Of a DNA stretch of 64,000 bases, positions 1 to 64,000 are shown piece after piece. Below the pieces are notes generated by a model, which saw only the letters and a list, made by a program, of their open reading frames with translations, searched no databases and was not told the DNA's origin. A program made the position numbers and the translations under genes. Origin of the DNA: Micrococcales bacterium (GTDB lineage: Bacteria; Actinomycetota; Actinomycetes; Actinomycetales; Microbacteriaceae); the NCBI GenBank assembly GCA_017306245.1, contig JAFKIY010000003.1, positions 186,001 through 250,000 of the forward strand, read 5' to 3'. The stretch's first letter is position 1, and each line of letters begins with the position of its first letter.

Positions 1-2
1 GG

Positions 3-2111
3 TTCGCGATGGCCGGGACGGTGCTCGCCGTGCTCGGCGCTGCGGCACTCGCCCGGGTGCTGAGCGTTCGCCGCTGGGTGCCGGCAATTTCTGGGTCGCT
101 CGTCCTGCTCGCGCTCATCACCCTGTTTTTCTCCGGCCGGTCCGCGTTTCTGTTCGTCATCCCCACGTTTGAGAGTTTCGGCGTGTTCGGCGACCTGGGC
201 CAGGCCGGCGCTGCATCGATTGCGGGTCAGTCCGTGCCTGCCGATGTCACCCTCGGGATTGCGTTCCTGCTCTGCCTTGGCGTGGGCGTTCTCGCTATCG
301 CCGCGGATTTCCTCGCAGTATCCAGGCGGTTGCCCGCGCTCGCGGCGCTTCCCCTTGCCGTGATCCTCGCCATCCCCCCGTTCATCGGCATCGAGCTGAG
401 CGACGTGTTCGTGTTCCTGCTGGCCGCGATCGCCTGGCTCGTGCTCCTTCGCGCCGGGCAGCCGTTCCCGCAGACGGGCCGGGCGATCGGGTTGGGGGCC
501 TCCGCCCTCATCGTCGCGCTACTGGTTCCCATTGCGTTGCCCCGCGTAGACGACTCGCTGGCCAGCGGCGACTCGTTCGGCGGGTATCTCGCGGGAGTGA
601 ATCCGGTGCTGAGCCTCGGAAACGATCTGCGAAGGGAGCTGCCGCGCACGATTCTCACCTACAGCACCCTCTCGGGCGCGCCCACCTATTTGAGGCTTGT
701 GAGCCTCCAGAACTTCACCGCGGAAACGTGGGCGCCCGATCCGCCCGAAATTGACCGGGACAACGTGCCGTCGCGGGTTGGCCCGCCGCCCGGCCTTTCC
801 GCCGACGTCCGGGTCGAGGATGAAACGACCTGGGTGGATGTGCAGAACCTGGGCAGCCCGTGGTTGCCCGTGCCGTATCCGGCAACCCTCGTGAGCGGGT
901 TGAGCGGGGACTGGTTCTGGAACGCGAAGGATCTCACCTTCACGAGCCCGAATCGCGCCGCGCGCGGCGAAGTGTACAAAGCGCAGAGCCTTCAGGTCGA
1001 GCCGACCCCCGCCCAACTGACCGCGGCGGGGCGAGTCGTCCCGGAGGAGTACAGCGCGTACCTCGCGCTCCCCGACGGCATGCCCCCCATTATCGCCGCC
1101 GAAGCCGAACAGGTCACTGCGGCGGCGACGAGCGACTACGGCAAAGCCGTCGCGCTGCAGGAGTTTTTCCGGAACGGGGCGTTCACCTATTCGGAAACGG
1201 CCCCCGTCGACGAGGGGTATGACGGCACGGGAATGGAGGTGCTCGCGAAGTTCCTCGACGTGCGAAGCGGTTACTGCATCCATTTCGCCTCCGCGATGGC
1301 GGTCATGGCGCGAACGCTCGGCATTCCGTCGAGGGTTGCCGTCGGGTTCCTTCCCGGCGACAAGCAGGTGGCGACCGTGGACGGGCGCACCCAGTACCGG
1401 GTGACGACGCTGAACGTCCACACCTGGCCTGAACTGTATTTTGAGGGGATCGGCTGGACCCGATTCGAGCCGACGCCCGGGCGCGGGTTCGTCCCCACCT
1501 ACGCCGACGAGGCAACGCCCGGCGTGCCGACGCCGCCGGCGCCCTCTGCCGCTCCGACACCGACGCCGACGCCCACGGTGGCGCCGCCCCGGTCCGCCGC
1601 GCCGGTGGATCCAACCGGGTCGGCCGCGGATGCCGCACGCCAGTCCGCGGCGCTCGGCTGGCTGTGGGCGGCTCTCGTCGTCTTCGGGGTGCTGATCCTC
1701 CTGCTCATCCCGGCGATGGTGCGCGGCGTTCAGCGCGCCATCCGGTTGCGCAGGCTCGCGCGCGGTGCGCCGCTCGTGTCCACGGGGTGGCGCGAACTGA
1801 TGCAGTCCGCGACGGATCTTGCGGTCGGAGTCAGCGGCACCGCGACCCCGCGGGATGCTGCGAGCGTCATTGCGGCATCCGCCGGACTCCGTGCCGACGA
1901 TCAGGCTGTGCTCGATCGAGTGCTGGAGCGGGTCGAAAGGGAAAGCTTCTCCAGAACGGCACCGGCCGGAGCGGGGATCGAACGCGCGGATCAGGTGCGC
2001 AGGATTCTCCAGTCGATGCGTTCGGCGACGGGATGGCGGACTCGGATGGCCGCGACGATCGCGCCACGTTCGATCTGGCGTCGCGTGACCGGTGTCAGTC
2101 GCGGCGACTGA
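3..2111 (+). CDS. Membrane transglutaminase-like protein (TgpA/DUF3488 type), 5' end outside window
   Basis: The reading frame is open to the left edge, so the true start is probably upstream; the first ATG in the window is at 9 and gives 700 aa. The N-terminal 200 residues form several hydrophobic membrane segments. A transglutaminase-like core follows, with the catalytic Cys near residue 423 (SGYCIHFASAMAVMART), His near 471 (NVHTWPELYF) and the acidic residue in WTRFEPTPG. A Pro/Thr/Ala-rich linker (about 503-545), one more membrane helix and a cytoplasmic DUF4129-like tail complete the protein. This is the TgpA layout, usually encoded after MoxR ATPase and DUF58 genes, which would lie to the left. 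The substrate is unknown. Its 3' end overlaps the convergent ABC ATPase gene by 17 bp. Confidence 0.85.
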   Translation, partial: FAMAGTVLAVLGAAALARVLSVRRWVPAISGSLVLLALITLFFSGRSAFLFVIPTFESFGVFGDLGQAGAASIAGQSVPADVTLGIAFLLCLGVGVLAIAADFLAVSRRLPALAALPLAVILAIPPFIGIELSDVFVFLLAAIAWLVLLRAGQPFPQTGRAIGLGASALIVALLVPIALPRVDDSLASGDSFGGYLAGVNPVLSLGNDLRRELPRTILTYSTLSGAPTYLRLVSLQNFTAETWAPDPPEIDRDNVPSRVGPPPGLSADVRVEDETTWVDVQNLGSPWLPVPYPATLVSGLSGDWFWNAKDLTFTSPNRAARGEVYKAQSLQVEPTPAQLTAAGRVVPEEYSAYLALPDGMPPIIAAEAEQVTAAATSDYGKAVALQEFFRNGAFTYSETAPVDEGYDGTGMEVLAKFLDVRSGYCIHFASAMAVMARTLGIPSRVAVGFLPGDKQVATVDGRTQYRVTTLNVHTWPELYFEGIGWTRFEPTPGRGFVPTYADEATPGVPTPPAPSAAPTPTPTPTVAPPRSAAPVDPTGSAADAARQSAALGWLWAALVVFGVLILLLIPAMVRGVQRAIRLRRLARGAPLVSTGWRELMQSATDLAVGVSGTATPRDAASVIAASAGLRADDQAVLDRVLERVERESFSRTAPAGAGIERADQVRRILQSMRSATGWRTRMAATIAPRSIWRRVTGVSRGD

Positions 2112-2871
2112 ACGCGATGGTCGGGCGCGAGCCCGGCCGTTCGATCAGTTCCGCCTTCACGCCGTAGACGTCGTCGATGAGCTCCGGGGTCAGGGTCGCG
2201 GTGGTGGGACCGGAGGCGACGACGCGTCCGCCGTTCAGCACGATGACGTGGTCGCTCCACCCGGCGGCGAGCGTCAGGTCGTGCAGTGCGGCCACGACGG
2301 TGACGCCTCGCGCGGCGAGCGTGCCGAGAAGTGCGAGCGTCTCCAGCTGCGCCGCGATGTCGAGATGATTCGTCGGCTCGTCGAGGAGCAGCAGCCGCGG
2401 ATCCTGGGCGAGGGCACGGGCCAGCAGCACCCTCTGCCGTTCGCCGCCGGAGAGCGCGGTGATGTCCCGGTTCGCGAAGTCCTCCATGCGCACGGTGCGC
2501 AGCGCCGTACGCACGGCCTCGCGGTCCGCTTCCGACTCGTCCGCGAACGGGCCGAGGTGGGGGATGCGTCCCAGCCCGACGACATCGGCGACCGTGAGCG
2601 AGAGCTCCGTCGCGGCGCCCTGCTCGACGAGCGCGACGGTTCGCGCCCGCTCGCGGCGCGGCAGTGAGCGCAATTCCTTGCCGTCGAAGCGGATGACGCC
2701 GGCCGCTGCGGGGAGCACGACCGCCAGAGTGTGCAGGAGCGTCGACTTCCCCGAGCCGTTCGGCCCGATGAGCGCAGTGACCGCTCCCGGCGGGGCTGTG
2801 CAGTCGATGCCGTCGATGATGAGGTTGCCGTCGAGTCGAACCGTGACCCGCTCGATGTCGAGTCCGCTCAC
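2095..2871 (-). CDS. ABC transporter ATP-binding protein, putative F420-0 / iron-chelate-type importer
   Basis: A 258-aa FecE/BtuD-type ATPase. It shows Walker A GPNGSGKST (residues 36-44), signature LSGGERQRV (140 onward) and Walker B LLLLDEP followed by the His-switch region. The GTG start at 2871 overlaps the permease stop in a GTGA, so the two are translationally coupled. It powers the importer with the permease at 2868-3899 and the lipoprotein at 3892-4860. The family alone says iron-siderophore/cobalamin type; the assignment to F420-0 rests on the binding protein and on the LLM enzymes nearby and is an inference. Confidence 0.85.
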   Translation of the reverse strand: MSGLDIERVTVRLDGNLIIDGIDCTAPPGAVTALIGPNGSGKSTLLHTLAVVLPAAAGVIRFDGKELRSLPRRERARTVALVEQGAATELSLTVADVVGLGRIPHLGPFADESEADREAVRTALRTVRMEDFANRDITALSGGERQRVLLARALAQDPRLLLLDEPTNHLDIAAQLETLALLGTLAARGVTVVAALHDLTLAAGWSDHVIVLNGGRVVASGPTTATLTPELIDDVYGVKAELIERPGSRPTIAFSRRD

Positions 2872-3899
2872 GATGAGACCCTCCGTCGGGCGAGCAGGGC
2901 GGCGAACACGGGAGCACCGATGATGGCGGTCACGATGCCGACGGGAAGTTCGCGCGGGTCGAACAGCGACCGCGCCGCGGTGTCCGCCCAGATCAGGAAG
3001 CTCGCCCCAACGAGCGCCGAGAGCGGCAGCAGCAGCCGATGGCGCGGCCCGACCAGGAGCCGCACGGCGTGGGGCAGGATGAGGCCGACGAATCCGATGG
3101 CGCCGCTCACCGAGACCATCGCGCCGGTCAGGAGCGCGGCAGCGGTGAGCATGATCCACCGGGTCGCCGGAACGTTCACGCCGAGGGTCGTCGCCGAGGT
3201 GTCGCCGAATGCGAACGCGTCGAGGACCCTGCCGCTCATCATGATGGGGATGCCGGCGATCAGGATCGCGGTCGCGGCGATTCCGACGGCGGGCCACCGC
3301 GCGCCGGCGAGCGAACCGAGCAGCCATCCGAGGATTTCGCGGTAGGAGTCGCCCGTGACGGTCCAGAAGATGATGAGGCTCGTGATGGCTCCCGCGAGCG
3401 CTGACACGGCGATGCCGGCGAGCACGGTGCGACCGGGTGTGATCCTCCCGAATGCTCCGGCGAGCAGGAGGGTCGCGGCGAGCGCGACCATGGCGCCGAG
3501 GAAGGCGGCAACCGGAAGCAGGAGCGCGCTTCCGAGGAGAAGCACGGCGACCGCGCCGAGCGACGCCCCGGAGGAGAGGCCGAGCAGGTAGGGGTCGGCG
3601 AGGGGGTTGCGCGTGATCGACTGCATCACGACACCGGCGAGCGCGAGGCCCGCGCCGACCGCTCCGGCGGTGAGCACCCGCGGGAGCCGGAGATCCCACA
3701 CGATGCTGTCGCGGAGCGCGGTCAGCGGCGGCTCCCCGATGCCGAGATGGTGCAGGATCGAACCCCACACTTCCAGGGGCGTGATGTTCGCGGGCCCGAA
3801 CGTGACCGCGAACGTGATCGACGCCACGAGCGCCGCCGCGAGAACGATCGTCCACACGGCGGAGCGGCCCCGCTTCAGGGAGCGGTCTGCCTCACCCAA
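2868..3899 (-). CDS. FecCD-family ABC permease, putative F420-0 importer
   Basis: A 343-aa polytopic membrane protein with about nine or ten hydrophobic helices. It has the FecCD/BtuC features GVVMQSITRNPLADPYLLG and GAIGFVGLILPHAVRLL. It forms the membrane channel for the neighbouring ATPase and solute-binding lipoprotein. The start used is a TTG at 3899 that lies inside the last codons of the binding-protein gene (8-bp overlap); an in-frame GTG about 15 codons downstream is an alternative. Co-transcribed and coupled on both sides. Confidence 0.88.
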   Translation of the reverse strand: MGEADRSLKRGRSAVWTIVLAAALVASITFAVTFGPANITPLEVWGSILHHLGIGEPPLTALRDSIVWDLRLPRVLTAGAVGAGLALAGVVMQSITRNPLADPYLLGLSSGASLGAVAVLLLGSALLLPVAAFLGAMVALAATLLLAGAFGRITPGRTVLAGIAVSALAGAITSLIIFWTVTGDSYREILGWLLGSLAGARWPAVGIAATAILIAGIPIMMSGRVLDAFAFGDTSATTLGVNVPATRWIMLTAAALLTGAMVSVSGAIGFVGLILPHAVRLLVGPRHRLLLPLSALVGASFLIWADTAARSLFDPRELPVGIVTAIIGAPVFAALLARRRVSS

Positions 3900-4860
3900 G
3901 ATTGAGGGCTTTCAGTTGCGCGGAAAGGTCGGCTGCAGCATCCACGGTGCTCACCCCGGCCTCGCTCGAGGCGAACGGGATGATGAGGTAGCGGTGATTT
4001 TTGACGGCGTCGAGTTTCGCGGTCGCCGGGTTGCCCTCCAGCACGCCGATCTTCTTCTCTGCGGTGCTCCAGCTCGCATCCACGAGCACGATGACGTTGG
4101 GGTTCGCGGCGATCACGCTCTCCCAGTTGTAGCTCGCCCAGGTGTCTTTCACGTCGGCGGCGATGTTGCGAAGTCCTACCGTGTCGAGGATGAGCTGCGG
4201 TGGGCCGATGCCGGCGCCGACGTAGGGGATGTCGGATCCGGAGGAGAACCACAGCGCGCTGAGCCCGCGGGTGTCCTTGCGGATGGCGGCGAGCACGGCG
4301 TGCTGCTCGGCGAGAAGTGAGGCGTCGTCGACGTGGAAGATCGCGGCGATCTGGTTGATTTCCTGGTCGATGTCGTCGAACGTCAGCCGTTTCGGTTGGT
4401 ATGCGGCTTCCTTGCATGCGGAGGGAGAGACGTAGGTGCGGATTCCGAGATTCGCGAGTTCGGACCGCGTGCCCGCGCCGTCGGCGGAAAAGTTGGATTC
4501 CCACCCGGCGTAGATGAAGTCGGGGTTGGCGTTCAGCACGACCTCCTGGGACGGCACCTTGTCGGCGAGGACCGGGATTCCCGACGCTGCGGCCGCCCAT
4601 TTCGCGGGAATCGGGCCATCCTGGAACGCGGTGCCGACGATGCGGTCCCCGAGCCCGAGGGCCAGAAGCATTTCGGTCGACGTCGACTTGATCGCGATCA
4701 CGCGCTGCGGCGGTGCCGCCACGGGGACCTCGACGCCGCAGTTGTCGATCGGTATGGTGTTCGTGGAAGACGGAACTGGCGTGCCCGAGGCGGTGGCGCA
4801 TCCTGCCAGTAGCAGTGCGGCGCTGGCGAGCACGGAAAATGTGAGAAGCGGACGGGGCAC
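3892..4860 (-). CDS. Solute-binding lipoprotein, putative F420-0 ABC importer
   Basis: A 322-aa periplasmic-binding-protein of the BtuF/FepB fold with a lipoprotein signal ending LLLAGC (Cys 21). The GTG start at 4860 has a GGAGA ribosome site 5 nt upstream. The stretches IKSTSTEMLLALGLGDRIVG, IYAGWESNFSADG and YVSPSACKE resemble, from memory, the actinobacterial subfamily annotated as putative F420-0 transporter substrate-binding protein, rather than siderophore or cobalamin receptors. First gene of the three-gene cassette. Which deazaflavin, or whether iron or cobalamin instead, cannot be settled from sequence. Confidence 0.75.
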   Translation of the reverse strand: MPRPLLTFSVLASAALLLAGCATASGTPVPSSTNTIPIDNCGVEVPVAAPPQRVIAIKSTSTEMLLALGLGDRIVGTAFQDGPIPAKWAAAASGIPVLADKVPSQEVVLNANPDFIYAGWESNFSADGAGTRSELANLGIRTYVSPSACKEAAYQPKRLTFDDIDQEINQIAAIFHVDDASLLAEQHAVLAAIRKDTRGLSALWFSSGSDIPYVGAGIGPPQLILDTVGLRNIAADVKDTWASYNWESVIAANPNVIVLVDASWSTAEKKIGVLEGNPATAKLDAVKNHRYLIIPFASSEAGVSTVDAAADLSAQLKALNLG

Positions 4861-5078
4861 GAAATCTCCGGATGTGGTCGAGTGTCGTCAAGGAGGCCGA
4901 AGCGAGCATCCGGCGAAGTAAACCACGCAGCCCAGATCACGGGCACGCACACCACACCACATCCGGTGAGGGGGTCAGGATTCCACTGTAGCGCCGTCGG
5001 CGCGGCTTCGTTCGCAGGCTGGGGCACAGGAAGCTCGGGTGCAGGTAGCTGCAAAGTGCGTCCTCTCCGCGACAGCCC

Positions 5079-5100
5079 TGTGGATAAGAAGTTATCCACC
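5079..5100. promoter_or_regulatory. Pair of inverted DnaA-box-like sites upstream of the HNH gene
   Basis: TGTGGATAA (5079-5087) matches the DnaA-box consensus on the minus strand, and TTATCCACC (5092-5100) matches eight of nine positions on the plus strand. Together they form GTGGATAA-GAAG-TTATCCAC, a perfect 8-bp inverted repeat with a 4-nt loop, about 50 nt before the HNH start. A DnaA-binding site or a hairpin/operator are both possible. The rest of 4861-5151 is the divergent promoter region of the importer and the HNH gene. Confidence 0.5.
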
Positions 5101-5151
5101 AATGTGGGAAAACAGTAGAAAACGGATGTTCTAGTTTGAAAGAATATAGGC

Positions 5152-6681
5152 ATGTCAACATTCGCATTTATGATCGTCGATACCGCCTCGGCGGTCTCGG
5201 CCTTCGGTGCGAGCACTCATGACTACGATGCGCTCACCGATGACCGGATTCTCGAGCTCGGTGCCGCCATCGCCGCCCACGAACGCGCCTTCGGTCTCGT
5301 AAAAGCCCAGCACGCCGCTCAGGTGGCTCGGCGCTCTCGCCGCGAGTTCGGTCACACGGGGCTTGCCGCCCGCAATGGGTTTGCATCCCCGCAAAAGCTT
5401 CTGCAGCAGGTCACCAAGGTCACCGCGCGGGAGGCGGGCCAGCTGGTCTCCCTGGGCAATGCCATCGGGAACGCCGAGGCCACGCGTGAGCTCCTCGACA
5501 ACGGTGTCACCCAGATCGGCGAAGTGCCTGTGGAGACGACCTGGGACGAGCCGATTTGCCAGGCAGTGACGACGGGAACGCTCAGCATCGAGTGCGCGGA
5601 CGCGCTTCGGCGCGGACTCGGCACACCGGACGGCGAGGTCACCGCGGAAAGACTGCGCGAGCTGGCAACAGAGCTCCTGGCCCGTTGCGGCGAGCTTCCC
5701 GCGGATGCGCTTTTCCAGCACGCGAGAGCCGAACGTGATCTGAACGACATCGAAGGGATCGCCGCGCGTCAGCAGGAGCAGTACCTGCAGGGCGGATTCC
5801 GCCTGTTCAGCAAAGCCAATGGCATGTACGGGTACGCCGGGCAGGCTGACCCGGAATCTGCCGCGGTACTCCTCGGCGCCCTCGACCCATTGACGAGTCC
5901 CCGCCGAGGAGGACCCCGATTCACCCGGCCCGAGGACATCGCGCGAGCGCAGGCCATAGTCGACGACCCGCGGACGACCGAGAGGATCACCCTCGACGGT
6001 CTGGTCGCTCTCGTGAAGGCCGGTGGCGGTGTCAACCCGCAGTCGATGTCGTCCGGCGACCACACCCTCGTTAAAGTGATCGTTCCAGTCAAAGCTGTCG
6101 AGACTGCGGGTGCGGACCGCCGCGGCACGGCAGCGCAAGGGTTCGGATTCATCGAGTCGACAGGTACGACAGTGTCAGTTGGCACAGCCGAAGCGGACCT
6201 GTGCGACTCAGGATGGCAGGAGGTCACTGTCGACGACTGCGGAACTCCGTTCGACGCCGGCCGCGCTCGCCGGCTGTTCGGCCGCAGACAGCGGGAGGCG
6301 CTCGCGGTGCGCGACGGCGGATGCATGTGGCCGGAATGCCCGCACCCGCCAGCGTTCACGGAGGCGCACCACATCGAGCAGTGGAAACGCGATCAGGGTC
6401 GAACGGATCTCGACAACGGAATACTGTTTTGCCGGTTCCACCACTTGCTCCTGCACAACAACCACTGGGAGCTCCGCCGCGATACCGAGGGGAGATTCTG
6501 GCTGACGCCACCTTCCGCCGTCGACCCGGATCACGTGGCCATCCTGCTCGAGAGCAAGAACCTCCTCACGCGGGCACGACAGCGAAAAAATGGCGCGAAC
6601 GTGGGCTCGAACGGGGATCCAAACATGGGACCGTTCGAGACCGGGGATCGTGCTAGGTGTTCTGCGGGAAGCCCAGGTTGA
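5152..6681 (+). CDS. DUF222 / HNH endonuclease-signature protein (13E12 repeat family)
   Basis: A 509-aa protein with an N-terminal DUF222 helical region and a C-terminal HNH motif at about residues 390-445. The motif includes CMWPECPHPPAFTEAHHI and then LFCRFHHLLLHNNHW, with paired Cys and the His-His/Asn/His set. Such genes occur in many copies in actinobacteria; nuclease activity and biological role are not established. A possible -10 TAGTTT lies at 5132-5137. It overlaps the convergent mmsA gene by 29 bp, and the overlap region contains an inverted repeat. No transposase or att site is seen, so mobility is not shown. Confidence 0.88.
   Translation: MSTFAFMIVDTASAVSAFGASTHDYDALTDDRILELGAAIAAHERAFGLVKAQHAAQVARRSRREFGHTGLAARNGFASPQKLLQQVTKVTAREAGQLVSLGNAIGNAEATRELLDNGVTQIGEVPVETTWDEPICQAVTTGTLSIECADALRRGLGTPDGEVTAERLRELATELLARCGELPADALFQHARAERDLNDIEGIAARQQEQYLQGGFRLFSKANGMYGYAGQADPESAAVLLGALDPLTSPRRGGPRFTRPEDIARAQAIVDDPRTTERITLDGLVALVKAGGGVNPQSMSSGDHTLVKVIVPVKAVETAGADRRGTAAQGFGFIESTGTTVSVGTAEADLCDSGWQEVTVDDCGTPFDAGRARRLFGRRQREALAVRDGGCMWPECPHPPAFTEAHHIEQWKRDQGRTDLDNGILFCRFHHLLLHNNHWELRRDTEGRFWLTPPSAVDPDHVAILLESKNLLTRARQRKNGANVGSNGDPNMGPFETGDRARCSAGSPG
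6606..6639. terminator. Hairpin at the HNH/mmsA convergent junction
   Basis: CTCGAACGG (6606-6614) and CCGTTCGAG (6631-6639) are perfect 9-bp arms around a 16-nt loop, inside the last codons of the HNH gene and just downstream of the mmsA stop. There is no T-run. It could act as a bidirectional terminator or mRNA-end structure. Confidence 0.4.
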
Positions 6682-8146
6682 TCCCACCGTGGCTCGGGTC
6701 GAGCCAGCGCGCGGTGACCACTTTCTCCCGGGTGAAGAACGCGACACCTGCCGGCCCGTACGCTTTCGCGTCGCCGAACGCCGAATCCTTCCAGCCACCG
6801 AACGAGTGGTAGGCGACAGGCACGGGGATCGGCACGTTCACGCCCACCATCCCAGCCTCGACCTCGTGCTGGTAACGCCGCGCCGCTCCACCATCATTCG
6901 TGAAGATCGCCGTTCCGTTGCCGTAGGGGCTTCGGTTGATGAGCGCGAGCCCCGCCTCATAGGAGGGCACCCGGATGATGGACAGGATCGGACCGAAGAT
7001 TTCGTGCTTGTACACGTCGGAATCCGTGCCGACCTTATCCAGTAGGGTCGGGCCGAGCCAGAAGCCGTCGGCCCCGCCGTCCACCTCGATGCCGCGACCG
7101 TCGACCACGACCGTCGCGCCGTCCTTCGTCGCGAGGTCGATGTAGGAGGCGACCTTGTCGCGGTGCGCCTCGGTGATGAGCGGGCCCATGTCGCAATTGC
7201 GCATGCCGTCGCCGACCTTCAGACCCTTCATCCGCTCCGTGATCTTCGCGATCAGGTCATCCGCGACCGGCTCCACGGCGACGATCACGCTGATCGCCAT
7301 GCACCGCTCGCCCGCAGAACCGAAGCCTGCATTGACCGCGGCATCCGCCGTGAGGTCGAGGTCGGCATCCGGCAGCACGAGCATGTGGTTCTTCGCCCCG
7401 CCGAGCGCCTGAACGCGCTTGCCGTGCTTCGACGCCGTCTCGTAGATGTACTTCGCGATGGGCGTGGAGCCGACGAACGACACGGCCTTGATGTCGGGGT
7501 GCTCGAGCAGCGCATCCACCGACTCCTTGTCGCCGTGCACGACATTGAAGACGCCCTTCGGCAGGCCTGCCTCGATGAACAGCTCCGCCATCCAGTTCGC
7601 CGCAGACGGGTCCTTCTCCGAGGGCTTCAGCACGACCGTGTTCCCGGCGGCGATCGCGATGGGGAAGAACCACATCGGCACCATGGCCGGGAAGTTGAAC
7701 GGGCTGATGATGGCGACAGCGCCGAGCGGCTGGCGCAGCGTGTACACGTCGACGCCGGTCGACACGTTCTCCGAGAAGTCGCCCTTCACGAGGCTCGGCA
7801 TGCCGAGCGCGAACTCGACAACCTCGATGCCGCGGGCAACCTCGCCGCGGGCATCCGAGGTGACCTTGCCGTGCTCGGCCGTGAGGATGTCCGCCAGATC
7901 GTTTCGGCGCTCGTTCAGCAGCTCGCGGTAGCGGTACAGGATCGCCTGCCGGTTCGCCTGCGAGGTGTCGCGCCAGCCCGGATAGGCTGCGGTCGCCGCC
8001 GCCACCGCCGTGTCGACATCGGCGACGCTGGCCAGAGCCACGTTCTTGGCCACAGTACCGGTTGCCGGGTTGAACACGGGCGACGTGCGCGTGGACGTTC
8101 CCGTGTGGGATGCGCCATTGATGTAGTGAGTGAGTGTGTCAGTCAT
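6653..8146 (-). CDS. mmsA: CoA-acylating (methyl)malonate-semialdehyde dehydrogenase
   Basis: A 497-aa aldehyde dehydrogenase of the MmsA/IolA family, which converts (methyl)malonate semialdehyde plus CoA and NAD to propionyl- or acetyl-CoA. It shows SPFNFPAMVPMWFFPIAIA, SFVGSTPIAKYIYETASKHG and the catalytic Cys near residue 281 in GSAGERCMAISV. Starting at the ATG at 8146 gives the family's usual length. Last gene of the nine-gene operon. After the aminotransferase it would oxidise malonate semialdehyde from beta-alanine to acetyl-CoA. Valine or inositol breakdown is the usual alternative role. Confidence 0.93.
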   Translation of the reverse strand: MTDTLTHYINGASHTGTSTRTSPVFNPATGTVAKNVALASVADVDTAVAAATAAYPGWRDTSQANRQAILYRYRELLNERRNDLADILTAEHGKVTSDARGEVARGIEVVEFALGMPSLVKGDFSENVSTGVDVYTLRQPLGAVAIISPFNFPAMVPMWFFPIAIAAGNTVVLKPSEKDPSAANWMAELFIEAGLPKGVFNVVHGDKESVDALLEHPDIKAVSFVGSTPIAKYIYETASKHGKRVQALGGAKNHMLVLPDADLDLTADAAVNAGFGSAGERCMAISVIVAVEPVADDLIAKITERMKGLKVGDGMRNCDMGPLITEAHRDKVASYIDLATKDGATVVVDGRGIEVDGGADGFWLGPTLLDKVGTDSDVYKHEIFGPILSIIRVPSYEAGLALINRSPYGNGTAIFTNDGGAARRYQHEVEAGMVGVNVPIPVPVAYHSFGGWKDSAFGDAKAYGPAGVAFFTREKVVTARWLDPSHGGINLGFPQNT

Positions 8147-8183
8147 GTCAGTGTCTTTTCGTCGTTGAGGGTGTCGAGGAGTG

Positions 8184-9527
8184 TCAGGAGAGAAGGTCGA
8201 GGGACAACACCTCGCCATAGATCGCCATCGCTTCCGCAACTTCCGTCTCCGTGACCACGCACGGCGGCACCACGTGGATGCGATTCTCCGAAATGAACGG
8301 CAGGAGGTTGCGCGCGATGAGCTCAGACTTCACCCTGGCCATCACCGCCGCGCTGACCGGCGTGCGGGAGTCGCGGTCGGAGACCAGCTCGACGGCCCAG
8401 AACACCCCGGTGCCGCGCACATCGCCGACGATCGGATGATCCGCCTTGAGCTTCTGAAGCGCCGGGGCGATCGTCTCGCGGCCGACGCGGGCCGCGTTCT
8501 TCACGATGCCCTCGGACTCCATCGCGTCCAGAGCGGCGACAATCGACGCCATCGCGAGGGGGTGCCCGCTGTAGGTGAGGCCGCCGGGGAACACGACCTC
8601 ATCGAAATCGCGCGCGATCGCGTCCGAAATGATCACGCCGCCGACCGGCACGTAACCCGAGTTCACGCCCTTCGCGAACGTGATGAGATCCGGCACGACG
8701 TCATACGCGTCGAACGCGAACCAGTTGCCGGTGCGGCCGAAGCCCGCCATCACCTCGTCGAGGATCATCACGAGCTCGTACTTGTCGCATAGCGCGCGAA
8801 CGCCCTCGAGGTAGCCGGGCGGCGGCATCAGCACGCCCGCCGTTCCGGGGATCGTCTCCAGGAGCACGGCGGCGATTCCGGACGGCCCCTCGCTCTGGAT
8901 GACGCGCTCCAGGTGGTGCAGCGCGCGCTCGGACTCCTGCTCCGGGCTCGTGGACCAGAACTCGCTGCGGTACTCGTACGGGCCGAAGAAGTGGGCGTGG
9001 CCGCGAGCGAACTCGTTCGCCACCCGCCGCCAGTCCCCGGTGGAGACGATCGCCGCGCCGGTGTTGCCGTGGTAGGAGCGGTACGTGGACAGGATCTTGT
9101 CGCGGCCGGTGTGCAGCCGGGCCATGCGGATCGCGTTCTCATTCGCATCCGCGCCGCCGTTCGTGAAGAACACCTTGTTGAAGCCGTCCGGCGCGCGGTC
9201 GACGATGCGCTTGGCCGCCTCGCCGCGTTCGAGGTTCGCGGTCGGCGGCGAAATCGTCGACAGGATGCCCGCCTGCTTTTGAATCGCCGCGACGACGGAA
9301 GGGTGCTGATGCCCGATGTTGACGTTCACGAGCTGGCTCGAAAAGTCGAGGTAGGTGCGACCGGAGTTGTCCCACACCCGGCACCCGAGGCCGCCGGAAA
9401 TGACGAAGGGATTCAGCTTCGCCTGCGCGGACCAGGAGTGGAAAACGTAGGAATCGAGTTCAAGGGCGCGCGCATCGAGGTCGATGCCCGACTGGTTGTC
9501 GCTTGCCCGGGTGGTGGTGTCGGTCAC
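8184..9527 (-). CDS. Class III (omega) aminotransferase, probable beta-alanine:pyruvate/2-oxoglutarate type
   Basis: A 447-aa PLP-dependent class III aminotransferase. It has FFTNGGADANENAIRMAR, the YRSYHGNTG cofactor loop, LDEVMAGFGRTG with the PLP-binding Asp, and the Schiff-base Lys near residue 284 in TFAKGVNSGYVPVGG. Within the operon it follows beta-ureidopropionase and precedes mmsA, so beta-alanine to malonate semialdehyde is the likely reaction; the amino acceptor cannot be read from sequence. It is separated from the upstream binding-protein gene by a 123-nt spacer holding a strong GC hairpin. Confidence 0.88.
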   Translation of the reverse strand: MTDTTTRASDNQSGIDLDARALELDSYVFHSWSAQAKLNPFVISGGLGCRVWDNSGRTYLDFSSQLVNVNIGHQHPSVVAAIQKQAGILSTISPPTANLERGEAAKRIVDRAPDGFNKVFFTNGGADANENAIRMARLHTGRDKILSTYRSYHGNTGAAIVSTGDWRRVANEFARGHAHFFGPYEYRSEFWSTSPEQESERALHHLERVIQSEGPSGIAAVLLETIPGTAGVLMPPPGYLEGVRALCDKYELVMILDEVMAGFGRTGNWFAFDAYDVVPDLITFAKGVNSGYVPVGGVIISDAIARDFDEVVFPGGLTYSGHPLAMASIVAALDAMESEGIVKNAARVGRETIAPALQKLKADHPIVGDVRGTGVFWAVELVSDRDSRTPVSAAVMARVKSELIARNLLPFISENRIHVVPPCVVTETEVAEAMAIYGEVLSLDLLS

Positions 9528-9585
9528 GGTCTATCGTGCTTCTTTCTTTGTTGATCTGCTAAACAACACAGACTTGTTGTTGGGT

Positions 9586-9641
9586 GGTCGGGCGGCCGCC
9601 GTGGCCGCACAAGTGGCTGCGCGCGTGGCGGCCGCCCGACC
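9586..9641 (-). promoter_or_regulatory. Intercistronic hairpin after the binding-protein gene
   Basis: GGTCGGGCGGCCGCC (9586-9600) and GGCGGCCGCCCGACC (9627-9641) are perfect 15-bp arms enclosing 26 nt. On the mRNA it lies 10 nt after the stop codon of the solute-binding protein and before the aminotransferase. No T-run follows, so it looks like an mRNA-stabilising or attenuating structure that could raise binding-protein yield over the downstream enzymes. A smaller AACAAC/GTTGTT repeat lies next to it at about 9561-9581. Confidence 0.6.
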
Positions 9642-9650
9642 GGGGTTGAA

Positions 9651-10796
9651 CTACTTGCCACCCTCCTTGAGGGTGACGGTGATGGGCTGGAAACTCGCGC
9701 CCATCACGTCGACTCCTTCAGCCTTCAATTCATCGAGGGCTTTCTGGATGTACTTGTTGGTGTGCGCGTCAGCCGGCGGATCCTTCGAGATGATCGTCGC
9801 ACCGGTCTCGTTCTTGGTTCCGAGCGCGATCTGGACGGTGCGGTTCCACGCATCCTCATCGATGTATCCGATGCCGTGGGTGGAGGGCCAGATCAGCTTG
9901 TTGACCTCGTTCGCCATCCACAGCTGGTGGCTCGTGCCCAGCGTCGAACCGGCCGCGGTGACGATGTCCGCAGCCTTCTGCGGGTTGTTCATCGCGAAGA
10001 CCCAGCCCTTGATGGAGGCCTTCAGGAACTTCACCGTGGTCTCTTCGTATTTCGGGTCGTTGGCCAGCCGGTCGGCATCGGCCCAGATCGAGTCCTGGAG
10101 CATCCCCACGCCGACCTTGTTGTAGTCGACGACGTTGATCTCATCCGGCTGGTAGAGCTTGCCGGTGGCGGGGTTGATGCTTTCCAGAACCTGTGCGTAC
10201 TCGTTGTACGTCATCGCCTGCGCTGCATCGATGTCGCCCTGCAGCATGCCGAGCATGTCGAACGCCTGGGTGACCAGGGTGATGTCGTCCACCGTCAGAC
10301 CCGCTTTTTGCAGGCCGGCGAAGATCTCCCACTCGTTGCCGTAACCCCAGCTTCCGATCGTGTGACCCTTGAAGTCCTCGACCGACGTGATGTTCTTGTC
10401 CTTGAACGAGATCTGCGTCGTAGCTGAGCGCTCGAAGATCTGCGCCACGTTCGTGATGTGGGCGCCCTGCTCGATGGAGCCGAGAACCTTCGGCACCCAG
10501 GAGATGGCGTAGTCGGCCTCGCCGGACGTGAGCGCATCCTGCGGAACGATGTCCGCGCCGCCCTCCTTGAGCGTGACGTCGAGGCCCTCATCCTTGTAGA
10601 AGCCCTGGTCGACGGCGGCGTAGTACCCGCTGAACTGGGCCTGCGCGAACCACTGGAGCTGGAGAGTGACGGGGGTCAGGCTGCCGTCGTCGCCGCCCGT
10701 CGAGCCTCCGCCGCCGGGCGGGGAGCAGGCGGTCAGGGCGAGCGCGGCCGTGGCGAGCACCGCTGCTCCCATTACCATTCGTTTGCGGTTGTGCAT
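9651..10796 (-). CDS. NMT1/ThiY-like ABC substrate-binding lipoprotein
   Basis: A 381-aa solute-binding protein with a lipoprotein signal (LALTAC, Cys 24). It carries the NMT1/THI5-type opening LQWFAQAQFSGYYAAVDQGF, typical of binding proteins for hydroxymethylpyrimidine, riboflavin-like and other pyrimidine or aromatic compounds. The ATG at 10796 has an AAGGAGGA site, the strongest in the operon. It delivers ligand to the two permeases and ATPase upstream. Given the catabolic genes, a pyrimidine, dihydropyrimidine or hydantoin ligand is inferred; taurine/aliphatic-sulfonate types have a different fold opening. Confidence 0.88.
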   Translation of the reverse strand: MHNRKRMVMGAAVLATAALALTACSPPGGGGSTGGDDGSLTPVTLQLQWFAQAQFSGYYAAVDQGFYKDEGLDVTLKEGGADIVPQDALTSGEADYAISWVPKVLGSIEQGAHITNVAQIFERSATTQISFKDKNITSVEDFKGHTIGSWGYGNEWEIFAGLQKAGLTVDDITLVTQAFDMLGMLQGDIDAAQAMTYNEYAQVLESINPATGKLYQPDEINVVDYNKVGVGMLQDSIWADADRLANDPKYEETTVKFLKASIKGWVFAMNNPQKAADIVTAAGSTLGTSHQLWMANEVNKLIWPSTHGIGYIDEDAWNRTVQIALGTKNETGATIISKDPPADAHTNKYIQKALDELKAEGVDVMGASFQPITVTLKEGGK

Positions 10797-10851
10797 GGAT
10801 TCCTCCTTGTTGGTACTTCTTCGGACACTGCAGGGTGGAACGCTGTTTTCT

Positions 10852-11619
10852 TCAACTTCCCCGGTTGCGCAGCACCCACCGTTCGACGGCGAGCACGGCG
10901 AGGTAAAACACCAGACCGAGGATGATGGAGCCGAGCACGTAGGCCCAGGCAAGCGGGTAGTTGCTGCCGGCGGCAGCCGTGGTGATCGATTTGCCGAGTC
11001 CGCCGATCGGCCCGCCGAAATATTCGGCGATGACGGCGGCGATGACCGCGAGCGAGGAGGCGATGCGCACGCCCGTGAAGATGAACGGCAAACCGGTGGG
11101 CAGAGTGACGGTTCCGATGGTTTGCCACGTCGTCGCCGCGTGGGCGCGCATGAGGTCCCGGTGGACGGGGCGCACCTGACGCAGGCCCTTGAGCGTGTTT
11201 ACGTAGACGGGGACGAACACGGCGAGGGAGGCGACGAGCTGGCGGGCGGTCTGCTGGCTCGCGCTGAACATCCCGTACAGCACGGGGGCGAGAGCGACGA
11301 TCGGCAGCACCATCGCCGCGGCGACGACCGCCGAACTCAGCTCGTCGATCGTGCGCACGAGAGAAGCGATCACCGCCAGGAGGATGCCGAGCACGGCGCC
11401 GACCGCCACCCCCACGAGCGAGTTGAATCCGGTAACGAGCGAGTTCGACCACACGGTCGGCAGGTTTTCGAAGAATTGCCCGCCGATCGCGGTAGGGCTC
11501 GGCAGAACGAACGGTTTGATGTCGAAGCCGACGACCGCCAGCTGCCAGAGCAGGAGCGTCACAAGGCCGAGCACAAGGGGTGGGATTATGCCCTTGGTTG
11601 CACCGAAGGTCGCTTTCAT
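10852..11619 (-). CDS. ABC transporter permease (SsuC/ThiX type)
   Basis: A 255-aa inner-membrane permease with about six helices and the EAA-type loop around RAHAATTWQTIGTVTLPTGLP. It pairs with the second permease at 12494-13465 to form a heterodimeric channel. Its ATG at 11619 overlaps the ATPase stop by one base (TGATG), indicating coupled translation. Confidence 0.9.
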   Translation of the reverse strand: MKATFGATKGIIPPLVLGLVTLLLWQLAVVGFDIKPFVLPSPTAIGGQFFENLPTVWSNSLVTGFNSLVGVAVGAVLGILLAVIASLVRTIDELSSAVVAAAMVLPIVALAPVLYGMFSASQQTARQLVASLAVFVPVYVNTLKGLRQVRPVHRDLMRAHAATTWQTIGTVTLPTGLPFIFTGVRIASSLAVIAAVIAEYFGGPIGGLGKSITTAAAGSNYPLAWAYVLGSIILGLVFYLAVLAVERWVLRNRGS

Positions 11620-12497
11620 CAGTTGTCCACTCCGAGCGGGTTCGCGTCCGCGGACCCGTGCAGGTGCTCGCGGACTTCGCTCACCGAACTGAAGAACACG
11701 TCGCTTTCCCGGAGGTGTTCCGTGCGCTCGACGGACCCGCTGAACTTCACGTCCACGATGGCGCGGATGCGCCCGGGTCGCGGTGAGAGCACCACCACCC
11801 GGTCGGCGAGGAACACCGCCTCAGGGATCGAGTGCGTCACGAACACGACGGCAGCTCCGGTTTCTGCGCAAATGTGGGCGAGTTCCCCCTGCATGTGCTC
11901 CCTGGTCATTTCGTCGAGCGCGCCGAACGGCTCATCCATGAGCAGCAGGTTCGGGCTCTCCGCGAGGGCGCGCGCGATCGCGACGCGCTGCTGCATTCCG
12001 CCGGACAGCTGATCCGGGAAGTTGTCGCCGAAATCGGTGAGCCCAACGAGCTTCAGGAGCTCAGTGGAGCGTTCGGTCCGCTCAGCTTTGCCCACCTTGT
12101 GCAATTGCAGCGGAAGCTCGATGTTCTGCCGCACGGTGCGCCACGGCAGGAGACCTGCCTGCTGGAATGCGATGCCGTAATCCTGGTCGAGTCGTGCCTG
12201 CTGCGCCGACTTTCCGAAGACGGTGAGTTCGCCGCTCGTGGGCTGGTCGAGGTCGGCGATGAGGCGCATGAGCGTGCTCTTGCCGCATCCCGATGGGCCG
12301 ATGAGCGACACGAATTCGCCGCGCGCGACCGTGAGGTTGATGTCCTCGAGAGCGACAACCTGAGCGCCCCGCTTCCCGTCGAACACTTTGCCCACGTTGA
12401 CGGCGGCGACGGCCGGAGCGTCGGCGGCGTGCGCGGCATCGGTCTTCTGGTCGGTCTTCGAATCCTGCACGGTGCTTATCCCATCCTGTCCGGTCAT
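11619..12497 (-). CDS. ABC transporter ATP-binding protein (SsuB/ThiZ type)
   Basis: A 292-aa ATPase with a 40-residue N-terminal extension rich in Asp/Ala. It has Walker A GPSGCGKST (67-75), Q-loop FQQAGLLPW, signature LSGGMQQRV (164 onward) and Walker B LLLMDEPFGALD. The ATG at 12497 overlaps the upstream permease stop (ATGA). It supplies energy to the pyrimidine-type importer of this operon. Confidence 0.92.
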   Translation of the reverse strand: MTGQDGISTVQDSKTDQKTDAAHAADAPAVAAVNVGKVFDGKRGAQVVALEDINLTVARGEFVSLIGPSGCGKSTLMRLIADLDQPTSGELTVFGKSAQQARLDQDYGIAFQQAGLLPWRTVRQNIELPLQLHKVGKAERTERSTELLKLVGLTDFGDNFPDQLSGGMQQRVAIARALAESPNLLLMDEPFGALDEMTREHMQGELAHICAETGAAVVFVTHSIPEAVFLADRVVVLSPRPGRIRAIVDVKFSGSVERTEHLRESDVFFSSVSEVREHLHGSADANPLGVDN

Positions 12498-13465
12498 GCG
12501 TTCGTCTCCCCGCGGCGGTAGCGGCGCACCAGAAGCGCAAGGACTCCGACTGCTCCCGCTGCGATCAGCCCGATGGCGACGGCGCCGAATATGGGCGCCC
12601 ACGGCTTGCCCGGATCGCCTCCCGCGGCGCCGGCAAACTCGATGACCATGCGGCCGATTCCGCCCTTGAGTCCAATGGAGACCTCCGCCACGATTGTGCC
12701 GATCACGGCGTTCGCGGCAGCCAGCTGCAGGGCGGGGATGAGGTACGGGATGCTCGCGGGGACGCGCAGGCGGAACAACGTCTTCCACCAGCCCACCCCG
12801 AACGAGCGGAACAGCTCGACGTGGTTGGTGTCCGGGGAGTTGAGTCCCTGCAGCGCGCCGATCGAGACGGGGAAGAACGCGAGGTAACTGGCGATGAGGG
12901 CCACCGACATCCAGTTCTCCCAGACGAAATCGCCGAACTGGATCTGAGCGCCCCAGCGCCGCACGAGAGGTGCGATCGCGATGAGCGGCACCGTCTGGCT
13001 GAGAATGATCCACGGAAGGACGGCCGATTGCGCGGTGCGGAAACGCTGCATGATGAGTGCGAGGAGCAGGCCGACGCTCACGCCGACGATCCAGCCGACC
13101 GCGGCGACGTACAGCGAGAATGCCGAGGCGTCGACGACGGCCTGCCACATCATGATGGAGTTGGACGCCCCGGTGAGCGGTTCGGCAAGACGCTCGAACA
13201 TCGTCGCGATGTGCGGCATCGACATGTCGTTCGTGCGCGGCAGGAGGATGAGGTCGCCGATCGCGAACCCCTTCTCCGGGCCGATGAGTTTGTACAGTTC
13301 CCACGCGACCCCGACGAGCACGATGCCGAGGGCACCCAGAATGGCCCTGCGCCAGGCCGCGGCACGACCGGGGCGAGCGGACCTCCGCGACCCGAACCGT
13401 CGGGTTTTTCCTCCGCTGTGCGGCACGGTTTCGACCCGCATCGTGGGGGTGGTGGAGGCGGTCAC
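12494..13465 (-). CDS. ABC transporter permease (SsuC/ThiX type), second subunit
   Basis: A 323-aa permease, longer than its partner because of a basic N-terminal tail (about 35 residues) and a large extracytoplasmic stretch near residues 70-105. The EAA-type loop is around ELFRSFGVGWWKTLFRLRVP. It starts 2 nt after the LLM oxidoreductase stop and overlaps the ATPase start by 4 bp, so it sits in the middle of a tightly packed operon. Confidence 0.9.
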   Translation of the reverse strand: MTASTTPTMRVETVPHSGGKTRRFGSRRSARPGRAAAWRRAILGALGIVLVGVAWELYKLIGPEKGFAIGDLILLPRTNDMSMPHIATMFERLAEPLTGASNSIMMWQAVVDASAFSLYVAAVGWIVGVSVGLLLALIMQRFRTAQSAVLPWIILSQTVPLIAIAPLVRRWGAQIQFGDFVWENWMSVALIASYLAFFPVSIGALQGLNSPDTNHVELFRSFGVGWWKTLFRLRVPASIPYLIPALQLAAANAVIGTIVAEVSIGLKGGIGRMVIEFAGAAGGDPGKPWAPIFGAVAIGLIAAGAVGVLALLVRRYRRGETNA

Positions 13466-13467
13466 GG

Positions 13468-14484
13468 TCAGACCTTGGCGACGATGTGCTCGGAGAGGGC
13501 CGGAATCACTGTCTCGCCGTACACCCGCAGGGTTTCCTCCTTGTTGTCGTGCTGGAGGTACCCGGCGAACTGGTGCACGCCCATGTCCCCCAGAACTTTG
13601 AGTTTCGTGATGTGGTCGTCGGCGGTACCGAGCAGGCAGAAGCGCTCAACGATCTCGTCGGGAACGAAGTCGGCGTGCGTGTTGCCTGCCTGCCCGTGCT
13701 GGTTGTAGTCGTAGCCCTCGCGGCCCTTGATGTAGTCGGTGAGCGCCTTGGGTACCGCGGACCCTTCGCCGTACTTGGCGACAATGTCGGCGACGTGGTT
13801 GCCGACCATTCCGCCGAACCAGCGGCACTGGTCGCGCATGTGGTCCGCATCGTCGCCGATGTACATGGGGGCGGCGACGCAGATTTTCACCGCGTCCTGA
13901 TCGCGTCCGGCATCCTTCGCCGCTTTGCGAACCGTCTTGATCATCCACTCCGCCACGTCGAGGTCAGCCATCTGCAGGATGAAACCGTCACCGACCTCGC
14001 CGGCGAGCTTGAGCGCGAGCGGGCCGTATGCGGCGACCCACATCTCGAGCGACGAGCCCTTGCTCCACGGGAACTGCAGCGTCGCGCCGTTGTACTCCAC
14101 CGGACGCGAGTTCGCGAGCTCGCGGATGACGTGGATCGACTCCCGCAGCGTCTTCAGGGTGGTTGGCGCTCCGTTCGTCACCCGCACGGCCGAGTCGCCT
14201 CGGCCGATCCCGCAAATGGTGCGGTTTCCGTACATCTCGTTGAGTGTCGCGTACACGGACGCGGTCACCGTCCAGTCGCGCGTCGCCGGGTTCGTCACCA
14301 TGGGCCCGACGATGATGCGGTGCGTTTCGGCGAGGATCTTGCTGTAGATGACGTACGGTTCCTGCCACAGCAGGTGCGAGTCGAACGTCCACACGTGGCT
14401 GAACCCGTGTTCCTCGGCAAGTTTGGCCAACTGCACGGTGCGCGCCGACGGCGGGTTGGTCTGGAGTACTGCTCCGAAATCCAT
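13468..14484 (-). CDS. LLM-class F420-dependent oxidoreductase of the pyrimidine/hydantoin operon
   Basis: A 338-aa luciferase-like (bacterial-luciferase TIM barrel) protein with the family opening KLAEEHGFSHVWTFDSHLL, the ICGIGRGDSAVRV loop and IIVGPMVTNPATRDWT. I recognise it as resembling the subfamily often annotated as TIGR03842. Enzymes of this class use F420 or flavin to add or remove hydride. It lies between dihydropyrimidinase and the importer permease. No dihydropyrimidine dehydrogenase is in the cluster, so uracil/thymine reduction with F420H2 is a possible role (inference). A RutA-like ring-opening role is less likely beside a dihydropyrimidinase. Confidence 0.88.
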   Translation of the reverse strand: MDFGAVLQTNPPSARTVQLAKLAEEHGFSHVWTFDSHLLWQEPYVIYSKILAETHRIIVGPMVTNPATRDWTVTASVYATLNEMYGNRTICGIGRGDSAVRVTNGAPTTLKTLRESIHVIRELANSRPVEYNGATLQFPWSKGSSLEMWVAAYGPLALKLAGEVGDGFILQMADLDVAEWMIKTVRKAAKDAGRDQDAVKICVAAPMYIGDDADHMRDQCRWFGGMVGNHVADIVAKYGEGSAVPKALTDYIKGREGYDYNQHGQAGNTHADFVPDEIVERFCLLGTADDHITKLKVLGDMGVHQFAGYLQHDNKEETLRVYGETVIPALSEHIVAKV

Positions 14485-14503
14485 GGAGTACTTTCTGTCG
14501 GGT

Positions 14504-14544
14504 GGTTTCGATACGCCGCCTGGGGCGGCTACTCAACCAACGAG
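14504..14544. repeat. Microbacteriaceae-type extragenic palindrome
   Basis: The stretch begins GGTTTCGATACG and ends CTACTCAACCAACGAG around a GCCGCC-TGG-GGCGGC hairpin. From memory, this matches a short palindrome scattered between genes in Microbacteriaceae genomes. It sits between dihydropyrimidinase and the LLM gene inside the operon and may affect relative expression. Confidence 0.6.
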
Positions 14545-14550
14545 TATCAG

Positions 14551-14570
14551 TCAGGTCAGGTCAGGTCAGG
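14551..14570. repeat. Pentanucleotide tandem repeat (TCAGG)x4 at the hydA 3' end
   Basis: Four perfect copies of TCAGG (CCTGA on the coding strand) span the last codons and stop codon of the dihydropyrimidinase gene. The in-frame TGA is supplied by the repeat. Copy-number changes would leave the protein almost unaltered. Confidence 0.85.
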
Positions 14571-15979
14571 TACTGGGACAGGCCGCGCTTGAAGAACTTC
14601 CCGTCGCCAGCCTTTCCGAGGTATTTGTTGTCGTCGATGATGACTTTTCCGCGGGAGAGCACGGTGTCGACATGGCCGTCGATTTCGTAGCCTTCCCAGG
14701 CGGAGTAGTCCATGTTCATGTGGTGCGTCTTGTCCACGCCGATCGAGGTGTGCCCGTTCGGGTCGTACACGACGACGTCGCCGTCGGCGCCGGGCTGGAT
14801 GACACCTTTCTTGCCGTACATCCCGAACATTCGAGCTGGCGTCGTCGAGGTGACCTCCACCCAGCGCTCGAGCGTGATGTTGCCGTCAACGACGCCCTGG
14901 TAGAGCAAGTCCATGCGGTGTTCGACCGAGCCAATACCGTTCGGGATCTTGGAGAAGTCGCCAATCCCCATATCCTTCTGGCCTTTCATGCAGAACGGGC
15001 AGTGGTCGGTCGAGACCATTTGGATGTCGTTTGTGCGCAGGCTCTGCCACATGTGGTGCTGGTGGCCTTCGGCGCGCGAGCGCAGCGGGGTCGAGCACAC
15101 CCACTTCGCGCCCTCAAACCCGGGGGCACCGAGCTGCTCCTCAAGAGAGAGATACAGGTATTGCGGGCAGGTTTCGCCGAAGACGTTCTGGCCCTTGTCG
15201 CGGGCCGCCGCGATCTGCTCAACCGCTTGCTTGGCGCTCACGTGCACGACATACAGCGGCGCACCGGTGAGGTTCGCGATCATGATCGCGCGGTGGGTGG
15301 CTTCTTCCTCCGCCTGCCAGGGGCGCGTGATCCCGTGGTAGTAGGGCGAGGTGTTTCCGGCGGCGAGCGCCTGCTGCACGAGCACGTCGATGACGGCGCC
15401 GTTCTCGGCGTGCATCATCATCATGGCGCCGAGCTCCGCGCCCTTCTGGAACGCCCGAAGGATCTGCCCGTCGTCCGAGAGGAACACGCCCTTGTAGGCC
15501 ATGAACAGCTTGAAGCTCGAAACGCCCTCGTTGATCAGCTCATCCATTGCGGTGAGCGAGTCGTCCTGGATGTCGGAGAGGATCTGGTGGAACCCGTAAT
15601 CGATCGCGCAATTGCCGGCAGCCTTCTCGTGCCACAGCTTGTACTGGTCGAGCACGTTCTCGCCCGCGTACTGCACGACGAAGTCGACGATGCTCGTCGT
15701 CCCGCCCCACGCGGCTGCCCGCGTTCCGGTTTCGTACGTATCGCTCGCGAACGTGCCGCCGAACGGCATCTCCATGTGCGTGTGCGCGTCGATGCCGCCG
15801 GGGATCACGTACTTCCCCTTGGCGTCGATCACGGTGTCGACGTTTTTCTCGAGGTCGAACCCGAGCAGGGTCGATCCGGGGGAGAGCACCGCGGCGATCG
15901 TTTCGCCGTCGATGAGAACGTCAGCCTGGGCGGTGCCCGTGGAGTTGACGACGGTTCCGTTCTTGATGAGGGTTTTCAT
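14561..15979 (-). CDS. hydA: Dihydropyrimidinase / D-hydantoinase
   Basis: A 472-aa cyclic amidohydrolase that opens dihydrouracil or hydantoin to the N-carbamoyl amino acid. Metal ligands are seen in GGIDAHTHMEMPFGG (His 66, His 68), the carboxylated Lys 157 in SSFKLFMAYKG, MHAENG, VVHVSAKQA and VSTDHCPF. The length is typical. Second gene of the operon, 30 nt after the beta-ureidopropionase. Together they carry out the second and third steps of reductive pyrimidine breakdown. Hydantoin as the natural substrate cannot be excluded. Confidence 0.95.
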   Translation of the reverse strand: MKTLIKNGTVVNSTGTAQADVLIDGETIAAVLSPGSTLLGFDLEKNVDTVIDAKGKYVIPGGIDAHTHMEMPFGGTFASDTYETGTRAAAWGGTTSIVDFVVQYAGENVLDQYKLWHEKAAGNCAIDYGFHQILSDIQDDSLTAMDELINEGVSSFKLFMAYKGVFLSDDGQILRAFQKGAELGAMMMMHAENGAVIDVLVQQALAAGNTSPYYHGITRPWQAEEEATHRAIMIANLTGAPLYVVHVSAKQAVEQIAAARDKGQNVFGETCPQYLYLSLEEQLGAPGFEGAKWVCSTPLRSRAEGHQHHMWQSLRTNDIQMVSTDHCPFCMKGQKDMGIGDFSKIPNGIGSVEHRMDLLYQGVVDGNITLERWVEVTSTTPARMFGMYGKKGVIQPGADGDVVVYDPNGHTSIGVDKTHHMNMDYSAWEGYEIDGHVDTVLSRGKVIIDDNKYLGKAGDGKFFKRGLSQYLT

Positions 15980-16009
15980 CGGCTGCTCCTTTGCAGATTC
16001 GTCGTTGCG

Positions 16010-16873
16010 TTACGGCTTCGGGATGGAGGTGTAGGAATCCGGCCGACGGTCGCGGTAGAACTGCCAGTCGTCGCGCATCTGGCGCACCATGTCCATGTCG
16101 AGGTCGCGGATCATGACCTCCTCCTCGGTGCCGGATCCGCGCTCGCCGACGAAGTTGCCGCGAGGGTCGATGACCTGGCTCGTGCCGTAGAAGTCGACGG
16201 CGAGCTCGCCGTACTCGTTGTCTTCGCGGCCGACGCGGTTCGGCTGCAGCACGTAATAGCCGTTGGCCACCGCCGCTGCGGGACCTTCAACCTCCCACAG
16301 GCGGTTCGAGAGGCCCGGCTTCGTGGCGTTCGGGTTGAAGACCATTTCCGCGCCGTTCAGCCCGAGCTCGCGCCAGCCTTCGGGGAAGTGCCGGTCGTAG
16401 CAGATGTAGAGGCCCACCTTGCCGACGGCGGTGTCGAAGACCGGGTAACCCTGGTTGCCCGGGCGGAAGTAGAACTTCTCCCAGAATCGATCCAGGTGCG
16501 GGATGTGGTGCTTGCGGTACTGGCCGAGGATGGTGCCGTCCGAGTCCACGATCACGGCGGTGTTGTAGTAGAGCCCCGGCATTTCCTCTTCGTAAATGGG
16601 AAGAATCATGACCATGTTCAGCTCTTTCGCGAGCTTCGCGAAGCGCTGGACGATGGGCCCATCGGAGGGCTCAGCGTAGGCGTAGTACTTCTTGTCCTCG
16701 GTGATTCCGAAGTACGGGCCGTAGAACAACTCCTGGAAGCTGATGATCTGTGCGCCCTCTTTCGCGGCATCCCGTGCGAACTGCTCGTGCTTGTCGAGCA
16801 TGGAGTCCTTGTCGCCGGTCCATGTGGTTTGGGTGATCGCCGCGCGGACGATGTTCGATCCCTTGACAGTCAT
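16010..16873 (-). CDS. Beta-ureidopropionase (N-carbamoyl-beta-alanine amidohydrolase), nitrilase superfamily
   Basis: A 287-aa carbon-nitrogen hydrolase with the Glu-Lys-Cys triad at E48 (ISFQELFYG), K121 (GQYRKHHIPH) and C158 (LYICYDRHFPEG). The YRKHHIPH and HFPEGWRELGLNGAE stretches are those of beta-ureidopropionases and related N-carbamoyl amidases. The ATG at 16873 has a GGAGG site; an upstream in-frame ATG lacks one. First gene of the nine-gene operon, divergent from the MocR regulator. Expected product: beta-alanine plus CO2 and ammonia. Confidence 0.93.
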   Translation of the reverse strand: MTVKGSNIVRAAITQTTWTGDKDSMLDKHEQFARDAAKEGAQIISFQELFYGPYFGITEDKKYYAYAEPSDGPIVQRFAKLAKELNMVMILPIYEEEMPGLYYNTAVIVDSDGTILGQYRKHHIPHLDRFWEKFYFRPGNQGYPVFDTAVGKVGLYICYDRHFPEGWRELGLNGAEMVFNPNATKPGLSNRLWEVEGPAAAVANGYYVLQPNRVGREDNEYGELAVDFYGTSQVIDPRGNFVGERGSGTEEEVMIRDLDMDMVRQMRDDWQFYRDRRPDSYTSIPKP

Positions 16874-16921
16874 TTGGTGCCTCCAGCTCAGGGCCACGGT
16901 GCCCTATTTGTTACCAACCTA

Positions 16922-16935
16922 CCTAAACATTTAGG
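16922..16935. promoter_or_regulatory. Candidate MocR operator, palindrome CCTAAA-CA-TTTAGG
   Basis: A perfect 6+6 inverted repeat with a 2-nt centre, in an AT-rich patch of the 127-nt divergent spacer between the catabolic operon and its regulator. Position and symmetry suit a GntR-type winged-helix dimer. A TAGGTT/TAGGGC -10 for the minus-strand operon overlaps it. Confidence 0.5.
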
Positions 16936-16956
16936 CTTTGTGTCGACTCGTGTCGT

Positions 16957-16972
16957 ACAGTCTTCATACTGT
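16957..16972. promoter_or_regulatory. Second inverted repeat ACAGT-N6-ACTGT near the regulator start
   Basis: ACAGT (16957-16961) and ACTGT (16968-16972) flank 6 nt, 28 nt before the MocR start codon. It overlaps plausible -10 sequences TACAGT and CATACT for the regulator gene, so it could be an autoregulatory site. Confidence 0.35.
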
Positions 16973-17000
16973 CCTCGAATCCGGCGTGAGGCAAGTGAGA

Positions 17001-18368
17001 ATGACAATCTTGACCGAACTGATCGAGAGCCGAACCCCCGTGGGGATATCGGCCTCGCTGGGGCGCCTCATTGCCTCCGGGGAACTCGCTGCCGGGGAGC
17101 GGCTCCCGACGGTGCGGGCGCTGGCGGAAGAGCTGGGGGTGAGCCCGGCCACGGTGAGCCAGGCGTGGAAGGCCCTCGCGGCTGCCGGCCTCATCGAATC
17201 GCACGGCAGGAACGGCTCCTTCGTTCGCGGTCCGACGACGCCGGAACGTTCCACCTTCAGCCAGCCGCACGCGAACTCCAGCGGATTGCCCGGGCTCGAC
17301 CTGTCACGGGGCACGCCGGATCCGCAGCTCCTGCCCGGGCTCGGCCGTGCGCTGTCCCGCGTCTCCCACCGCGCCGAAACCTCCGCGTACATGGAGCTCC
17401 CGGTGATCCCGGAACTGCTCGGCGTGCTGAGCGCATCGTGGCCGTACCCGGTGGAATCCATCACGATCGTGAACGGCGCGCTGGACGCGATCTACCGCAG
17501 CATCGAGCAGGTCTCGCGGTTCGGCGACCGGGTGGTCGTCGAGAATCCGGGATTTCCGCCGTTCTTCGACCTGCTCAAGCGCCTCGGACTTGAGGCGGTA
17601 CCGGTCGATGTGGATGAGCACGGCATCGTTCCCGCGTCGTTCAGTGCTGCGCTGGGGACCGCGCCGGCCCTCGTCATCCTGCAGCCGCGCGCGCTGAACC
17701 CGACGGGCGCGTCCATGACGAGCGAGCGCGCAGAGACGCTGTCGCGGATGATCGGCGCGGACACGCCGCACTCCCGCGTCATGGTCATCGAGGACGACCA
17801 CTCCGGTGACATCACCGCGGCCCCGGACGTGAGCCTCGGCGCGTGGATTCCGGATCGGGTGCTCCACGTGCGCAGCTACTCGAAGTCGCACGGACCCGAT
17901 TTGCGGATCGCAGCGCTCGGCGGCCCGGCGGGCCACATCAACGCGATCGAGGCGACCCGGATGCTCGGGCCAGGGTGGACGAGCCGGATGCTGCAGACGA
18001 TCCTGTATGAGCTGCTCACCTCCTCGGAAAGCGTCGCCGAGGTGAGCGACGCGCGGCGCGTGTACTTCTCCCGCCAAAAAGCGCTCACCGACGCGTTGCG
18101 CGAACTCGGGATGGATGTGCGCCAGGCCGACGGCATCAACGCCTGGCTGCCCGTGGATGACGAGCACAGAGCTATCCTGCAGCTCGCGGCGAGAGGCATA
18201 CGGGTTGCCGGCGGCACGCCGTTCTTCGCGGCCGAGTCCACGCAAGCGCACATCCGGGTCACCGCCGGCGCGATTTCCGGCGACGTTGCCGCGGTCGCGA
18301 GGGCGCTCGCGGCGGCGGCGCACGCCGAACCGTACGGTACCCCTGGGCTGTCAACCCGCTGGGCGTGA
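17001..18368 (+). CDS. MocR-type GntR/aminotransferase transcriptional regulator
   Basis: A 455-aa regulator with an N-terminal GntR winged helix (about residues 5-75; GERLPTVRALAEELGVSPAT) and a fold-type I aminotransferase domain. The PLP Lys is near residue 295 in SYSKSHGPDLRIAAL, with VIEDDHSGD supplying the PLP-contacting Asp. MocR proteins use PLP aldimines of amino acids as effectors. Divergent from an operon that makes beta-alanine, it is the probable local activator, with beta-alanine or a related amine as effector (inference). The ATG at 17001 was chosen because the longer frame adds sequence unlike GntR N-termini. Confidence 0.9.
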   Translation: MTILTELIESRTPVGISASLGRLIASGELAAGERLPTVRALAEELGVSPATVSQAWKALAAAGLIESHGRNGSFVRGPTTPERSTFSQPHANSSGLPGLDLSRGTPDPQLLPGLGRALSRVSHRAETSAYMELPVIPELLGVLSASWPYPVESITIVNGALDAIYRSIEQVSRFGDRVVVENPGFPPFFDLLKRLGLEAVPVDVDEHGIVPASFSAALGTAPALVILQPRALNPTGASMTSERAETLSRMIGADTPHSRVMVIEDDHSGDITAAPDVSLGAWIPDRVLHVRSYSKSHGPDLRIAALGGPAGHINAIEATRMLGPGWTSRMLQTILYELLTSSESVAEVSDARRVYFSRQKALTDALRELGMDVRQADGINAWLPVDDEHRAILQLAARGIRVAGGTPFFAAESTQAHIRVTAGAISGDVAAVARALAAAAHAEPYGTPGLSTRWA

Positions 18369-18383
18369 CCTGGCGAAAAAGCC

Positions 18384-18389
18384 TAGGCT
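18384..18389 (+). promoter_or_regulatory. -10 box TAGGCT, leaderless start of the YceD-like gene
   Basis: TAGGCT ends 6 nt before the GTG at 18396 and no ribosome site is present, so transcription should begin at the start codon. Confidence 0.6.
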
Positions 18390-18395
18390 TGTGCG

Positions 18396-18935
18396 GTGGC
18401 CCATCTCAAGAAAACTCCGTTCACGCTGGACGTCGTGGATCTCCTCCACCGGCCGGGCGACATGCGCGAACGCACCATCGACGCCCCGGCCCCGGGCGGA
18501 TGGGGGAATGCGGTGATCGGGGTGCGCGCGGATGAGCCCATCCACATCGACGCGCGGCTCGAGTCGCTTCACGACGGCATTCTCGTTTCGGCCGACGTGA
18601 CCACGGTGGCGCGAGGGGAGTGCGTGCGATGCCTCATCGACGTGGAGCAGGACGTCGAGGTCGAAATTCAGGAGGTTTTCGCGTATTCTCAAGACGAAGC
18701 ATTCGACTACGAGGTCCACGACACACACGTGGATCTCGAACCGGTTGTTCGGGACGCGGTGGTGTTGTCACTACCGTTCCAGCCCGTCTGCCAGGACGAG
18801 TGCACAGGCTTGTGCCCGCAGTGCGGGGTGCGACTCCTGGATCACCCCGGTCACGAACATGAGGCTCCGGTTGATCCGCGGTGGTCTGCGCTCGGCGGTC
18901 TGGCTGGGCTTACCGATACCGACGAGAAGAGATAA
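18396..18935 (+). CDS. YceD/DUF177 family protein
   Basis: A 179-aa DUF177 (YceD) protein, nearly always encoded just before rpmF, as here (2-nt gap to the L32 start). It contains Cys pairs in [13 protein letters not shown] and [14 protein letters not shown] that could bind a metal. Family members are linked to 23S rRNA/ribosome assembly in plants and bacteria; the exact role is not established. GTG start preceded by a leaderless promoter. Confidence 0.9.
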
Positions 18936-18937
18936 CC

Positions 18938-19141
18938 ATGGCTGTTCCCAAGCGCAAAATGTCCCGCGCCAGCACCCGTGCGCGCCGCGCGCAGTGGAAG
19001 GCAACCCCGCCGACGCTCGTGAAGACCGTGGAGGGCGGCAAGGTTGTGTACAGCCTTCCGCACCGCGCCAAGGTCGTCGAGGATTCGGCCGGAACTCCCC
19101 TGTACATGGAGTACAAGGGCCGCAAGGTCGCCGACGTCTGA
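18938..19141 (+). CDS. rpmF: Ribosomal protein bL32
   Basis: A 67-aa basic protein with the L32 opening [20 protein letters not shown]. The Cys residues found in zinc-binding L32 variants are absent, so this is the Cys-free form common in actinobacteria. Co-transcribed with the YceD-like gene and followed by rnc. Confidence 0.97.
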
Positions 19142-19215
19142 TCGCGTCGTCCCATCGAACGATGCCGATGTTTGATGACTCTGCTGTTGAATGGTGTCGT
19201 GGCGGATTTTGAGGC

Positions 19216-19965
19216 GTGGCGATGACGGGCAGTACGTCAAACGGCGATAGCCTCACGCCCGACGCGGGCGAACTCGCCGAGGCGATCGGTGTGCCGGTGA
19301 GCCCGGCGCTGCTCGAACTGGCTTTGGTCCACCGCTCGTTCGCGTACGAAAACGGCGGCATTCCGCACAACGAGCGGCTCGAATTTCTCGGCGACTCGAT
19401 TCTTGGCCAGGCCGTCACGGTCATGCTTTACAAGGAGAACCCGGATCTCGTCGAAGGCGAACTCGCCAAGCGGCGCGCGAGCCTCGTGAGCAGCGTCGCG
19501 CTCGCCGAGGTGGCGAAGCGAATCGGCCTGGGGCGCTACATCCGGCTCGGAAAGGGCGAGGAGCAGACCGGCGGGCGGGAGAAGTCTTCCATTCTCGCGG
19601 ACACGCTGGAGGCGGTGATCGGCGCCGTGTACCTAGATGCCGGGCCCGATGTCGCGACGGATCTGGTGCTGCGGCTCATCCGCCCGCTCATGGAGAACCC
19701 GGACCGCTTCGGGGCGGCCATGGATCCGAAGACGAGCCTGCAGGAATTGGCCGCGACGCTGGGACTCGGCCTCCCGAGATACGACATCGAGGACAGCGGC
19801 CCCGACCATTCGAAACGGTTCCGCGCGACGGTCGTGGTCGGCGGCGAAGGGGTTGCCACCGGCACCGGTACGAGCAAGAAGCACGCCGAGATGGCGGCGG
19901 CGTTGACCGCCTGGACGCAGTTGCAGGACGACCACGGCTCCGCCGAGGCTTCCGCAGCGGACTGA
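19216..19965 (+). CDS. rnc: Ribonuclease III
   Basis: A 249-aa double-strand RNA endonuclease. The catalytic signature [13 protein letters not shown] lies near residues 55-67, the second acidic cluster is in [13 protein letters not shown], and the C-terminal dsRNA-binding domain spans about 175-240 ([13 protein letters not shown]). GTG 19216 is used; an ATG two codons later (19222) is equally likely. It ends 2 nt before the mutM start, so the two are co-translated. Confidence 0.97.
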
Positions 19966-19967
19966 CC

Positions 19968-20945
19968 GTGCCCGAACTGCCGGAAGTCGAGGTCGTGCGC
20001 GCCGGTTTGGCGCCGATCGCCGCCGGTTCGACGGTGACGCGCGTTGAGGTGCTGGACGAACGCTCGCTGCGGCGCCATCCCGGACCCGCCGAGGATTTCA
20101 TCGACCGCCTCACCGGAGCGGTGCTTGCTGCGCCATCCCGTCGTGGCAAGTTCCTGTGGCTGCCCCTCGTCGCCGTTACTCGGACCCAAATGAAGGCACG
20201 CCCTGCATTGGTCTCCGAAACGTCGGGCCCAGAATCTGCAGCGCGAGCGGGAGTGCCTTCATTTGGGTCCCAATCGGAGGCGCTCGTTGCGCATTTGGGG
20301 ATGAGCGGCCAGGTGCTCGTGCGGCCGCCAGGCGTCGACGACCTGCGCACCCGCATCCGAATCGACCTGGAGCACCCGCAGCACGGCGCGGTTCGCATCA
20401 ACTTCGTGGACCAGCGCATCTTCGGGTCGATGGCAATCGACGAGCTCGTGCCTGTCGGAGATCTGCCGACGGATGCGGCGAGAGAGCACGTCCCGGCATC
20501 CGTCGCGCACATTGCGCGGGACCCGCTCGACCCGCGCTTCGACGATGCGAAGTTCCTCGCGGCATTGCGGAGGAAGCGCACGGGCGTGAAGCGCGCGCTC
20601 CTCGACCAGACGCTCGTGAGCGGCATCGGCAACATCTATGCGGATGAGGCGCTGTGGGCGTCGCGCATCCACTACGACCAGCCCACGGATGCGCTGAGTC
20701 GCCCGCGCGCGGTCAGACTGCTCGCCGAAGTGCGCTCCGTGCTCGCGAAAGCGCTCGCCGAGGGCGGCACGAGTTTCGACACGCAATACCTGAATGTGAA
20801 CGGCGAGTCCGGCTACTTCGCGCACTCGCTGAACGCCTACGGGCAGCAGGACCGGCCGTGCCCGCGCTGCGGGCGTCCGATCATTCGCGAGCAGTTCATG
20901 AACCGGGGGAGCCACTTCTGCCCGCACTGCCAGCGCGTGCGCTGA
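19968..20945 (+). CDS. mutM: Formamidopyrimidine-DNA glycosylase with in-frame palindromic insertion
   Basis: A 325-aa bifunctional 8-oxoguanine glycosylase/AP lyase. Catalytic Pro and Glu are in MPELPEVEVVRAGL, and the C-terminal zinc finger has CPRCGRPI and HFCPHCQ. The protein is roughly 35 residues longer than usual. Between FLWLPL (about residue 65) and ALVAHLGMSGQ there is extra sequence (VAVTRTQMKARPALVSE onward) encoded by a hairpin element at 20182-20270. In known structures this lies on a surface loop between N-terminal strands, so activity may be kept. GTG start. Confidence 0.95.
   Translation: MPELPEVEVVRAGLAPIAAGSTVTRVEVLDERSLRRHPGPAEDFIDRLTGAVLAAPSRRGKFLWLPLVAVTRTQMKARPALVSETSGPESAARAGVPSFGSQSEALVAHLGMSGQVLVRPPGVDDLRTRIRIDLEHPQHGAVRINFVDQRIFGSMAIDELVPVGDLPTDAAREHVPASVAHIARDPLDPRFDDAKFLAALRRKRTGVKRALLDQTLVSGIGNIYADEALWASRIHYDQPTDALSRPRAVRLLAEVRSVLAKALAEGGTSFDTQYLNVNGESGYFAHSLNAYGQQDRPCPRCGRPIIREQFMNRGSHFCPHCQRVR
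20182..20270. repeat. In-frame palindromic element inside mutM
   Basis: GGACCCAAATGAAGGCAC (20182-20199) and its exact reverse complement (20253-20270) enclose 53 nt. It coincides with the extra 30-35 residues in MutM and keeps the frame open. The arms are less GC-rich than the gene around them. Confidence 0.85.
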
Positions 20946-20958
20946 CAGTATCGCAAAT

Positions 20959-22041
20959 TCAGGGAGCGGCAACTACCTTCTTCCAGCCCCCCGCGTAGCC
21001 GACAGCGGTGAATCCGATTGCCTCGTTGACGTCGAGCATGGGCCGATTCTCTTCCGCGTTGAACGTCAACACCGATGGGTGGCCGGGTTGCGTTTCGGCA
21101 AGGTACTGCAGGTTTGCGAGCTTGAGCAGCATCCCGATCCGGTGGCCGCGGTGCTCCTTAACGACGAGCGTGTCGTGCTGATCCACCGGCCGCTCGGCCT
21201 CGGGGGCGACGGAGAGTTCCGTGAAGCCGACAAGTGCGCCGGTCGGTACATGCTCTGCGGCGATCACGAGCATCGTGCGCGGACTCGCATCCCGCATGTC
21301 GTCGAGGGCCCGCACGCGGTCAGAGTCCCAGATCTCCTCCGTGAACTCCAGGCCCGCCCCCGGCGCGTCCGTGCTCATGCGCTGGTGGAGCAGGGCAATC
21401 CCGTCGAGCCACCGGTCAGGAGTCCGGCCTGTCCAGCGCACGAGGCGGTAGTATCTGCCCGCCGCGTGCGTTGCGGCATCGAGCGACGCCGCCAACAGCT
21501 CGGCGCCCACCGGGAGGTCGAGTCGGCTGATGCGCTCCACCTGTTCCAGCGCGAAACCCCGCGACAGCAGGAACCGGGTCTCCGGGTTGTCGAGCGGTAC
21601 CGAGCCGAAACCGGTCGGCGACGCCAATACTGCCCCGCCGTGAGTGGCCTTGTGGATGGCGAAGGCCTGCAGGTCCGTCCGTCCGCCGACCGCGCACAGC
21701 GCGCACAATCGCTCGTACAGCGCCGAACCGATTCCGCGTCCGCGGAACGCCGGCAGAACCTCGACGGAAAGCCAGGCCTCCGAGGAGTCATCCTCGATCG
21801 GCGCCTCGTATGTTCCGCGCGCGACGATCCGCCCATCCGCCCGCGCGACCAGGCAGGTTTGCGGCTGGTACGGGTTCTGCCAGTGCGGCAACAACTCTGC
21901 AGGCTCGTACGCGAGGTCGCGATTGCCGAACGTGTCGGCTTCGATCTCATTGCGCACGGTGGTCATGTCGATGAAGTCGGCGGCATCCGGCGCGTCGATC
22001 GTCGCCGGTATGACGATCTCGTCGATCGTGAAAGTGGTCAT
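20959..22041 (-). CDS. Double-GNAT-domain N-acetyltransferase
   Basis: A 360-aa protein with two GNAT modules. The first has the acetyl-CoA loop in VEVLPAFRGRGIGSALYERL (about residues 92-111), the second VVKEHRGHRIGMLLKLANL (about 305-325). The tandem layout resembles mycothiol synthase and related acetyltransferases, but flanking genes do not point to mycothiol and the substrate is unknown. The ATG at 22041 gives MTTFTIDEIVI. It converges on mutM; its stop lies in a lone AATTCAGGGAGC arm at 20955-20966. Confidence 0.82.
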   Translation of the reverse strand: MTTFTIDEIVIPATIDAPDAADFIDMTTVRNEIEADTFGNRDLAYEPAELLPHWQNPYQPQTCLVARADGRIVARGTYEAPIEDDSSEAWLSVEVLPAFRGRGIGSALYERLCALCAVGGRTDLQAFAIHKATHGGAVLASPTGFGSVPLDNPETRFLLSRGFALEQVERISRLDLPVGAELLAASLDAATHAAGRYYRLVRWTGRTPDRWLDGIALLHQRMSTDAPGAGLEFTEEIWDSDRVRALDDMRDASPRTMLVIAAEHVPTGALVGFTELSVAPEAERPVDQHDTLVVKEHRGHRIGMLLKLANLQYLAETQPGHPSVLTFNAEENRPMLDVNEAIGFTAVGYAGGWKKVVAAP

Positions 22042-22172
22042 GGGGCGAATCCTTGAGTGAGGGATGCTGGGGCGCGAATACGCAAAGCCGATCAGAATAC
22101 AACCGCGAGCGCCCAACATTCCGGACAGTGACCGAACCGTTGCAATCGACCGGAGCGCACCCGGTGTTCCGG

Positions 22173-22226
22173 TACCGTAGGGGCATGAGTTTCGTCGGGC
22201 TGAGGAGGGCACTGCGGTGTACCTGA
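22173..22226 (+). promoter_or_regulatory. smc promoter with short upstream reading frame
   Basis: A TACCGT -10 box (22173-22178) lies 6 nt before an ATG at 22185, which opens a 13-codon frame (MSFVGLRRALRCT, stop 22224-22226). This overlaps the smc GTG at 22217 by 10 bp. A GAGGAGGG ribosome site for smc lies within the small frame at 22202-22209. The layout suggests a leaderless mini-ORF coupled to smc translation. Confidence 0.45.
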
Positions 22227-25200
22227 AGAGCCTGACCCTCAAAGGGTTCAAGTCCTTCGCCCAACCCACGACGTTCGCGTTCGAACCGGGGGTCACGTGC
22301 GTCGTCGGGCCGAACGGGTCCGGCAAATCTAATGTTGTGGATGCGCTCGCCTGGGTGATGGGCGAGCAGGGCGCCAAAACCCTGCGCGGCGGCAAGATGG
22401 AAGACGTCATCTTCGCGGGCACCGCGACGAAGGGCCCGCTCGGCCGCGCGGAGGTTCTCCTCACGATCGACAATGCGGATGGCGCGCTGCCGATCGACTA
22501 CACAGAAGTGACGATCAGCCGCACCCTGTTCCGCAATGGCGGCAGCGAGTACGCGATCAACGGCGAAGCGTGCCGGCTCCTTGACGTGCAGGAACTCCTG
22601 AGCGACTCCGGCCTCGGCCGCGAGATGCACGTGATCGTCGGACAGGGCCAGCTCGACCAGGTGTTGCATGCGACGCCGGATGAGCGCCGCGGGTTCATCG
22701 AGGAAGCCGCCGGCATCCTGAAGCACCGCCGCCGCAAAGAGAAGACCGTGCGCAAACTTGAGGCGATGCAGGCGAATCTCACGCGGTTGAGCGACCTCGC
22801 CGGCGAACTCCGCCGCCAGTTGAAGCCGCTCGGCCATCAGGCGGAGATCGCGAAAGAGGCACAGTCGATCGCGGCGATCGTTCGCGACGCCCGGGCACGT
22901 ATCCTCGCCGACGATGTGGTCGCCTTGCGCGCGAGCCTCACGTCCCACGGGCGCAGCGAATCCGAACGCAAGACCGAACGCATCGTGCTGCAGGAGCAAC
23001 TCGACCAGAACAAGCTGCGCGAGCTCCACCTTGAGCAGGCCCAGCTGGGCGACGCCGTCGACATCGCGCGGCGCACCGCGTTCGGCCTCGAGTCGGTGCA
23101 GGAGCGGTTGCGCGGCCTCTTCACGCTCGCGAACCAGCGCATCGCCCTCCTCGGCTCGCAGGGCGACGAGCACACCGGCGGCGGCGGGGTCACACCCCAG
23201 CAGATCGAGGAGTCGAAAGCTGAGGCGGCGCGCCTTGCGGAGGACATCATCGAGGCGGAGTCCGCCTGGAAGGATGCCCAGCAGGCCAGTGCGCAGGCGA
23301 AGGCGAACCTCGACGCCCTCGACGAGGAACTCGCGCTTCAGGCGTCCCTTGTGTCCCGGCACGAACTCGAACTCTCCAAACTCACCGGGCAGGCCGAGAC
23401 CGCGGCGTCCCGGCTGGCGGCGGTGCGCGGGGAAGTGCTGCGTCAGCAGAACGCGATGGATGCCGCGGCTCAGCGCCGCGAAGCCGCCCAGGCCGCGTTC
23501 GCCGCCCTGGAGGAGGATGCCGGCACAGGAGCAGCGAGCGAAACCGACCTGGAGGGCGCCTACGGGGAGGCTCAGGCGGAAGTGACGGCTGCGGAAGCGG
23601 AGATCGAGCGGCTCCGGGAAACCCTGCACGACCACGAACGGGAGCGCTCGGCACTGACCGCGCGCACGAGCGCCCTGTCCAGCGCTCTCGACCAGAAGGA
23701 CGGGTCGAGTGCGCTCGTGGAGCGGAAGCTGCGGGGGATCCGCGGGCTCCTCGCCGAACACCTCCAGGTGCAGCCTGGTTTCGAAGCGGCGATCGCCGCG
23801 GCGCTCGGATCTCTTGCCGATGCCGTGCTTGCCGACAACCGCGACGCTGCCGTCGCGGCGGTGGATCAGGCGAGAGCCGAAGAACTCGGTCGGGTCGACG
23901 TTGTGCTTGCGGATGATGCCGGACCCGCAGACGCGGCCGCCCCGAGCGACGGTCTCCCGAAATCGCTCCCGACCGGCGCCGTTCCGGCGTCGTCCGTGGT
24001 CACCGCCCCGCCAGGAGTTCTCGGCATCCTCGCCAAGGTGATCATCGCGGAGGACCTCGGAGTCGCGCGCACCGTCTGGAAATCGCTCCAGAACGCCTCG
24101 ACCGTCACCATCATCACGAAGGCCGGCGATGTGCTCAGCCGCTACGTCCTCCGCGGAGGCTCCGGCGCGAAGCGCTCCCGCGTCGAACTCATCGCCGACC
24201 GGGACGCCGCGCAGGAGCGGCTCGCCGAGGTCGCCGAGCTCATCGAGTCGGCGAAGGCCGCGCTGGACGGGCAGCGCGCCGTGCACGATGACGCGAAGCA
24301 GCGTGCAACGGCCGCGCTCGCCGCACTGCGAGACTTCGACGCCCAGCTGGCCGCGAGCACGGAGAAGCTCAGCCGCGCGCGAGCCCAGGTGGAGGCCGCG
24401 GCAGCGGAATCCGAGCGGATCGAGCGCGGCCTCGCCCTCGCGACGGATGCCGTCGCAGAGGCCGTCCAGGCATCCGAGGCGGCCGTCACGGAGCTGGAGG
24501 CGGCGCAGTCGAGGCCGAAACCGATGTTCGATGCTTCGGCGAGGGATGGGCTTTCGGACGAGCTCGATGCGGCGCGGGAACGAGAAGTTGAGGCCCGTCT
24601 GCAGGTGGAGACCGCCAGGGAGCGGGTGCGGGCCGAGGAGGCGCGGGGCCACGATCTGGCCCGCCAGTTGGAAGACGAACGCGCCGCGGCGCAGGAAGCC
24701 GCCCGGCGCGCCGTCATCCGTCGGCACCAGCTGGAGTCGGCGCAGAGGGTGATCGACGCTCTGCCGTCCGTGCTGGATGCGGTCGACCGATCCGTCACCC
24801 AGGCGAGGGTGGAACTCGCGGCGCGCGAATCCGAGCGGCTGAAACAGAACGAGGAGCTGGCCGAGCTTCGCCGCGACGAAGCATCGCTGCGCGAGCGGCT
24901 AACCGCCGTGAGCGAGACGGTGCACGGGCTCGAGATGCAGATTTACGAGAAGAAACTGCACTTGTCGAGCCTGCTGGAGCGCGCAGGCGAGGAACTCGGG
25001 CTCGTCGAGGATGTGCTCGTCGCCGAGTACGGCCCCGACGTGCCGGTTCCCGCCGACCCGGCAGCATCCGATCATTCCACCGATACGGAAATTCAGGAAT
25101 CTGCGTCAGAGCCTCCCGCAAACACCGGGGAGCCGGACGAGGAAAGTACCGAAGTTCCTGAATTTCCACCAACCGGAACACCGTACGTGCGGGCGGAGCA

Positions 25201-25855
25201 GGAGGCCCGGCTCGCGAAGGCGGAGCGCAAGCTCGCCCAGCTCGGCCGCGTCAATCCGCTCGCGCTGGAGGAGTTCGAAGCGCTCGAGCAGCGCCACAAG
25301 TTCCTGACCGAGCAGCTCACCGACCTCACGAACACCCGCAAAGACCTTCTCACGATCATCGACGACATCGACGGGAGGATGCAGGACATCTTCTCCAGCG
25401 CGTTTGAGGACACGAAGGCGGCGTTCAACGAGGTCTTCCCCGTGCTGTTCCCTGGAGGCACCGGCACAATCCTGCTCACCGAGCCGGACAATCTGCTGAC
25501 GACCGGCATCGAGGTCACGGTGAAACCGGCCGGCAAGAAGATCGAGCGCCTCTCCCTGCTGAGCGGCGGCGAGCGGTCCCTCGCCGCGGTCGCCCTGCTC
25601 ATCGCCATCTTCAAAGCGCGCCCGAGCCCGTTCTACATCCTCGATGAGGTGGAGGCCGCCCTCGACGACGCGAACCTGGGCCGCCTGCTCACCGTGCTGG
25701 AGGAGCTGCGCGTCAACTCGCAACTCATTGTCATCACCCACCAGAAGCGCACGATGGAAATCGCGGATGCCCTGTACGGCGTCTCGATGCGCCAGGACGG
25801 GGTGAGCGCTGTCGTCGGCCAGCGCGTGTCCCACGAGGAACGCACGTCAGCATAG
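22217..25855 (+). CDS. smc: Chromosome segregation ATPase SMC
   Basis: A 1212-aa condensin subunit. Walker A GPNGSGKSN is at 31-39 and the N-terminal head includes VIVGQGQLDQVLHATPDERR. Long coiled coils flank a hinge at about residues 500-640, and the C-terminal head has LSGGERSLAAVALL (about 1112 onward) and Walker B PFYILDEVEAALDD. Start GTG 22217 has a GAGGAGG site. Residues about 950-990 form a Ser/Pro/Glu-rich non-helical segment (part of it STDTEIQESASEPPANTGEP) before the distal coil. It coincides with an inverted repeat and is unusual for SMC. Confidence 0.97.
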   Translation: MYLKSLTLKGFKSFAQPTTFAFEPGVTCVVGPNGSGKSNVVDALAWVMGEQGAKTLRGGKMEDVIFAGTATKGPLGRAEVLLTIDNADGALPIDYTEVTISRTLFRNGGSEYAINGEACRLLDVQELLSDSGLGREMHVIVGQGQLDQVLHATPDERRGFIEEAAGILKHRRRKEKTVRKLEAMQANLTRLSDLAGELRRQLKPLGHQAEIAKEAQSIAAIVRDARARILADDVVALRASLTSHGRSESERKTERIVLQEQLDQNKLRELHLEQAQLGDAVDIARRTAFGLESVQERLRGLFTLANQRIALLGSQGDEHTGGGGVTPQQIEESKAEAARLAEDIIEAESAWKDAQQASAQAKANLDALDEELALQASLVSRHELELSKLTGQAETAASRLAAVRGEVLRQQNAMDAAAQRREAAQAAFAALEEDAGTGAASETDLEGAYGEAQAEVTAAEAEIERLRETLHDHERERSALTARTSALSSALDQKDGSSALVERKLRGIRGLLAEHLQVQPGFEAAIAAALGSLADAVLADNRDAAVAAVDQARAEELGRVDVVLADDAGPADAAAPSDGLPKSLPTGAVPASSVVTAPPGVLGILAKVIIAEDLGVARTVWKSLQNASTVTIITKAGDVLSRYVLRGGSGAKRSRVELIADRDAAQERLAEVAELIESAKAALDGQRAVHDDAKQRATAALAALRDFDAQLAASTEKLSRARAQVEAAAAESERIERGLALATDAVAEAVQASEAAVTELEAAQSRPKPMFDASARDGLSDELDAAREREVEARLQVETARERVRAEEARGHDLARQLEDERAAAQEAARRAVIRRHQLESAQRVIDALPSVLDAVDRSVTQARVELAARESERLKQNEELAELRRDEASLRERLTAVSETVHGLEMQIYEKKLHLSSLLERAGEELGLVEDVLVAEYGPDVPVPADPAASDHSTDTEIQESASEPPANTGEPDEESTEVPEFPPTGTPYVRAEQEARLAKAERKLAQLGRVNPLALEEFEALEQRHKFLTEQLTDLTNTRKDLLTIIDDIDGRMQDIFSSAFEDTKAAFNEVFPVLFPGGTGTILLTEPDNLLTTGIEVTVKPAGKKIERLSLLSGGERSLAAVALLIAIFKARPSPFYILDEVEAALDDANLGRLLTVLEELRVNSQLIVITHQKRTMEIADALYGVSMRQDGVSAVVGQRVSHEERTSA
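25087..25167. repeat. In-frame palindromic element inside smc
   Basis: GGAAATTCAGGAA (25087-25099) and TTCCTGAATTTCC (25155-25167) are perfect 13-bp arms around 55 nt. The whole is 81 bp, exactly 27 codons, and encodes a low-complexity Pro/Glu/Ser segment at about residues 957-984. The core AATTCAGG is shared with the hairpins at 27982 and 38004. Confidence 0.8.
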
Positions 25856-25858
25856 AAT
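25853..25858 (+). promoter_or_regulatory. -10 box TAGAAT, leaderless start of the MFS gene
   Basis: A near-consensus TAGAAT ends 6 nt before the GTG at 25865. It overlaps the smc stop codon, so the MFS gene has its own promoter. Confidence 0.65.
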
Positions 25859-25864
25859 TGCGCG

Positions 25865-27091
25865 GTGACCGATACCGAGGCACTGCAGAAGCGTGTCGTT
25901 CGCGTTCTTGTCGCCGCGCAGATCCTCGGCGGAATCGGCCTCGGCGCCACGGTTTCGGTCGGTGCGCTCCTCGCCTCCGAGGTGAGCGGTTCCCCTGCGT
26001 GGTCCGGGATGGCCGCGACCATGAGCACTCTGGGTGCTGCGCTCATCGCGGTGCCGCTCGCCCGCACGGCCGTCGCGAGGGGACGGCGCGTCGCTCTGGC
26101 TCTCGGATCGATTGTCGCAGCGCTCGGCGCCGTGCTGGCGACCGCTGCGGCGGCGATCGGATCGTTCCCCGTGCTGCTTGTCGGGCTGGCTCTCGCCGGG
26201 GCCGGATCCGCCACGAACCTTCAGGCGCGCTTTGCGGCGACCGACCTGGCCCAACCTCTGCACCGCGGGCGCCAGCTGTCGCTCGTGGTGTGGTCGACGA
26301 CCATCGGAGCAGTGCTCGGCCCCAACCTCATCGACCCGGGGGAAGCGATCGGTTCCGCGATCGGACTTCCGACGCTGACCGGGCCGTTCGTCTTCACGGT
26401 GGCGGCGCAGATCGCCGCCATGCTCGTCTACTTCTTCGGGCTTCGGCCGGACCCGCTTCTGACCGCGCTCAAGAGTGCGCCTCCGCGGGAGGGGGCACCG
26501 CCGCGGCACGGCTTCGCGACCCTGCGCGTGAACCCGCTCGCCAGGTACGCCGTCGTCACGGTGGCGTTCAGCCACTCCACCATGGTCGCGATGATGTCGA
26601 TGACGCCCGTGCACCTGTACGGGCACGGAGCGACTCTGTTCATCGTGGGGTTCGCGTTGAGCCTCCACATTGCCGGGATGTTCGCGCTCTCGCCCGTGTT
26701 CGGGTGGCTTTCGGACCGGTGGGGACGGGTGCCGACGATCCTGTTCGGCCAGAGCGTGCTCGTGGTCTCCCTGCTTACCGCGTGGATCGGTGCCGAGTCG
26801 CAGCCGCTCGTCGTGGTGAGCGTCATCCTTCTGGGCATCGGCTGGTCCGCGTCGACGATTTCCGGTTCCGCCCTCGTGGCCGAATCCGCGGAAATCGATG
26901 ACCGCGCGGGACTGCAGGGGGTCTCGGACCTGTTGATGAACTCGACCGCGGCAGTGTTCGGGGCGCTCGCCGGGCCGGTTCTCGCCGTGGTCGGCTATTC
27001 GGGTCTTGGCGTGGCGTGCCTGCTGCTCGTCGCCGTCGTCACCGTGTGGTCGCTGCGGCACCTGGCCACTCCGGTCCCCGTCGCCAGCTAG
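25865..27091 (+). CDS. MFS transporter
   Basis: A 408-aa major facilitator protein with about 12 hydrophobic helices. It has the loop motifs RRVALALGSIVAALG and GWLSDRWGRVPTILFG (the D-R-x-G-R type loop 8-9 motif). The substrate cannot be assigned; drug or metabolite export is typical for this group. It sits between smc and ftsY with its own leaderless promoter. Confidence 0.88.
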   Translation: MTDTEALQKRVVRVLVAAQILGGIGLGATVSVGALLASEVSGSPAWSGMAATMSTLGAALIAVPLARTAVARGRRVALALGSIVAALGAVLATAAAAIGSFPVLLVGLALAGAGSATNLQARFAATDLAQPLHRGRQLSLVVWSTTIGAVLGPNLIDPGEAIGSAIGLPTLTGPFVFTVAAQIAAMLVYFFGLRPDPLLTALKSAPPREGAPPRHGFATLRVNPLARYAVVTVAFSHSTMVAMMSMTPVHLYGHGATLFIVGFALSLHIAGMFALSPVFGWLSDRWGRVPTILFGQSVLVVSLLTAWIGAESQPLVVVSVILLGIGWSASTISGSALVAESAEIDDRAGLQGVSDLLMNSTAAVFGALAGPVLAVVGYSGLGVACLLLVAVVTVWSLRHLATPVPVAS

Positions 27092-27094
27092 GAT
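27089..27094 (+). promoter_or_regulatory. -10 box TAGGAT, leaderless start of ftsY
   Basis: TAGGAT ends 7 nt before the ATG at 27102, overlapping the MFS stop codon (TAG). No ribosome site is seen. Confidence 0.6.
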
Positions 27095-27101
27095 CGCTGG
27101 C

Positions 27102-27980
27102 ATGGCTGAGCACGCACAACCCTGGTCGCTCGGGGGCTCGCTCCGCGGCATGTTTTCCAGGAAAACCATTGACGACGAGACGTGGGATGACCTGGAGGAT
27201 GCCCTGATTTCCGCCGACTTCGGACCGGACATCACCGACTCCGTCGTGGCGGAGTTGCGCGCCAGCGTCGAGCGTTTTCGCACAACTGACCCCGCTGACT
27301 TGAAGCGGATGCTGCGCGAAAGCCTTGAGGAACGGCTGGCCCGCCTGGACCCGACGCTGCGCCTGACCGCCAGGCCCGCCGTCGTGCTCGTCGTCGGCGT
27401 GAACGGAGTCGGCAAGACGACGACGATCGGCAAGTTCGCGAAGTTCCTCGCGAATCACGGCCGCAGCGTCGTGGTGGGCGCGGCAGACACGTTCCGGGCC
27501 GCCGCCGTCGAGCAGCTCGCCACGTGGGCGGAGCGCGGGGGCGCGCAGATCGTGAAACCGCAGGCGCAGGGCCAGGATCCGGCGTCCGTGGCGTTCCAGA
27601 CGGTCGAGAAAGCTCAGCGCGAAGGCATCGACATCGTGCTCATCGACACGGCGGGGCGCCTGCAAACCAAGAGCGGCCTCATGGATGAGCTCGGCAAGAT
27701 CCGGCGCGTGATCGAAAAGCAGACCGAGATCGCCGAGGTGCTGCTCGTACTGGATGCGACAACCGGGCAGAACGGGCTCGCGCAGGCGCAGGCGTTCATC
27801 GAGCACGCCGGGGTGACCGGCCTCGTGCTCACGAAGCTGGACGGTTCGGCGAAGGGCGGTTTCGTGCTCGCCGTGCAGGAGAAGACCGGCATCCCGATCA
27901 AACTCGTCGGCCAGGGCGAAGGCATCGGCGACCTCACCGGGTTCACCCCGCACGTGTTCGTTCAGAACCTCGTCGGCTAG
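27102..27980 (+). CDS. ftsY: Signal recognition particle receptor FtsY
   Basis: A 292-aa SRP receptor GTPase. It has an N domain (about 1-85) and a G domain with GVNGVGKTTTIGK (about 101-113), the insertion box ADTFRAAAVEQL, DTAGRLQTKSGLMDEL and TKLDGSAKGG. It lacks the long acidic A domain of E. coli FtsY, as usual in actinobacteria. It docks Ffh-bound ribosomes at the membrane. The ATG at 27102 is favoured by the leaderless promoter. Followed by a long hairpin. Confidence 0.97.
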   Translation: MAEHAQPWSLGGSLRGMFSRKTIDDETWDDLEDALISADFGPDITDSVVAELRASVERFRTTDPADLKRMLRESLEERLARLDPTLRLTARPAVVLVVGVNGVGKTTTIGKFAKFLANHGRSVVVGAADTFRAAAVEQLATWAERGGAQIVKPQAQGQDPASVAFQTVEKAQREGIDIVLIDTAGRLQTKSGLMDELGKIRRVIEKQTEIAEVLLVLDATTGQNGLAQAQAFIEHAGVTGLVLTKLDGSAKGGFVLAVQEKTGIPIKLVGQGEGIGDLTGFTPHVFVQNLVG

Positions 27981-27981
27981 G

Positions 27982-28076
27982 GTTCGCAATTCAGGCTATT
28001 TCGTGATTGAAGCCAATTGAGTCCAATATTTGCGGCAATCTGTGGAGGTCGTGACGATCTCGCCTGAATTGCGAAC
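27982..28076. terminator. Long inverted repeat at the ftsY/carbonic anhydrase convergent junction
   Basis: GTTCGCAATTCAGGC (27982-27996) and its perfect reverse complement GCCTGAATTGCGAAC (28062-28076) enclose 65 nt of AT-richer sequence. It fills the spacer right after the ftsY stop and just after the stop of the opposite gene. Probable bidirectional terminator; it carries the AATTCAGG core. Confidence 0.65.
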
Positions 28077-28087
28077 GGTATACGGAC

Positions 28088-28606
28088 TCAATCGAGGGCG
28101 GCGTGCGCCCGGCTGAGTTCCACGTAGTGACTCGCGTTGGCTTTGATCGCGTCCAGTTCCTCATCGGAAATCTCGCGGCGGACCTTGGCGGGGACCCCGG
28201 CCACGAGCGAGCGGGGCGCGATGACCGTTCCCTCCAGGACGACAGCACCCCCTGCCACGAGTGATCCGGCACCGATTACGGCGCCATTCATGACGGTCGC
28301 GCCCATGCCGATGAGGCAGTCGTCTTCGATAGTGCAGCCGTGCACGACCGCGCCATGCCCGACGCTCACGCCGGAGCCGATCGTGGTGGGGATCCCGACA
28401 TCGCAGTGCACAACAACGTTGTCTTGCAGGTTGCTCCGTGCTCCGAGCGTGATCTGGTCGGTGTCACCGCGCAGGACTGCTCCGTAAAACACGCTGGATT
28501 CCGGGCCGAGGGATACCCGCCCGACCAGCGTGGCGTTCGGCGCGACGAAGGCGGTTTCGTCAACAACGGGGGAGTGGCCGCCGAAGGGGATGAGAAGTGC
28601 AGTCAT
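28088..28606 (-). CDS. Gamma-class carbonic anhydrase / hexapeptide-repeat protein
   Basis: A 172-aa left-handed beta-helix protein with repeated hexapeptides. Three His residues sit where gamma carbonic anhydrases bind metal: His 67 (VVVHCDV), His 84 and His 89 (GHGAVVHGC). The C-terminal ISDEELDAIKANASHYVELS helix is typical of the YrdA/PaaY/CaiE-like group, many of which have weak or no measured carbonic anhydrase activity. Encoded 9 nt downstream of the LLM gene at 28616. Confidence 0.88.
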   Translation of the reverse strand: MTALLIPFGGHSPVVDETAFVAPNATLVGRVSLGPESSVFYGAVLRGDTDQITLGARSNLQDNVVVHCDVGIPTTIGSGVSVGHGAVVHGCTIEDDCLIGMGATVMNGAVIGAGSLVAGGAVVLEGTVIAPRSLVAGVPAKVRREISDEELDAIKANASHYVELSRAHAALD

Positions 28607-28615
28607 GTCTCCACG

Positions 28616-29494
28616 CTAGCGCGAGAAACGGGAAGCAATTTCGGTGAGAACCTTCTCGTCGCCCGCGAAGACGCCGTCGCGGCGGGGCCAATGGGTGATG
28701 ACATCCGTGAATCCGAGCGCTGCGGCCAGGCCGACGGCATCCTCCCACGCATCGACGCTCCCCAGCGAGTAGTCGTGCGAATCCAGATTCAGGTACCGGT
28801 CGAGCGACGCGGAGTCCCGTGCCCGGTCGGCCAGCGCGTCATCGAGCCGGTGCGAAACTTCGGCAACCGACCGCCACCAGGCATCGGGGCTTTCCGACTC
28901 GCGGCCGAGCGTGACCCAACCATCCGCGAGTTCGGCCACCAACTGGAGGCCTTTCGGTCCGTCCGCGGCGACAATGATGGGCATCCGCGGATGCTGCGCG
29001 GGCTTACCCACCATGCGTGCCTCGTGCGCCGTGAACCAGTCGCCGTCGAAACTGATGCCGCCGCTGCCGGGCTCTTCGAAACGCAGGAGCGCATCCAGCC
29101 CGCGCACAAATTCGACGAACCGCTCGTGGCGTTCTCGGCCGGTCAGCTGCTGCTGGCCGAGCACGAACGCATCGAATCCGGTTCCGCCCGATCCGACACC
29201 GAGAAGGAATCGGCCGCCGGAAATGTCGTCGAGGGTGGCGAGGTCCTTCGCAAACGGCACCGGATGCCGGTAGTTCGGCGAGGTGACGAAAGTGCCGAGG
29301 CGGATGGTCGAGGTCGCCGCAGCGGCTGCGGTGAGGGTCGGTATCGTGGCGCCCCAGGGCTCGTCGGCGAGACTCCGCCACGAGAGGTGGTCGAACGTCC
29401 AGGCGTGATCGAACCCGAGTTCTTCAGCACGCCGCCAGATCGATCGGGCTTCGGCCCACGGTTGCTGGGGGAGGATGACGATGCCGTGCCGCAT
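28616..29494 (-). CDS. LLM-class F420-dependent (or flavin) oxidoreductase
   Basis: A 292-aa luciferase-like barrel protein with RAEELGFDHAWTFDHLSWR, TSTIRLGTFVTSPNYRHPVP and GGRFLLGVGSGGTGFD, features of F420-binding LLM enzymes. The substrate is unknown. It is the first gene of a two-gene unit with the carbonic anhydrase homologue. One of three LLM proteins in the window, which fits an F420-using organism. Confidence 0.87.
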   Translation of the reverse strand: MRHGIVILPQQPWAEARSIWRRAEELGFDHAWTFDHLSWRSLADEPWGATIPTLTAAAAATSTIRLGTFVTSPNYRHPVPFAKDLATLDDISGGRFLLGVGSGGTGFDAFVLGQQQLTGRERHERFVEFVRGLDALLRFEEPGSGGISFDGDWFTAHEARMVGKPAQHPRMPIIVAADGPKGLQLVAELADGWVTLGRESESPDAWWRSVAEVSHRLDDALADRARDSASLDRYLNLDSHDYSLGSVDAWEDAVGLAAALGFTDVITHWPRRDGVFAGDEKVLTEIASRFSR

Positions 29495-29575
29495 CCGGCC
29501 ACTCTAATCCGGCACCGGCGCCTCGCGCCCCCGTGGAGCAGCCTCCCTGATCTTCTCGATTAAGCTGGGACAACC

Positions 29576-31168
29576 ATGGCCACATTCGGAAACCTCACCG
29601 ACCGCCTCACCGATGCGTTCAAGAAACTGCGCGGCAAAGGCAAGCTGACCCCTGCGGATGTTGACGGTACTGTCCGCGAGATCCGGCGCGCCCTGCTCGA
29701 CGCGGACGTCGCCCTCGATGTTGTGAAGGACTTCACAGCCCGTGTGCGCGAGCGCGCCCTTGGCGACGAGGTCAGCAAGGCGTTGAATCCTGCACAACAG
29801 GTCGTGCAAATCGTCAACGATGAACTCGTCAGCATCCTCGGCGGGCAGCAGCGCCGGCTCGAGTTTGCGAAGAACCCGCCCACCGTCATCATGCTCGCCG
29901 GCCTCCAGGGCGCGGGCAAGACGACCCTTGCCGGAAAACTCGCCAAATGGCTCGCGGGTGAGGGGCACACCCCGATGCTCGTCGCGGCGGACCTCCAGCG
30001 GCCGAATGCGGTGACCCAGCTTCAGGTTGTCGGCGAGCAGGCGGGCGTTCCGGTCTGGGCGCCGGAGCCCGGAAATGGAGTCGGCAACCCGGTGAAGGTC
30101 GCGAAGGATGGCGTGAAGGAGGCGCAGCGCCGCCAGTACGACACGGTCATTGTCGACACGGCCGGCCGCCTCGGCGTCGACTCCGAACTCATGAAGCAAG
30201 CCGCGGACATCTGTAAGGCGGTCAGCCCTGACGAGGTACTGTTCGTGATCGACGCCATGATCGGCCAGGATGCGGTCACCACGGCGAAGGCGTTCCAGGA
30301 CGGCGTGGACTTCACGGGTGTCGTGCTCACGAAACTCGACGGCGATGCGCGCGGTGGTGCCGCGCTGTCGGTCGCCTCGGTAACCGGCCGACCGATCATG
30401 TTCGCGAGCACGGGCGAAGGTCTCGGCGATTTCGAGCCGTTCTACCCGGATCGCATGGCGAGCCGCATCCTCGATCTCGGCGACATCCTCACCCTCATCG
30501 AGCAGGCGCAGAAGACCTTCGACGAGGAGGAGGCGAAGAAGGTTGCGGAGAAGTTCGCGACCGACACGTTCACGCTCGAGGATTTCCTCGCGCAAATGCA
30601 GCAGCTCAAGAACATGGGTTCTATCAAGGGCATGCTCGGGATGCTGCCCGGCGCAAAGGGGATGCGCGAGCAACTCGACAACTTCGATGAACGCGAGATT
30701 GTGCGCACCGAGGCGATCATCCAGTCGATGACGCCGGCGGAGCGGCGCATGCCGAAGCTGCTGAACGGCTCACGGCGCCTGCGGATCGCGAAGGGCTCCG
30801 GCATGACGGTAACTGAGGTCAACGCGCTCGTGAACCGGTTCGAGCAGGCGGCGAAGATGATGAAGACTGTCGCGAAGGGCGGAGTTCCGCAAGTGCCCGG
30901 TATGGGGCCGATTCCCGGCGCCGGATACGCGGGCGGCGGCAAGAAGAAGCAACAAAGGAAGAAGGGTTCGCGGTCCGGCAACCCGGCCAAACGCGCGGCG
31001 GAGGAGGCGGCGCTGGCAGCGGCGCCGAAGACGTCTGTCGCCGCAGGATCGGGATTCGGTCTCGGATCCGCCGGCCAATTCGGCTCCGGTGCCGCCGGTG
31101 ATCCCGATGCGAAGGGCGGCCCAAGCGAGGAAGAACTCGCGGCCCTCCAAAAGTTCCTCGGTCGCTAA
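29576..31168 (+). CDS. ffh: Signal recognition particle protein Ffh
   Basis: A 530-aa SRP54 GTPase. The NG domain has GLQGAGKTTLAGK (about 111-123), DTAGRLGVDSELM and TKLDGDARGG. The M domain (about 300-440) has the Met/Gly-rich finger loop MGSIKGMLGMLPGAKGM and the RNA-binding SGMTVTEVNALVNRF. A Gly/Ala-rich C-terminal tail follows. It binds 4.5S RNA and signal peptides and hands them to FtsY. A TAAGCT -10 box lies 9 nt before the ATG. Confidence 0.97.
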   Translation: MATFGNLTDRLTDAFKKLRGKGKLTPADVDGTVREIRRALLDADVALDVVKDFTARVRERALGDEVSKALNPAQQVVQIVNDELVSILGGQQRRLEFAKNPPTVIMLAGLQGAGKTTLAGKLAKWLAGEGHTPMLVAADLQRPNAVTQLQVVGEQAGVPVWAPEPGNGVGNPVKVAKDGVKEAQRRQYDTVIVDTAGRLGVDSELMKQAADICKAVSPDEVLFVIDAMIGQDAVTTAKAFQDGVDFTGVVLTKLDGDARGGAALSVASVTGRPIMFASTGEGLGDFEPFYPDRMASRILDLGDILTLIEQAQKTFDEEEAKKVAEKFATDTFTLEDFLAQMQQLKNMGSIKGMLGMLPGAKGMREQLDNFDEREIVRTEAIIQSMTPAERRMPKLLNGSRRLRIAKGSGMTVTEVNALVNRFEQAAKMMKTVAKGGVPQVPGMGPIPGAGYAGGGKKKQQRKKGSRSGNPAKRAAEEAALAAAPKTSVAAGSGFGLGSAGQFGSGAAGDPDAKGGPSEEELAALQKFLGR

Positions 31169-31177
31169 TTCATCCCG

Positions 31178-31233
31178 CGAGACCGCAATTTCCGTTCCAA
31201 AACTGCCATTTTGAAGCGATTATTGCGGTCTCG
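31178..31233. terminator. Inverted repeat at the ffh/response-regulator convergent junction
   Basis: CGAGACCGCAAT (31178-31189) and ATTGCGGTCTCG (31222-31233) are perfect 12-bp arms. Inside is a second imperfect stem (TTCCAAAA / TTTTGAA). The right arm forms the last codons and stop of the response-regulator gene. A bidirectional terminator is likely. Confidence 0.6.
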
Positions 31234-31900
31234 GCGGAGTGTGGGGAGCGTCGCCTGGCCGGATGAAACCGGACTCGTAGGCGAGGATGACGGCCTGCAT
31301 CCGGTCGCGCACGCCGAGCTTGGCGAGGAGTCGCGCGACATGAGTCTTCACTGTCGCGTCGCTCACAAAAAGTTCAGTGGCAATTTCGGAGTTGGATGAC
31401 CCGCGGGCGAGCAGGCCCAGCACCTCGCGCTCGCGGTCGCTGAGCGCGGCCACCGCATCCGGAAGCCGGCCCGGCGTCGGTTGAGCGATGAAGCGTTCAA
31501 TGAGTCTGCGCGTGATGGGCGGCGCCAGAAGTGACTCCCCGCCCGCGACCACCCGCACTGCGGCAATGAGCTGGTCGCGCGGCGCGTCCTTCAGCAGGAA
31601 CCCGCTCGCTCCGACCCGCAGCGCGTCGTACACGAATTCGTCGAGGTCGAACGTCGTCAGGATGAGCACGCGGGAAGCCGAACCTCCGGCAACAATCTGT
31701 TCCGTCGCGCGGATGCCGTCGAGCACGGGCATCCGCACGTCCATGAGGATCACGTCGGGGTGCAGTTCCGATGCGAGCCGCACGCCCTCTGCGCCATGTG
31801 CGGCCTCGCCCACCACCTCAATTCCGGGCTCGAGGTCGAGGATGAGCCGAAATCCGGTGCGCACAAGTTCCTGGTCGTCGACCAGCAGGACAGTCGTCAC
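31220..31900 (-). CDS. NarL/LuxR-family response regulator
   Basis: A 226-aa regulator. The receiver domain has Asp 7/8 and phospho-acceptor Asp 54 (VILMDVRMPV), and the C-terminal LuxR helix-turn-helix (about 150-212) has LSDREREVLGLLARGSSNSE. It pairs with the kinase at 31897, whose stop it overlaps by 4 bp. Target genes are unknown. The final residues (PRPQ) are encoded by the terminator-like repeat. Confidence 0.93.
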   Translation of the reverse strand: MTTVLLVDDQELVRTGFRLILDLEPGIEVVGEAAHGAEGVRLASELHPDVILMDVRMPVLDGIRATEQIVAGGSASRVLILTTFDLDEFVYDALRVGASGFLLKDAPRDQLIAAVRVVAGGESLLAPPITRRLIERFIAQPTPGRLPDAVAALSDREREVLGLLARGSSNSEIATELFVSDATVKTHVARLLAKLGVRDRMQAVILAYESGFIRPGDAPHTPPRPQ

Positions 31901-33033
31901 GGTGCTCTCCCGTCGAGGGGAAGGCGCGCCGCAAGCCGAAACCCGCCACCGGCTGTGATCCCTGTGTCGAGGCGTCCACCGAGGAGGCTGACCCGCTCGC
32001 GGATGCCGAGGAGCCCGACCCCGGCGCTGGCGACTTTCCGGGGCGCAGGTCCTGCGTCATTCTCGACCGAGAGGTCGAGGGAGTGTTCCGCTGCCTCCAT
32101 TGTGACCGTGACGTGCACCGGCCCGGCATGGCGGGCAACGTTGGTGAGCGCTTCCTGAAGGATGCGGTACGCGGCGAGATCCACGACCGGCTGGATCACG
32201 TGACCATTCAGTTGAATCTTGGACTCGACCGTCAGTCCGGCATCCTTTGCGGAGGCGAGAAGATCGCTGATCGCATCGAGTCCCGGCGCGGGCCGGGTCT
32301 CCTCGTCGTCAGCACGAAGGAGGTTGAGCATGTCGCGGATCTCGCCAAGGGAGGAGCGCGCGGTCTCGTGAATGACTCTGAGCGGCTCTCGTGCGCGCGC
32401 CGGGTCCTTTTCCAGTGCGGCTCCCGCCGCATCCGCCTGCACGGCGATGACGCTCAAACTGTGGGCGACGATATCGTGGAGCTCCCTCGCGATGCGCACG
32501 CGCTCGTCCGAGACCGCCAGGAGCGCCAGGTCGCGCTGGTGCAGTTCGGCTTTCGACACGCGTCCTCGCCACAGCCGGCTCGCCCTGCCAAGGAGCCAGA
32601 CTCCGCCGAACAGCAGAATGATGAACAGGTAGTCCTGCCCCGCTGAAACCTTCTCTTCGACGAGGATCGTCGCGACCATGAGGGCGCCGACGAGTGCGGC
32701 CATTCCTTCGGTGTAATGCGCGGCGAGGGAGTACATCGCGATGACGGAGACTACGAGCGACCACAGCGACCCGGTGGGCTCAGCCAGAATCAGTTGGGCG
32801 ACGCCTGCCGCGAGAATGACCGCGACGGTCACCACGGGCATTCTCGTGCGCCACATCAGGGCAAGCGTCGACGCGACGGCGACCGGGAGTGTGACGACGA
32901 GCGGGCCTTCATTGGGGTTTCCGGTCACAACGCTCGCCACCGCAACAACGCAGGCCAGCCCGGCAAGCACGAGGTCACCGCGCGGGAAACCCCAGTGTTT
33001 CCGACCCAGCCACGGCGCGATTCCACCCAACAT
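31897..33033 (-). CDS. Sensor histidine kinase (HisKA_3, DesK/NarX-like)
   Basis: A 378-aa kinase. Five or six N-terminal membrane helices (about 20-150) lack a large extracellular domain, suggesting it senses the membrane or a small ligand. The phosphorylated His 186 is in IARELHDIVAHSLSVI and a HATPase_c domain has VGLLGIRERVSLLGG. It forms a two-component system with the regulator it overlaps. Signal unknown. Confidence 0.92.
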   Translation of the reverse strand: MLGGIAPWLGRKHWGFPRGDLVLAGLACVVAVASVVTGNPNEGPLVVTLPVAVASTLALMWRTRMPVVTVAVILAAGVAQLILAEPTGSLWSLVVSVIAMYSLAAHYTEGMAALVGALMVATILVEEKVSAGQDYLFIILLFGGVWLLGRASRLWRGRVSKAELHQRDLALLAVSDERVRIARELHDIVAHSLSVIAVQADAAGAALEKDPARAREPLRVIHETARSSLGEIRDMLNLLRADDEETRPAPGLDAISDLLASAKDAGLTVESKIQLNGHVIQPVVDLAAYRILQEALTNVARHAGPVHVTVTMEAAEHSLDLSVENDAGPAPRKVASAGVGLLGIRERVSLLGGRLDTGITAGGGFRLAARLPLDGRAP

Positions 33034-33232
33034 TTCCCCACTCTATTGCGCGATTCTTCCTCACGTCGTCGCCCATTTGGATGAATGTCGTCGTCCGAAA
33101 TGGCGAGGGCGCCTGCGCCTGAATCACTCCAGCGGCCCCGGTCAATCGCCCGCATCGACGACGCGGAACCGACCGCGTTTTCGAGAAGCTCACTGCAGCA
33201 CCGCGTGGTGCCCAAACGAAAGGTCAATGCCC

Positions 33233-33880
33233 ATGTCAACAGCAGCAGAACGCTTCTGGCGCAACGCCGGTGTCGTTGGAATGGTTCTCGGAATGGTGAG
33301 CCTCATCGCGGCAACCATCATTCAGTGGTTTGTGCAACCGAGTGACCCATCCGGGACCCCGATCGACGTTGCCCAGCAGAACCCCACGGCGTGGCTGATC
33401 GTGAGCCTTCTCGCCGTTCTCGGTCCCCTTGCCTGGGTGGGCGGCATTGTTTCCGTCACCCTGCTTGTGCGCACAAAAGGGTGGACTCTCGCTACCATCG
33501 GCGGTTATCTCACCGCTGCCGGACTCATTGCGGGCGTTGGGCACCTTGCGATCTTCTTCGGCCTCATTGCCGACATTGCCGCATCCGGGCTTTCCCCGGA
33601 GGACGGTCTCGCTGTCTTGCGGGCAGACGACTCCAGCATCCTGTCGAGCGTGCTTCTCTACGGATTCCTCGTCGGCTTCTCGCTCGGGCCAATTCTCCTT
33701 GCGGTGGGTCTGCGACTTGCAAAACTCGTTCCCGTCTGGGTGCCCGTCGCGGCCATCATCATGGTGGTGGCGAACTTCGTGGGAGGAACGGTGGCCGGCA
33801 TCGTGCAGATGATTGCCGTCGTCGCGACGTTCGCGCCCATGATCGTTGCACTGCTCAGGGAAGGCAAAATCACCGCATAG
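33233..33880 (+). CDS. Hypothetical membrane protein, about six helices
   Basis: A 215-aa protein, mostly hydrophobic, with about six predicted transmembrane segments and short loops; the longest soluble part is around LSPEDGLAVLRADDSS. I do not recognise a family. ATG 33233 is preferred over 33227 because an AAAGG site sits 9 nt upstream. It is divergent from the kinase gene; a small GCACC-GCGT-GGTGC hairpin at 33198-33211 lies just before the start. A role in the same membrane-stress response as the kinase is only a guess. Confidence 0.75.
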   Translation: MSTAAERFWRNAGVVGMVLGMVSLIAATIIQWFVQPSDPSGTPIDVAQQNPTAWLIVSLLAVLGPLAWVGGIVSVTLLVRTKGWTLATIGGYLTAAGLIAGVGHLAIFFGLIADIAASGLSPEDGLAVLRADDSSILSSVLLYGFLVGFSLGPILLAVGLRLAKLVPVWVPVAAIIMVVANFVGGTVAGIVQMIAVVATFAPMIVALLREGKITA

Positions 33881-33883
33881 GCT
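33878..33883 (+). promoter_or_regulatory. -10 box TAGGCT, leaderless start of the third LLM gene
   Basis: TAGGCT overlaps the upstream stop codon and ends 6 nt before the ATG at 33890; no ribosome site. Confidence 0.6.
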
Positions 33884-33889
33884 GGACGG

Positions 33890-34696
33890 ATGACTTCCCG
33901 ACCCATCCGCATCGGCGTTCAAATCGCGCCGCAACATGCCAGCTACGACAAAATCAGGGACACGGTGTCGGCGTGCGAGGAGCTCGGCGTCGACATCGTG
34001 TTCAACTGGGACCACTTCTTCCCGCTCTCCGGCGACGCGGATGGCCTTCATTTCGAGGCCTGGACGATGCTCGCTGCGATCGCCGAGCAGACCACCGGGG
34101 TTGAGCTTGGTTGCCTCGTCAACTGCAACAGCTACCGCAATCCCAGCCTCCAGGCCGACATGGCGCGCACGATCGACCACATCAGTGCCGGTTCGAACGG
34201 GGGCGTCGGCCGGTTCATCTTCGGCACGGGTGCTGGCTGGTTTGAGCGCGACTACGACGAATACGGGTATGAATTCGGGACGAAGGGCAGCCGCATCGGC
34301 GCTCTCGCGCACGATTTGCCCAGCATCCGAGACCGGTGGACGAAGCTCAACCCGGCGCCAACCCGTCGCATCCCGATTCTGATCGGCGGAGGCGGCGTCC
34401 GGAAAACCCTGCGCATCGTCGCCGAGCACGCCGACATTTGGCACAGCTTCAGCAACGCCGAAGTTCTCGAAACCAAGCTCGGCATCCTCGCCCAGCACGG
34501 CGAGGATGTCGGCCGCGACACGAGCGAAATCGAGGTGTCGACCGAGATTCGGCAGCGTTCCCACGAGGAAGCCGACGAACAGGTTGCGCTCGGCGCGAGC
34601 ATGTTCACGATCCAGATCACCGGGCCCGACTACGATTTGGCGCCGGTGCGCGAGTGGCTTTCCTGGCGCGACCAGCACAACTCCGCTCGCGGGTAA
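33890..34696 (+). CDS. LLM-class F420-dependent oxidoreductase
   Basis: A 268-aa luciferase-like protein with VSACEELGVDIVFNWDHFFP, VELGCLVNCNSYRNP, GGVGRFIFGTGAGW and RRIPILIGGGGVRKTLRIVA, the glycine-rich phosphate-binding loop of F420 LLM enzymes. Shorter than the family's usual 290-340 aa but with intact ends. Substrate unknown. Own leaderless promoter; downstream gene is an EamA transporter with its own promoter. Confidence 0.87.
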   Translation: MTSRPIRIGVQIAPQHASYDKIRDTVSACEELGVDIVFNWDHFFPLSGDADGLHFEAWTMLAAIAEQTTGVELGCLVNCNSYRNPSLQADMARTIDHISAGSNGGVGRFIFGTGAGWFERDYDEYGYEFGTKGSRIGALAHDLPSIRDRWTKLNPAPTRRIPILIGGGGVRKTLRIVAEHADIWHSFSNAEVLETKLGILAQHGEDVGRDTSEIEVSTEIRQRSHEEADEQVALGASMFTIQITGPDYDLAPVREWLSWRDQHNSARG

Positions 34697-34750
34697 TTGC
34701 CGAGCCCGGCCATCCGGGAATCGCGGTCAGGAAGTGTCTCTCGTACCTCC

Positions 34751-34756
34751 TACAGT
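34751..34756 (+). promoter_or_regulatory. -10 box TACAGT, leaderless start of the EamA gene
   Basis: TACAGT ends 6 nt before the GTG at 34763. This spacing decides for GTG 34763 over the longer upstream frame. Confidence 0.55.
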
Positions 34757-34762
34757 TATCGG

Positions 34763-35749
34763 GTGAGTACAACAAAGGCTGAGGCGTCGGCCACGGGGAT
34801 GAGCACAGCGGTTCTCGTCGCGATCCTCATCACCGTTCTCGCCTGGGCGAGCGCGTTCGTCGTGATTCGCGGCGTCGGGCAGCACCTGGGAGGGGGCGAA
34901 CTCGCGCTCGGCCGCCTGCTCGTCGGCACGGTCCTGCTGTCCCTGCTGCTCATCCGCCGACCGTGGGTGCGTCCCAACCGCAGAGAGTGGCTGCTCATCG
35001 TCGTGTACGGGGTGGCCTGGTTCGGCGCATACAACGTGACGCTCAACATTGCCGAACACACCCTCGACGCCGGGACGACCGCGATGATCGTGAACATCGG
35101 GCCGATCCTGATCGCCCTCGGCGCCGGAGTTTTTCTTGGCGAAGGCATCCCCAAGTGGCTCGCGATCGGCGCGGGGGTCGCATTTGGGGGAGTGGTTCTC
35201 ATCGGCCTCAGTTCCGGATTCACCGGGCTCGGAAACACTGTCGGAATCCTGTGGGCACTCGCCTCCGCGGTTACCTACACGATCGGGGTGCTGTGCCAGA
35301 AGCACGTGATGCGCCGGATCCCGTCAACGCAAGTCACGTGGCTCGGTTGCGCGATAGGCACCGTAGTGTGCCTCCCGTTTGCCGGTGGGCTCATCGCTCA
35401 AGTGCAGGCGGCACCTGCGCCTGCGGTGCTCGGGGTCATCTATCTCGGCGCTGTGCCGACCGCGCTCGCGTTCACGACGTGGGGCTACGCGCTCTCCAGG
35501 ATTCCGGCGGGGCAGCTGGGCGTTACAACGTACGTTGTTCCCGCCATCGTGATCGTGCTCGGGTTTGTCGCGTTCGGCGAGATTCCGGTACCTCTGGCGA
35601 TCATCGGCGGGATCATTTGCCTCATCGGGGTCGCGCTGTCGAGGCGTCGAACGGGCACGCGCCGCGAGCCCGCGGTGGTGACCGGTCCGGTAGCTGCGGA
35701 GCCCGGCGCGCCCGTGGTTTCCGACGACCACCAAAATCTGTCACAATAG
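34763..35749 (+). CDS. EamA/DMT-family transporter
   Basis: A 328-aa drug/metabolite transporter with ten hydrophobic helices in two EamA repeats: the first opens [20 protein letters not shown], the second includes [21 protein letters not shown] short Arg-rich cytoplasmic tail follows. Such proteins export amino acids or other small metabolites; the substrate is unknown. A hairpin follows the stop codon. Confidence 0.88.
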
Positions 35750-35779
35750 AGGGTCGAGTCCCGGACTGCCCGACCCTCT
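35748..35779 (+). terminator. Hairpin terminator after the EamA gene
   Basis: AGAGGGTCG (35748-35756) and CGACCCTCT (35771-35779) form a 9-bp stem, with a nested AGTC/GACT. It overlaps the stop codon and precedes the rpsP operon. Only a weak T stretch follows. Confidence 0.55.
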
Positions 35780-35876
35780 AACCGGCTGCCGTGGAATCCT
35801 TCAGAGCTTTCGCCGCGTGTGCCCCTACGCTCACGGCCGGCAGTTCGCCCCAAATACAAAAAATCAATGGAGAATT

Positions 35877-36500
35877 GTGGCTGTAAAGATTCGTTTGAAG
35901 CGCATGGGCAAGATCCGCGCGCCGTTCTACCGCATCGTCGTCGCCGACTCACGCACCAAGCGTGACGGCCGCGTGATCGAAGAGATCGGAAAGTACCACC
36001 CCACCGAAGAGCCTTCGGTCATCGAGATCAAATCCGACCGCGCCCTGTACTGGCTCGGCGTCGGCGCACAGCCCACGGAGCAGGTTGCTGCGCTCCTGAA
36101 GCTCACGGGCGACTGGGGCACCTTCAAGGGCGAAAAGGGCGCGAAGAATTCGGTCAAGCTGGCTGAAGCGAAGCCCGAATTCCAGGCCGACGAGAAGAAG
36201 AAGCCCGTCCTGAAGCCGAAGGCCGAGGCGCCCGCGAAAACGGAGAAGGCTGACAAGGCCGACAAGCCGGAGAAGGCGGCGAAAGCCGAGGAGGCTGCGG
36301 ATGCTGACGCCGCCGCAGACGCGCCGAAGGATGACGTCAAGTCCGAAGAGAAGGCTGACGAGGCCAAGGCTGAAGAGCCCAAGGACGCCGCCAAGGCTGA
36401 GGAGAAGGCTGAGGAGCCCGAGTCAGACGCGAAAGCCGACGACACTGTCGACGAGTCCAAGTCCGACGCTGACAAGCCCGCCGACGACGCCAAGGCCTGA
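35877..36500 (+). CDS. rpsP: Ribosomal protein bS16 with long charged C-terminal tail
   Basis: A 207-aa protein. Residues 1 to about 100 are bS16 ([38 protein letters not shown]). The remaining roughly 105 residues are almost only Lys, Ala, Glu, Asp and Pro (for example [19 protein letters not shown]) and should be disordered. Ordinary bS16 is 80-100 aa; actinobacterial ones are often longer, but this tail is large. GTG start with a GGAGA site. First gene of the rpsP-khpA-rimM-trmD operon. Confidence 0.95.
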
Positions 36501-36502
36501 TC

Positions 36503-36739
36503 GTGCTTGCCGCCGCTCTTGAACACCTCGTCAAGGGGATCGTCGATCACCCGGATGAAGTCGAAGTCGTCGCCAAGAATTCGCCGCGAGGCGATGTTCT
36601 CGAAGTGCGGGTGAACCCGGAGGACCTTGGCCGCGTGATCGGCCGATCCGGACGCACCGCGAAAGCTCTGAGAACCCTCGTGACCGCGCTCGCAGACGGT
36701 CGCAAAGTGCGCGTCGACGTGGTGGACACCGATTTCTAG
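36503..36739 (+). CDS. khpA: KH-domain RNA-binding protein KhpA
   Basis: A 78-aa single KH-domain protein with the GxxG loop in RVIGRSGRTAKALRTLV. It sits in its conserved place between rpsP and rimM (GTG start 2 nt after the rpsP stop). In other Gram-positives KhpA pairs with KhpB/Jag and affects cell-division gene expression through RNA binding. Confidence 0.95.
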   Translation: MLAAALEHLVKGIVDHPDEVEVVAKNSPRGDVLEVRVNPEDLGRVIGRSGRTAKALRTLVTALADGRKVRVDVVDTDF

Positions 36740-36770
36740 CAAGGCGGAATCCGAACACACCCGACTTCGG

Positions 36771-37301
36771 GTGGGTCGACTCACCAAGGCGCACGGCCTC
36801 AAGGGAGCGATCAAGATCGAGTTGTACACGGATGACCCGGATCGTCGTTTCGTTCCGGGCGCCGTGTTCTCGTTGCAGGTTCCCCACACATCCGCCTGGC
36901 ACGGAAAGACGCTCGAACTTCTCGAGCTGAAATGGTTCAACTCGCATCCGGTCGCGTTTTTCAAAGGCGTCACGGATCGAACGGCGGCGGAAAGCCTCCT
37001 GAAGGCGATCCTCCTCATCGAGCACGACCCGGCTGAAGCGCCGGAGGAGGAAGACGCCTGGTACGACCATCAGCTGATTGGACTGGCGGTGATGCGCGAC
37101 GGGGCGAAGGTGGGGACCGTGGCGCGACTGGACCATCTCCCTGCCCAGGACCTCCTCCACGTCGAAACGGATGCCGGCGACGTCATGGTGCCGTTCGTGA
37201 AGGCGATCGTCCCGTCCGTGGACATCGCCGCAGGAACCATCACCGTGACGCCGCCCCCCGGGCTCTTCGAACAGCTCCCCGACGACGAAACCGCTCCCTA
37301 A
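36771..37301 (+). CDS. rimM: Ribosome maturation factor RimM
   Basis: A 176-aa 16S rRNA processing factor with an N-terminal barrel ([20 protein letters not shown]) and a PRC-like barrel ([31 protein letters not shown]). The GTG at 36771 falls inside the conserved [11 protein letters not shown] segment, so the true N-terminus is probably a few residues upstream. The only in-frame upstream candidate before the stop is a non-standard ATT near 36732, following khpA with an AAGGCGG site at 36741. Start uncertain. Confidence 0.9.
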
Positions 37302-37304
37302 GCT
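37299..37304 (+). promoter_or_regulatory. -10 box TAAGCT in front of trmD
   Basis: TAAGCT covers the rimM stop codon and ends 7 nt before the trmD ATG (37312), giving a possible internal leaderless promoter in the operon. Confidence 0.4.
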
Positions 37305-37311
37305 GACTCCC

Positions 37312-38022
37312 ATGCGCATCGACATCGTCACGATCTTCCCGGAGTTCTTTTCCGCGCTCGATGTGTCGCTGCTGGGCAAGGCGCGCGAGTCCGGCCTGAT
37401 CGAGCTTGCCGTCCACGACCTGCGCGATTTCACGCACGATCGGCACCGCAGCGTCGACGACACCCCCTACGGCGGCGGCGCTGGCATGGTCATGAAACCC
37501 GAACCGTGGGGCTATGCCCTCGACAGCATCCTCGATCCGCTCCCTGAGGAGCGCGAAGCGCGTCTCGAAGGGTGCCCGACGATCATCTTCCCGTCGCCCG
37601 CCGGCGAGCTGTTTACTCAGGCAATGGCGCAGGAACTTTCCGCCGAACCTCACCTGATTTTCGGTTGTGGCCGCTATGAGGGCATTGATGAGCGGGTGTT
37701 CGAGTATGCGGCGTCGCGCGCGCGGGTGCGTCTCGTGAGCATGGGCGATTACGTTCTGAATGGCGGAGAGGTAGCGACGATGGCGATGATCGAGGCGATC
37801 GGCCGACTGATTCCCGGCGTGGTCGGCAACCCGCAGAGTCTCGTCGAGGAGTCGCACAGTGACGGGCTGCTCGAATATCCGAGCTACACGAAGCCGGCAG
37901 AGTGGCGCGGACTCGAGGTGCCGCCCGTCCTCCTGAACGGCAACCACGGTGCGATCGCCGCGTGGCGCCACGAGCAGCAGCTCGAACGCACGAGGCGCAT
38001 CCGCCCCGACTTGCTTTCATAA
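37312..38022 (+). CDS. trmD: tRNA (guanine-N1-)-methyltransferase TrmD
   Basis: A 236-aa SPOUT methyltransferase making m1G37 in tRNA. It has the knot region [38 protein letters not shown] and the C-terminal [18 protein letters not shown], all conserved. Length typical. The stop codon lies within the left arm of a very long inverted repeat. Confidence 0.97.
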
Positions 38023-38133
38023 TTCAGGAGGTTGTGTGGCAAAAGTTACCAGGGTGATTGCTTCCGGGGTCTTCTGATCGGGAAACCTCATGCGCCACAC
38101 CACCTCCTGAATTATGAAAGCTAGAAGTCGGGG
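38004..38133. terminator. Very long inverted repeat at the trmD/map convergent junction
   Basis: The left arm (38004-38040) and right arm (38093-38133) pair over about 36 bp with one mismatch and a 3-nt bulge. The best block is CTTTCATAATTCAGGAGG against CCTCCTGAATTATGAAAG. The loop is 52 nt. It starts within the trmD 3' end and stops 1 nt before the map stop codon. It carries the AATTCAGG core shared with the ftsY and smc repeats. Confidence 0.75.
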
Positions 38134-38134
38134 T

Positions 38135-38902
38135 TCAGTGGCGGGCGGTGAGGATGATGGGGCCATCCTTCGTGATCGCGATCGTGTGCTCCGCGTGCGC
38201 TGAGCGGGAACCGTCCAGGCTGCGAAGCGTCCAGCCGTCCGGGTCGGTGAAGATCTGGTCGGTCGTGTGCATGAACCACGGCTCGATCGCGAACACGAGC
38301 CCCGGCTTCAATGGATACCCGCGCCCGGCGCGCCCGTCGTTGGGGACGTGCGGGTCCCCGTGCATCGTGCGCCCGACCCCGTGTCCGCCGAAATCCGTGT
38401 TGATGCCGAGGCCGGCATCCCGGGCAACCGCCCCGATCGCGGCGGACACATCCCCCATGCGTTTGCCCGCCTGCGCGGCGGCAATCCCCGCGGCCAGAGC
38501 ACGCTCGGTCGTCTCGATGAGCGCAAGATCCTCATCGCGCGGCGTGCCCACGACGAGCGAGACCGCGGAGTCGGCAACCCAGCCGTCGACGGACACCGCG
38601 AAGTCAAGGCTCACCAGGTCGCCGTCGCGGAGCACGTAATCGTGGGGGAGACCGTGCAGTGCGGCATCGTTCACCGACGTGCACAGCACCTTGCCGAACG
38701 GCATCGCCCCGAACGACGGGTGGTAGTCGATGTAGCAGCTCTCGGCGCCGCGCTCGCGGATCATCCGGTGGGCGAGTGCATCCAGCTCCAGCAGGTTCAC
38801 ACCCACATCCGCGGCTTCCGACAGGGCGGTGAGAACGCTGGCCACGAAGTGACCCGCCGGTCGCATCGCATCCAACTCGGCGGGCGTTCTCAATTCGATC
38901 AT
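38135..38902 (-). CDS. map: Methionine aminopeptidase, type I
   Basis: A 255-aa M24 metallopeptidase removing N-terminal Met. Substrate His is in ALHGLP, metal ligands Asp in SLDFAVSVDGWVADSA, His in GGHGVGRTMHGDP, Glu in FAIEPWF and in SAHAEHTIAI. ATG 38902 (MIELRTPAELDAM) is the best start; in-frame GTG and TTG lie a few codons upstream. Single gene opposite to the rpsP operon. Confidence 0.96.
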   Translation of the reverse strand: MIELRTPAELDAMRPAGHFVASVLTALSEAADVGVNLLELDALAHRMIRERGAESCYIDYHPSFGAMPFGKVLCTSVNDAALHGLPHDYVLRDGDLVSLDFAVSVDGWVADSAVSLVVGTPRDEDLALIETTERALAAGIAAAQAGKRMGDVSAAIGAVARDAGLGINTDFGGHGVGRTMHGDPHVPNDGRAGRGYPLKPGLVFAIEPWFMHTTDQIFTDPDGWTLRSLDGSRSAHAEHTIAITKDGPIILTARH

Positions 38903-38941
38903 CCAGCCATTCTTCACCAACCTGTGCTAATTCTGTTGTTC

Positions 38942-39358
38942 ATGTGGTTACGGAGAGGGTTCTACTACGCGCAGTTCTGGGCAGTCCCGGTGCTGCCGTT
39001 ATGGCTGCTCATCGGCAGAGGCATCACCATGGGCGGCTCCGGATGGGAACTCCTGTTCCTGCTTCTCGCCGCCCCCGCACTGTCGCTCGCCCTCATCGTC
39101 GTCATGGGGCTCACAATCGCGAGAAAGTCGGTGCGCCGCTCGCGGCTCGTCTCCTGGGTGGATATCGCCGTGCTCACCGTCTGGTACGCGGTGGTCATCG
39201 CGGCCGGACTCTTCTCCAACCCGCTGGTCGCTGTCGGCATGATCGTGTTCACTCTCGCCGCATTCTGGAGTGCGGTGTGGCAGCTCATCGTGGATACCCG
39301 CCACCGGATTTCGCTCGCGTTTGCGGGTTACGATGCGATCACGGTGACATCCCGCTAG
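38942..39358 (+). CDS. Small hypothetical membrane protein, four helices
   Basis: A 138-aa protein with about four hydrophobic helices (around 10-28, 36-58, 75-93, 98-117) and basic loops ([11 protein letters not shown]). I do not recognise the family. ATG 38942 is preceded by a TAATTC -10-like box with 8-nt spacing, so it may be leaderless. It is divergent from map and upstream of rplS. Confidence 0.7.
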
Positions 39359-39367
39359 AACCGGCGG

Positions 39368-39397
39368 TTGGCGGCATGCCTTCCGGTGTGGCAGAAT
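39368..39397 (+). promoter_or_regulatory. Promoter of rplS (-35 TTGGCG, -10 CAGAAT)
   Basis: TTGGCG (39368-39373) and CAGAAT (39392-39397) are spaced by 18 bp. This gives a leader of about 115 nt before the rplS ATG, containing a GCCCTG...CAGGGGGGC-like hairpin (about 39418-39434) that could allow autoregulation. Confidence 0.5.
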
Positions 39398-39518
39398 TGC
39401 TGTTTGTGCCTGCGCGCAGCCCTGCCACAGGGGGGCCAGCATCCATTCGGCACGAATCTCCTTCCATGCAGTATCCAGCACGCCGTCGACCTGTGGCGAT
39501 TGCAGAGAGCGAACCACC

Positions 39519-39869
39519 ATGCACATCCTCGACTCCGTTGACGCAGCATCGCTGCGAAACGACATTCCGGACTTCCGCGCCGGCGACAACGTGAAGGTCC
39601 ACGTCAACATCGTTGAAGGCACCCGCACGCGTATTCAGGTCTTCCAGGGTGTTGTCATCGGCCGCTCCGGCGAAGGCATCCGCGAGACGTTCTGCGTTCG
39701 CAAGGTGAGTTTTCAGGTCGGCGTCGAGCGCACGTTCCCCGTGCACTCCCCGTCCATCGACCACATCGAAATTGTCACGCGCGGCGACGTTCGGCGCGCC
39801 AAGCTGTACTACCTGCGGGACCTCCGCGGCAAGAAGGCGAAGATCAGGGAAAAGCGCGAAACAAGCTGA
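39519..39869 (+). CDS. rplS: Ribosomal protein bL19
   Basis: A 116-aa protein with the bL19 features [50 protein letters not shown] and [19 protein letters not shown]. Length typical. Followed by lepB, the usual actinobacterial order. Confidence 0.97.
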
Positions 39870-39900
39870 TTCGTTGGGCCGTCAGGCGTTTGGCAGACCC

Positions 39901-39906
39901 TAGACT
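39901..39906 (+). promoter_or_regulatory. -10 box TAGACT upstream of lepB
   Basis: TAGACT lies 21 nt before the lepB ATG (39928); an AGGGG ribosome site at 39919-39923 follows, so this transcript has a short leader. Confidence 0.5.
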
Positions 39907-39927
39907 TGTGGAGAACTCAGGGGCTTA

Positions 39928-40674
39928 ATGACAACCGCACTATCGCCAACACCGCAGGAATCCTCGGACAAGCGACCGCGCCGCCGCACGCGCGGGATGA
40001 AGATTTTCATCCGCGACATCGTTCTCATACTCATCGCCGCGATCGTAATCTCGGTGGGGATCAAAGCGTTCCTCATCCGGTCGTTCTACATCCCCTCAGG
40101 GTCGATGGAGAACACGCTCCAGATCAACGACCGGATCATCGTCAACGAGCTCGTTCCGAATCTCATTCCCATCGAGCACGGCGACGTCGTGGTGTTCCGG
40201 GATCCGGGCGGCTGGTTGCCCCCGCACGAAACGGTGAACGAGAACTGGTTCGTCACGAGCGTGGACTGGGTTCTGTCCGTCGTCGGATTGAGTGCGCCGG
40301 ACAGCAACGACCACCTGATCAAACGCGTCATCGGACTTCCCGGCGACAAGGTCGAGTGCTGCAACACTTTCGGGCAAATGTCGGTCAACGGCGTGCCGCT
40401 CGGCGAACCGTACCTTAACCTTCCGAAGGGCGTCACGAAAGCATCCGGTACCGACTTCAGCGTCACCGTCCCGAAGGATTCCCTGTGGGTAATGGGCGAC
40501 AATCGCTACGATTCGGCGGACTCCCGCTACAACACCAACAAACCCGGCAAGGGCTTCGTGCCGATCGAGAACGTGGTCGGCCGCGCGTTCCTGGTGAGCT
40601 GGCCGATCGACCACTGGGCCTGGCTCGACAACTACCCCACCGTTTTCGCGGGCGTGGAGGATAAAGGCCAGTAG
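39928..40674 (+). CDS. lepB: Signal peptidase I
   Basis: A 248-aa type I signal peptidase with one N-terminal membrane helix (about 29-48). Catalytic Ser 59 is in YIPSGSMENTL and Lys 132 in HLIKRVIGLPGDKV, with box E VMGDNRYDSADSR. It cleaves signal peptides outside the membrane. It is followed immediately by rnhB (stop and ATG adjacent). Confidence 0.96.
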   Translation: MTTALSPTPQESSDKRPRRRTRGMKIFIRDIVLILIAAIVISVGIKAFLIRSFYIPSGSMENTLQINDRIIVNELVPNLIPIEHGDVVVFRDPGGWLPPHETVNENWFVTSVDWVLSVVGLSAPDSNDHLIKRVIGLPGDKVECCNTFGQMSVNGVPLGEPYLNLPKGVTKASGTDFSVTVPKDSLWVMGDNRYDSADSRYNTNKPGKGFVPIENVVGRAFLVSWPIDHWAWLDNYPTVFAGVEDKGQ

Positions 40675-41337
40675 ATGGCTGTCGCAGACCCCACATTGGC
40701 GCTCGAACACGAGTTGTTCGCCGCCGGGGCGCGGTTCGTCATCGGATGCGACGAGGTGGGCCGCGGCGCGATCGCCGGTCCGGTGGCGGTCGGAATGTGC
40801 GCTATCGACACCACCGTGAGCGCAATGCCCGAAGGGCTGCGTGACTCCAAAATGCTGAGCGAAAAGCGCCGGGAAGCGCTTGCTCCGCGCGCCACGGCAT
40901 GGGCGCGGCACTCGGCGGTCGGGCTCGCCAGCGCCGAAGAAGTGGATCGCCTGGGCATCACCGCCTGCCTCGGCCTCGCGGGGAAACGCGCACTCATTTC
41001 GCTCCACGAATCCGGCGTCCGCATCCTGGAGAGCGTTGTGCTCCTCGATGGCCGCCACGACTGGTTGAACCCCGCGCTGGCCAGCCCGGTCCCCGTGCGC
41101 ACCCGGGTCAAGGCGGATCGGGATTGCGCATCCGTGGCTGCGGCATCCGTGATCGCGAAGGTTCATCGCGATCACCTCATGATCGAATCGGATGCGACGG
41201 AGCCCGGGTATGGGTGGAGCGGCAACAAAGGATACGGTTCGGCCGGCCACTTCGACGCGATCGAACGGCTGGGCGCCGCGAGCATCCACCGCCTGACCTG
41301 GTTGAAGCCCCCTGCAACTCCCCATGAGACAGCCTAG
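40675..41337 (+). CDS. rnhB: Ribonuclease HII
   Basis: A 220-aa RNase H2 that removes ribonucleotides from DNA. The active-site Asp-Glu is in GCDEVGRGAIAGPV, with further acidic residues in VVLLDGRHDWL and VKADRDCASVAAAS. Length typical. Its ATG directly abuts the lepB stop codon. Confidence 0.95.
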   Translation: MAVADPTLALEHELFAAGARFVIGCDEVGRGAIAGPVAVGMCAIDTTVSAMPEGLRDSKMLSEKRREALAPRATAWARHSAVGLASAEEVDRLGITACLGLAGKRALISLHESGVRILESVVLLDGRHDWLNPALASPVPVRTRVKADRDCASVAAASVIAKVHRDHLMIESDATEPGYGWSGNKGYGSAGHFDAIERLGAASIHRLTWLKPPATPHETA

Positions 41338-41340
41338 GAT
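41335..41340 (+). promoter_or_regulatory. -10 box TAGGAT in front of the DUF2469 gene
   Basis: TAGGAT spans the rnhB stop codon and ends 9 nt before the ATG at 41350. Confidence 0.45.
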
Positions 41341-41349
41341 TGACAGGAC

Positions 41350-41673
41350 ATGGACGAGGAAGATTTCGAAGACTACGACCGCGAGGTTGAGCTGGCGTTG
41401 TTCCGTGAATACCGGGACGTCGTCGGTCAGTTCCGCTATGTCGTGGAGACGGAGCGTAGGTTCTATCTGGCAAACGAGGTTGAGCTCGTGCGGCAGGAGA
41501 CGGAGCACGATTTCTACTTCGAACTCACCATGAGTGACGTGTGGGTGTGGGACGTCTACCGCTCCGACCGCTTCGTGAAGTCGGTGCGCGTGCTCACGTT
41601 CAAGGACGTGAACGTCGAGGAGTTGAGCTCGAAGGAGCTGGAACTTCCGAAGGAACTCGCCCTCGACGAATAG
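41350..41673 (+). CDS. DUF2469 protein
   Basis: A 107-aa acidic protein (MDEEDFEDYDREVELALFRE; ANEVELVRQ; YFELTMSDVWVWDVYR). The family is restricted to actinobacteria and almost always follows rnhB, as here. Function unknown; its constant link to rnhB suggests a role in nucleic-acid or translation housekeeping. Confidence 0.93.
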   Translation: MDEEDFEDYDREVELALFREYRDVVGQFRYVVETERRFYLANEVELVRQETEHDFYFELTMSDVWVWDVYRSDRFVKSVRVLTFKDVNVEELSSKELELPKELALDE

Positions 41674-41745
41674 CCGCCCCTAGCCACTCACGGCCGCTGC
41701 CCGGCCATGCCCGAACCCTCAGCACCCCTGACAAGGAAGTCTCTC

Positions 41746-43164
41746 GTGGAACCCACCGCCTTCGAGCGTTCAGTCCCCGCCGAACACATCATCGACGAAT
41801 CCCTCGCCGGCTCCGTGCTTTCGCCATTCTGGCTCGATGATGTCGACGCGCGGCGGTGGCCTCGCTACAACGACGTGCAGAACTACGACCTTGTGGTCGT
41901 TGGCGGAGGATTCGCCGGGCTGTGGACCGCGCTCATGGCCAAGCAGCGGGATGCGTCGACGCGGGTCGCCTTGCTGGAGGCGAATCAGATCGGCTGGGCG
42001 GCATCCGGGCGCAACGGCGGTTTTTGCGAGGCAACGCTCACGCATGGCGAAGTGAACGGTGCGCGGCGGTTCCCGAAAGAGCTTGAACTGCTCGATCGGC
42101 TGGGGATGCAGAACCTTGACGAAATCGAACAGACCGTGTGGGAGCTCGGCCTCGACTGCGACTTCGAACGCACGGGTGCGGTCGCTGTGGCCGTCGAGCC
42201 GCACCAGGTGGAGTGGCTTGAGGAGGACAAGGACGCCGCCCACGTGAAGTTCTTCGACGAGAAGCGGATGCAGGAGGAGATCGCGTCGCCCACGTACCTC
42301 GCAGGGCTGTGGGGCACGCGCGACACGGCGATGGTGCACCCGGGCAAGCTCTCGCACGAGCTGGCGCGCGCCTGCCACGAGGCCGGCGTGGACCTGTTCG
42401 AGGACTCACCGGTGTTGAGGCTGGACAGCAAGCGGCGCGGGCCGATCATGGTGCGCCTTGGCACCGGGGACATCCGGGCGAAGCGGGTCGCGCTGGCCAC
42501 GAATGCGTTCCCTTCGCTCCTGAAGCGCTACCGCTGGCACACCGTGCCGGTTTACGATTACGTGCTCATGACGGAGCCGCTCACGGATGCCCAGCTCGAG
42601 TCGATCGGGTGGAAGAACCGTCAGGGCGTGGCCGATCTGGCCAACCAGTTCCACTACTACCGGTTGTCGAAGGACAACCGCATCCTGTTCGGCGGGTACG
42701 ACGCCGTGTACCACTACGGCGGGAAGATCAAGCCGGAGTACGAGGATCGGCCGGAGTCGCACCGGCGGCTCGCGAGCCACTTCTTCACGACGTTCCCGCA
42801 GCTGGAGGGCATCAGGTTCACGCACCGTTGGGCCGGCGTGATCGACACGTGCAGCCGGTTCACGGCGTTCTTCGGGCACGCCCGCGGCGGCCGCGTCGCG
42901 CACGTTGCCGGGTTCACGGGGCTCGGGGTTGCGAGCACGCGGTTCGCGGCGAACGTCATGCTCGACCAGTTGTGGGGCCTGAAGACCGAGCGCACGGAGC
43001 TGAAAATGGTGAAGTCGCTGCCGATCCCGTTCCCGCCGGATCCGATCGCGTGGATGGGCGTCGAGGTGTCGAAGTGGGCGATGAACCGCGCCGACCATAA
43101 GCGCGGCAAGCGCAACTTCGTGCTCCGCACGCTGGATGCCCTCGGACTCGGGTTCGACTCGTGA
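41746..43164 (+). CDS. FAD-dependent amino-acid/amine oxidoreductase (PuuB/DadA-like)
   Basis: A 472-aa DAO-fold flavoenzyme. The FAD-binding motif is DLVVVGGGFAGLWTALMA, followed by GWAASGRNGGFCEATL and the C-terminal GFTGLGVASTRFAANVM. Closest in layout to gamma-glutamylputrescine oxidases and other amine oxidases; the substrate is not readable. GTG 41746 has an AAGGAAG site 8 nt upstream; an upstream ATG at 41707 lacks one. It overlaps the cupin gene by 4 bp, so the two act together. Confidence 0.85.
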   Translation: MEPTAFERSVPAEHIIDESLAGSVLSPFWLDDVDARRWPRYNDVQNYDLVVVGGGFAGLWTALMAKQRDASTRVALLEANQIGWAASGRNGGFCEATLTHGEVNGARRFPKELELLDRLGMQNLDEIEQTVWELGLDCDFERTGAVAVAVEPHQVEWLEEDKDAAHVKFFDEKRMQEEIASPTYLAGLWGTRDTAMVHPGKLSHELARACHEAGVDLFEDSPVLRLDSKRRGPIMVRLGTGDIRAKRVALATNAFPSLLKRYRWHTVPVYDYVLMTEPLTDAQLESIGWKNRQGVADLANQFHYYRLSKDNRILFGGYDAVYHYGGKIKPEYEDRPESHRRLASHFFTTFPQLEGIRFTHRWAGVIDTCSRFTAFFGHARGGRVAHVAGFTGLGVASTRFAANVMLDQLWGLKTERTELKMVKSLPIPFPPDPIAWMGVEVSKWAMNRADHKRGKRNFVLRTLDALGLGFDS

Positions 43165-43529
43165 GCGGGGTTCTGTCCGGACAGAATCGCGACTTCAGCG
43201 AGGGCGCGGAAGTGAACGCTGTCGAACTGGAGCTCCTTCATTCGCCGGTCCCCGCAGAGCAGGTGCTTGAAGGCGCGCCGACGGTGAGCGCCGCCGTGCT
43301 CGGTGAGTTCGAGGGCAGGGAAGTAGGAGTGTGGGAGCTCACGCCGGGAACAGTCACCGATGTCGAAGCCGACGAACTGTTTGTCGTGGTCTCGGGCGCC
43401 GCGACCGTCAATTTCCTCGATGAGGATCGTCTCGAGCACCTGGCACCGGGGTCCGTCATGCAGCTTAAGGCTGGGCAGCGCACAGTGTGGACAGTGACGG
43501 AGACCCTCCGCAAGGTTTACATCGCCTGA
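43161..43529 (+). CDS. Cupin-domain protein (DUF861/Cupin_3 type)
   Basis: A 122-aa single-domain cupin with GVWELTPGTVTDVEADELFV, VVVSGAATVNF and WTVTETLRKVYIA. The metal-binding His residues of catalytic cupins are mostly replaced (Thr/Asp/Glu), so sensing or stabilising is as likely as catalysis. GTG start overlaps the oxidoreductase stop (GTGA). Such cupins often accompany amine or polyamine oxidase genes. Confidence 0.8.
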   Translation: MSGVLSGQNRDFSEGAEVNAVELELLHSPVPAEQVLEGAPTVSAAVLGEFEGREVGVWELTPGTVTDVEADELFVVVSGAATVNFLDEDRLEHLAPGSVMQLKAGQRTVWTVTETLRKVYIA

Positions 43530-43555
43530 GTGCACAGGACTTCGCTGACTACTCA

Positions 43556-43625
43556 ACCATGACGGGGTTTGTTCCTCGAGACGGCGAACGTTCTGGCTCC
43601 TGAGGTACAAACTCCGTCATGGTTA
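43556..43625. repeat. 70-bp near-perfect palindrome downstream of the cupin gene
   Basis: Two 35-nt arms abut at 43590/43591 with no loop. The outer 18 bp (AACCATGACGG-G/A-GTTTGT) match with a single mismatch and the centre is GAACGTTC. It lies in the 229-nt spacer between the cupin gene and yraN, which contains no other feature. Terminator or mobile palindrome. Confidence 0.7.
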
Positions 43626-43758
43626 GAGCAACTCGACGCCATGGCTCGACAAGTCGCGCGGTCGCCTCTACTCCTGCACAGGTCGCCATCGGAACGCGAC
43701 TAGACCGATAGTGGGCGCAGCGGGCTGACACAGTCGTGCGCTGCGGCATCCTCGTCCC

Positions 43759-44115
43759 GTGGCGGCAAAAGACGACCTGGGCAGGCGCGGCGAAGATCTC
43801 GCGGCGCAGTTCCTCGCGGATGCCGGTTACACGGTCATCGACCGGAACTGGCGGTGCGCCCGCGGCGAGATCGATCTTGTCGCCCGCGACGGCAATGACA
43901 CTGTCTTCGTCGAGGTCAAGACCCGGTCGAGCACCGCGTTCGGGCATCCGTTCGAGGCGATAACGCCGCAGAAACTGGCCCGCCTGAGGCGGCTCGCGAA
44001 CGCGTGGTGCGACGCGCATCCGTACCGCCGGGGCGTCATTCGCATTGACGCGATCTCGGTCATCGCTGCGGCAGGGGCAGCGCCGCTCATCGAGCACTTG
44101 CGGCGGGTGTTCTGA
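43759..44115 (+). CDS. yraN: YraN/UPF0102 family endonuclease-like protein
   Basis: A 118-aa restriction-endonuclease-fold protein with the nuclease core GEIDLVARDGNDTVFVEVKT (Glu-Asp...Glu-x-Lys) and the opening KDDLGRRGEDLAAQFLADAG. Role unknown, perhaps recombination or Holliday-junction handling. GTG start. It overlaps yifB (TGATG), forming the classical yraN-yifB-dprA cluster. Confidence 0.92.
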   Translation: MAAKDDLGRRGEDLAAQFLADAGYTVIDRNWRCARGEIDLVARDGNDTVFVEVKTRSSTAFGHPFEAITPQKLARLRRLANAWCDAHPYRRGVIRIDAISVIAAAGAAPLIEHLRRVF

Positions 44116-45650
44116 TGCCGGTCGGACGCACCCAGGCGATCGCGCTCCTGGGCCTCCAAGGAGCAGTCGTCGAGATCGAGGCGGACTATTCCTCCCAACT
44201 TCCGAAATTCATTCTCATCGGCTTGCCGGATGCCGCCCTCGGCGAGGCGCGCGATCGCGTGCTCGCTGCTGCGGCGAACTCCGGTTGCGACCTGCCGAGC
44301 CGCCGCCTCACGGTCAACCTCTCGCCCGCCGCACTCCCGAAGCAGGGTTCGGGCTTTGACCTCGGGATCGCGCTCGCGACGCTCGCGGCCGCCGGCATCG
44401 TCCAAGCGGAATCGATCGCGCGGGTCGTGCATCTGGGCGAACTCGGACTCGACGGGCGGCTCCGTCCGATCACGGGAACCCTTCCCGCCGTTTCTGCCGC
44501 GGCGGCCGCCGGATTCGACACCGTCATGGTGCCGACCGGCAACGCGGCGGAGGCAGAACTGGTTCCCGGCATCCGCGTTGTTGCCGTCCCGTCCCTGAGG
44601 GATGCGGCGATCTGGCATGGCGCCGAATTCGAGCCCCTGGAGGTCGAGCCGATCCTGTCCGCCCACCCGGAGGACCCCGCCGATGACGACCTCGATCTCG
44701 CCGATGTCATCGGCAACGGGGACGCCGTCGAAGCGATGGTGGTCGCCGCGGCAGGAGGGCACCACGCATTCCTCCTCGGCCCGCCCGGATCCGGCAAGAC
44801 GATGCTCGCGGCGCGGCTGCCGGGGATACTGCCCGATCTCGACCCCGCAGCAGCGCTCGAGGTCAGTTCCATCCGCTCGCTGTCCGGACTGCCGGTCGGG
44901 CACGCTCTCATCACTCGCCCGCCGTTCGAATCGCCCCATCACACAGCGACCGCGGCAGCCCTCATCGGCGGCGGCAGCAAACAGATCAGGCCGGGCGCGG
45001 CAGCGAGAGCCAGCGGGGGCGTCCTGTTCCTCGACGAGGCGCCCGAGTTCAACAGTTCGGTGCTGGATGCGCTCCGCCAGCCTCTCGAATCCGGGGTCAT
45101 CAGCATCCACCGGGCCAATGCGGTTGCGCACTTCCCCGGCCGGTTCCAGCTGATTCTCGCGGCGAACCCCTGCCCGTGCGGACAGTACGGCGCCCGAGAC
45201 TCGGAGTGCACCTGCACGCCGAGCGCTCGCCGCCGGTATCTGGGGCGGCTCTCCGGACCGCTTCTGGATCGCATCGACATCCAGTTCCGGGTCCAGCGGG
45301 TCACGAGTGCGCAGCTGAAGCTCGCGAATGACGGCGGTCAACTGACGACGACCCTCGCGCGCGAACGCGTTGCCTCGGCAAGAGCGTGCGCCCGTGAGCG
45401 CCTCGCCGCCACCCAGTGGAGCGTGAACTCGCAAGTTCCGGGCTTCTGGTTGCGCGGCCCGCAGGCACGCCTCAGTTCCGTCGTCACATCGACAATCGAC
45501 CGCGCACTGGAGCGCGGTGGAATCACCATGCGCGGCTACGACCGTGTGCTGCGGGTGGGCTGGACGCTCGCCGATCTCGACGGCGCTCCGACACCATCCG
45601 CGGACCACATCGGTCGCGCGCTTTACCTCAGAAAGGCCCTGTCGTCATGA
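44115..45650 (+). CDS. YifB/ComM-family AAA+ ATPase (magnesium-chelatase-like)
   Basis: A 511-aa protein with an N-terminal Lon-protease-like fold (about 1-165), Walker A GPPGSGKTMLAARLPG (about 218 onward), Walker B GVLFLDEAPEFNSSVLDAL and NPCPCGQYG with clustered Cys. ComM promotes branch migration during natural transformation in competent bacteria. Translationally coupled to yraN before and dprA after (ATGA). Confidence 0.93.
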   Translation: MPVGRTQAIALLGLQGAVVEIEADYSSQLPKFILIGLPDAALGEARDRVLAAAANSGCDLPSRRLTVNLSPAALPKQGSGFDLGIALATLAAAGIVQAESIARVVHLGELGLDGRLRPITGTLPAVSAAAAAGFDTVMVPTGNAAEAELVPGIRVVAVPSLRDAAIWHGAEFEPLEVEPILSAHPEDPADDDLDLADVIGNGDAVEAMVVAAAGGHHAFLLGPPGSGKTMLAARLPGILPDLDPAAALEVSSIRSLSGLPVGHALITRPPFESPHHTATAAALIGGGSKQIRPGAAARASGGVLFLDEAPEFNSSVLDALRQPLESGVISIHRANAVAHFPGRFQLILAANPCPCGQYGARDSECTCTPSARRRYLGRLSGPLLDRIDIQFRVQRVTSAQLKLANDGGQLTTTLARERVASARACARERLAATQWSVNSQVPGFWLRGPQARLSSVVTSTIDRALERGGITMRGYDRVLRVGWTLADLDGAPTPSADHIGRALYLRKALSS

Positions 45651-46867
45651 CCATTCTCGGATTGAAAGAGGCAGAGGTCGCGCCGCTCGTGCGGGCAATC
45701 GCCGGAGACGACCTCACAGGCGATGCACTGCGGGAGCGGTTCGCGCGGGCCGCCTGGACCGGAATCGTGGAGCCGGGCGACCGCGTGGCGGGCATCCTCA
45801 TCGCGGCGATGGGGGCGACCAGGGCACTGGATGCGATCGTGTCCCGCGCGAGCACCGAGAGCCTCGTGAAGGCGGCCGGCGGAGAGCTGGACCCGGATGA
45901 CGCGGAGAAAGCGGTGGAGCGCTGGCTCCCCAGGCTTCAGTCGCGGGTCGCGCTGCTCGCGCTGAAACAGGCCGCCAGATACGCCGTGCGGCTGCTGATC
46001 CCGGGTGACGCTGCGTGGCCCGCCAGGTTTGCCGATCTGGGACCGCACGAGCCGCTCGCGCTGTGGCTCCGCGGCAACGAATCAACCCTCGCGACGGCGG
46101 ATCGTTCGATCGCGCTCGTCGGCGCACGGGCCGCCACCGGGTACGGTGAGCACGTCGCGATGGAAGCGTCCGCCGGACTCGTCGACCGCGGCTACACGAT
46201 TGTCTCCGGCGCGGCGTACGGCATCGACGGGATGGCGCATCGCGCAGCACTGGCGAGCTCGGGCCACACGATCGCCGTGCTCGCGGGAGGCGTCGATCGC
46301 TTCTACCCGAGCGGGCATGAGGCATTGCTGACTCGCATCGTGGACGAAGGCGCAGTGGTTTCGGAACTTCCCTGCGGCGCGGCGCCAACAAAATGGCGGT
46401 TCCTCCAGAGAAATCGGCTCATTGCGGCGATGAGCGGAGCGACAATTGTCCTGGAGGCCGGATGGCGGTCGGGCTCGCTCAACACCGCGGGCCACGCCGC
46501 CGCGCTCGGCCGGCCGCTCGGCGCTGTGCCAGGGCCCGTGACGAGCGCCACCTCTGCGGGATGTCACCGGCTCATCCGCGAATTCGATGCCGTGTGCGTG
46601 ACGAACGCCGAGGAGATGGCCGAACTCGCGCCGCTCCCCGGTGGCGGGGCCGCGCAGGATGCCGACAGTGAGCCAGGGGAAGCGAACGAACCCAGCGCCG
46701 AGCGGGTGCGCATCACCGATGCGTTGAGCACGAGGTCGGCGCGGCTCGTCGACGACATCGCGGCGCTGTCCGGACTCTCGATCGCCACGGTCCAGAGCGT
46801 GCTCGGCGCGATGCAACTCGACGGCAACGCGGTGGAGCGCGCATCCGGTTGGGTGAAAACGCAGTGA
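45647..46867 (+). CDS. dprA: DNA-processing protein DprA
   Basis: A 406-aa single-strand DNA-binding protein that loads RecA on incoming DNA. The Rossmann-like core shows ALVGARAATGYGEHVAMEA, VSGAAYGIDGMAHRAAL, GGVDRFYPSGHEALL and FLQRNRLIAAMS. A C-terminal winged-helix region (about 345-405) follows a charged linker. ATG 45647 overlaps the yifB stop. No competence pilus genes are in the window, so a transformation role is not shown. Confidence 0.95.
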   Translation: MTILGLKEAEVAPLVRAIAGDDLTGDALRERFARAAWTGIVEPGDRVAGILIAAMGATRALDAIVSRASTESLVKAAGGELDPDDAEKAVERWLPRLQSRVALLALKQAARYAVRLLIPGDAAWPARFADLGPHEPLALWLRGNESTLATADRSIALVGARAATGYGEHVAMEASAGLVDRGYTIVSGAAYGIDGMAHRAALASSGHTIAVLAGGVDRFYPSGHEALLTRIVDEGAVVSELPCGAAPTKWRFLQRNRLIAAMSGATIVLEAGWRSGSLNTAGHAAALGRPLGAVPGPVTSATSAGCHRLIREFDAVCVTNAEEMAELAPLPGGGAAQDADSEPGEANEPSAERVRITDALSTRSARLVDDIAALSGLSIATVQSVLGAMQLDGNAVERASGWVKTQ

Positions 46868-46885
46868 ACCGACACTCATCTCGGG

Positions 46886-46913
46886 TCCATATAATATTGG
46901 TGTAAATCCATAT
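46886..46913 (+). promoter_or_regulatory. vapBC promoter and operator
   Basis: TATAAT at 46890-46895 is a perfect -10 box. Two direct copies of TCCATAT (46886-46892 and 46907-46913) are 21 bp apart, two helical turns, the first overlapping the -10. This suits binding by the VapB or VapBC complex. The patch is far more AT-rich than its surroundings. Confidence 0.6.
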
Positions 46914-46943
46914 GTAACCGGGATGGATGGGGAGGTGAACCGA

Positions 46944-47144
46944 ATGCCCATGACCAGCGTGAACGTCGACGCAGACCTGCTTGCCGCGGCAAAGCGCGCA
47001 CTCGGCGTAACGACCAACCGCGAAGCAATCAACCTTGCACTCCACGATGCGGCATGGACCGAACGTGTCGTCGACGCCATCGAAAGCCTTGCCGGAATCG
47101 ATCTCGAACCAGAAGCAGAACAGGTCGCCGCCGGAGATGCCTGA
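46944..47144 (+). CDS. vapB: VapB-type antitoxin
   Basis: A 66-aa protein with an N-terminal ribbon-helix-helix-like stretch (MTSVNVDADLLAAAKRALGV, TNREAINLALHDA) and a short acidic C-terminus for toxin binding. GGAGGTG at 46931-46937 favours ATG 46944 (46950 is also possible) over an upstream ATG at 46923. It overlaps the toxin gene by 8 bp. Confidence 0.85.
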   Translation: MPMTSVNVDADLLAAAKRALGVTTNREAINLALHDAAWTERVVDAIESLAGIDLEPEAEQVAAGDA

Positions 47145-47601
47145 CGACGAAACCCGGCCAGTAAGCACGGTGATTTCCGGACTACTCGTCGACACGAGCG
47201 TTTTCGCCCGACTCGCCCGCGATGAGCTCATCCGACGGCAACTCTCCGTGCTCACGCGCACATTCACCGCGCGAAGGATACTTCTCTGCCCACCGGTTGC
47301 GGCCGAAGTCGGGTTCATGGCACGCAACGGCAAGGATTATGCCCTGGTCGCCGACCTCCTCGGCCACTTCGCCGAATGTGCGACTGCGCCAACCACTGAG
47401 CAAACTCTGTCAATCCAGCACGCACTCTGGCAGGGCGGGCTGGTACGAGCTGCCTGCGTGATGGATACCATCATTGCCGCATACGCGATAGCCAATAAAC
47501 TCGCAGTGCTGCACTACGACTCCGATTTCGAACACATCGCGACCGCCGTGCCCCACTTCCAGCACAGTTGGATAGTGCCCAGAGGCGCCGCCGCTGTGTA
47601 A
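47137..47601 (+). CDS. vapC: VapC-type PIN-domain toxin
   Basis: A 154-aa PIN-domain ribonuclease with the acidic set Asp 19 (LLVDTSVFARL), Glu 57 (VAAEVGF), Asp 110 (CVMDTIIAAYA) and Asp 128/130 (HYDSDFEHI). VapC toxins cut tRNA or rRNA unless bound by VapB. ATG 47137 overlaps vapB by 8 bp. The cassette has its own AT-rich promoter and a downstream hairpin, so it forms a self-contained module between dprA and core genes. Confidence 0.9.
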   Translation: MPDDETRPVSTVISGLLVDTSVFARLARDELIRRQLSVLTRTFTARRILLCPPVAAEVGFMARNGKDYALVADLLGHFAECATAPTTEQTLSIQHALWQGGLVRAACVMDTIIAAYAIANKLAVLHYDSDFEHIATAVPHFQHSWIVPRGAAAV

Positions 47602-47615
47602 CGTTGTCCACCACA

Positions 47616-47632
47616 CAGTGACGCTGTCACTG
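47616..47632 (+). terminator. Hairpin after vapC
   Basis: CAGTGAC (47616-47622) and GTCACTG (47626-47632) form a 7-bp stem with a 3-nt loop, 14 nt after the vapC stop. There is no T-run. Confidence 0.4.
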
Positions 47633-47724
47633 CCGAACCGGAGCCAGGACCGACGTGGTAATCCGGCCCTGCATCGCAGCGAGAACTGTGGAGAGTGCGG
47701 TGGCAGGCGACCAATGGGGAGTGC

Positions 47725-48363
47725 ATGAAAATGTGGTTTCGCCGTCGCAGCCGCGCCCGCAAACTCAAACCCTTCGACGCCTCCCTGCTGCCGCCGCAGG
47801 AATACCTCACCGTCGCCGAAGCGACCGAAGAAGGCCTGCAACTCACCGAATATGCGAGCAGGATGGCGGTGAAGAACCGTTTCATCACAAAGATCCTCGC
47901 CGACAAACGACCCTGGTTCATCGAACACTCCCGAAAAGACGCCCACGACGCACTCGAACTTCTGGCCCGGGAATCCGATACGGAGGCGGAAAACCTGGCG
48001 AAACTCATCCAGAAATTCCGCCTCAACCCGAACAGCGAACGGGATGCCCAGGGCTACAGCTACGACGACATCGACAACATGGAACACCGCAGGGAAGTCG
48101 CCGTGGAGATAGCGCGGCGGCTGCGACAACAAAGCGTCGACGACAACTACCTCACCGAGCTCGTCAACAAGGCGCGCAGCGACGCCTGGCGCGAAGTCGC
48201 CGCCAACATCGAACGCAACCTCGACATCGAATTCCTCCCCGTGGATGCCGACTACAAACGCAACCGCGACGACCGGATGAGCGCCCTCATCAACGAAGAC
48301 CTCGCCGCGCTGATGGCCGAGACAGGCTCAACGGACGCACCGACGGCAAGCGAAGACAACTGA
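47725..48363 (+). CDS. Hypothetical charged helical protein
   Basis: A 212-aa soluble protein, very rich in Arg, Asp, Glu and Ala and probably largely helical. It opens MKMWFRRRSRARKLKPFDAS and contains ANIERNLDIEFLPVDADYK. There is no signal peptide, membrane segment or motif I recognise. ATG 47725 has a GGGGAG site. It lies between vapBC and the phosphoesterase gene, which has its own leaderless promoter, so it may be a single-gene unit. Confidence 0.7.
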   Translation: MKMWFRRRSRARKLKPFDASLLPPQEYLTVAEATEEGLQLTEYASRMAVKNRFITKILADKRPWFIEHSRKDAHDALELLARESDTEAENLAKLIQKFRLNPNSERDAQGYSYDDIDNMEHRREVAVEIARRLRQQSVDDNYLTELVNKARSDAWREVAANIERNLDIEFLPVDADYKRNRDDRMSALINEDLAALMAETGSTDAPTASEDN

Positions 48364-48376
48364 ACACGGTGCAACA

Positions 48377-48382
48377 TATGCT
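48377..48382 (+). promoter_or_regulatory. -10 box TATGCT, leaderless start of the phosphoesterase gene
   Basis: TATGCT ends 6 nt before the GTG at 48389; no ribosome site is present. Confidence 0.65.
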
Positions 48383-48388
48383 GGACCG

Positions 48389-49321
48389 GTGATTCAACTC
48401 GGCCAGTACCCGGCAGCGCGCCACGTCATCGCGCACATCAGCGACACCCACTTTCTGGGCGGCGGACGACCCCTCTACGGCAGCGTCCCGACCGACGACC
48501 ACCTGAGCCAGGCGCTCGCACAACTTGAAGCATCCGGCGCGAAACCCGAAGCGATCGTGTTCACCGGCGACCTCGCCGACCTCGGCGAACCGGATGCCTA
48601 CACCCGGCTCCGCGGACTCGTCGAGCCCGTCGCACAGCGGCTCGGGGCCCAAATCATCTGGGTCATGGGAAACCACGACGAGCGCCCCCACTACTCGAAG
48701 CAGCTCTTCGACGCCGACGCCACCGACGAGACGCAGGATCGTGTGTACGACATCGGGGGATTGCGCATCATCTCCTTCGACACGAGCGTTCCCGGCTACC
48801 ACCACGGCGACCTCACCCAGGCGCAACTCGACTGGCTCACCGACGTGCTCGCCGCACCAGCGCCGCACGGCACCCTGCTCGCCGTCCACCACCCGCCCAT
48901 CCCGACCCCGCTGCTCGAGGCGATGGGCATGCTTGAGCTGCAGGATCAGAAGCGGCTCGCCGAGGTCATCCGGGGCACGGATGTCCGCGCGATCCTCGCC
49001 GGCCACCTGCACTATTCGACGCACAGCACCTTCGCGGGCATCCCCGTGTCCGTGGCCGCGGCAACCTGTTACACGCTCGACCTCACGGCGAAGGACCGTA
49101 TTCTTTCCGGCGTCGATTTCGGTCAGGCATTCAACCTCGTGCACGTGTACGACGACCAAATCGTGCACTCGATCGTGCCGGTCGGCGAGACCGCGGAAGT
49201 CACCGGATTCTCCGCCGAACACTGGGCGGAAATCGAGGCGATGACGCCCGAACAGCGCCTCGAAATGTTCTCCAGCAAGTCGTCGTCGTTCAACTCCCGC
49301 GAAGCGGCCAGCTCCGACTGA
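48389..49321 (+). CDS. Calcineurin-like metallophosphoesterase (CpdA/Icc-like)
   Basis: A 310-aa dinuclear metal phosphoesterase with HISDTHFLGGG (D-x-H), VFTGDLADLGEPD (GD), WVMGNHDERPHY (GNHD/E), LLAVHHPP and AILAGHLHYSTHS (GHxH). Closest to the 3',5'-cyclic-AMP phosphodiesterase/phospholipase D-like group; the substrate needs testing because Rv0805-type enzymes have broad activity. Independent leaderless transcript. Confidence 0.9.
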   Translation: MIQLGQYPAARHVIAHISDTHFLGGGRPLYGSVPTDDHLSQALAQLEASGAKPEAIVFTGDLADLGEPDAYTRLRGLVEPVAQRLGAQIIWVMGNHDERPHYSKQLFDADATDETQDRVYDIGGLRIISFDTSVPGYHHGDLTQAQLDWLTDVLAAPAPHGTLLAVHHPPIPTPLLEAMGMLELQDQKRLAEVIRGTDVRAILAGHLHYSTHSTFAGIPVSVAAATCYTLDLTAKDRILSGVDFGQAFNLVHVYDDQIVHSIVPVGETAEVTGFSAEHWAEIEAMTPEQRLEMFSSKSSSFNSREAASSD

Positions 49322-49369
49322 CCGGGCGCGCGTCCCCCGTCCGCCGCGCCGGTACGGGACGATGGTCAG

Positions 49370-50272
49370 ATGGATCTTGAGCAGGCGGTGCGCGGATTCC
49401 TCGCCCAACTCGGGGTTGAGCGCGGACTGAGCCCGAACACGGTCCGCTCCTATGGCGCAGACCTCGCCGGCCTCGCCGCCTACGCGCGCGAGCGCGGAAC
49501 CACGGCGGTGCGCGAACTCGACCTCGAGCTCCTCCGGGACTGGCTGTGGCAGGCCTCGCAGGATGGTCTCGCGAAGTCGACCCTCGCGAGACGGACGGCC
49601 GCGGCGCGAAGCTTCACGGACTGGGCGCGCCGCACAGGAATCCTCGACACGGATGTCGCCACCAGACTTCGCGCCCCGAAATCGGAGTCCCACCTGCCGC
49701 GCGTCCTCACCCGTCAGCAGGTGGACGAAATCCTGGACGCGCTCACCTCGCTCGCCGCGGGCGGCGACCCGGTGGCCCTGCGCAACGTCGCGATCATCGA
49801 ACTTCTCTACGCGTCGGCGCTGCGCGTCAGCGAACTCACCGGCCTGGACCTGGACCGCGTCGACCTGGACCGTCTCACGGTTCGCGTGATGGGCAAAGGC
49901 TCCAGGGAGCGCGTGGTCCCGTTTGGCGCACCGGCGGGCCGTGCGATCTCCCGGTACCTGGACGTCGGTCGGCCCAGGCTCCAGACAGACCCGACCCCCG
50001 CCGTCTTCCTCGGCGCTCGCGGCAGGAGAATCGGCGCACGGACGGTGTACCAGCTGGTCGCCGAAGTACTTTCGGAAATTCCGGGAACCGGACCATCCGG
50101 GCCCCACGCGTTTCGGCACACCGCCGCGACGCACCTGCTGGACGGCGGCGCCGATCTTCGCGCGGTGCAGGAACTCCTCGGCCACGCCAGCCTCGGCACG
50201 ACCCAGATTTACACCCACGTGTCGGCGGAGCGGCTCAAGGAGAGTTACCGCACCGCGCATCCGCGCGCGTAG
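49370..50272 (+). CDS. xerC: Tyrosine recombinase XerC
   Basis: A 300-aa site-specific recombinase that resolves chromosome dimers at dif. The SAM-like N-terminal domain covers about 1-95. The catalytic residues are Arg 152 (ALRVSEL), Lys 176 (MGKGSRERVVP), His 246 and Arg 249 (GPHAFRHTAATHLL), His 272 (LLGHASLGTT) and Tyr 281 (IYTHV). Its place near dprA and before rpsB marks it as XerC rather than XerD. Confidence 0.94.
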   Translation: MDLEQAVRGFLAQLGVERGLSPNTVRSYGADLAGLAAYARERGTTAVRELDLELLRDWLWQASQDGLAKSTLARRTAAARSFTDWARRTGILDTDVATRLRAPKSESHLPRVLTRQQVDEILDALTSLAAGGDPVALRNVAIIELLYASALRVSELTGLDLDRVDLDRLTVRVMGKGSRERVVPFGAPAGRAISRYLDVGRPRLQTDPTPAVFLGARGRRIGARTVYQLVAEVLSEIPGTGPSGPHAFRHTAATHLLDGGADLRAVQELLGHASLGTTQIYTHVSAERLKESYRTAHPRA

Positions 50273-50293
50273 CCGCTCGCTGCTACCGAGCGG
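50273..50293. terminator. Hairpin at the xerC/DUF2871 convergent junction
   Basis: CCGCTCG (50273-50279) and CGAGCGG (50287-50293) form a 7-bp stem around 7 nt, overlapping both stop regions of the converging genes. Candidate bidirectional terminator without T-run. Confidence 0.45.
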
Positions 50294-50732
50294 GCGGCAG
50301 CGTCTCCGCCGCCGTCGGCCGCTCGGCCCGAAGGCGCAATCCCAGTGCGACGAAGAGCAACACGAATCCTGTAGTCAGGAGGATGTGTCCGCTGCCGGAA
50401 ATGCCGGCGAGCGCCGAACTGGATTCCTGCCCGAGCACCTGAAGCGTTCCGTTGACCACCATGGTCGTGCTCGTCACGACGAGCCCCAGGTTGTAGATCC
50501 AGAAGAACCAGCTGAAGGCCTTGCTCCGGGAGAGCTGAAAGATTTTCTCCAGCACGAGCACGATGAGCAGCACGACGACGCCGAGCGTCAGCAGGTGGGT
50601 GTGCACGACGGAGAGCTGGGTGAATCCGTCGGCCGCGGTGAAGCCGTGGGATTTCGTGAACTCGCGGTAGTACAACCCAGAGGCAAGTCCGACGACGAGA
50701 TACACGCTGGAAGCGAAGAATAGTTTTCTCAT
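50283..50732 (-). CDS. DUF2871-type small membrane protein
   Basis: A 149-aa protein with four hydrophobic helices, VVHTHLLTLGVVVLLIVLV in the second and GISGSGHILLTTGFVLLFVA in the fourth. The conserved His residues in the helices resemble heme-ligand patterns of DUF2871 proteins. Function unknown. ATG 50732 has a GAAGG site. Downstream of the two-component genes but separated by 70 nt. Confidence 0.75.
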   Translation of the reverse strand: MRKLFFASSVYLVVGLASGLYYREFTKSHGFTAADGFTQLSVVHTHLLTLGVVVLLIVLVLEKIFQLSRSKAFSWFFWIYNLGLVVTSTTMVVNGTLQVLGQESSSALAGISGSGHILLTTGFVLLFVALGLRLRAERPTAAETLPPAR

Positions 50733-50804
50733 GCCTTCACTCTTTCGGGGAACGCGGCGCGGCAAATCGTCCGAAGGATTGAATTCGGCACGGCACTACG
50801 CGGT

Positions 50805-51425
50805 TCAGCGGATCGTCCCGGCTTCCCTCGCGGCCGCGACAGCCCTCGTCCGGGAGCTCACACCCAATTTCGTGAAAATGTGCGAAAGGTGGGATTTCAC
50901 GGTTGCTTCGCTGAGGAACAGCGCCCGCCCGATTTCGCTATTGGATTTTCCCGCGGCAACCAGACCGATCACCTCGATCTCCCGCGCACTCAACGCCGCA
51001 CCGACCGCTTTGCGCCGGGAACCGAGGCGCTGGGCGATCGTCGGCGACAGCGCGCTCGCGCCGCTCGCGGCGGCCCGCGCGGCAGAGATCAACTCGGACG
51101 GCGGCGCATCCTTCAACAGGTAACCGCTCGCACCGGCTTCGACGGCGCTCAGGATGTCGGCATCCGTGTCGTAATTGGTCAGGATCAGGACTCGCGGCGC
51201 AGGAGTCAGGCCACGCAAAATGCGCGTGGCGGCGGCCCCCTGCATGCCCTCGCCCAATTGCAGATCCATCAGGACGAGATCGACGTCTTCACTTTCGCAG
51301 CGTGCGATCGACTCCTCCCCGGTGGCGACGTCGCCCACGACCTCGAAGCCGGGTTCGCTCGCAAGCAACGCTGTGAGGCCGGCCCGCACCACGGGATGAT
51401 CGTCGACGATCAATACCCGGATCAT
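50805..51425 (-). CDS. NarL/LuxR-family response regulator
   Basis: A 206-aa regulator with receiver Asp residues 8/9 and phospho-acceptor Asp 54 (DLVLMDLQLGEGM). The LuxR helix-turn-helix is in LSAREIEVIGLVAAGKSNSE. It overlaps the kinase stop by 4 bp and forms a pair with it. Regulon unknown; the adjacent DUF2871 membrane gene is one candidate. Confidence 0.93.
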   Translation of the reverse strand: MIRVLIVDDHPVVRAGLTALLASEPGFEVVGDVATGEESIARCESEDVDLVLMDLQLGEGMQGAAATRILRGLTPAPRVLILTNYDTDADILSAVEAGASGYLLKDAPPSELISAARAAASGASALSPTIAQRLGSRRKAVGAALSAREIEVIGLVAAGKSNSEIGRALFLSEATVKSHLSHIFTKLGVSSRTRAVAAAREAGTIR

Positions 51426-52654
51426 GGCCGCACCTGGGCTTCGTCCTCATCGACGGGAGGGGCTTCGAAAGCGACGGCGATGGCTGTGCCCGACCCCGGT
51501 TCGGATTCGACCGTGAGCGTGCCGCCGAGATTCTCGACGCGTTCGCGCAGTGAGACGAGCCCGAACGAGCCAGGCCGGTCGGTGTCGGCCGGGCTGAACC
51601 CGCGCCCGTCATCCACGATGTCGAGGCTGATCCAGTCATCGAAGTACGTGAGGGTGAGTTCTGCGCGGGATGCTGAAGCATGTTGGGTCACGTTGGACAG
51701 CGACGCCTGGGCGATCCGCAGGAGGGTCGTCTCCAGAGGCATGGCAAGGTGCCGGGGTGACCCGCTCACGTGAAAATTCACCTCGAGCCCGTCACGCGAG
51801 GTGGAAGCGGCGAGCCGGGATACCGCATCGACCAGGCTTTGGCCGTCCAGCGCCGGAGGCGCAAGCTCCCGGATGAAGTTCCTCGTCTCCGCGAGGCTGG
51901 ATGCCGCGGTCCGCCGGGCGAGCTGCACCTGCTCGAGCGCCTCGCCGTCCATGCCGCTGCGCTCTGCGGCGTGCAGAAGCAGTTGAATGCTCGACAGCCC
52001 CTGCGCGACGGTGTCGTGGATTTCACGGGCAAGCCGGGATCGCTCATCCATCACGCCTGCCTCGCGTTCGCGGGCCGCAAGCAGTTCTCGCGTGGCCAGC
52101 AATTCGTCGATGAGCTGCTGCCGTTGACGGGTTTCCCGATACAGCGCACGATATCCGAGGCCAATGACGACCGCGACGGTCGCGCCGATGACCGGCCCGA
52201 TGACCCCGCCGACACTCCAGCCGCCGTGCATCGCGAGCGCGGTCACGGTGACGGCGGTCGACACCGCGATCGCGGGAACCGCCCAGCGCGCTCGCAGCAG
52301 GTGCAACTGCAGGAAGAACAGCGGGAAGATCAGGAACGCGGCATCCGCGGTGAGGTAGACGAGAACAACGCCTTCCAGGGAGACGAGCGTGAGCCAGAAG
52401 ATCCGGGTCGCCGGACTCACTTGGGAACGGGTGAGGAATGCGCCGGCGACGTAGCTGACGAACAGGATGATCGCGAGCGCAATGATCCAGGAGGTATGCG
52501 GCAGCGGTTCGATGACCTGGCGCAGAATGACGAATCCGACGAGCGCGGTCACCAGAAGGTGGAGGGAGATCCGCAGTCCGAGGAACACCGGACGAAGCGG
52601 GGTCGCCGCCGACTCGATGGCTTGGGCAGTTGCGGACTTCGCAGGATCTGTCAC
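51422..52654 (-). CDS. Sensor histidine kinase (HisKA_3)
   Basis: A 410-aa kinase. It has about six membrane helices (30-170) without a big extracellular loop, a short coiled linker (about 172-205), phosphorylated His 213 (LAREIHDTVAQGLSSIQ) and a HATPase_c domain with SFGLVSLRERVENLGG. It resembles DesK/LiaS-type membrane-stress sensors. The signal is unknown. Confidence 0.92.
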   Translation of the reverse strand: MTDPAKSATAQAIESAATPLRPVFLGLRISLHLLVTALVGFVILRQVIEPLPHTSWIIALAIILFVSYVAGAFLTRSQVSPATRIFWLTLVSLEGVVLVYLTADAAFLIFPLFFLQLHLLRARWAVPAIAVSTAVTVTALAMHGGWSVGGVIGPVIGATVAVVIGLGYRALYRETRQRQQLIDELLATRELLAAREREAGVMDERSRLAREIHDTVAQGLSSIQLLLHAAERSGMDGEALEQVQLARRTAASSLAETRNFIRELAPPALDGQSLVDAVSRLAASTSRDGLEVNFHVSGSPRHLAMPLETTLLRIAQASLSNVTQHASASRAELTLTYFDDWISLDIVDDGRGFSPADTDRPGSFGLVSLRERVENLGGTLTVESEPGSGTAIAVAFEAPPVDEDEAQVRP

Positions 52655-52702
52655 ACCCGCCAGCCTAACTTCGTGCCCCGCAGGAGGTGGCCCAAGTTTG
52701 GC

Positions 52703-53236
52703 TCAGGGGATCTCCCGCGTCGGCAACAGTACCGACCGCTCGATGCCGCCGAGGTAGTTGAGCGGGGAAACGTACCGGCCGTGGAGCCGCACCCCGAAGT
52801 GCAGGCATGGTGCCCTGCAGTGGCCGGACTGCAGGGCACCAATCGGTTCGCCGCGGTGCACGACGGTGCCGTCGGCGAGAGGGGAGAGCACGGGCTCGAA
52901 GCTGGAGATGAGCCCTCCGCCATGGTCGATTGACACGACATAGCGGTCCACGACGAACCCCGAAAAGCGGATGACGCCGTCGGCCGGGGAGCGCACGACC
53001 GCCGCGGGCGTGGCGGCAATGTCGATGCCGCGGTGGCCCGCGGCGTAGGGAGTTTCCGGTGCGATGTACGGGCGAAGAATCTGGCGGGGGCCCCCCAGCG
53101 GCCACACCCACCCGTACCGCCCCGACGCATCCGAACTCACGGCCGCCGCAGACGTTGCGCCGGAGAGCGCGGCGAGCACGAGCAGCACTACCGCTGCCAC
53201 CGGAGTGCTGCGCCGCTTCAGGGAGGGTGTTGCCAT
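52703..53236 (-). CDS. Secreted M23-family (LytM) protein
   Basis: A 177-aa protein with a Sec-type signal (about 1-34). The M23 domain has the zinc ligands His 68 and Asp 72 (GHRGIDIAA) and His 146 (CLHFGV). The catalytic His two residues before the last ligand is Cys 144 here, a variant I have seen in other actinobacterial M23 proteins. It may therefore be an inactive peptidoglycan-binding activator or an altered enzyme. ATG 53236; the longer frame upstream lacks a signal-peptide start. Confidence 0.86.
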   Translation of the reverse strand: MATPSLKRRSTPVAAVVLLVLAALSGATSAAAVSSDASGRYGWVWPLGGPRQILRPYIAPETPYAAGHRGIDIAATPAAVVRSPADGVIRFSGFVVDRYVVSIDHGGGLISSFEPVLSPLADGTVVHRGEPIGALQSGHCRAPCLHFGVRLHGRYVSPLNYLGGIERSVLLPTREIP

Positions 53237-53546
53237 GCTTACAGCATCCGCACATTGCGATGCGGGAAGAACACGGGGCGCCTCAGCCGTGGAATTGTGT
53301 GCCGGCATGCGGCCGGGGGAGGAGAGGAAACACTGCTATCATTGATCCTCGCACCCCGAATTTTGGGGTGACTACGCGTGCCCGCACTGTTTACAACCCA
53401 GTTTGCGAACGCACACCACATCCACTCAGTCCGGCGAAAGCCAGGCGGATGTGCGCGGGCACCAGGTTCCACGCCGACCGGCGCGGAAAATAACTGAGCG
53501 GCGCACCATCCTGTCCGGATGCCCTGCGCCAGAAAAGGAGACGGCC
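53237..53546 (+). promoter_or_regulatory. 310-bp spacer: rpsB promoter and long leader
   Basis: No gene was found here. An extended -10 box TGCTATCAT (53334-53342) points to a start near 53349 and a leader of about 200 nt before rpsB. The leader begins with a CACCCC / GGGGTG hairpin (53352-53370) and ends with an AAAAGGAG site (53533-53540). Long S2 leaders often carry autoregulatory structures. The left part (53237-53330) should hold the promoter of the M23 gene, which I could not define. Confidence 0.5.
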
Positions 53547-54752
53547 ATGGCCGTTGTCACCATTCGCCAGCTTCTCGACAGCGGCGTCCACTTCGGGCAC
53601 CAGACCCGCCGGTGGAACCCGAAGATGAAGCGCTTCATCCTCACCGAACGCAGCGGCAGCCACATCATCGACCTGCAGCAGTCGCTCGCCTACATTGACG
53701 CGACGTACGACTACGTGCGGGAGACGGTTGCCCACGGCGGCACGATCCTGTTCGTCGGCACCAAGAAGCAGGCCCAGGGGTCCATCGCGGAGCAGGCGCA
53801 GCGCGTCGGCCAGCCGTTCGTGAACCAGCGCTGGCTGGGCGGCCTCCTCACCAACTTCCAGACGGTGTCCAAGCGACTGACCCGCATGAAGGAACTCGAG
53901 GAAATCGACTTCGACGACACCACGAAGGGCTTCACGAAGAAGGAGCTCCTGCTCAAGAAGCGCGAGCTCACCAAGCTGCACAAGAGCCTCGGCGGCATCC
54001 GCAACCTCACCCGCACGCCGTCCGCGCTGTGGGTCGTCGACACCAAGAAGGAGCACCTCGCGATTGACGAGGCGCGCAAGCTCGGCATCCCGGTGATCGG
54101 GATCCTCGACACGAACTGCGACCCCGACGAAGTGCAGTACCCGATTCCGGGCAATGACGACGCGATCCGTTCGGTCGCGCTGCTGACGCGCATCGTCGCG
54201 GATGCTGCGGCCGAAGGACTCATTCAGCGCCACCAGAAGTCGGAGGGCGACGGCGAGGCCGCCGAACCGATGGCCGAGTGGGAAGCCGAGTTGCTCCAGG
54301 CAGGTGCGCCCGCCGCGGACAAGGGCGAGAAGCCGACCACGAAGAAGGCCCAGGAGGCCGACGAGCCTGCTGCCGAGAAGACTGACAAGGCGGACACGGC
54401 CGAGAAGCCCGAGAAGGCCGAGAAGCCCGCTTCCGACAAGACTGACAAGGCGGACACGGCCGAGAAGCCCGAGAAGGCCGAGACGACCGCTGCTGACAAG
54501 GCCGTGAAGCCCGCTGCTGACAAGGCCGTGAAGCCGGACAAGGCCGATAAGCCGGACAAGGCCGAGAAGCCCGCTGCTGACAAGGCTGACAAGGCTGACA
54601 AGCCGGCGAAGGCCGAAAAGCCCGCGGCAGAAAAGGCAAAGAAGGCCGAAAAGCCCGCCGCTGAGACGGCGAAGAAGGCGGAGAAGCCCGCGGCGAAGCC
54701 GGCGGCCAAGAAGCCGGCGGCCAAGGCCGACGCGGCATCCACGACCAAATAA
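53547..54752 (+). CDS. rpsB: Ribosomal protein uS2 with very long charged C-terminal tail
   Basis: A 401-aa protein. Residues 1 to about 250 are uS2 ([50 protein letters not shown]). The last 145 or so residues are low-complexity Lys/Ala/Glu/Asp/Pro repeats such as [15 protein letters not shown] and are predicted disordered. Ordinary uS2 is 230-290 aa. The tail includes a 60-bp-period direct repeat in the DNA. First gene of rpsB-tsf-pyrH. Confidence 0.96.
54378..54483 (+). repeat. Direct repeat in the rpsB tail
   Basis: A 46-bp sequence at 54378-54423 recurs exactly at 54438-54483 (period 60 bp, 20 codons). Further degenerate copies of the AAGCCCGCTGCTGACAAGG type follow. This points to growth of the tail by slippage or unequal recombination. 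Confidence 0.85.
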
Positions 54753-54778
54753 CGACCAACCACAAGGGATTACACGAT

Positions 54779-55606
54779 ATGGCTAACTTTACTGCCGCAG
54801 ACGTCAAGGCGCTCCGTGACCGCCTTGGCACCGGAATGATGGACAGCAAGAACGCACTCGTCGAGGCGGACGGCGACCTGGAGAAGGCCGTCGAGATTCT
54901 TCGCCTCAAGGGTGCGAAGAACAACGCCAAGCGCGCCGATCGCTCCACGAGCGAGGGCCTCGTCGCCGCCGTCGAGAACGGCACCACGGCGACCATGATC
55001 GAACTCGCCTGCGAGACCGATTTCGTGGCCAAGAGCGACAAGTTCGTGAACCTCGCGGACGCAGTGCTCACGGCGGCGGCCGCAGCCGGCGCGGGGTCCG
55101 CCGAGGAAGCGCTCGCCGCGCAGGCTGGCGGCAAGAGCGTCGCGGACCTCATCAACGACGAATCCGCCGTGCTCGGCGAAAAGGTTGAATTGCGTCGCGT
55201 CGCATCCGTCAACGCGGACGCATTCGCGATCTACCTCCACAAGACGAGCAAGGATCTTCCGCCGCAGGTCGGCGTCGTGGTCGGATACTCCGGTTCGGAC
55301 GCGGAGACCGCCCGCAGCGTCGCCCAGCACATCGCGTTCGCCGACCCGCAGTACCTCACGCGCGAGGAGGTTCCTGCCGACGTCGTGGAAAAGGAACGCG
55401 AGATCGTCACCGAGATTTCCCGCAACGAGGGGAAGCCGGAGGCTGCGCTTCCGAAAATCGTCGAGGGCCGCATCGGCGCATTCTTCAAGCAGGTCGCCCT
55501 GCTCGACCAGGATTACGCGAAAGACAACAAGCTCTCGATCGCGCAGGTTCTCAAGGATGCGGGGCTGACGGTCACCGGATTCGCCCGCTTCAAGGTCGGC
55601 GCCTAA
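54779..55606 (+). CDS. tsf: Elongation factor Ts
   Basis: A 275-aa nucleotide-exchange factor for EF-Tu. The N-terminal UBA-like domain has VKALRDRLGTGMMDSKNALV, the core TDFVAKSDKF, and the dimerisation/core domain runs to the end. AAGGGA at about 54763 serves as ribosome site. It ends in front of a strong terminator. Confidence 0.97.
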   Translation: MANFTAADVKALRDRLGTGMMDSKNALVEADGDLEKAVEILRLKGAKNNAKRADRSTSEGLVAAVENGTTATMIELACETDFVAKSDKFVNLADAVLTAAAAAGAGSAEEALAAQAGGKSVADLINDESAVLGEKVELRRVASVNADAFAIYLHKTSKDLPPQVGVVVGYSGSDAETARSVAQHIAFADPQYLTREEVPADVVEKEREIVTEISRNEGKPEAALPKIVEGRIGAFFKQVALLDQDYAKDNKLSIAQVLKDAGLTVTGFARFKVGA

Positions 55607-55646
55607 CGGTTCGAAGCTGCCTGGCGTGAGCATGATCACGTCGCTT

Positions 55647-55680
55647 GGGGGTCGGAGACTGGTGTCTCCGACCCCCTTTT
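55647..55680 (+). terminator. Rho-independent terminator after tsf
   Basis: GGGGGTCGGAGAC (55647-55659) and GTCTCCGACCCCC (55664-55676) form a perfect 13-bp stem with a 4-nt loop, followed by TTTT. It is the clearest intrinsic terminator in the window and separates rpsB-tsf from pyrH. Confidence 0.92.
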
Positions 55681-55728
55681 CATCCATCACCCAATACTCT
55701 GTAACGAGAGGCCAATCGAGGAGAAAAA

Positions 55729-56442
55729 ATGACCGGCACAAAGACGAGACGCGTTCTTCTCAAGCTTTCCGGTGAATCCTTCGGCGGTGGCTCGCTCGGC
55801 GTCAATCCGGATATCGTGAGCAGCCTGGCGAAGGAGATCGCCGCCGCGGCGGCCGATGTGGAGATCGCCGTCGTCGTCGGGGGCGGCAACTTCTTCCGCG
55901 GCGCCGAACTCTCCCAACGCGGAATGGACCGCGGACGGGCCGACTACATGGGCATGCTCGGCACCGTCATGAACGCTCTCGCCCTCCAGGATTTCCTCGA
56001 GCAGGCCGGCGCAGCGACTCGCGTGCAGTCGGCCATCGCCATGACCCAGGTCGCTGAGCCTTACATTCCCCGCCGCGCAGAGCGGCACCTCGAAAAGGGG
56101 AGGGTGGTGATTTTCGGCGCCGGCGCCGGATTGCCCTACTTCTCCACGGACACGGTGGCTGCGCAACGCGCGCTCGAAATCGGGGCGGATGTCGTGCTCG
56201 TTGCCAAGAACGGCGTCGACGGCGTGTACGACGGCGATCCGCGCAAGAACGCCAAGGCGGCGAAACTCGAACGCGTCACGTACCAGGAAGCACTGGTTCA
56301 GGGCCTCAAGGTTGTCGACTCGACGGCATTCAGCCTCTGCATGGACAACGGGATGCCCATGGTGGTGTTCGGCATGGAACCGAGCGGAAACATCACCAAG
56401 GCGATCCGCGGAGAACACATCGGCACGCTCGTCAGCAACTGA
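55729..56442 (+). CDS. pyrH: Uridylate kinase (UMP kinase)
   Basis: A 237-aa amino-acid-kinase-fold UMP kinase making UDP. It has [24 protein letters not shown], the UMP loop [35 protein letters not shown] and [18 protein letters not shown] ribosome site. It follows the tsf terminator, so it has its own promoter. Confidence 0.96.
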
Positions 56443-56447
56443 CGGGC

Positions 56448-57305
56448 ATGTCGCCGTTCGTCCTCGGGCTGGTCGCGGTCGCAGCCATCGCCCATGCCAC
56501 GTGGAATGTCGTCATCAAGCGCGCGGGCACGAGCGGTCCGGAATTCCTCTGGCTGAGCTTCGCCGTCGGGGCAGTGGTCTTCCTCCCGTTCGGAGTCTGG
56601 ACCCTTGTGGCTGCACAGGTGGACATCGCCCACTGGCTCGGGCTGGCGCTCGTGAGCGGCGCGCTGCAAATCGCCTACTTCTTCCTCCTCCAGGCCGGAT
56701 ACCGCCACGGCGACGTCTCCGTCGTGTATCCGCTCGCGAGAGGCACGGGGCCGCTTCTCACCGTGGTTTTCGCGATCCTCCTGTTCGGCGAACGGCCCGG
56801 CATTGTCGCCCTGCTGGGCGCTGCGACCGTCATCGCCGGGGTTGTGATCACCGGGCTGTCCGGGCGAAGCACTCTCGGCGGCGACCGATCGGGAGTCCTG
56901 TTCGGGCTCGCCGTCGGCGTTCTCATCGCGATCTACACGCTGTGGGACAGCGCCGCGGTGACGTTCGGGGGGATGCCCGCCGTCGGGCTGTACTGGGGGA
57001 GCGTGATGTTCCAGTTCCTGTTGCTGGCGCCCATCGCCCTTCGGTCCCCGCAGGCTCTTGTCGCGACGGCACGGCGACACCGCGTCGCGGTCGTTCTCGT
57101 CGGCGTGCTCGCGCCCCTCGCGTACATGTTGATTCTTCTCGCCATCCAGTTGGCCCCGGTGTCGATGGTGGCGCCCGCACGGGAGGTGAGCGTCGTACTC
57201 GTGAGCCTTGCCGGGTGGTTGATTTTCCGGGAACCGCATCCGGCACGGAGGCTGGCGGGGGCGGTCGTCGTGCTCGCCGGCATCGCCCTGCTCGCTGTCG
57301 CATAG
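56448..57305 (+). CDS. EamA/DMT-family transporter
   Basis: A 285-aa protein with ten hydrophobic helices and two EamA repeats ([39 protein letters not shown]). It is inserted between pyrH and frr, which are usually adjacent. Substrate unknown. ATG is 5 nt after the pyrH stop, so it may share that transcript. Confidence 0.87.
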
Positions 57306-57337
57306 CCGATAGGATTGCCCCACACGAAGGAGAGCAC

Positions 57338-57892
57338 GTGATCAACGACGTACTGGCGGAGGCCAGGGACAAGATGCACAAGGTCGTTGAGGTCGCCAAG
57401 GACGACTTCAGCGGGGTACGCACCGGCCGCGCGAACCCTGCGCTGTTCCAAAAAGTGCTCGTCGACTACTACGGAACCCCGACGCCTCTCGCGCAGCTTG
57501 CGGGGCTCCAGAACGCCGATGCCCGCACCCTCGTCATCACCCCCTATGACAAAGCAGCGCTGAAAGATATCGAAAAGGCCATCGTCGCCACACCGAATCT
57601 GGGCGCCAACGTCGGCAACGACGGGACCGTGGTTCGAGCCACCCTGCCCGAACTCACCGAAGACCGCCGAAAAGAGTTTGTGAAAATCGTCCGGGCGAAG
57701 GGCGAGGACGCCAAGATCGCGATCCGCAACATCCGACGCAAGGCGAAGGACGATCTGGACGAACTCAAGTCGGAGGTCGGCGACGACGAGGTCGCGCGTG
57801 CGGAGAAGGAACTGGAAACGCTCACGAAGGGGCAGGTGGACGCGATCGACGAGGCCCTGCGCAAGAAGGAAGCCGAGCTTCTCGAGGTCTGA
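57338..57892 (+). CDS. frr: Ribosome recycling factor
   Basis: A 184-aa protein with [31 protein letters not shown] and the C-terminal helix [16 protein letters not shown], the classical RRF. GTG start with a GAAGGAGA site. A TAGGAT -10-like box lies at 57310-57315. The stop is directly followed by the cdsA ATG. Confidence 0.97.
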
Positions 57893-58912
57893 ATGCCCGA
57901 TGACGATGGTGGAGAGCCGAAACCGCCGCCGAAGCGGCGCTGGCGATTCGGGCGCGCCGACATTGAAGCGCGCGCGGATGCTACCCGCGAGGAGATCCGC
58001 GCGCAGGTGACGGCGACGCGCGCGGAGCTGAAAGCGCAAATGGAGGCGACGCGCGCCCAAATCGATCACGCGAACGAGAAGATCGAAGCGCGCACCGGCC
58101 GCAACCTTCCGCTGGCCATCCTGATCGGGCTCGCCCTCGGCTTCGCCATGCTGTTCAGCCTCATCGTCGTGAAGGAACTCTTCATGATCGTTGCGGCGTT
58201 CCTGATCGGATTCACCGCGTTCGAACTTGCGAGCGCACTGCGTTCTTCCGGGCGTCGCGTGCCGCGATGGCCCACCGTGATCGCGGCGCTCGCGACGGTA
58301 CCGGCAGCGTTCTATCTCGGCGACGGCGGCAAGTGGCTCATCTCCTTGGGAGGGATAGGTTTTGTCGTTGCCTGGCGGCTGGTCGAACTCGCCAGCCCGC
58401 GAATGCGGGGAGGCGCCCGCGAAGTGTGGCGCGACCTCGCCGCAGGAGCGTTCATCCAGGTCTATATCCCGTTCCTGGCGAGCTTCTCCGTGCTCCTCAC
58501 GGCGCAGGACGGCGGCGAATGGTGGACGCTCGCTTTCCTGATTCTCGTGATCTCAGTCGATACCGGTGCCTATGCGACGGGACTTACGCTCGGAAAGCAC
58601 CCGATGGCGCCGCGGATCAGCCCGAAGAAGACGTGGGAGGGCTTTGCGGGGTCGGTTGCGGCGGCCGCCATTGCCGGCATTCTGCTGTCCATCTTCATGA
58701 TCCAGCAGCCGTGGTGGTTCGGTCTGGTTTTCGGCGCCGTCATCGTGGCGACCGCGACCATCGGAGACCTCGCCGAGTCCCTCCTGAAGCGGGACCTCGG
58801 AATCAAGGACATCAGCACATGGTTGCCCGGGCACGGCGGTTTCCTCGACCGGATGGACTCCATCGTTCTCAGTTGCGCAGCGGCATACGTGCTCTTCCTG
58901 ATCTTTGCATGA
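57893..58912 (+). CDS. cdsA: Phosphatidate cytidylyltransferase
   Basis: A 339-aa enzyme making CDP-diacylglycerol. It has an Arg/Glu-rich helical N-terminal cytoplasmic extension (about 20-65; TREEIRAQVTATRAELKAQM) before about eight membrane helices. The C-terminal signature includes KKTWEGFAGS and HGGFLDRMDSI. Adjacent to frr (TGAATG). Confidence 0.95.
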   Translation: MPDDDGGEPKPPPKRRWRFGRADIEARADATREEIRAQVTATRAELKAQMEATRAQIDHANEKIEARTGRNLPLAILIGLALGFAMLFSLIVVKELFMIVAAFLIGFTAFELASALRSSGRRVPRWPTVIAALATVPAAFYLGDGGKWLISLGGIGFVVAWRLVELASPRMRGGAREVWRDLAAGAFIQVYIPFLASFSVLLTAQDGGEWWTLAFLILVISVDTGAYATGLTLGKHPMAPRISPKKTWEGFAGSVAAAAIAGILLSIFMIQQPWWFGLVFGAVIVATATIGDLAESLLKRDLGIKDISTWLPGHGGFLDRMDSIVLSCAAAYVLFLIFA

Positions 58913-58942
58913 TCCGCTTGACGGGTGAGGCAGAATAGTGGA

Positions 58943-59494
58943 GTGAGTTCAACATTCCCCCGCACCCGCAAGTCCCGACGTGGCTACGACATCGATGAGG
59001 TCGAGGAGTTCCTCGAAGAGGCGCGACGCGTCTACAATGCGGAGCCCGGGGCTCCGACGGTTCTGGGATCCGATGAGATTCGGCGCACCGCGTTCTCCCT
59101 GCAGAAGGGCGGCTACTCTCCCGCCCACGTCGATGCCGCGCTCGAGCGCCTCGAGGATGCGTTCGCGAGTCGCGAACGGGAATACGCGCGCCAGGTGTCG
59201 GGCGACGAGGCCTGGTTCGGAGCGGCCCGACGGAATGCCAAAGACATCATCGACCGGCTCGGCCGTCCCGCCGGCCAGCGCTTTCGCCGGGCAGGCTTCC
59301 TGACCGACGGTTACGACCGCAAGCAGGTGGATCGTTTCGCGGACCGCCTCTCCGACTACTTCCTCAGGGCGTCGCCGATGAGCATCGACGAGGTGCGCAC
59401 TGTGGCGTTCCGTCCGAAGAAAGGCGGCTACCGCGAGGCGCAGGTGGACTACTTTCTGGACAGCGTGGTCGCCGTCATGGTTGCGGTGCGCTGA
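58943..59494 (+). CDS. DivIVA-domain-repeat protein
   Basis: A 183-aa protein with three DivIVA-like motifs: RGYDIDEVEEFLEEARRVYN near the start, GYDRKQVDRFADRLSDYF in the middle and GGYREAQVDYFLDSVVAVM at the end. DivIVA/Wag31 proteins mark poles and curved membranes in actinobacteria. This small repeat form lacks a long coiled coil. GTG 58943 is chosen because CAGAAT (58931-58936) lies 6 nt upstream and the motif begins right after. Confidence 0.82.
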   Translation: MSSTFPRTRKSRRGYDIDEVEEFLEEARRVYNAEPGAPTVLGSDEIRRTAFSLQKGGYSPAHVDAALERLEDAFASREREYARQVSGDEAWFGAARRNAKDIIDRLGRPAGQRFRRAGFLTDGYDRKQVDRFADRLSDYFLRASPMSIDEVRTVAFRPKKGGYREAQVDYFLDSVVAVMVAVR

Positions 59495-59540
59495 CCGGAA
59501 AGGCGCACTGTGCAGGAATCTGGGCTAAAATCCAGACACT

Positions 59541-60158
59541 GTGGGTAGGCATCTGGATTTAGTCCTCAGCCGACCGCGGACTTTGGGGGCCGGGGCGGTT
59601 CACTCGTCGCGCCGTCGAGGATTCCGGTACAGCCTGCCGGTGTTCTCGTTCGTCACCTCGCTGGCCATCGTCCTGGTCACGGTCATCGCCCCCGATTCCT
59701 CCGCCCAGGCCTCGCCGTCACCTTCTTCGCCGCGGTCCGCGTCGACTGGAACCGCCCAGCAGTTCGCGCACGCGGGCGCCTCCACCACGGCAGTCCTTCG
59801 AGACGGCTACCGCGTCAGCATGAAACCCACGGCGCCGGCCGTCGGAAGGCCGGATCCCGGCTCGGCTCAGGCCATCGCCTACGATCTTGTTCTGGCGAAG
59901 GGCTGGGACGAAGGGCAATACAGCTGCCTCGTCGCCCTGTGGCAGCGCGAGTCGAACTGGAACACCTTCGCCATGAACCCGACGAGCGGCGCGTACGGCA
60001 TTCCCCAGGCGCTGCCGGGCAGCAAGATGGCCTCGGCCGGAGCGGACTGGGCCACGAATCCGGCCACGCAGATCATCTGGGGCATCGGCTACATCCAGGC
60101 GCGCTACGTCACGCCGTGCGGCGCTTGGGAGCACTCGGAGCAAAACAACTGGTACTAG
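59541..60158 (+). CDS. Secreted lytic-transglycosylase-like protein
   Basis: A 205-aa protein. A basic N-terminus and one hydrophobic signal/anchor (about 33-50) are followed by an Ala/Ser-rich linker. The C-terminal SLT-like domain has candidate catalytic Glu 137 in ALWQRESNW, then TSGAYGIPQALPGSKM and WGIGYIQARY. It is expected to act on peptidoglycan outside the cell. GTG 59541 follows a TAAAAT -10 box (59526-59531) by 9 nt. Confidence 0.86.
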   Translation: MGRHLDLVLSRPRTLGAGAVHSSRRRGFRYSLPVFSFVTSLAIVLVTVIAPDSSAQASPSPSSPRSASTGTAQQFAHAGASTTAVLRDGYRVSMKPTAPAVGRPDPGSAQAIAYDLVLAKGWDEGQYSCLVALWQRESNWNTFAMNPTSGAYGIPQALPGSKMASAGADWATNPATQIIWGIGYIQARYVTPCGAWEHSEQNNWY

Positions 60159-60165
60159 ACCGGCA

Positions 60166-60171
60166 TAGGCT
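60166..60171 (+). promoter_or_regulatory. -10 box TAGGCT, leaderless start of the small Cys/His protein gene
   Basis: TAGGCT ends 6 nt before the ATG at 60178; no ribosome site. Confidence 0.65.
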
Positions 60172-60177
60172 TGGACC

Positions 60178-60480
60178 ATGCCACGATCCAATCGACCACG
60201 CCGCGGTGGGCGTCCCGTCGATCGCGATGTGGAGGACACCGACCTGCAGCGCGCTCTGTACGGAACGCTTCGCACGGAAACCAGACGGAACGTGCTGTGG
60301 AACGTTCAGCCGCTGTCGGCCACATCGGCCGTGAAATCGTACGTCTGCCCGGGGTGCAACCTTGAGGTTCCGCCCGGCCAGCCGCACATCGTCGCGTGGC
60401 GCGCCGACGGAATCATGGGGGAGGCCTCCGACGTCGCCGGCCGACGTCACTGGCACACCCATTGCTGGAAGGTCAGCTGA
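60178..60480 (+). CDS. Small Cys/His protein, possible zinc ribbon
   Basis: A 100-aa basic protein with SYVCPGCNLEVPPGQPHIVA and a C-terminal HWHTHCWKVS. The CxxC plus HxHxxC pair could bind one zinc ion. I know similar actinobacterial proteins only as conserved hypotheticals. It is followed 3 nt later by the hydrolase gene, so both are on one leaderless mRNA. Confidence 0.8.
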   Translation: MPRSNRPRRGGRPVDRDVEDTDLQRALYGTLRTETRRNVLWNVQPLSATSAVKSYVCPGCNLEVPPGQPHIVAWRADGIMGEASDVAGRRHWHTHCWKVS

Positions 60481-60483
60481 GCC

Positions 60484-61194
60484 ATGGAAATTCGCTCGGG
60501 CGTGGAGCTGCCGGCACGGCGTGAAGACATTGACCTTCACACGTCGGACGGGCTCTCGCTCGTCGGAGAGCTTGCGACTCCGGTCGGCGGCACGGCGGTG
60601 GCGACCCTCGTGTGCCTCCACCCCCTCCCATCGGGGGGCGGTTTCATGGACTCGCACATCATCCGGAAGGCTGCGGCGCGGCTCCCGGCGCTCGCCGACC
60701 TTGCCGTACTTCGATTCAATTTCCGCGGTGTGACATCGCCCCGCGGCCGCTCCGAGGGCGAGTTCGGCGACGGGCTTGCCGAACGCCACGACCTTGCCGC
60801 GGCGATGGACTTCGTCGCGCAGCGCGCACTCCCGTCACCGTGGCTCCTCGGGTGGTCATTCGGAACCGAAATCGCCCTGAACTTCGGACTTCGATACCCG
60901 ATCATCGGGGCGATCCTGCTTTCGCCGCCGCTCAAACGCTCCACGCGCGAACAGGTTTCCGCGTGGTCGGGGTCCGGCAAACGTGTGGTTGCGGTGATTC
61001 CGGAATTCGACGACTACCTTCGGCCGACGGAAGCGCGGGAACGGTTCGCCGTCCTGCCGGAGACCGAACTCATCGCCGTGCCGGGCGGAAAACACCTCTG
61101 GGTCGGCGAGGCGCAGACACGGCAGGTCCTCACTGAAGTGGTCCGCGCCGTCAACCCGTCAGCGCTTCCGCTTCCCACCGAATGGCCCGACTGA
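60484..61194 (+). CDS. Alpha/beta hydrolase
   Basis: A 236-aa alpha/beta-hydrolase with the nucleophile elbow LLGWSFGTEIAL (Ser 125), an oxyanion region CLHPLPSGGGFMDSH, an acidic residue candidate in VIPEFDDYLRP and catalytic His in PGGKHLWVG. Resembles the dienelactone hydrolase/KANL3-like group. Substrate unknown. Confidence 0.87.
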   Translation: MEIRSGVELPARREDIDLHTSDGLSLVGELATPVGGTAVATLVCLHPLPSGGGFMDSHIIRKAAARLPALADLAVLRFNFRGVTSPRGRSEGEFGDGLAERHDLAAAMDFVAQRALPSPWLLGWSFGTEIALNFGLRYPIIGAILLSPPLKRSTREQVSAWSGSGKRVVAVIPEFDDYLRPTEARERFAVLPETELIAVPGGKHLWVGEAQTRQVLTEVVRAVNPSALPLPTEWPD

Positions 61195-61218
61195 CGGCCG
61201 GGCTCCACCCTGCGGAGG

Positions 61219-62268
61219 TCACAATTCGTTTTGCTGGGGCACCACAACCTGGTTGATGATGAGCAGGATGGATGCCGCGACGGGGATGGCGATGAGCGCA
61301 CCGAGGATCCCGAGCAGGGTACCGCCGGAAAGCGCCGCAATCACCACGATCACGCCGGGCACTTTCACCGCCCGATTCATGATGTTGGGGTTCAAGACGT
61401 ATGCCTCGATTTGCATGTAGGCGATGTAGTAAATGCCGACGGCAATCGCGGTGGGGACGCCATCGAAGAGGAGGCAACTGAGCGTGATGAGGACACTGCC
61501 CGACAGCGTTCCGACGAGCGGCACGAGGGAGAACAGGAAGGCGATGAATGCAAAGAGCGCCGGATATTCGGCCCCGACGATGGAAAGGTAAATGAAACTG
61601 AGGATGCCGTTGAACAGCGCGAGCGTGGCTTGACCGACCACATAGCGGCCGACCGAATCGCTGATCTGTTCCGCCAGATCCGCGAACCTCGCCCGCTTGG
61701 TTGCGGGAATCAACTGGTAAAGGCCCCGCTTCATGCTGTTGAGCGACGCCACGAAGTACAGCGTGAGGATGAGGACGATGATGATGCCGAACGCGCCGCT
61801 GGCAATGCCCAGGCCCACTTGCAAAACCCCACCGCCGATTGACGTGATGTTGTTCTTGATGAACTCGAGAGCGCCGGCGACGATCGCCTGAAGGTCGATG
61901 TAGCTGGGCAGGTTCTTCTGCACGGCGGCGACCCAGTTGTTGTCCTGGTCTCCCAGCGTCGCAATCAAGGGGGTCAGGCCGTTGATGAGGTTCGACGTTT
62001 GAGCGACGATGACCGGAATGACGGAAAACACGAGTCCGGTAAAGACGGCGAGAACCACGACGACGACGGTCAGGATGGCGAGCCAGCGGGGAAAGCGATG
62101 CCGCTCCAGCCAGGACACTGCCGGGTCCAGCCCGAGCGCGAGGAAGATCGCCGCGCCGATGTAGGTGATGATGGTCGCCAGAGTTCCGACCGCGGCACCG
62201 ATCCCGATGGCTACCAGAACACCGAGCCCGCCGAACAAACCGAGGCGGAACGCATTCTGGATTTTCAC
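61219..62268 (-). CDS. AI-2E family transporter
   Basis: A 349-aa polytopic membrane protein with paired N-terminal helices, a central soluble/helical region (about 110-170) and the C-terminal signature GTLSGSVLITLSCLLFDG, IMNRAVKVPGVIV and GGTLLGILGALIAIPVAA. The family includes AI-2 exporters and sodium/proton antiporters; the role here is open. It is downstream of the coiled-coil gene by 18 nt and probably co-transcribed. Confidence 0.9.
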   Translation of the reverse strand: MKIQNAFRLGLFGGLGVLVAIGIGAAVGTLATIITYIGAAIFLALGLDPAVSWLERHRFPRWLAILTVVVVVLAVFTGLVFSVIPVIVAQTSNLINGLTPLIATLGDQDNNWVAAVQKNLPSYIDLQAIVAGALEFIKNNITSIGGGVLQVGLGIASGAFGIIIVLILTLYFVASLNSMKRGLYQLIPATKRARFADLAEQISDSVGRYVVGQATLALFNGILSFIYLSIVGAEYPALFAFIAFLFSLVPLVGTLSGSVLITLSCLLFDGVPTAIAVGIYYIAYMQIEAYVLNPNIMNRAVKVPGVIVVIAALSGGTLLGILGALIAIPVAASILLIINQVVVPQQNEL

Positions 62269-62286
62269 GGTGCCCCTTCGCCTGCG

Positions 62287-63876
62287 CTAATCGTCTGCAG
62301 CGACTTTCTCCGCATCGCCGAGAACATTGCGAAGCGCCCCGAAGTATCCGGCGACCGCTTCCCGCTCGATTCTAATCTTCGCGAGGCGGTCTTCAGCCTC
62401 CGAAACGAGGGTGTTGGTCCGCTTCTCCGCATCGGCCACCATCGCCTTGGCGCGTGCTTCCGCATTGCTGAGAATCTCCGCGGCGCGCTTCTTCGCCGCC
62501 GCTTCGGTTTCCGCAGCACCCCGCGTGCTTTCGGCGGCGATCTGTTCCGCCTCCTGCCGCTTCTCGTTGGCGCGCTTGGTGGCCTCCGCCAGCTGGTCGC
62601 GCGCCTCGTCGAGATACTGCTGGTTTTGCGTGACAGCTTCCTGATGCTTTGCCAGGTACTCCTTCTCGGCCTCGTCGCGGCGGGTCGCCAGTTCCTTTTC
62701 GAGCGCCGACCGCGCCTTTTCGGCATCAGCCTTGAGGCGAGTTCGGGATGCGGAAAGCTCTGCTTCCAGTTCTGCCCGCGCGTGGTCGAGCTCGTTGGTG
62801 AAGTCCGAACGTGTCTGCTCCAGCTCCCGGTCGAGATCCGTGCGTTCCTTGTCGATATCGTGGGCGAGACTTGCCCGGGCTTCGGCGATTTCCGCTTCCA
62901 CCTTGGCCCGCGCCTCCTGATTGGAGCGCGCGATTTCGGCCTTTGCCGCCTTCGTTTCGAGGGCGAGCTTGGAGTGGGCTGAGGCCATGTCGTGCTTGAG
63001 TTTCGCCTGAGCGGCCTCCATTTCCTCCTCGAACTTGGAGCGCGCCTCGGCGAGTTCGCGTTCAAGATCGGCGCGCGCCTGTTCCGCCTCGGCGGCCAAT
63101 TGCGCCCGCGTCGCCTGAACTTCGCGTTCGGCGTCGGTGCGTTGCTGCTCGACGTCCCGCGCGAGGTCGCCCCACTGTTTCTCGGTTTCCGCCGTGAATT
63201 CCTTGCGGTTCTTTTCGGTATCCCTGGCCAGTGCGGCCGCTGCCTCGTTCGCTTCGGTCGTTTCCCGGATGGTGGCGGCCTTGAGTTCGGCGGCCTCGCG
63301 CTCCGCTTCCGATCGAAGCGCCGCCGCTTCGCGCTTGGCCGTCGCCTTGGCTTCCGCCGCCTCCGTGGACGCAGCACCGCGGATCGAGGCGGCCTCTTTG
63401 AGGGCATCCTGGTTCATGGCCTTGGCCTGGGCGCTGCTGCGCTCCAGCAAACCTTCCGCTTCCTTGCGCGCTGAGTCGACCATGTCGACAGCCTTCGCCT
63501 TCGCCTCGGCGACGATGCGGTCCGCTTCCTCCATCGCGGCAACCTTGAGAGCGCTGACTTCACCCTGGACGCTGCTGCGCAGTTTCTCCGCATCGATATC
63601 CGCCTGGCTGATCAGCCTCGTCGACTGTTCCTCCGCGACGCGCAGCACATTCTCCAGCCGGGTGCCCAGTCCGGTGTAGGTGGGGCGACCGATTTCATCG
63701 ATCTCGGCCTGGAGGTCAGCGACCATGGCGCCGAGGCGTTTGATTTCCTTGGCATTCTCCGCCTTGTCGCTGTTGGCCTTGTTCAGCGCGCGACGGAGGT
63801 CCTGCAGTGCGGAATCAACCTCCTCGCGGTTGTATCCGCGCATTGCAGTCGAAAAGGCCTCGTCGTCGGTTGCCAC
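62287..63876 (-). CDS. Long DivIVA-like coiled-coil protein (FilP/Scy-like)
   Basis: A 529-aa protein. The N-terminal DivIVA motif is FSTAMRGYNREEVDSALQDL, followed by a nearly unbroken coiled coil rich in Ala, Glu, Lys and Arg (about 30-500), with repeats such as EAEREAAELKAATIRE. Such proteins form cytoskeletal filaments or polar scaffolds in actinobacteria. GTG 63876 follows an AGGGAG site and gives the DivIVA motif at the very start. A TAAACT -10 box (63938-63933, minus) lies upstream; the last bases of the window beyond it show nothing else. Confidence 0.85.
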   Translation of the reverse strand: MATDDEAFSTAMRGYNREEVDSALQDLRRALNKANSDKAENAKEIKRLGAMVADLQAEIDEIGRPTYTGLGTRLENVLRVAEEQSTRLISQADIDAEKLRSSVQGEVSALKVAAMEEADRIVAEAKAKAVDMVDSARKEAEGLLERSSAQAKAMNQDALKEAASIRGAASTEAAEAKATAKREAAALRSEAEREAAELKAATIRETTEANEAAAALARDTEKNRKEFTAETEKQWGDLARDVEQQRTDAEREVQATRAQLAAEAEQARADLERELAEARSKFEEEMEAAQAKLKHDMASAHSKLALETKAAKAEIARSNQEARAKVEAEIAEARASLAHDIDKERTDLDRELEQTRSDFTNELDHARAELEAELSASRTRLKADAEKARSALEKELATRRDEAEKEYLAKHQEAVTQNQQYLDEARDQLAEATKRANEKRQEAEQIAAESTRGAAETEAAAKKRAAEILSNAEARAKAMVADAEKRTNTLVSEAEDRLAKIRIEREAVAGYFGALRNVLGDAEKVAADD

Positions 63877-63932
63877 GTCATCTCCCTGAATTTTCGACGG
63901 CCAGCAGTCGGGGCATCGGCCGGACACTGTCG

Positions 63933-63938
63933 AGTTTA
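63933..63938 (-). promoter_or_regulatory. -10 box TAAACT of the coiled-coil gene
   Basis: TAAACT on the minus strand lies 56 nt before the GTG at 63876. No clear -35 is seen. The leader holds an ATTCAGGGAG ribosome-site region. Confidence 0.4.
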
Positions 63939-64000
63939 GTGGTGCCGCAGTGTGCCGGGGAAAGCCGCGGAACCGCAGACCAGGGCGAAGGTTCCCAGAA

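Follow-up and report, generated by a model that had tools for sequence, protein, structure and literature searches.

The window, a 64 kb stretch of a Microbacteriaceae genome, carries mutM (formamidopyrimidine-DNA glycosylase) at 19968–20945 on the forward strand, a gene of 325 aa with a GTG start whose frame is unbroken across a palindromic element. The left arm of this element (20182–20199, forward strand, GGACCCAAATGAAGGCAC) contains the motif CCCAAATGAAGG common to the other elements of what we call family A in this genome. The right arm (20253–20270, reverse strand, GTGCCTTCATTTGGGTCC) is its inverted copy, and the intervening core (20200–20252, forward strand) is unrelated to that of any other copy in this genome. 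Read directly, the arms are perfect complements 53 nt apart, and they lengthen to 22 nt if one mismatch is allowed; the perfect 18-bp arms, spacing and in-frame position of the original prediction are therefore confirmed by the direct reading and the open frame. From AAT to ATT the copy measures 75 bp, a multiple of three, and it would be translated as a tolerated linker (QMKA...VPSF). With up to three mismatches, the 17-mer arm has two matches in the window, both of them the mutM pair, against 0.12 expected. A lone arm-like sequence (CGCAAATTCAGG) lacking a partner lies just past the mutM stop (20950–20970) and is possibly a decayed copy.

The stretch from FLW to LGMSG comprises 53 residues in this MutM versus 20–23 in insert-free relatives, so the insert adds about 30–33 residues; the extra residues predicted earlier are thus real, the relatives being shorter, although they number somewhat fewer than the 35 or so proposed. 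Thirty matched sequences of solved MutM/Fpg structures have 256–283 residues, and the alignment to the best of them, 1l1t, breaks at the insert point, between RRGKFLKFLL and DALISHL. This alignment suggests a position for the element at a turn that connects two strands. The surface-loop placement put forward in the original prediction agrees with it and rests on it, as the single-sequence structure prediction of this MutM reached a pLDDT of 35. A core taken from the target gene was considered and rejected for mutM, since the entire stretch is extra relative to the relatives.

Alignment of mutM from relatives (designated by G numbers; G000 is the present genome), which had been proposed as a check, recovered copies free of the insert as well as copies with a palindrome of different arms in the same loop. 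The closest relative, G006, has the same element, with 51 of 55 core bases identical at the matching site, and G002 has A arms around a different core. The palindromes in G001 and G003 have GCAGGAGAT arms and that in G029 has GGAAATTCAGGA arms; the G029 arm (CTTTCGGAAATTCAGGA) is also the arm found next to one of that genome's nuclease genes, as discussed later. The loop is empty in G005 and most genera. Other repeated sequences occupy the same loop in the mutM of G036 and G027 (L137 and L144), which belong to other genera, and the loop therefore appears to be a general insertion-tolerant spot. Either it is a tolerant site struck by several arm families, or an old insertion has had its arms changed later. 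In a comparison of mutM and smc cores, same-gene similarity is weak (0.47–0.51) and cross-gene pairs reach up to 0.59, so that core similarity does not favor either reading.

Element families and their turnover

The mutM copy is not alone, as the genome search for its arms called for earlier has made clear: the genome contains 11 family-A pairs with CCCAAATGAAGG arms, each spanning roughly 80 bp as measured from CCAAATGAAGG to CCTTCATTTGG. The same arm pattern read backwards, used as a control, gave 0 pairs genome-wide, which excludes a chance origin of the pairs. A search for sister families with AATTCAGG arms found 8 pairs, including one in smc and one in purH. In the window itself there are four elements, all in different arm families. 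Besides the family-A element in mutM, these are a family-B element with GGAAATTCAGGAA arms, in frame in smc (gene 22217–25855) at 25087–25167; a third-family element with GTTCGCAATTCAGGC arms at 27982–28076, intergenic and directly past the stop of gene 27006–27980; and a fourth-family element with GCTTTCATAATTCAGGAGG arms at 38010–38124, all three on the forward strand. The left arm of the last provides the TAA stop of gene 37312–38022, which by eye we take to be TrmD-like. Ranked by strength, the top five inverted repeats of such size in the 64 kb include four from these families; the fifth (43555–43624, AACCATGACGGGGTTTGT) falls outside the arm families and could represent a terminator or a different repeat. 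An arm pair at 29719–29799 and a single arm at 6449 were taken as chance because the coding sequence containing them translates into ordinary-looking protein (presumably Ffh-like and HNH-like, respectively, judged by eye). Rfam gave no match anywhere in the window, and an RNA family was rejected on this ground.

The smc gene of G001 contains an element of another arm type. The purH element of the present genome, a family-B copy in frame at G000:C1:240243-240317 (L123:1501-1575), has same-site counterparts in G006 and G002. Palindromic elements of Rickettsia (RPEs) are palindromes of about 100 bp translated in frame within housekeeping genes, and their copies are conserved over the full length; we know of no partner nuclease for them. 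The original prediction likened the mutM insertion to these elements, and the likeness holds for in-frame coding position: a single reading frame (EIQE/QMKA...PxF) is common to the copies in mutM, smc and purH, whose lengths are all divisible by three, as would be expected of protein-coding palindromes selected for translatability and spreading through coding genes. It fails in other respects, since most copies are intergenic, often with AAT-to-ATT lengths of 73, 74 or 76, their cores are unconserved, and the arm families flank a winged-helix DUF559 nuclease gene. The intergenic majority and the free core largely refute a Rickettsia-type origin, which we regard as highly improbable, and for the same two reasons we do not class the mutM element as an RPE.

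The cores of the A copies in this genome are unrelated to each other, with no core common to different loci, and core swapping among loci was rejected on that account. The sites themselves are polymorphic between close species. Using the flanks as a guide, we located empty counterparts of C1:33626, C1:237654, C1:324020 and C3:120983 in G006, and of C7:135103 and C13:135997 in G002. No target-site duplication was seen at these sites, where the sequence beside the empty site is diverged and no clean junction can be defined. At ten sites where G006 retains the element, changes number 0 among 200 arm positions and 75 among 568 core positions. Exact-arm searches are biased toward intact copies; for this reason, arm constraint was assessed by this same-site comparison and, in addition, in G415, where 14 copies were gathered by overall similarity rather than by exact arm. 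In these copies the arms are changed at 1 of 420 positions, while core divergence is 16% and flank divergence 27%. The G415 copies also show that the unit copied is longer, flanks included, and has an outer stem, and their sequences point to a recent dispersal and multiplication of the element. In a single case, the element at 27982, the arm is altered in G006; the matching nuclease was not found in the present genome.

Ordinary MITEs, that is, relics of DNA transposons with CCAAATGAAGG-like terminal inverted repeats that are moved by an unrelated classical transposase and have the nuclease genes as passengers, would likewise be short, have inverted ends and be present or absent at given sites, and G415 provides dispersed copies with common cores in one genome. 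However, the arms in the present genome are found just in closely spaced pairs and never at the ends of a longer element, and a search allowing three mismatches to the 17-mer recovered no decayed copies there. Arms are kept while cores and flanks diverge, and one nuclease family adjoins many arm types across host families. We therefore consider MITEs an unlikely explanation.

A linked family of AbiEi-like nucleases

The lead to a partner gene came from G005, in which a gene lies between two element copies. It belongs to a family of proteins of about 300 aa with an AbiEi-like winged-helix N-terminal region and a C-terminal DUF559/MTES_1575 Vsr-like nuclease region. PADLOC AbiEi models match 19 of 20 members, Pfam DUF559 is found in 15 and MTES_1575 in 17 of the 20, and residues E195, D221, E231, H238 and D247 are invariant across the 20 nuclease sequences; public annotation labels relatives of the protein as AbiEi. 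For one member, an AF2 model (pLDDT 83.6) gave structural matches to AbiEi (6y8q) and to the catalytic domain of I-Bth0305I (3r3p), with Foldseek values against 3r3p of TMt 0.76–0.77 and prob 1.00. By its modeled catalytic fold and its conserved acidic and histidine residues, the partner is an EDxHD/Vsr-like nuclease, predicted to cleave DNA.

Three members of the family are encoded in the present genome. One gene (G000:C1:229359-230228) lies between two A copies (229222–229301 and 230310–230389), the second adjoins a B copy, and the third adjoins a further arm type (GTGTTGTGCAGGACAT). Nuclease genes are likewise flanked by copies of their own family in G005, in G006 (A and B) and in G415, and the third-family (GTTCGCAATTCAGGC) and fourth-family (GCTTTCATAATTCAGGAGG) arms of the window each flank nuclease genes in G002 and G004. 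In Microbacteriaceae, a palindrome was found within 300 bp at 20 of 26 nuclease loci (P = 6e-8), with a density of 2.12/kb within 300 bp of the nuclease genes versus 0.06/kb at 300–1200 bp, a 35-fold difference. The class-wide sample gave 16 of 24 loci (1.39 versus 0.05/kb, P = 6.5e-7), and a further locus set 9 of 11. The same arm was present on both flanks at 10 of 30 nuclease loci versus 1 of 520 control windows, and arm similarity tracks the identity of the nuclease proteins (Mantel r = 0.38, 0 of 5000 permutations). Some 20–30% of nuclease loci have no palindrome nearby, and in G001, a 94% complete draft with 14 matching copies, no nuclease was found even by profile search. Overall, proximity, the both-sides test and the arm-protein correlation establish a strong linkage that reaches beyond Microbacteriaceae within the class.

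AbiEi antitoxins are DNA-binding repressors, and the paired arms might accordingly be operators, the elements being host regulatory or chromosome-architecture sites used by the AbiEi-nuclease or another protein and retained for their service to the host, with movement rare or historical. The conserved arms at shared sites, the fixed spacing and the many copies near gene ends, one of them upstream of groES, would suit such a role. It is at odds with flanking genes that have no evident common function, gain or loss between close species, the copies within mutM, smc and purH, and the recent multiplication of a longer unit, flanks included, in G415, and we judge it improbable.

A probable REPIN-like repeat with a different partner

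We consider it probable that the palindrome in mutM represents a solitary member of a REPIN-like dispersed repeat family, partnered by a winged-helix EDxHD/Vsr-like nuclease rather than by a RAYT (TnpA-REP) transposase. REPIN/RAYT systems (PMC3116915, PMC8049555) resemble the present elements in having inverted, highly conserved arms about 70–110 bp apart, a diverse spacer of constrained length, hairpin-forming sequences, and a dispersed, mostly extragenic distribution. In both, a genome can hold several classes of arm, every class lying close to a partner gene of its own, and the repeats persist for long periods and form tandem copies locally. By contrast, the partner here is a winged-helix protein with a Vsr-like nuclease domain; the Y1/HUH transposase (PF01797) was found in 0 of 9 element-bearing genomes, with E. 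coli and four other controls positive. Families comprise about 10–20 copies rather than hundreds, and in-frame coding copies are present. Because the architecture matches closely but the partner enzyme differs, we call the elements REPIN-like, not REPINs.

The partner also differs from its own relatives. Its modeled catalytic domain has the fold of EDxHD homing endonucleases (I-Bth0305I) and of Vsr, and I-Bth0305I acts as a dimer on a long target (PMC3943268), but here an AbiEi-type winged helix is fused to that domain, and the putative targets are dispersed palindromes, not one homing site in a cognate allele. Similarly, it resembles the AbiEi antitoxins of type IV toxin-antitoxin systems in its N-terminal region and fold, but bears a C-terminal nuclease domain.

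Paired arms, fixed length, dispersed copies, presence or absence between close species, a nuclease gene beside or between copies of its own family, and far stronger conservation of arms than of cores are directly established; from these we infer mobilization of the elements by the nuclease. An element would consist of two inverted, family-specific recognition arms of about 18 bp at a set distance with a free core, and each arm family would be paired with its own two-domain protein gene. A dimer of this protein may bind both arms, one winged helix per arm, so that the nuclease domains meet above the core, which would explain a fixed length with a free core sequence. Such an arrangement fits a dimer on a long target by analogy with I-Bth0305I, which forms a dimer on a target almost 60 bp long (PMC3943268). 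Nicking or cutting at the core might then drive copying to new places and also help to hold the arms uniform. Against this, the palindromes flanking the nuclease genes might serve an AbiEi-type autoregulator as operators and have spread for unrelated reasons.

Accompanied by a gene for a DNA-binding nuclease of its own, the repeat family seems to be a mobile or self-maintaining system of a kind not described before. In the open-access literature we found no paper tying DUF559 or AbiEi-nuclease proteins to palindromic repeats; most subscription papers lay outside this search. REPINs have been described, to the knowledge of the authors concerned, as the sole population of sequences that prokaryotic genomes maintain stably (PMC8049555). 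We see an even balance for the broader proposal that bacteria harbor a second class of long-lived intragenomic replicators, evolved independently and consisting of palindromic arm pairs that a winged-helix/EDxHD nuclease copies and keeps uniform; these would be widespread in Actinomycetes, with arms that co-evolve with the nuclease. If true, a REPIN look-alike with an unrelated nuclease would mean that this lifestyle has more than one origin; it would also assign a function to an annotation frequent in actinobacteria (AbiEi/DUF559 proteins) and supply many natural arm-nuclease pairs for reading recognition rules.

Among public genomes, A arms occur at 78 loci in Salinibacterium, Cryobacterium, Microcella, Yonghaparkia and other Microbacteriaceae, to which they are essentially limited (L092 and L101 are isolated outside matches), and they are present in 9 of 400 sampled Microbacteriaceae genomes. 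IMG/VR viral contigs yielded 0 elements and no nuclease, and phage records no nuclease; a viral origin was rejected accordingly. Two pairs of elements are identical in two species that have diverged widely at their remaining sites (G000:C4:54535 / G002:C59:11683 and G000:C11:323 / G002:C113:10387), reflecting either recent exchange or assembly contamination; many of the genomes compared are drafts. In Salinibacterium sp. G-O1 (L067, L068, L116, L122), close duplicates of elements are separated by about 150–300 bp and have cores that are similar or almost identical. Another type of palindrome, whose arms (ATAACTCCTGCA) look reversed, occurs at L072:622-720, L116:2485-2576 and L230, once near a nuclease gene, and the GGTTGAGTAGCGC-armed palindromes at L045:4383-4527 and L048:6809-6931 probably represent a separate repeat family.
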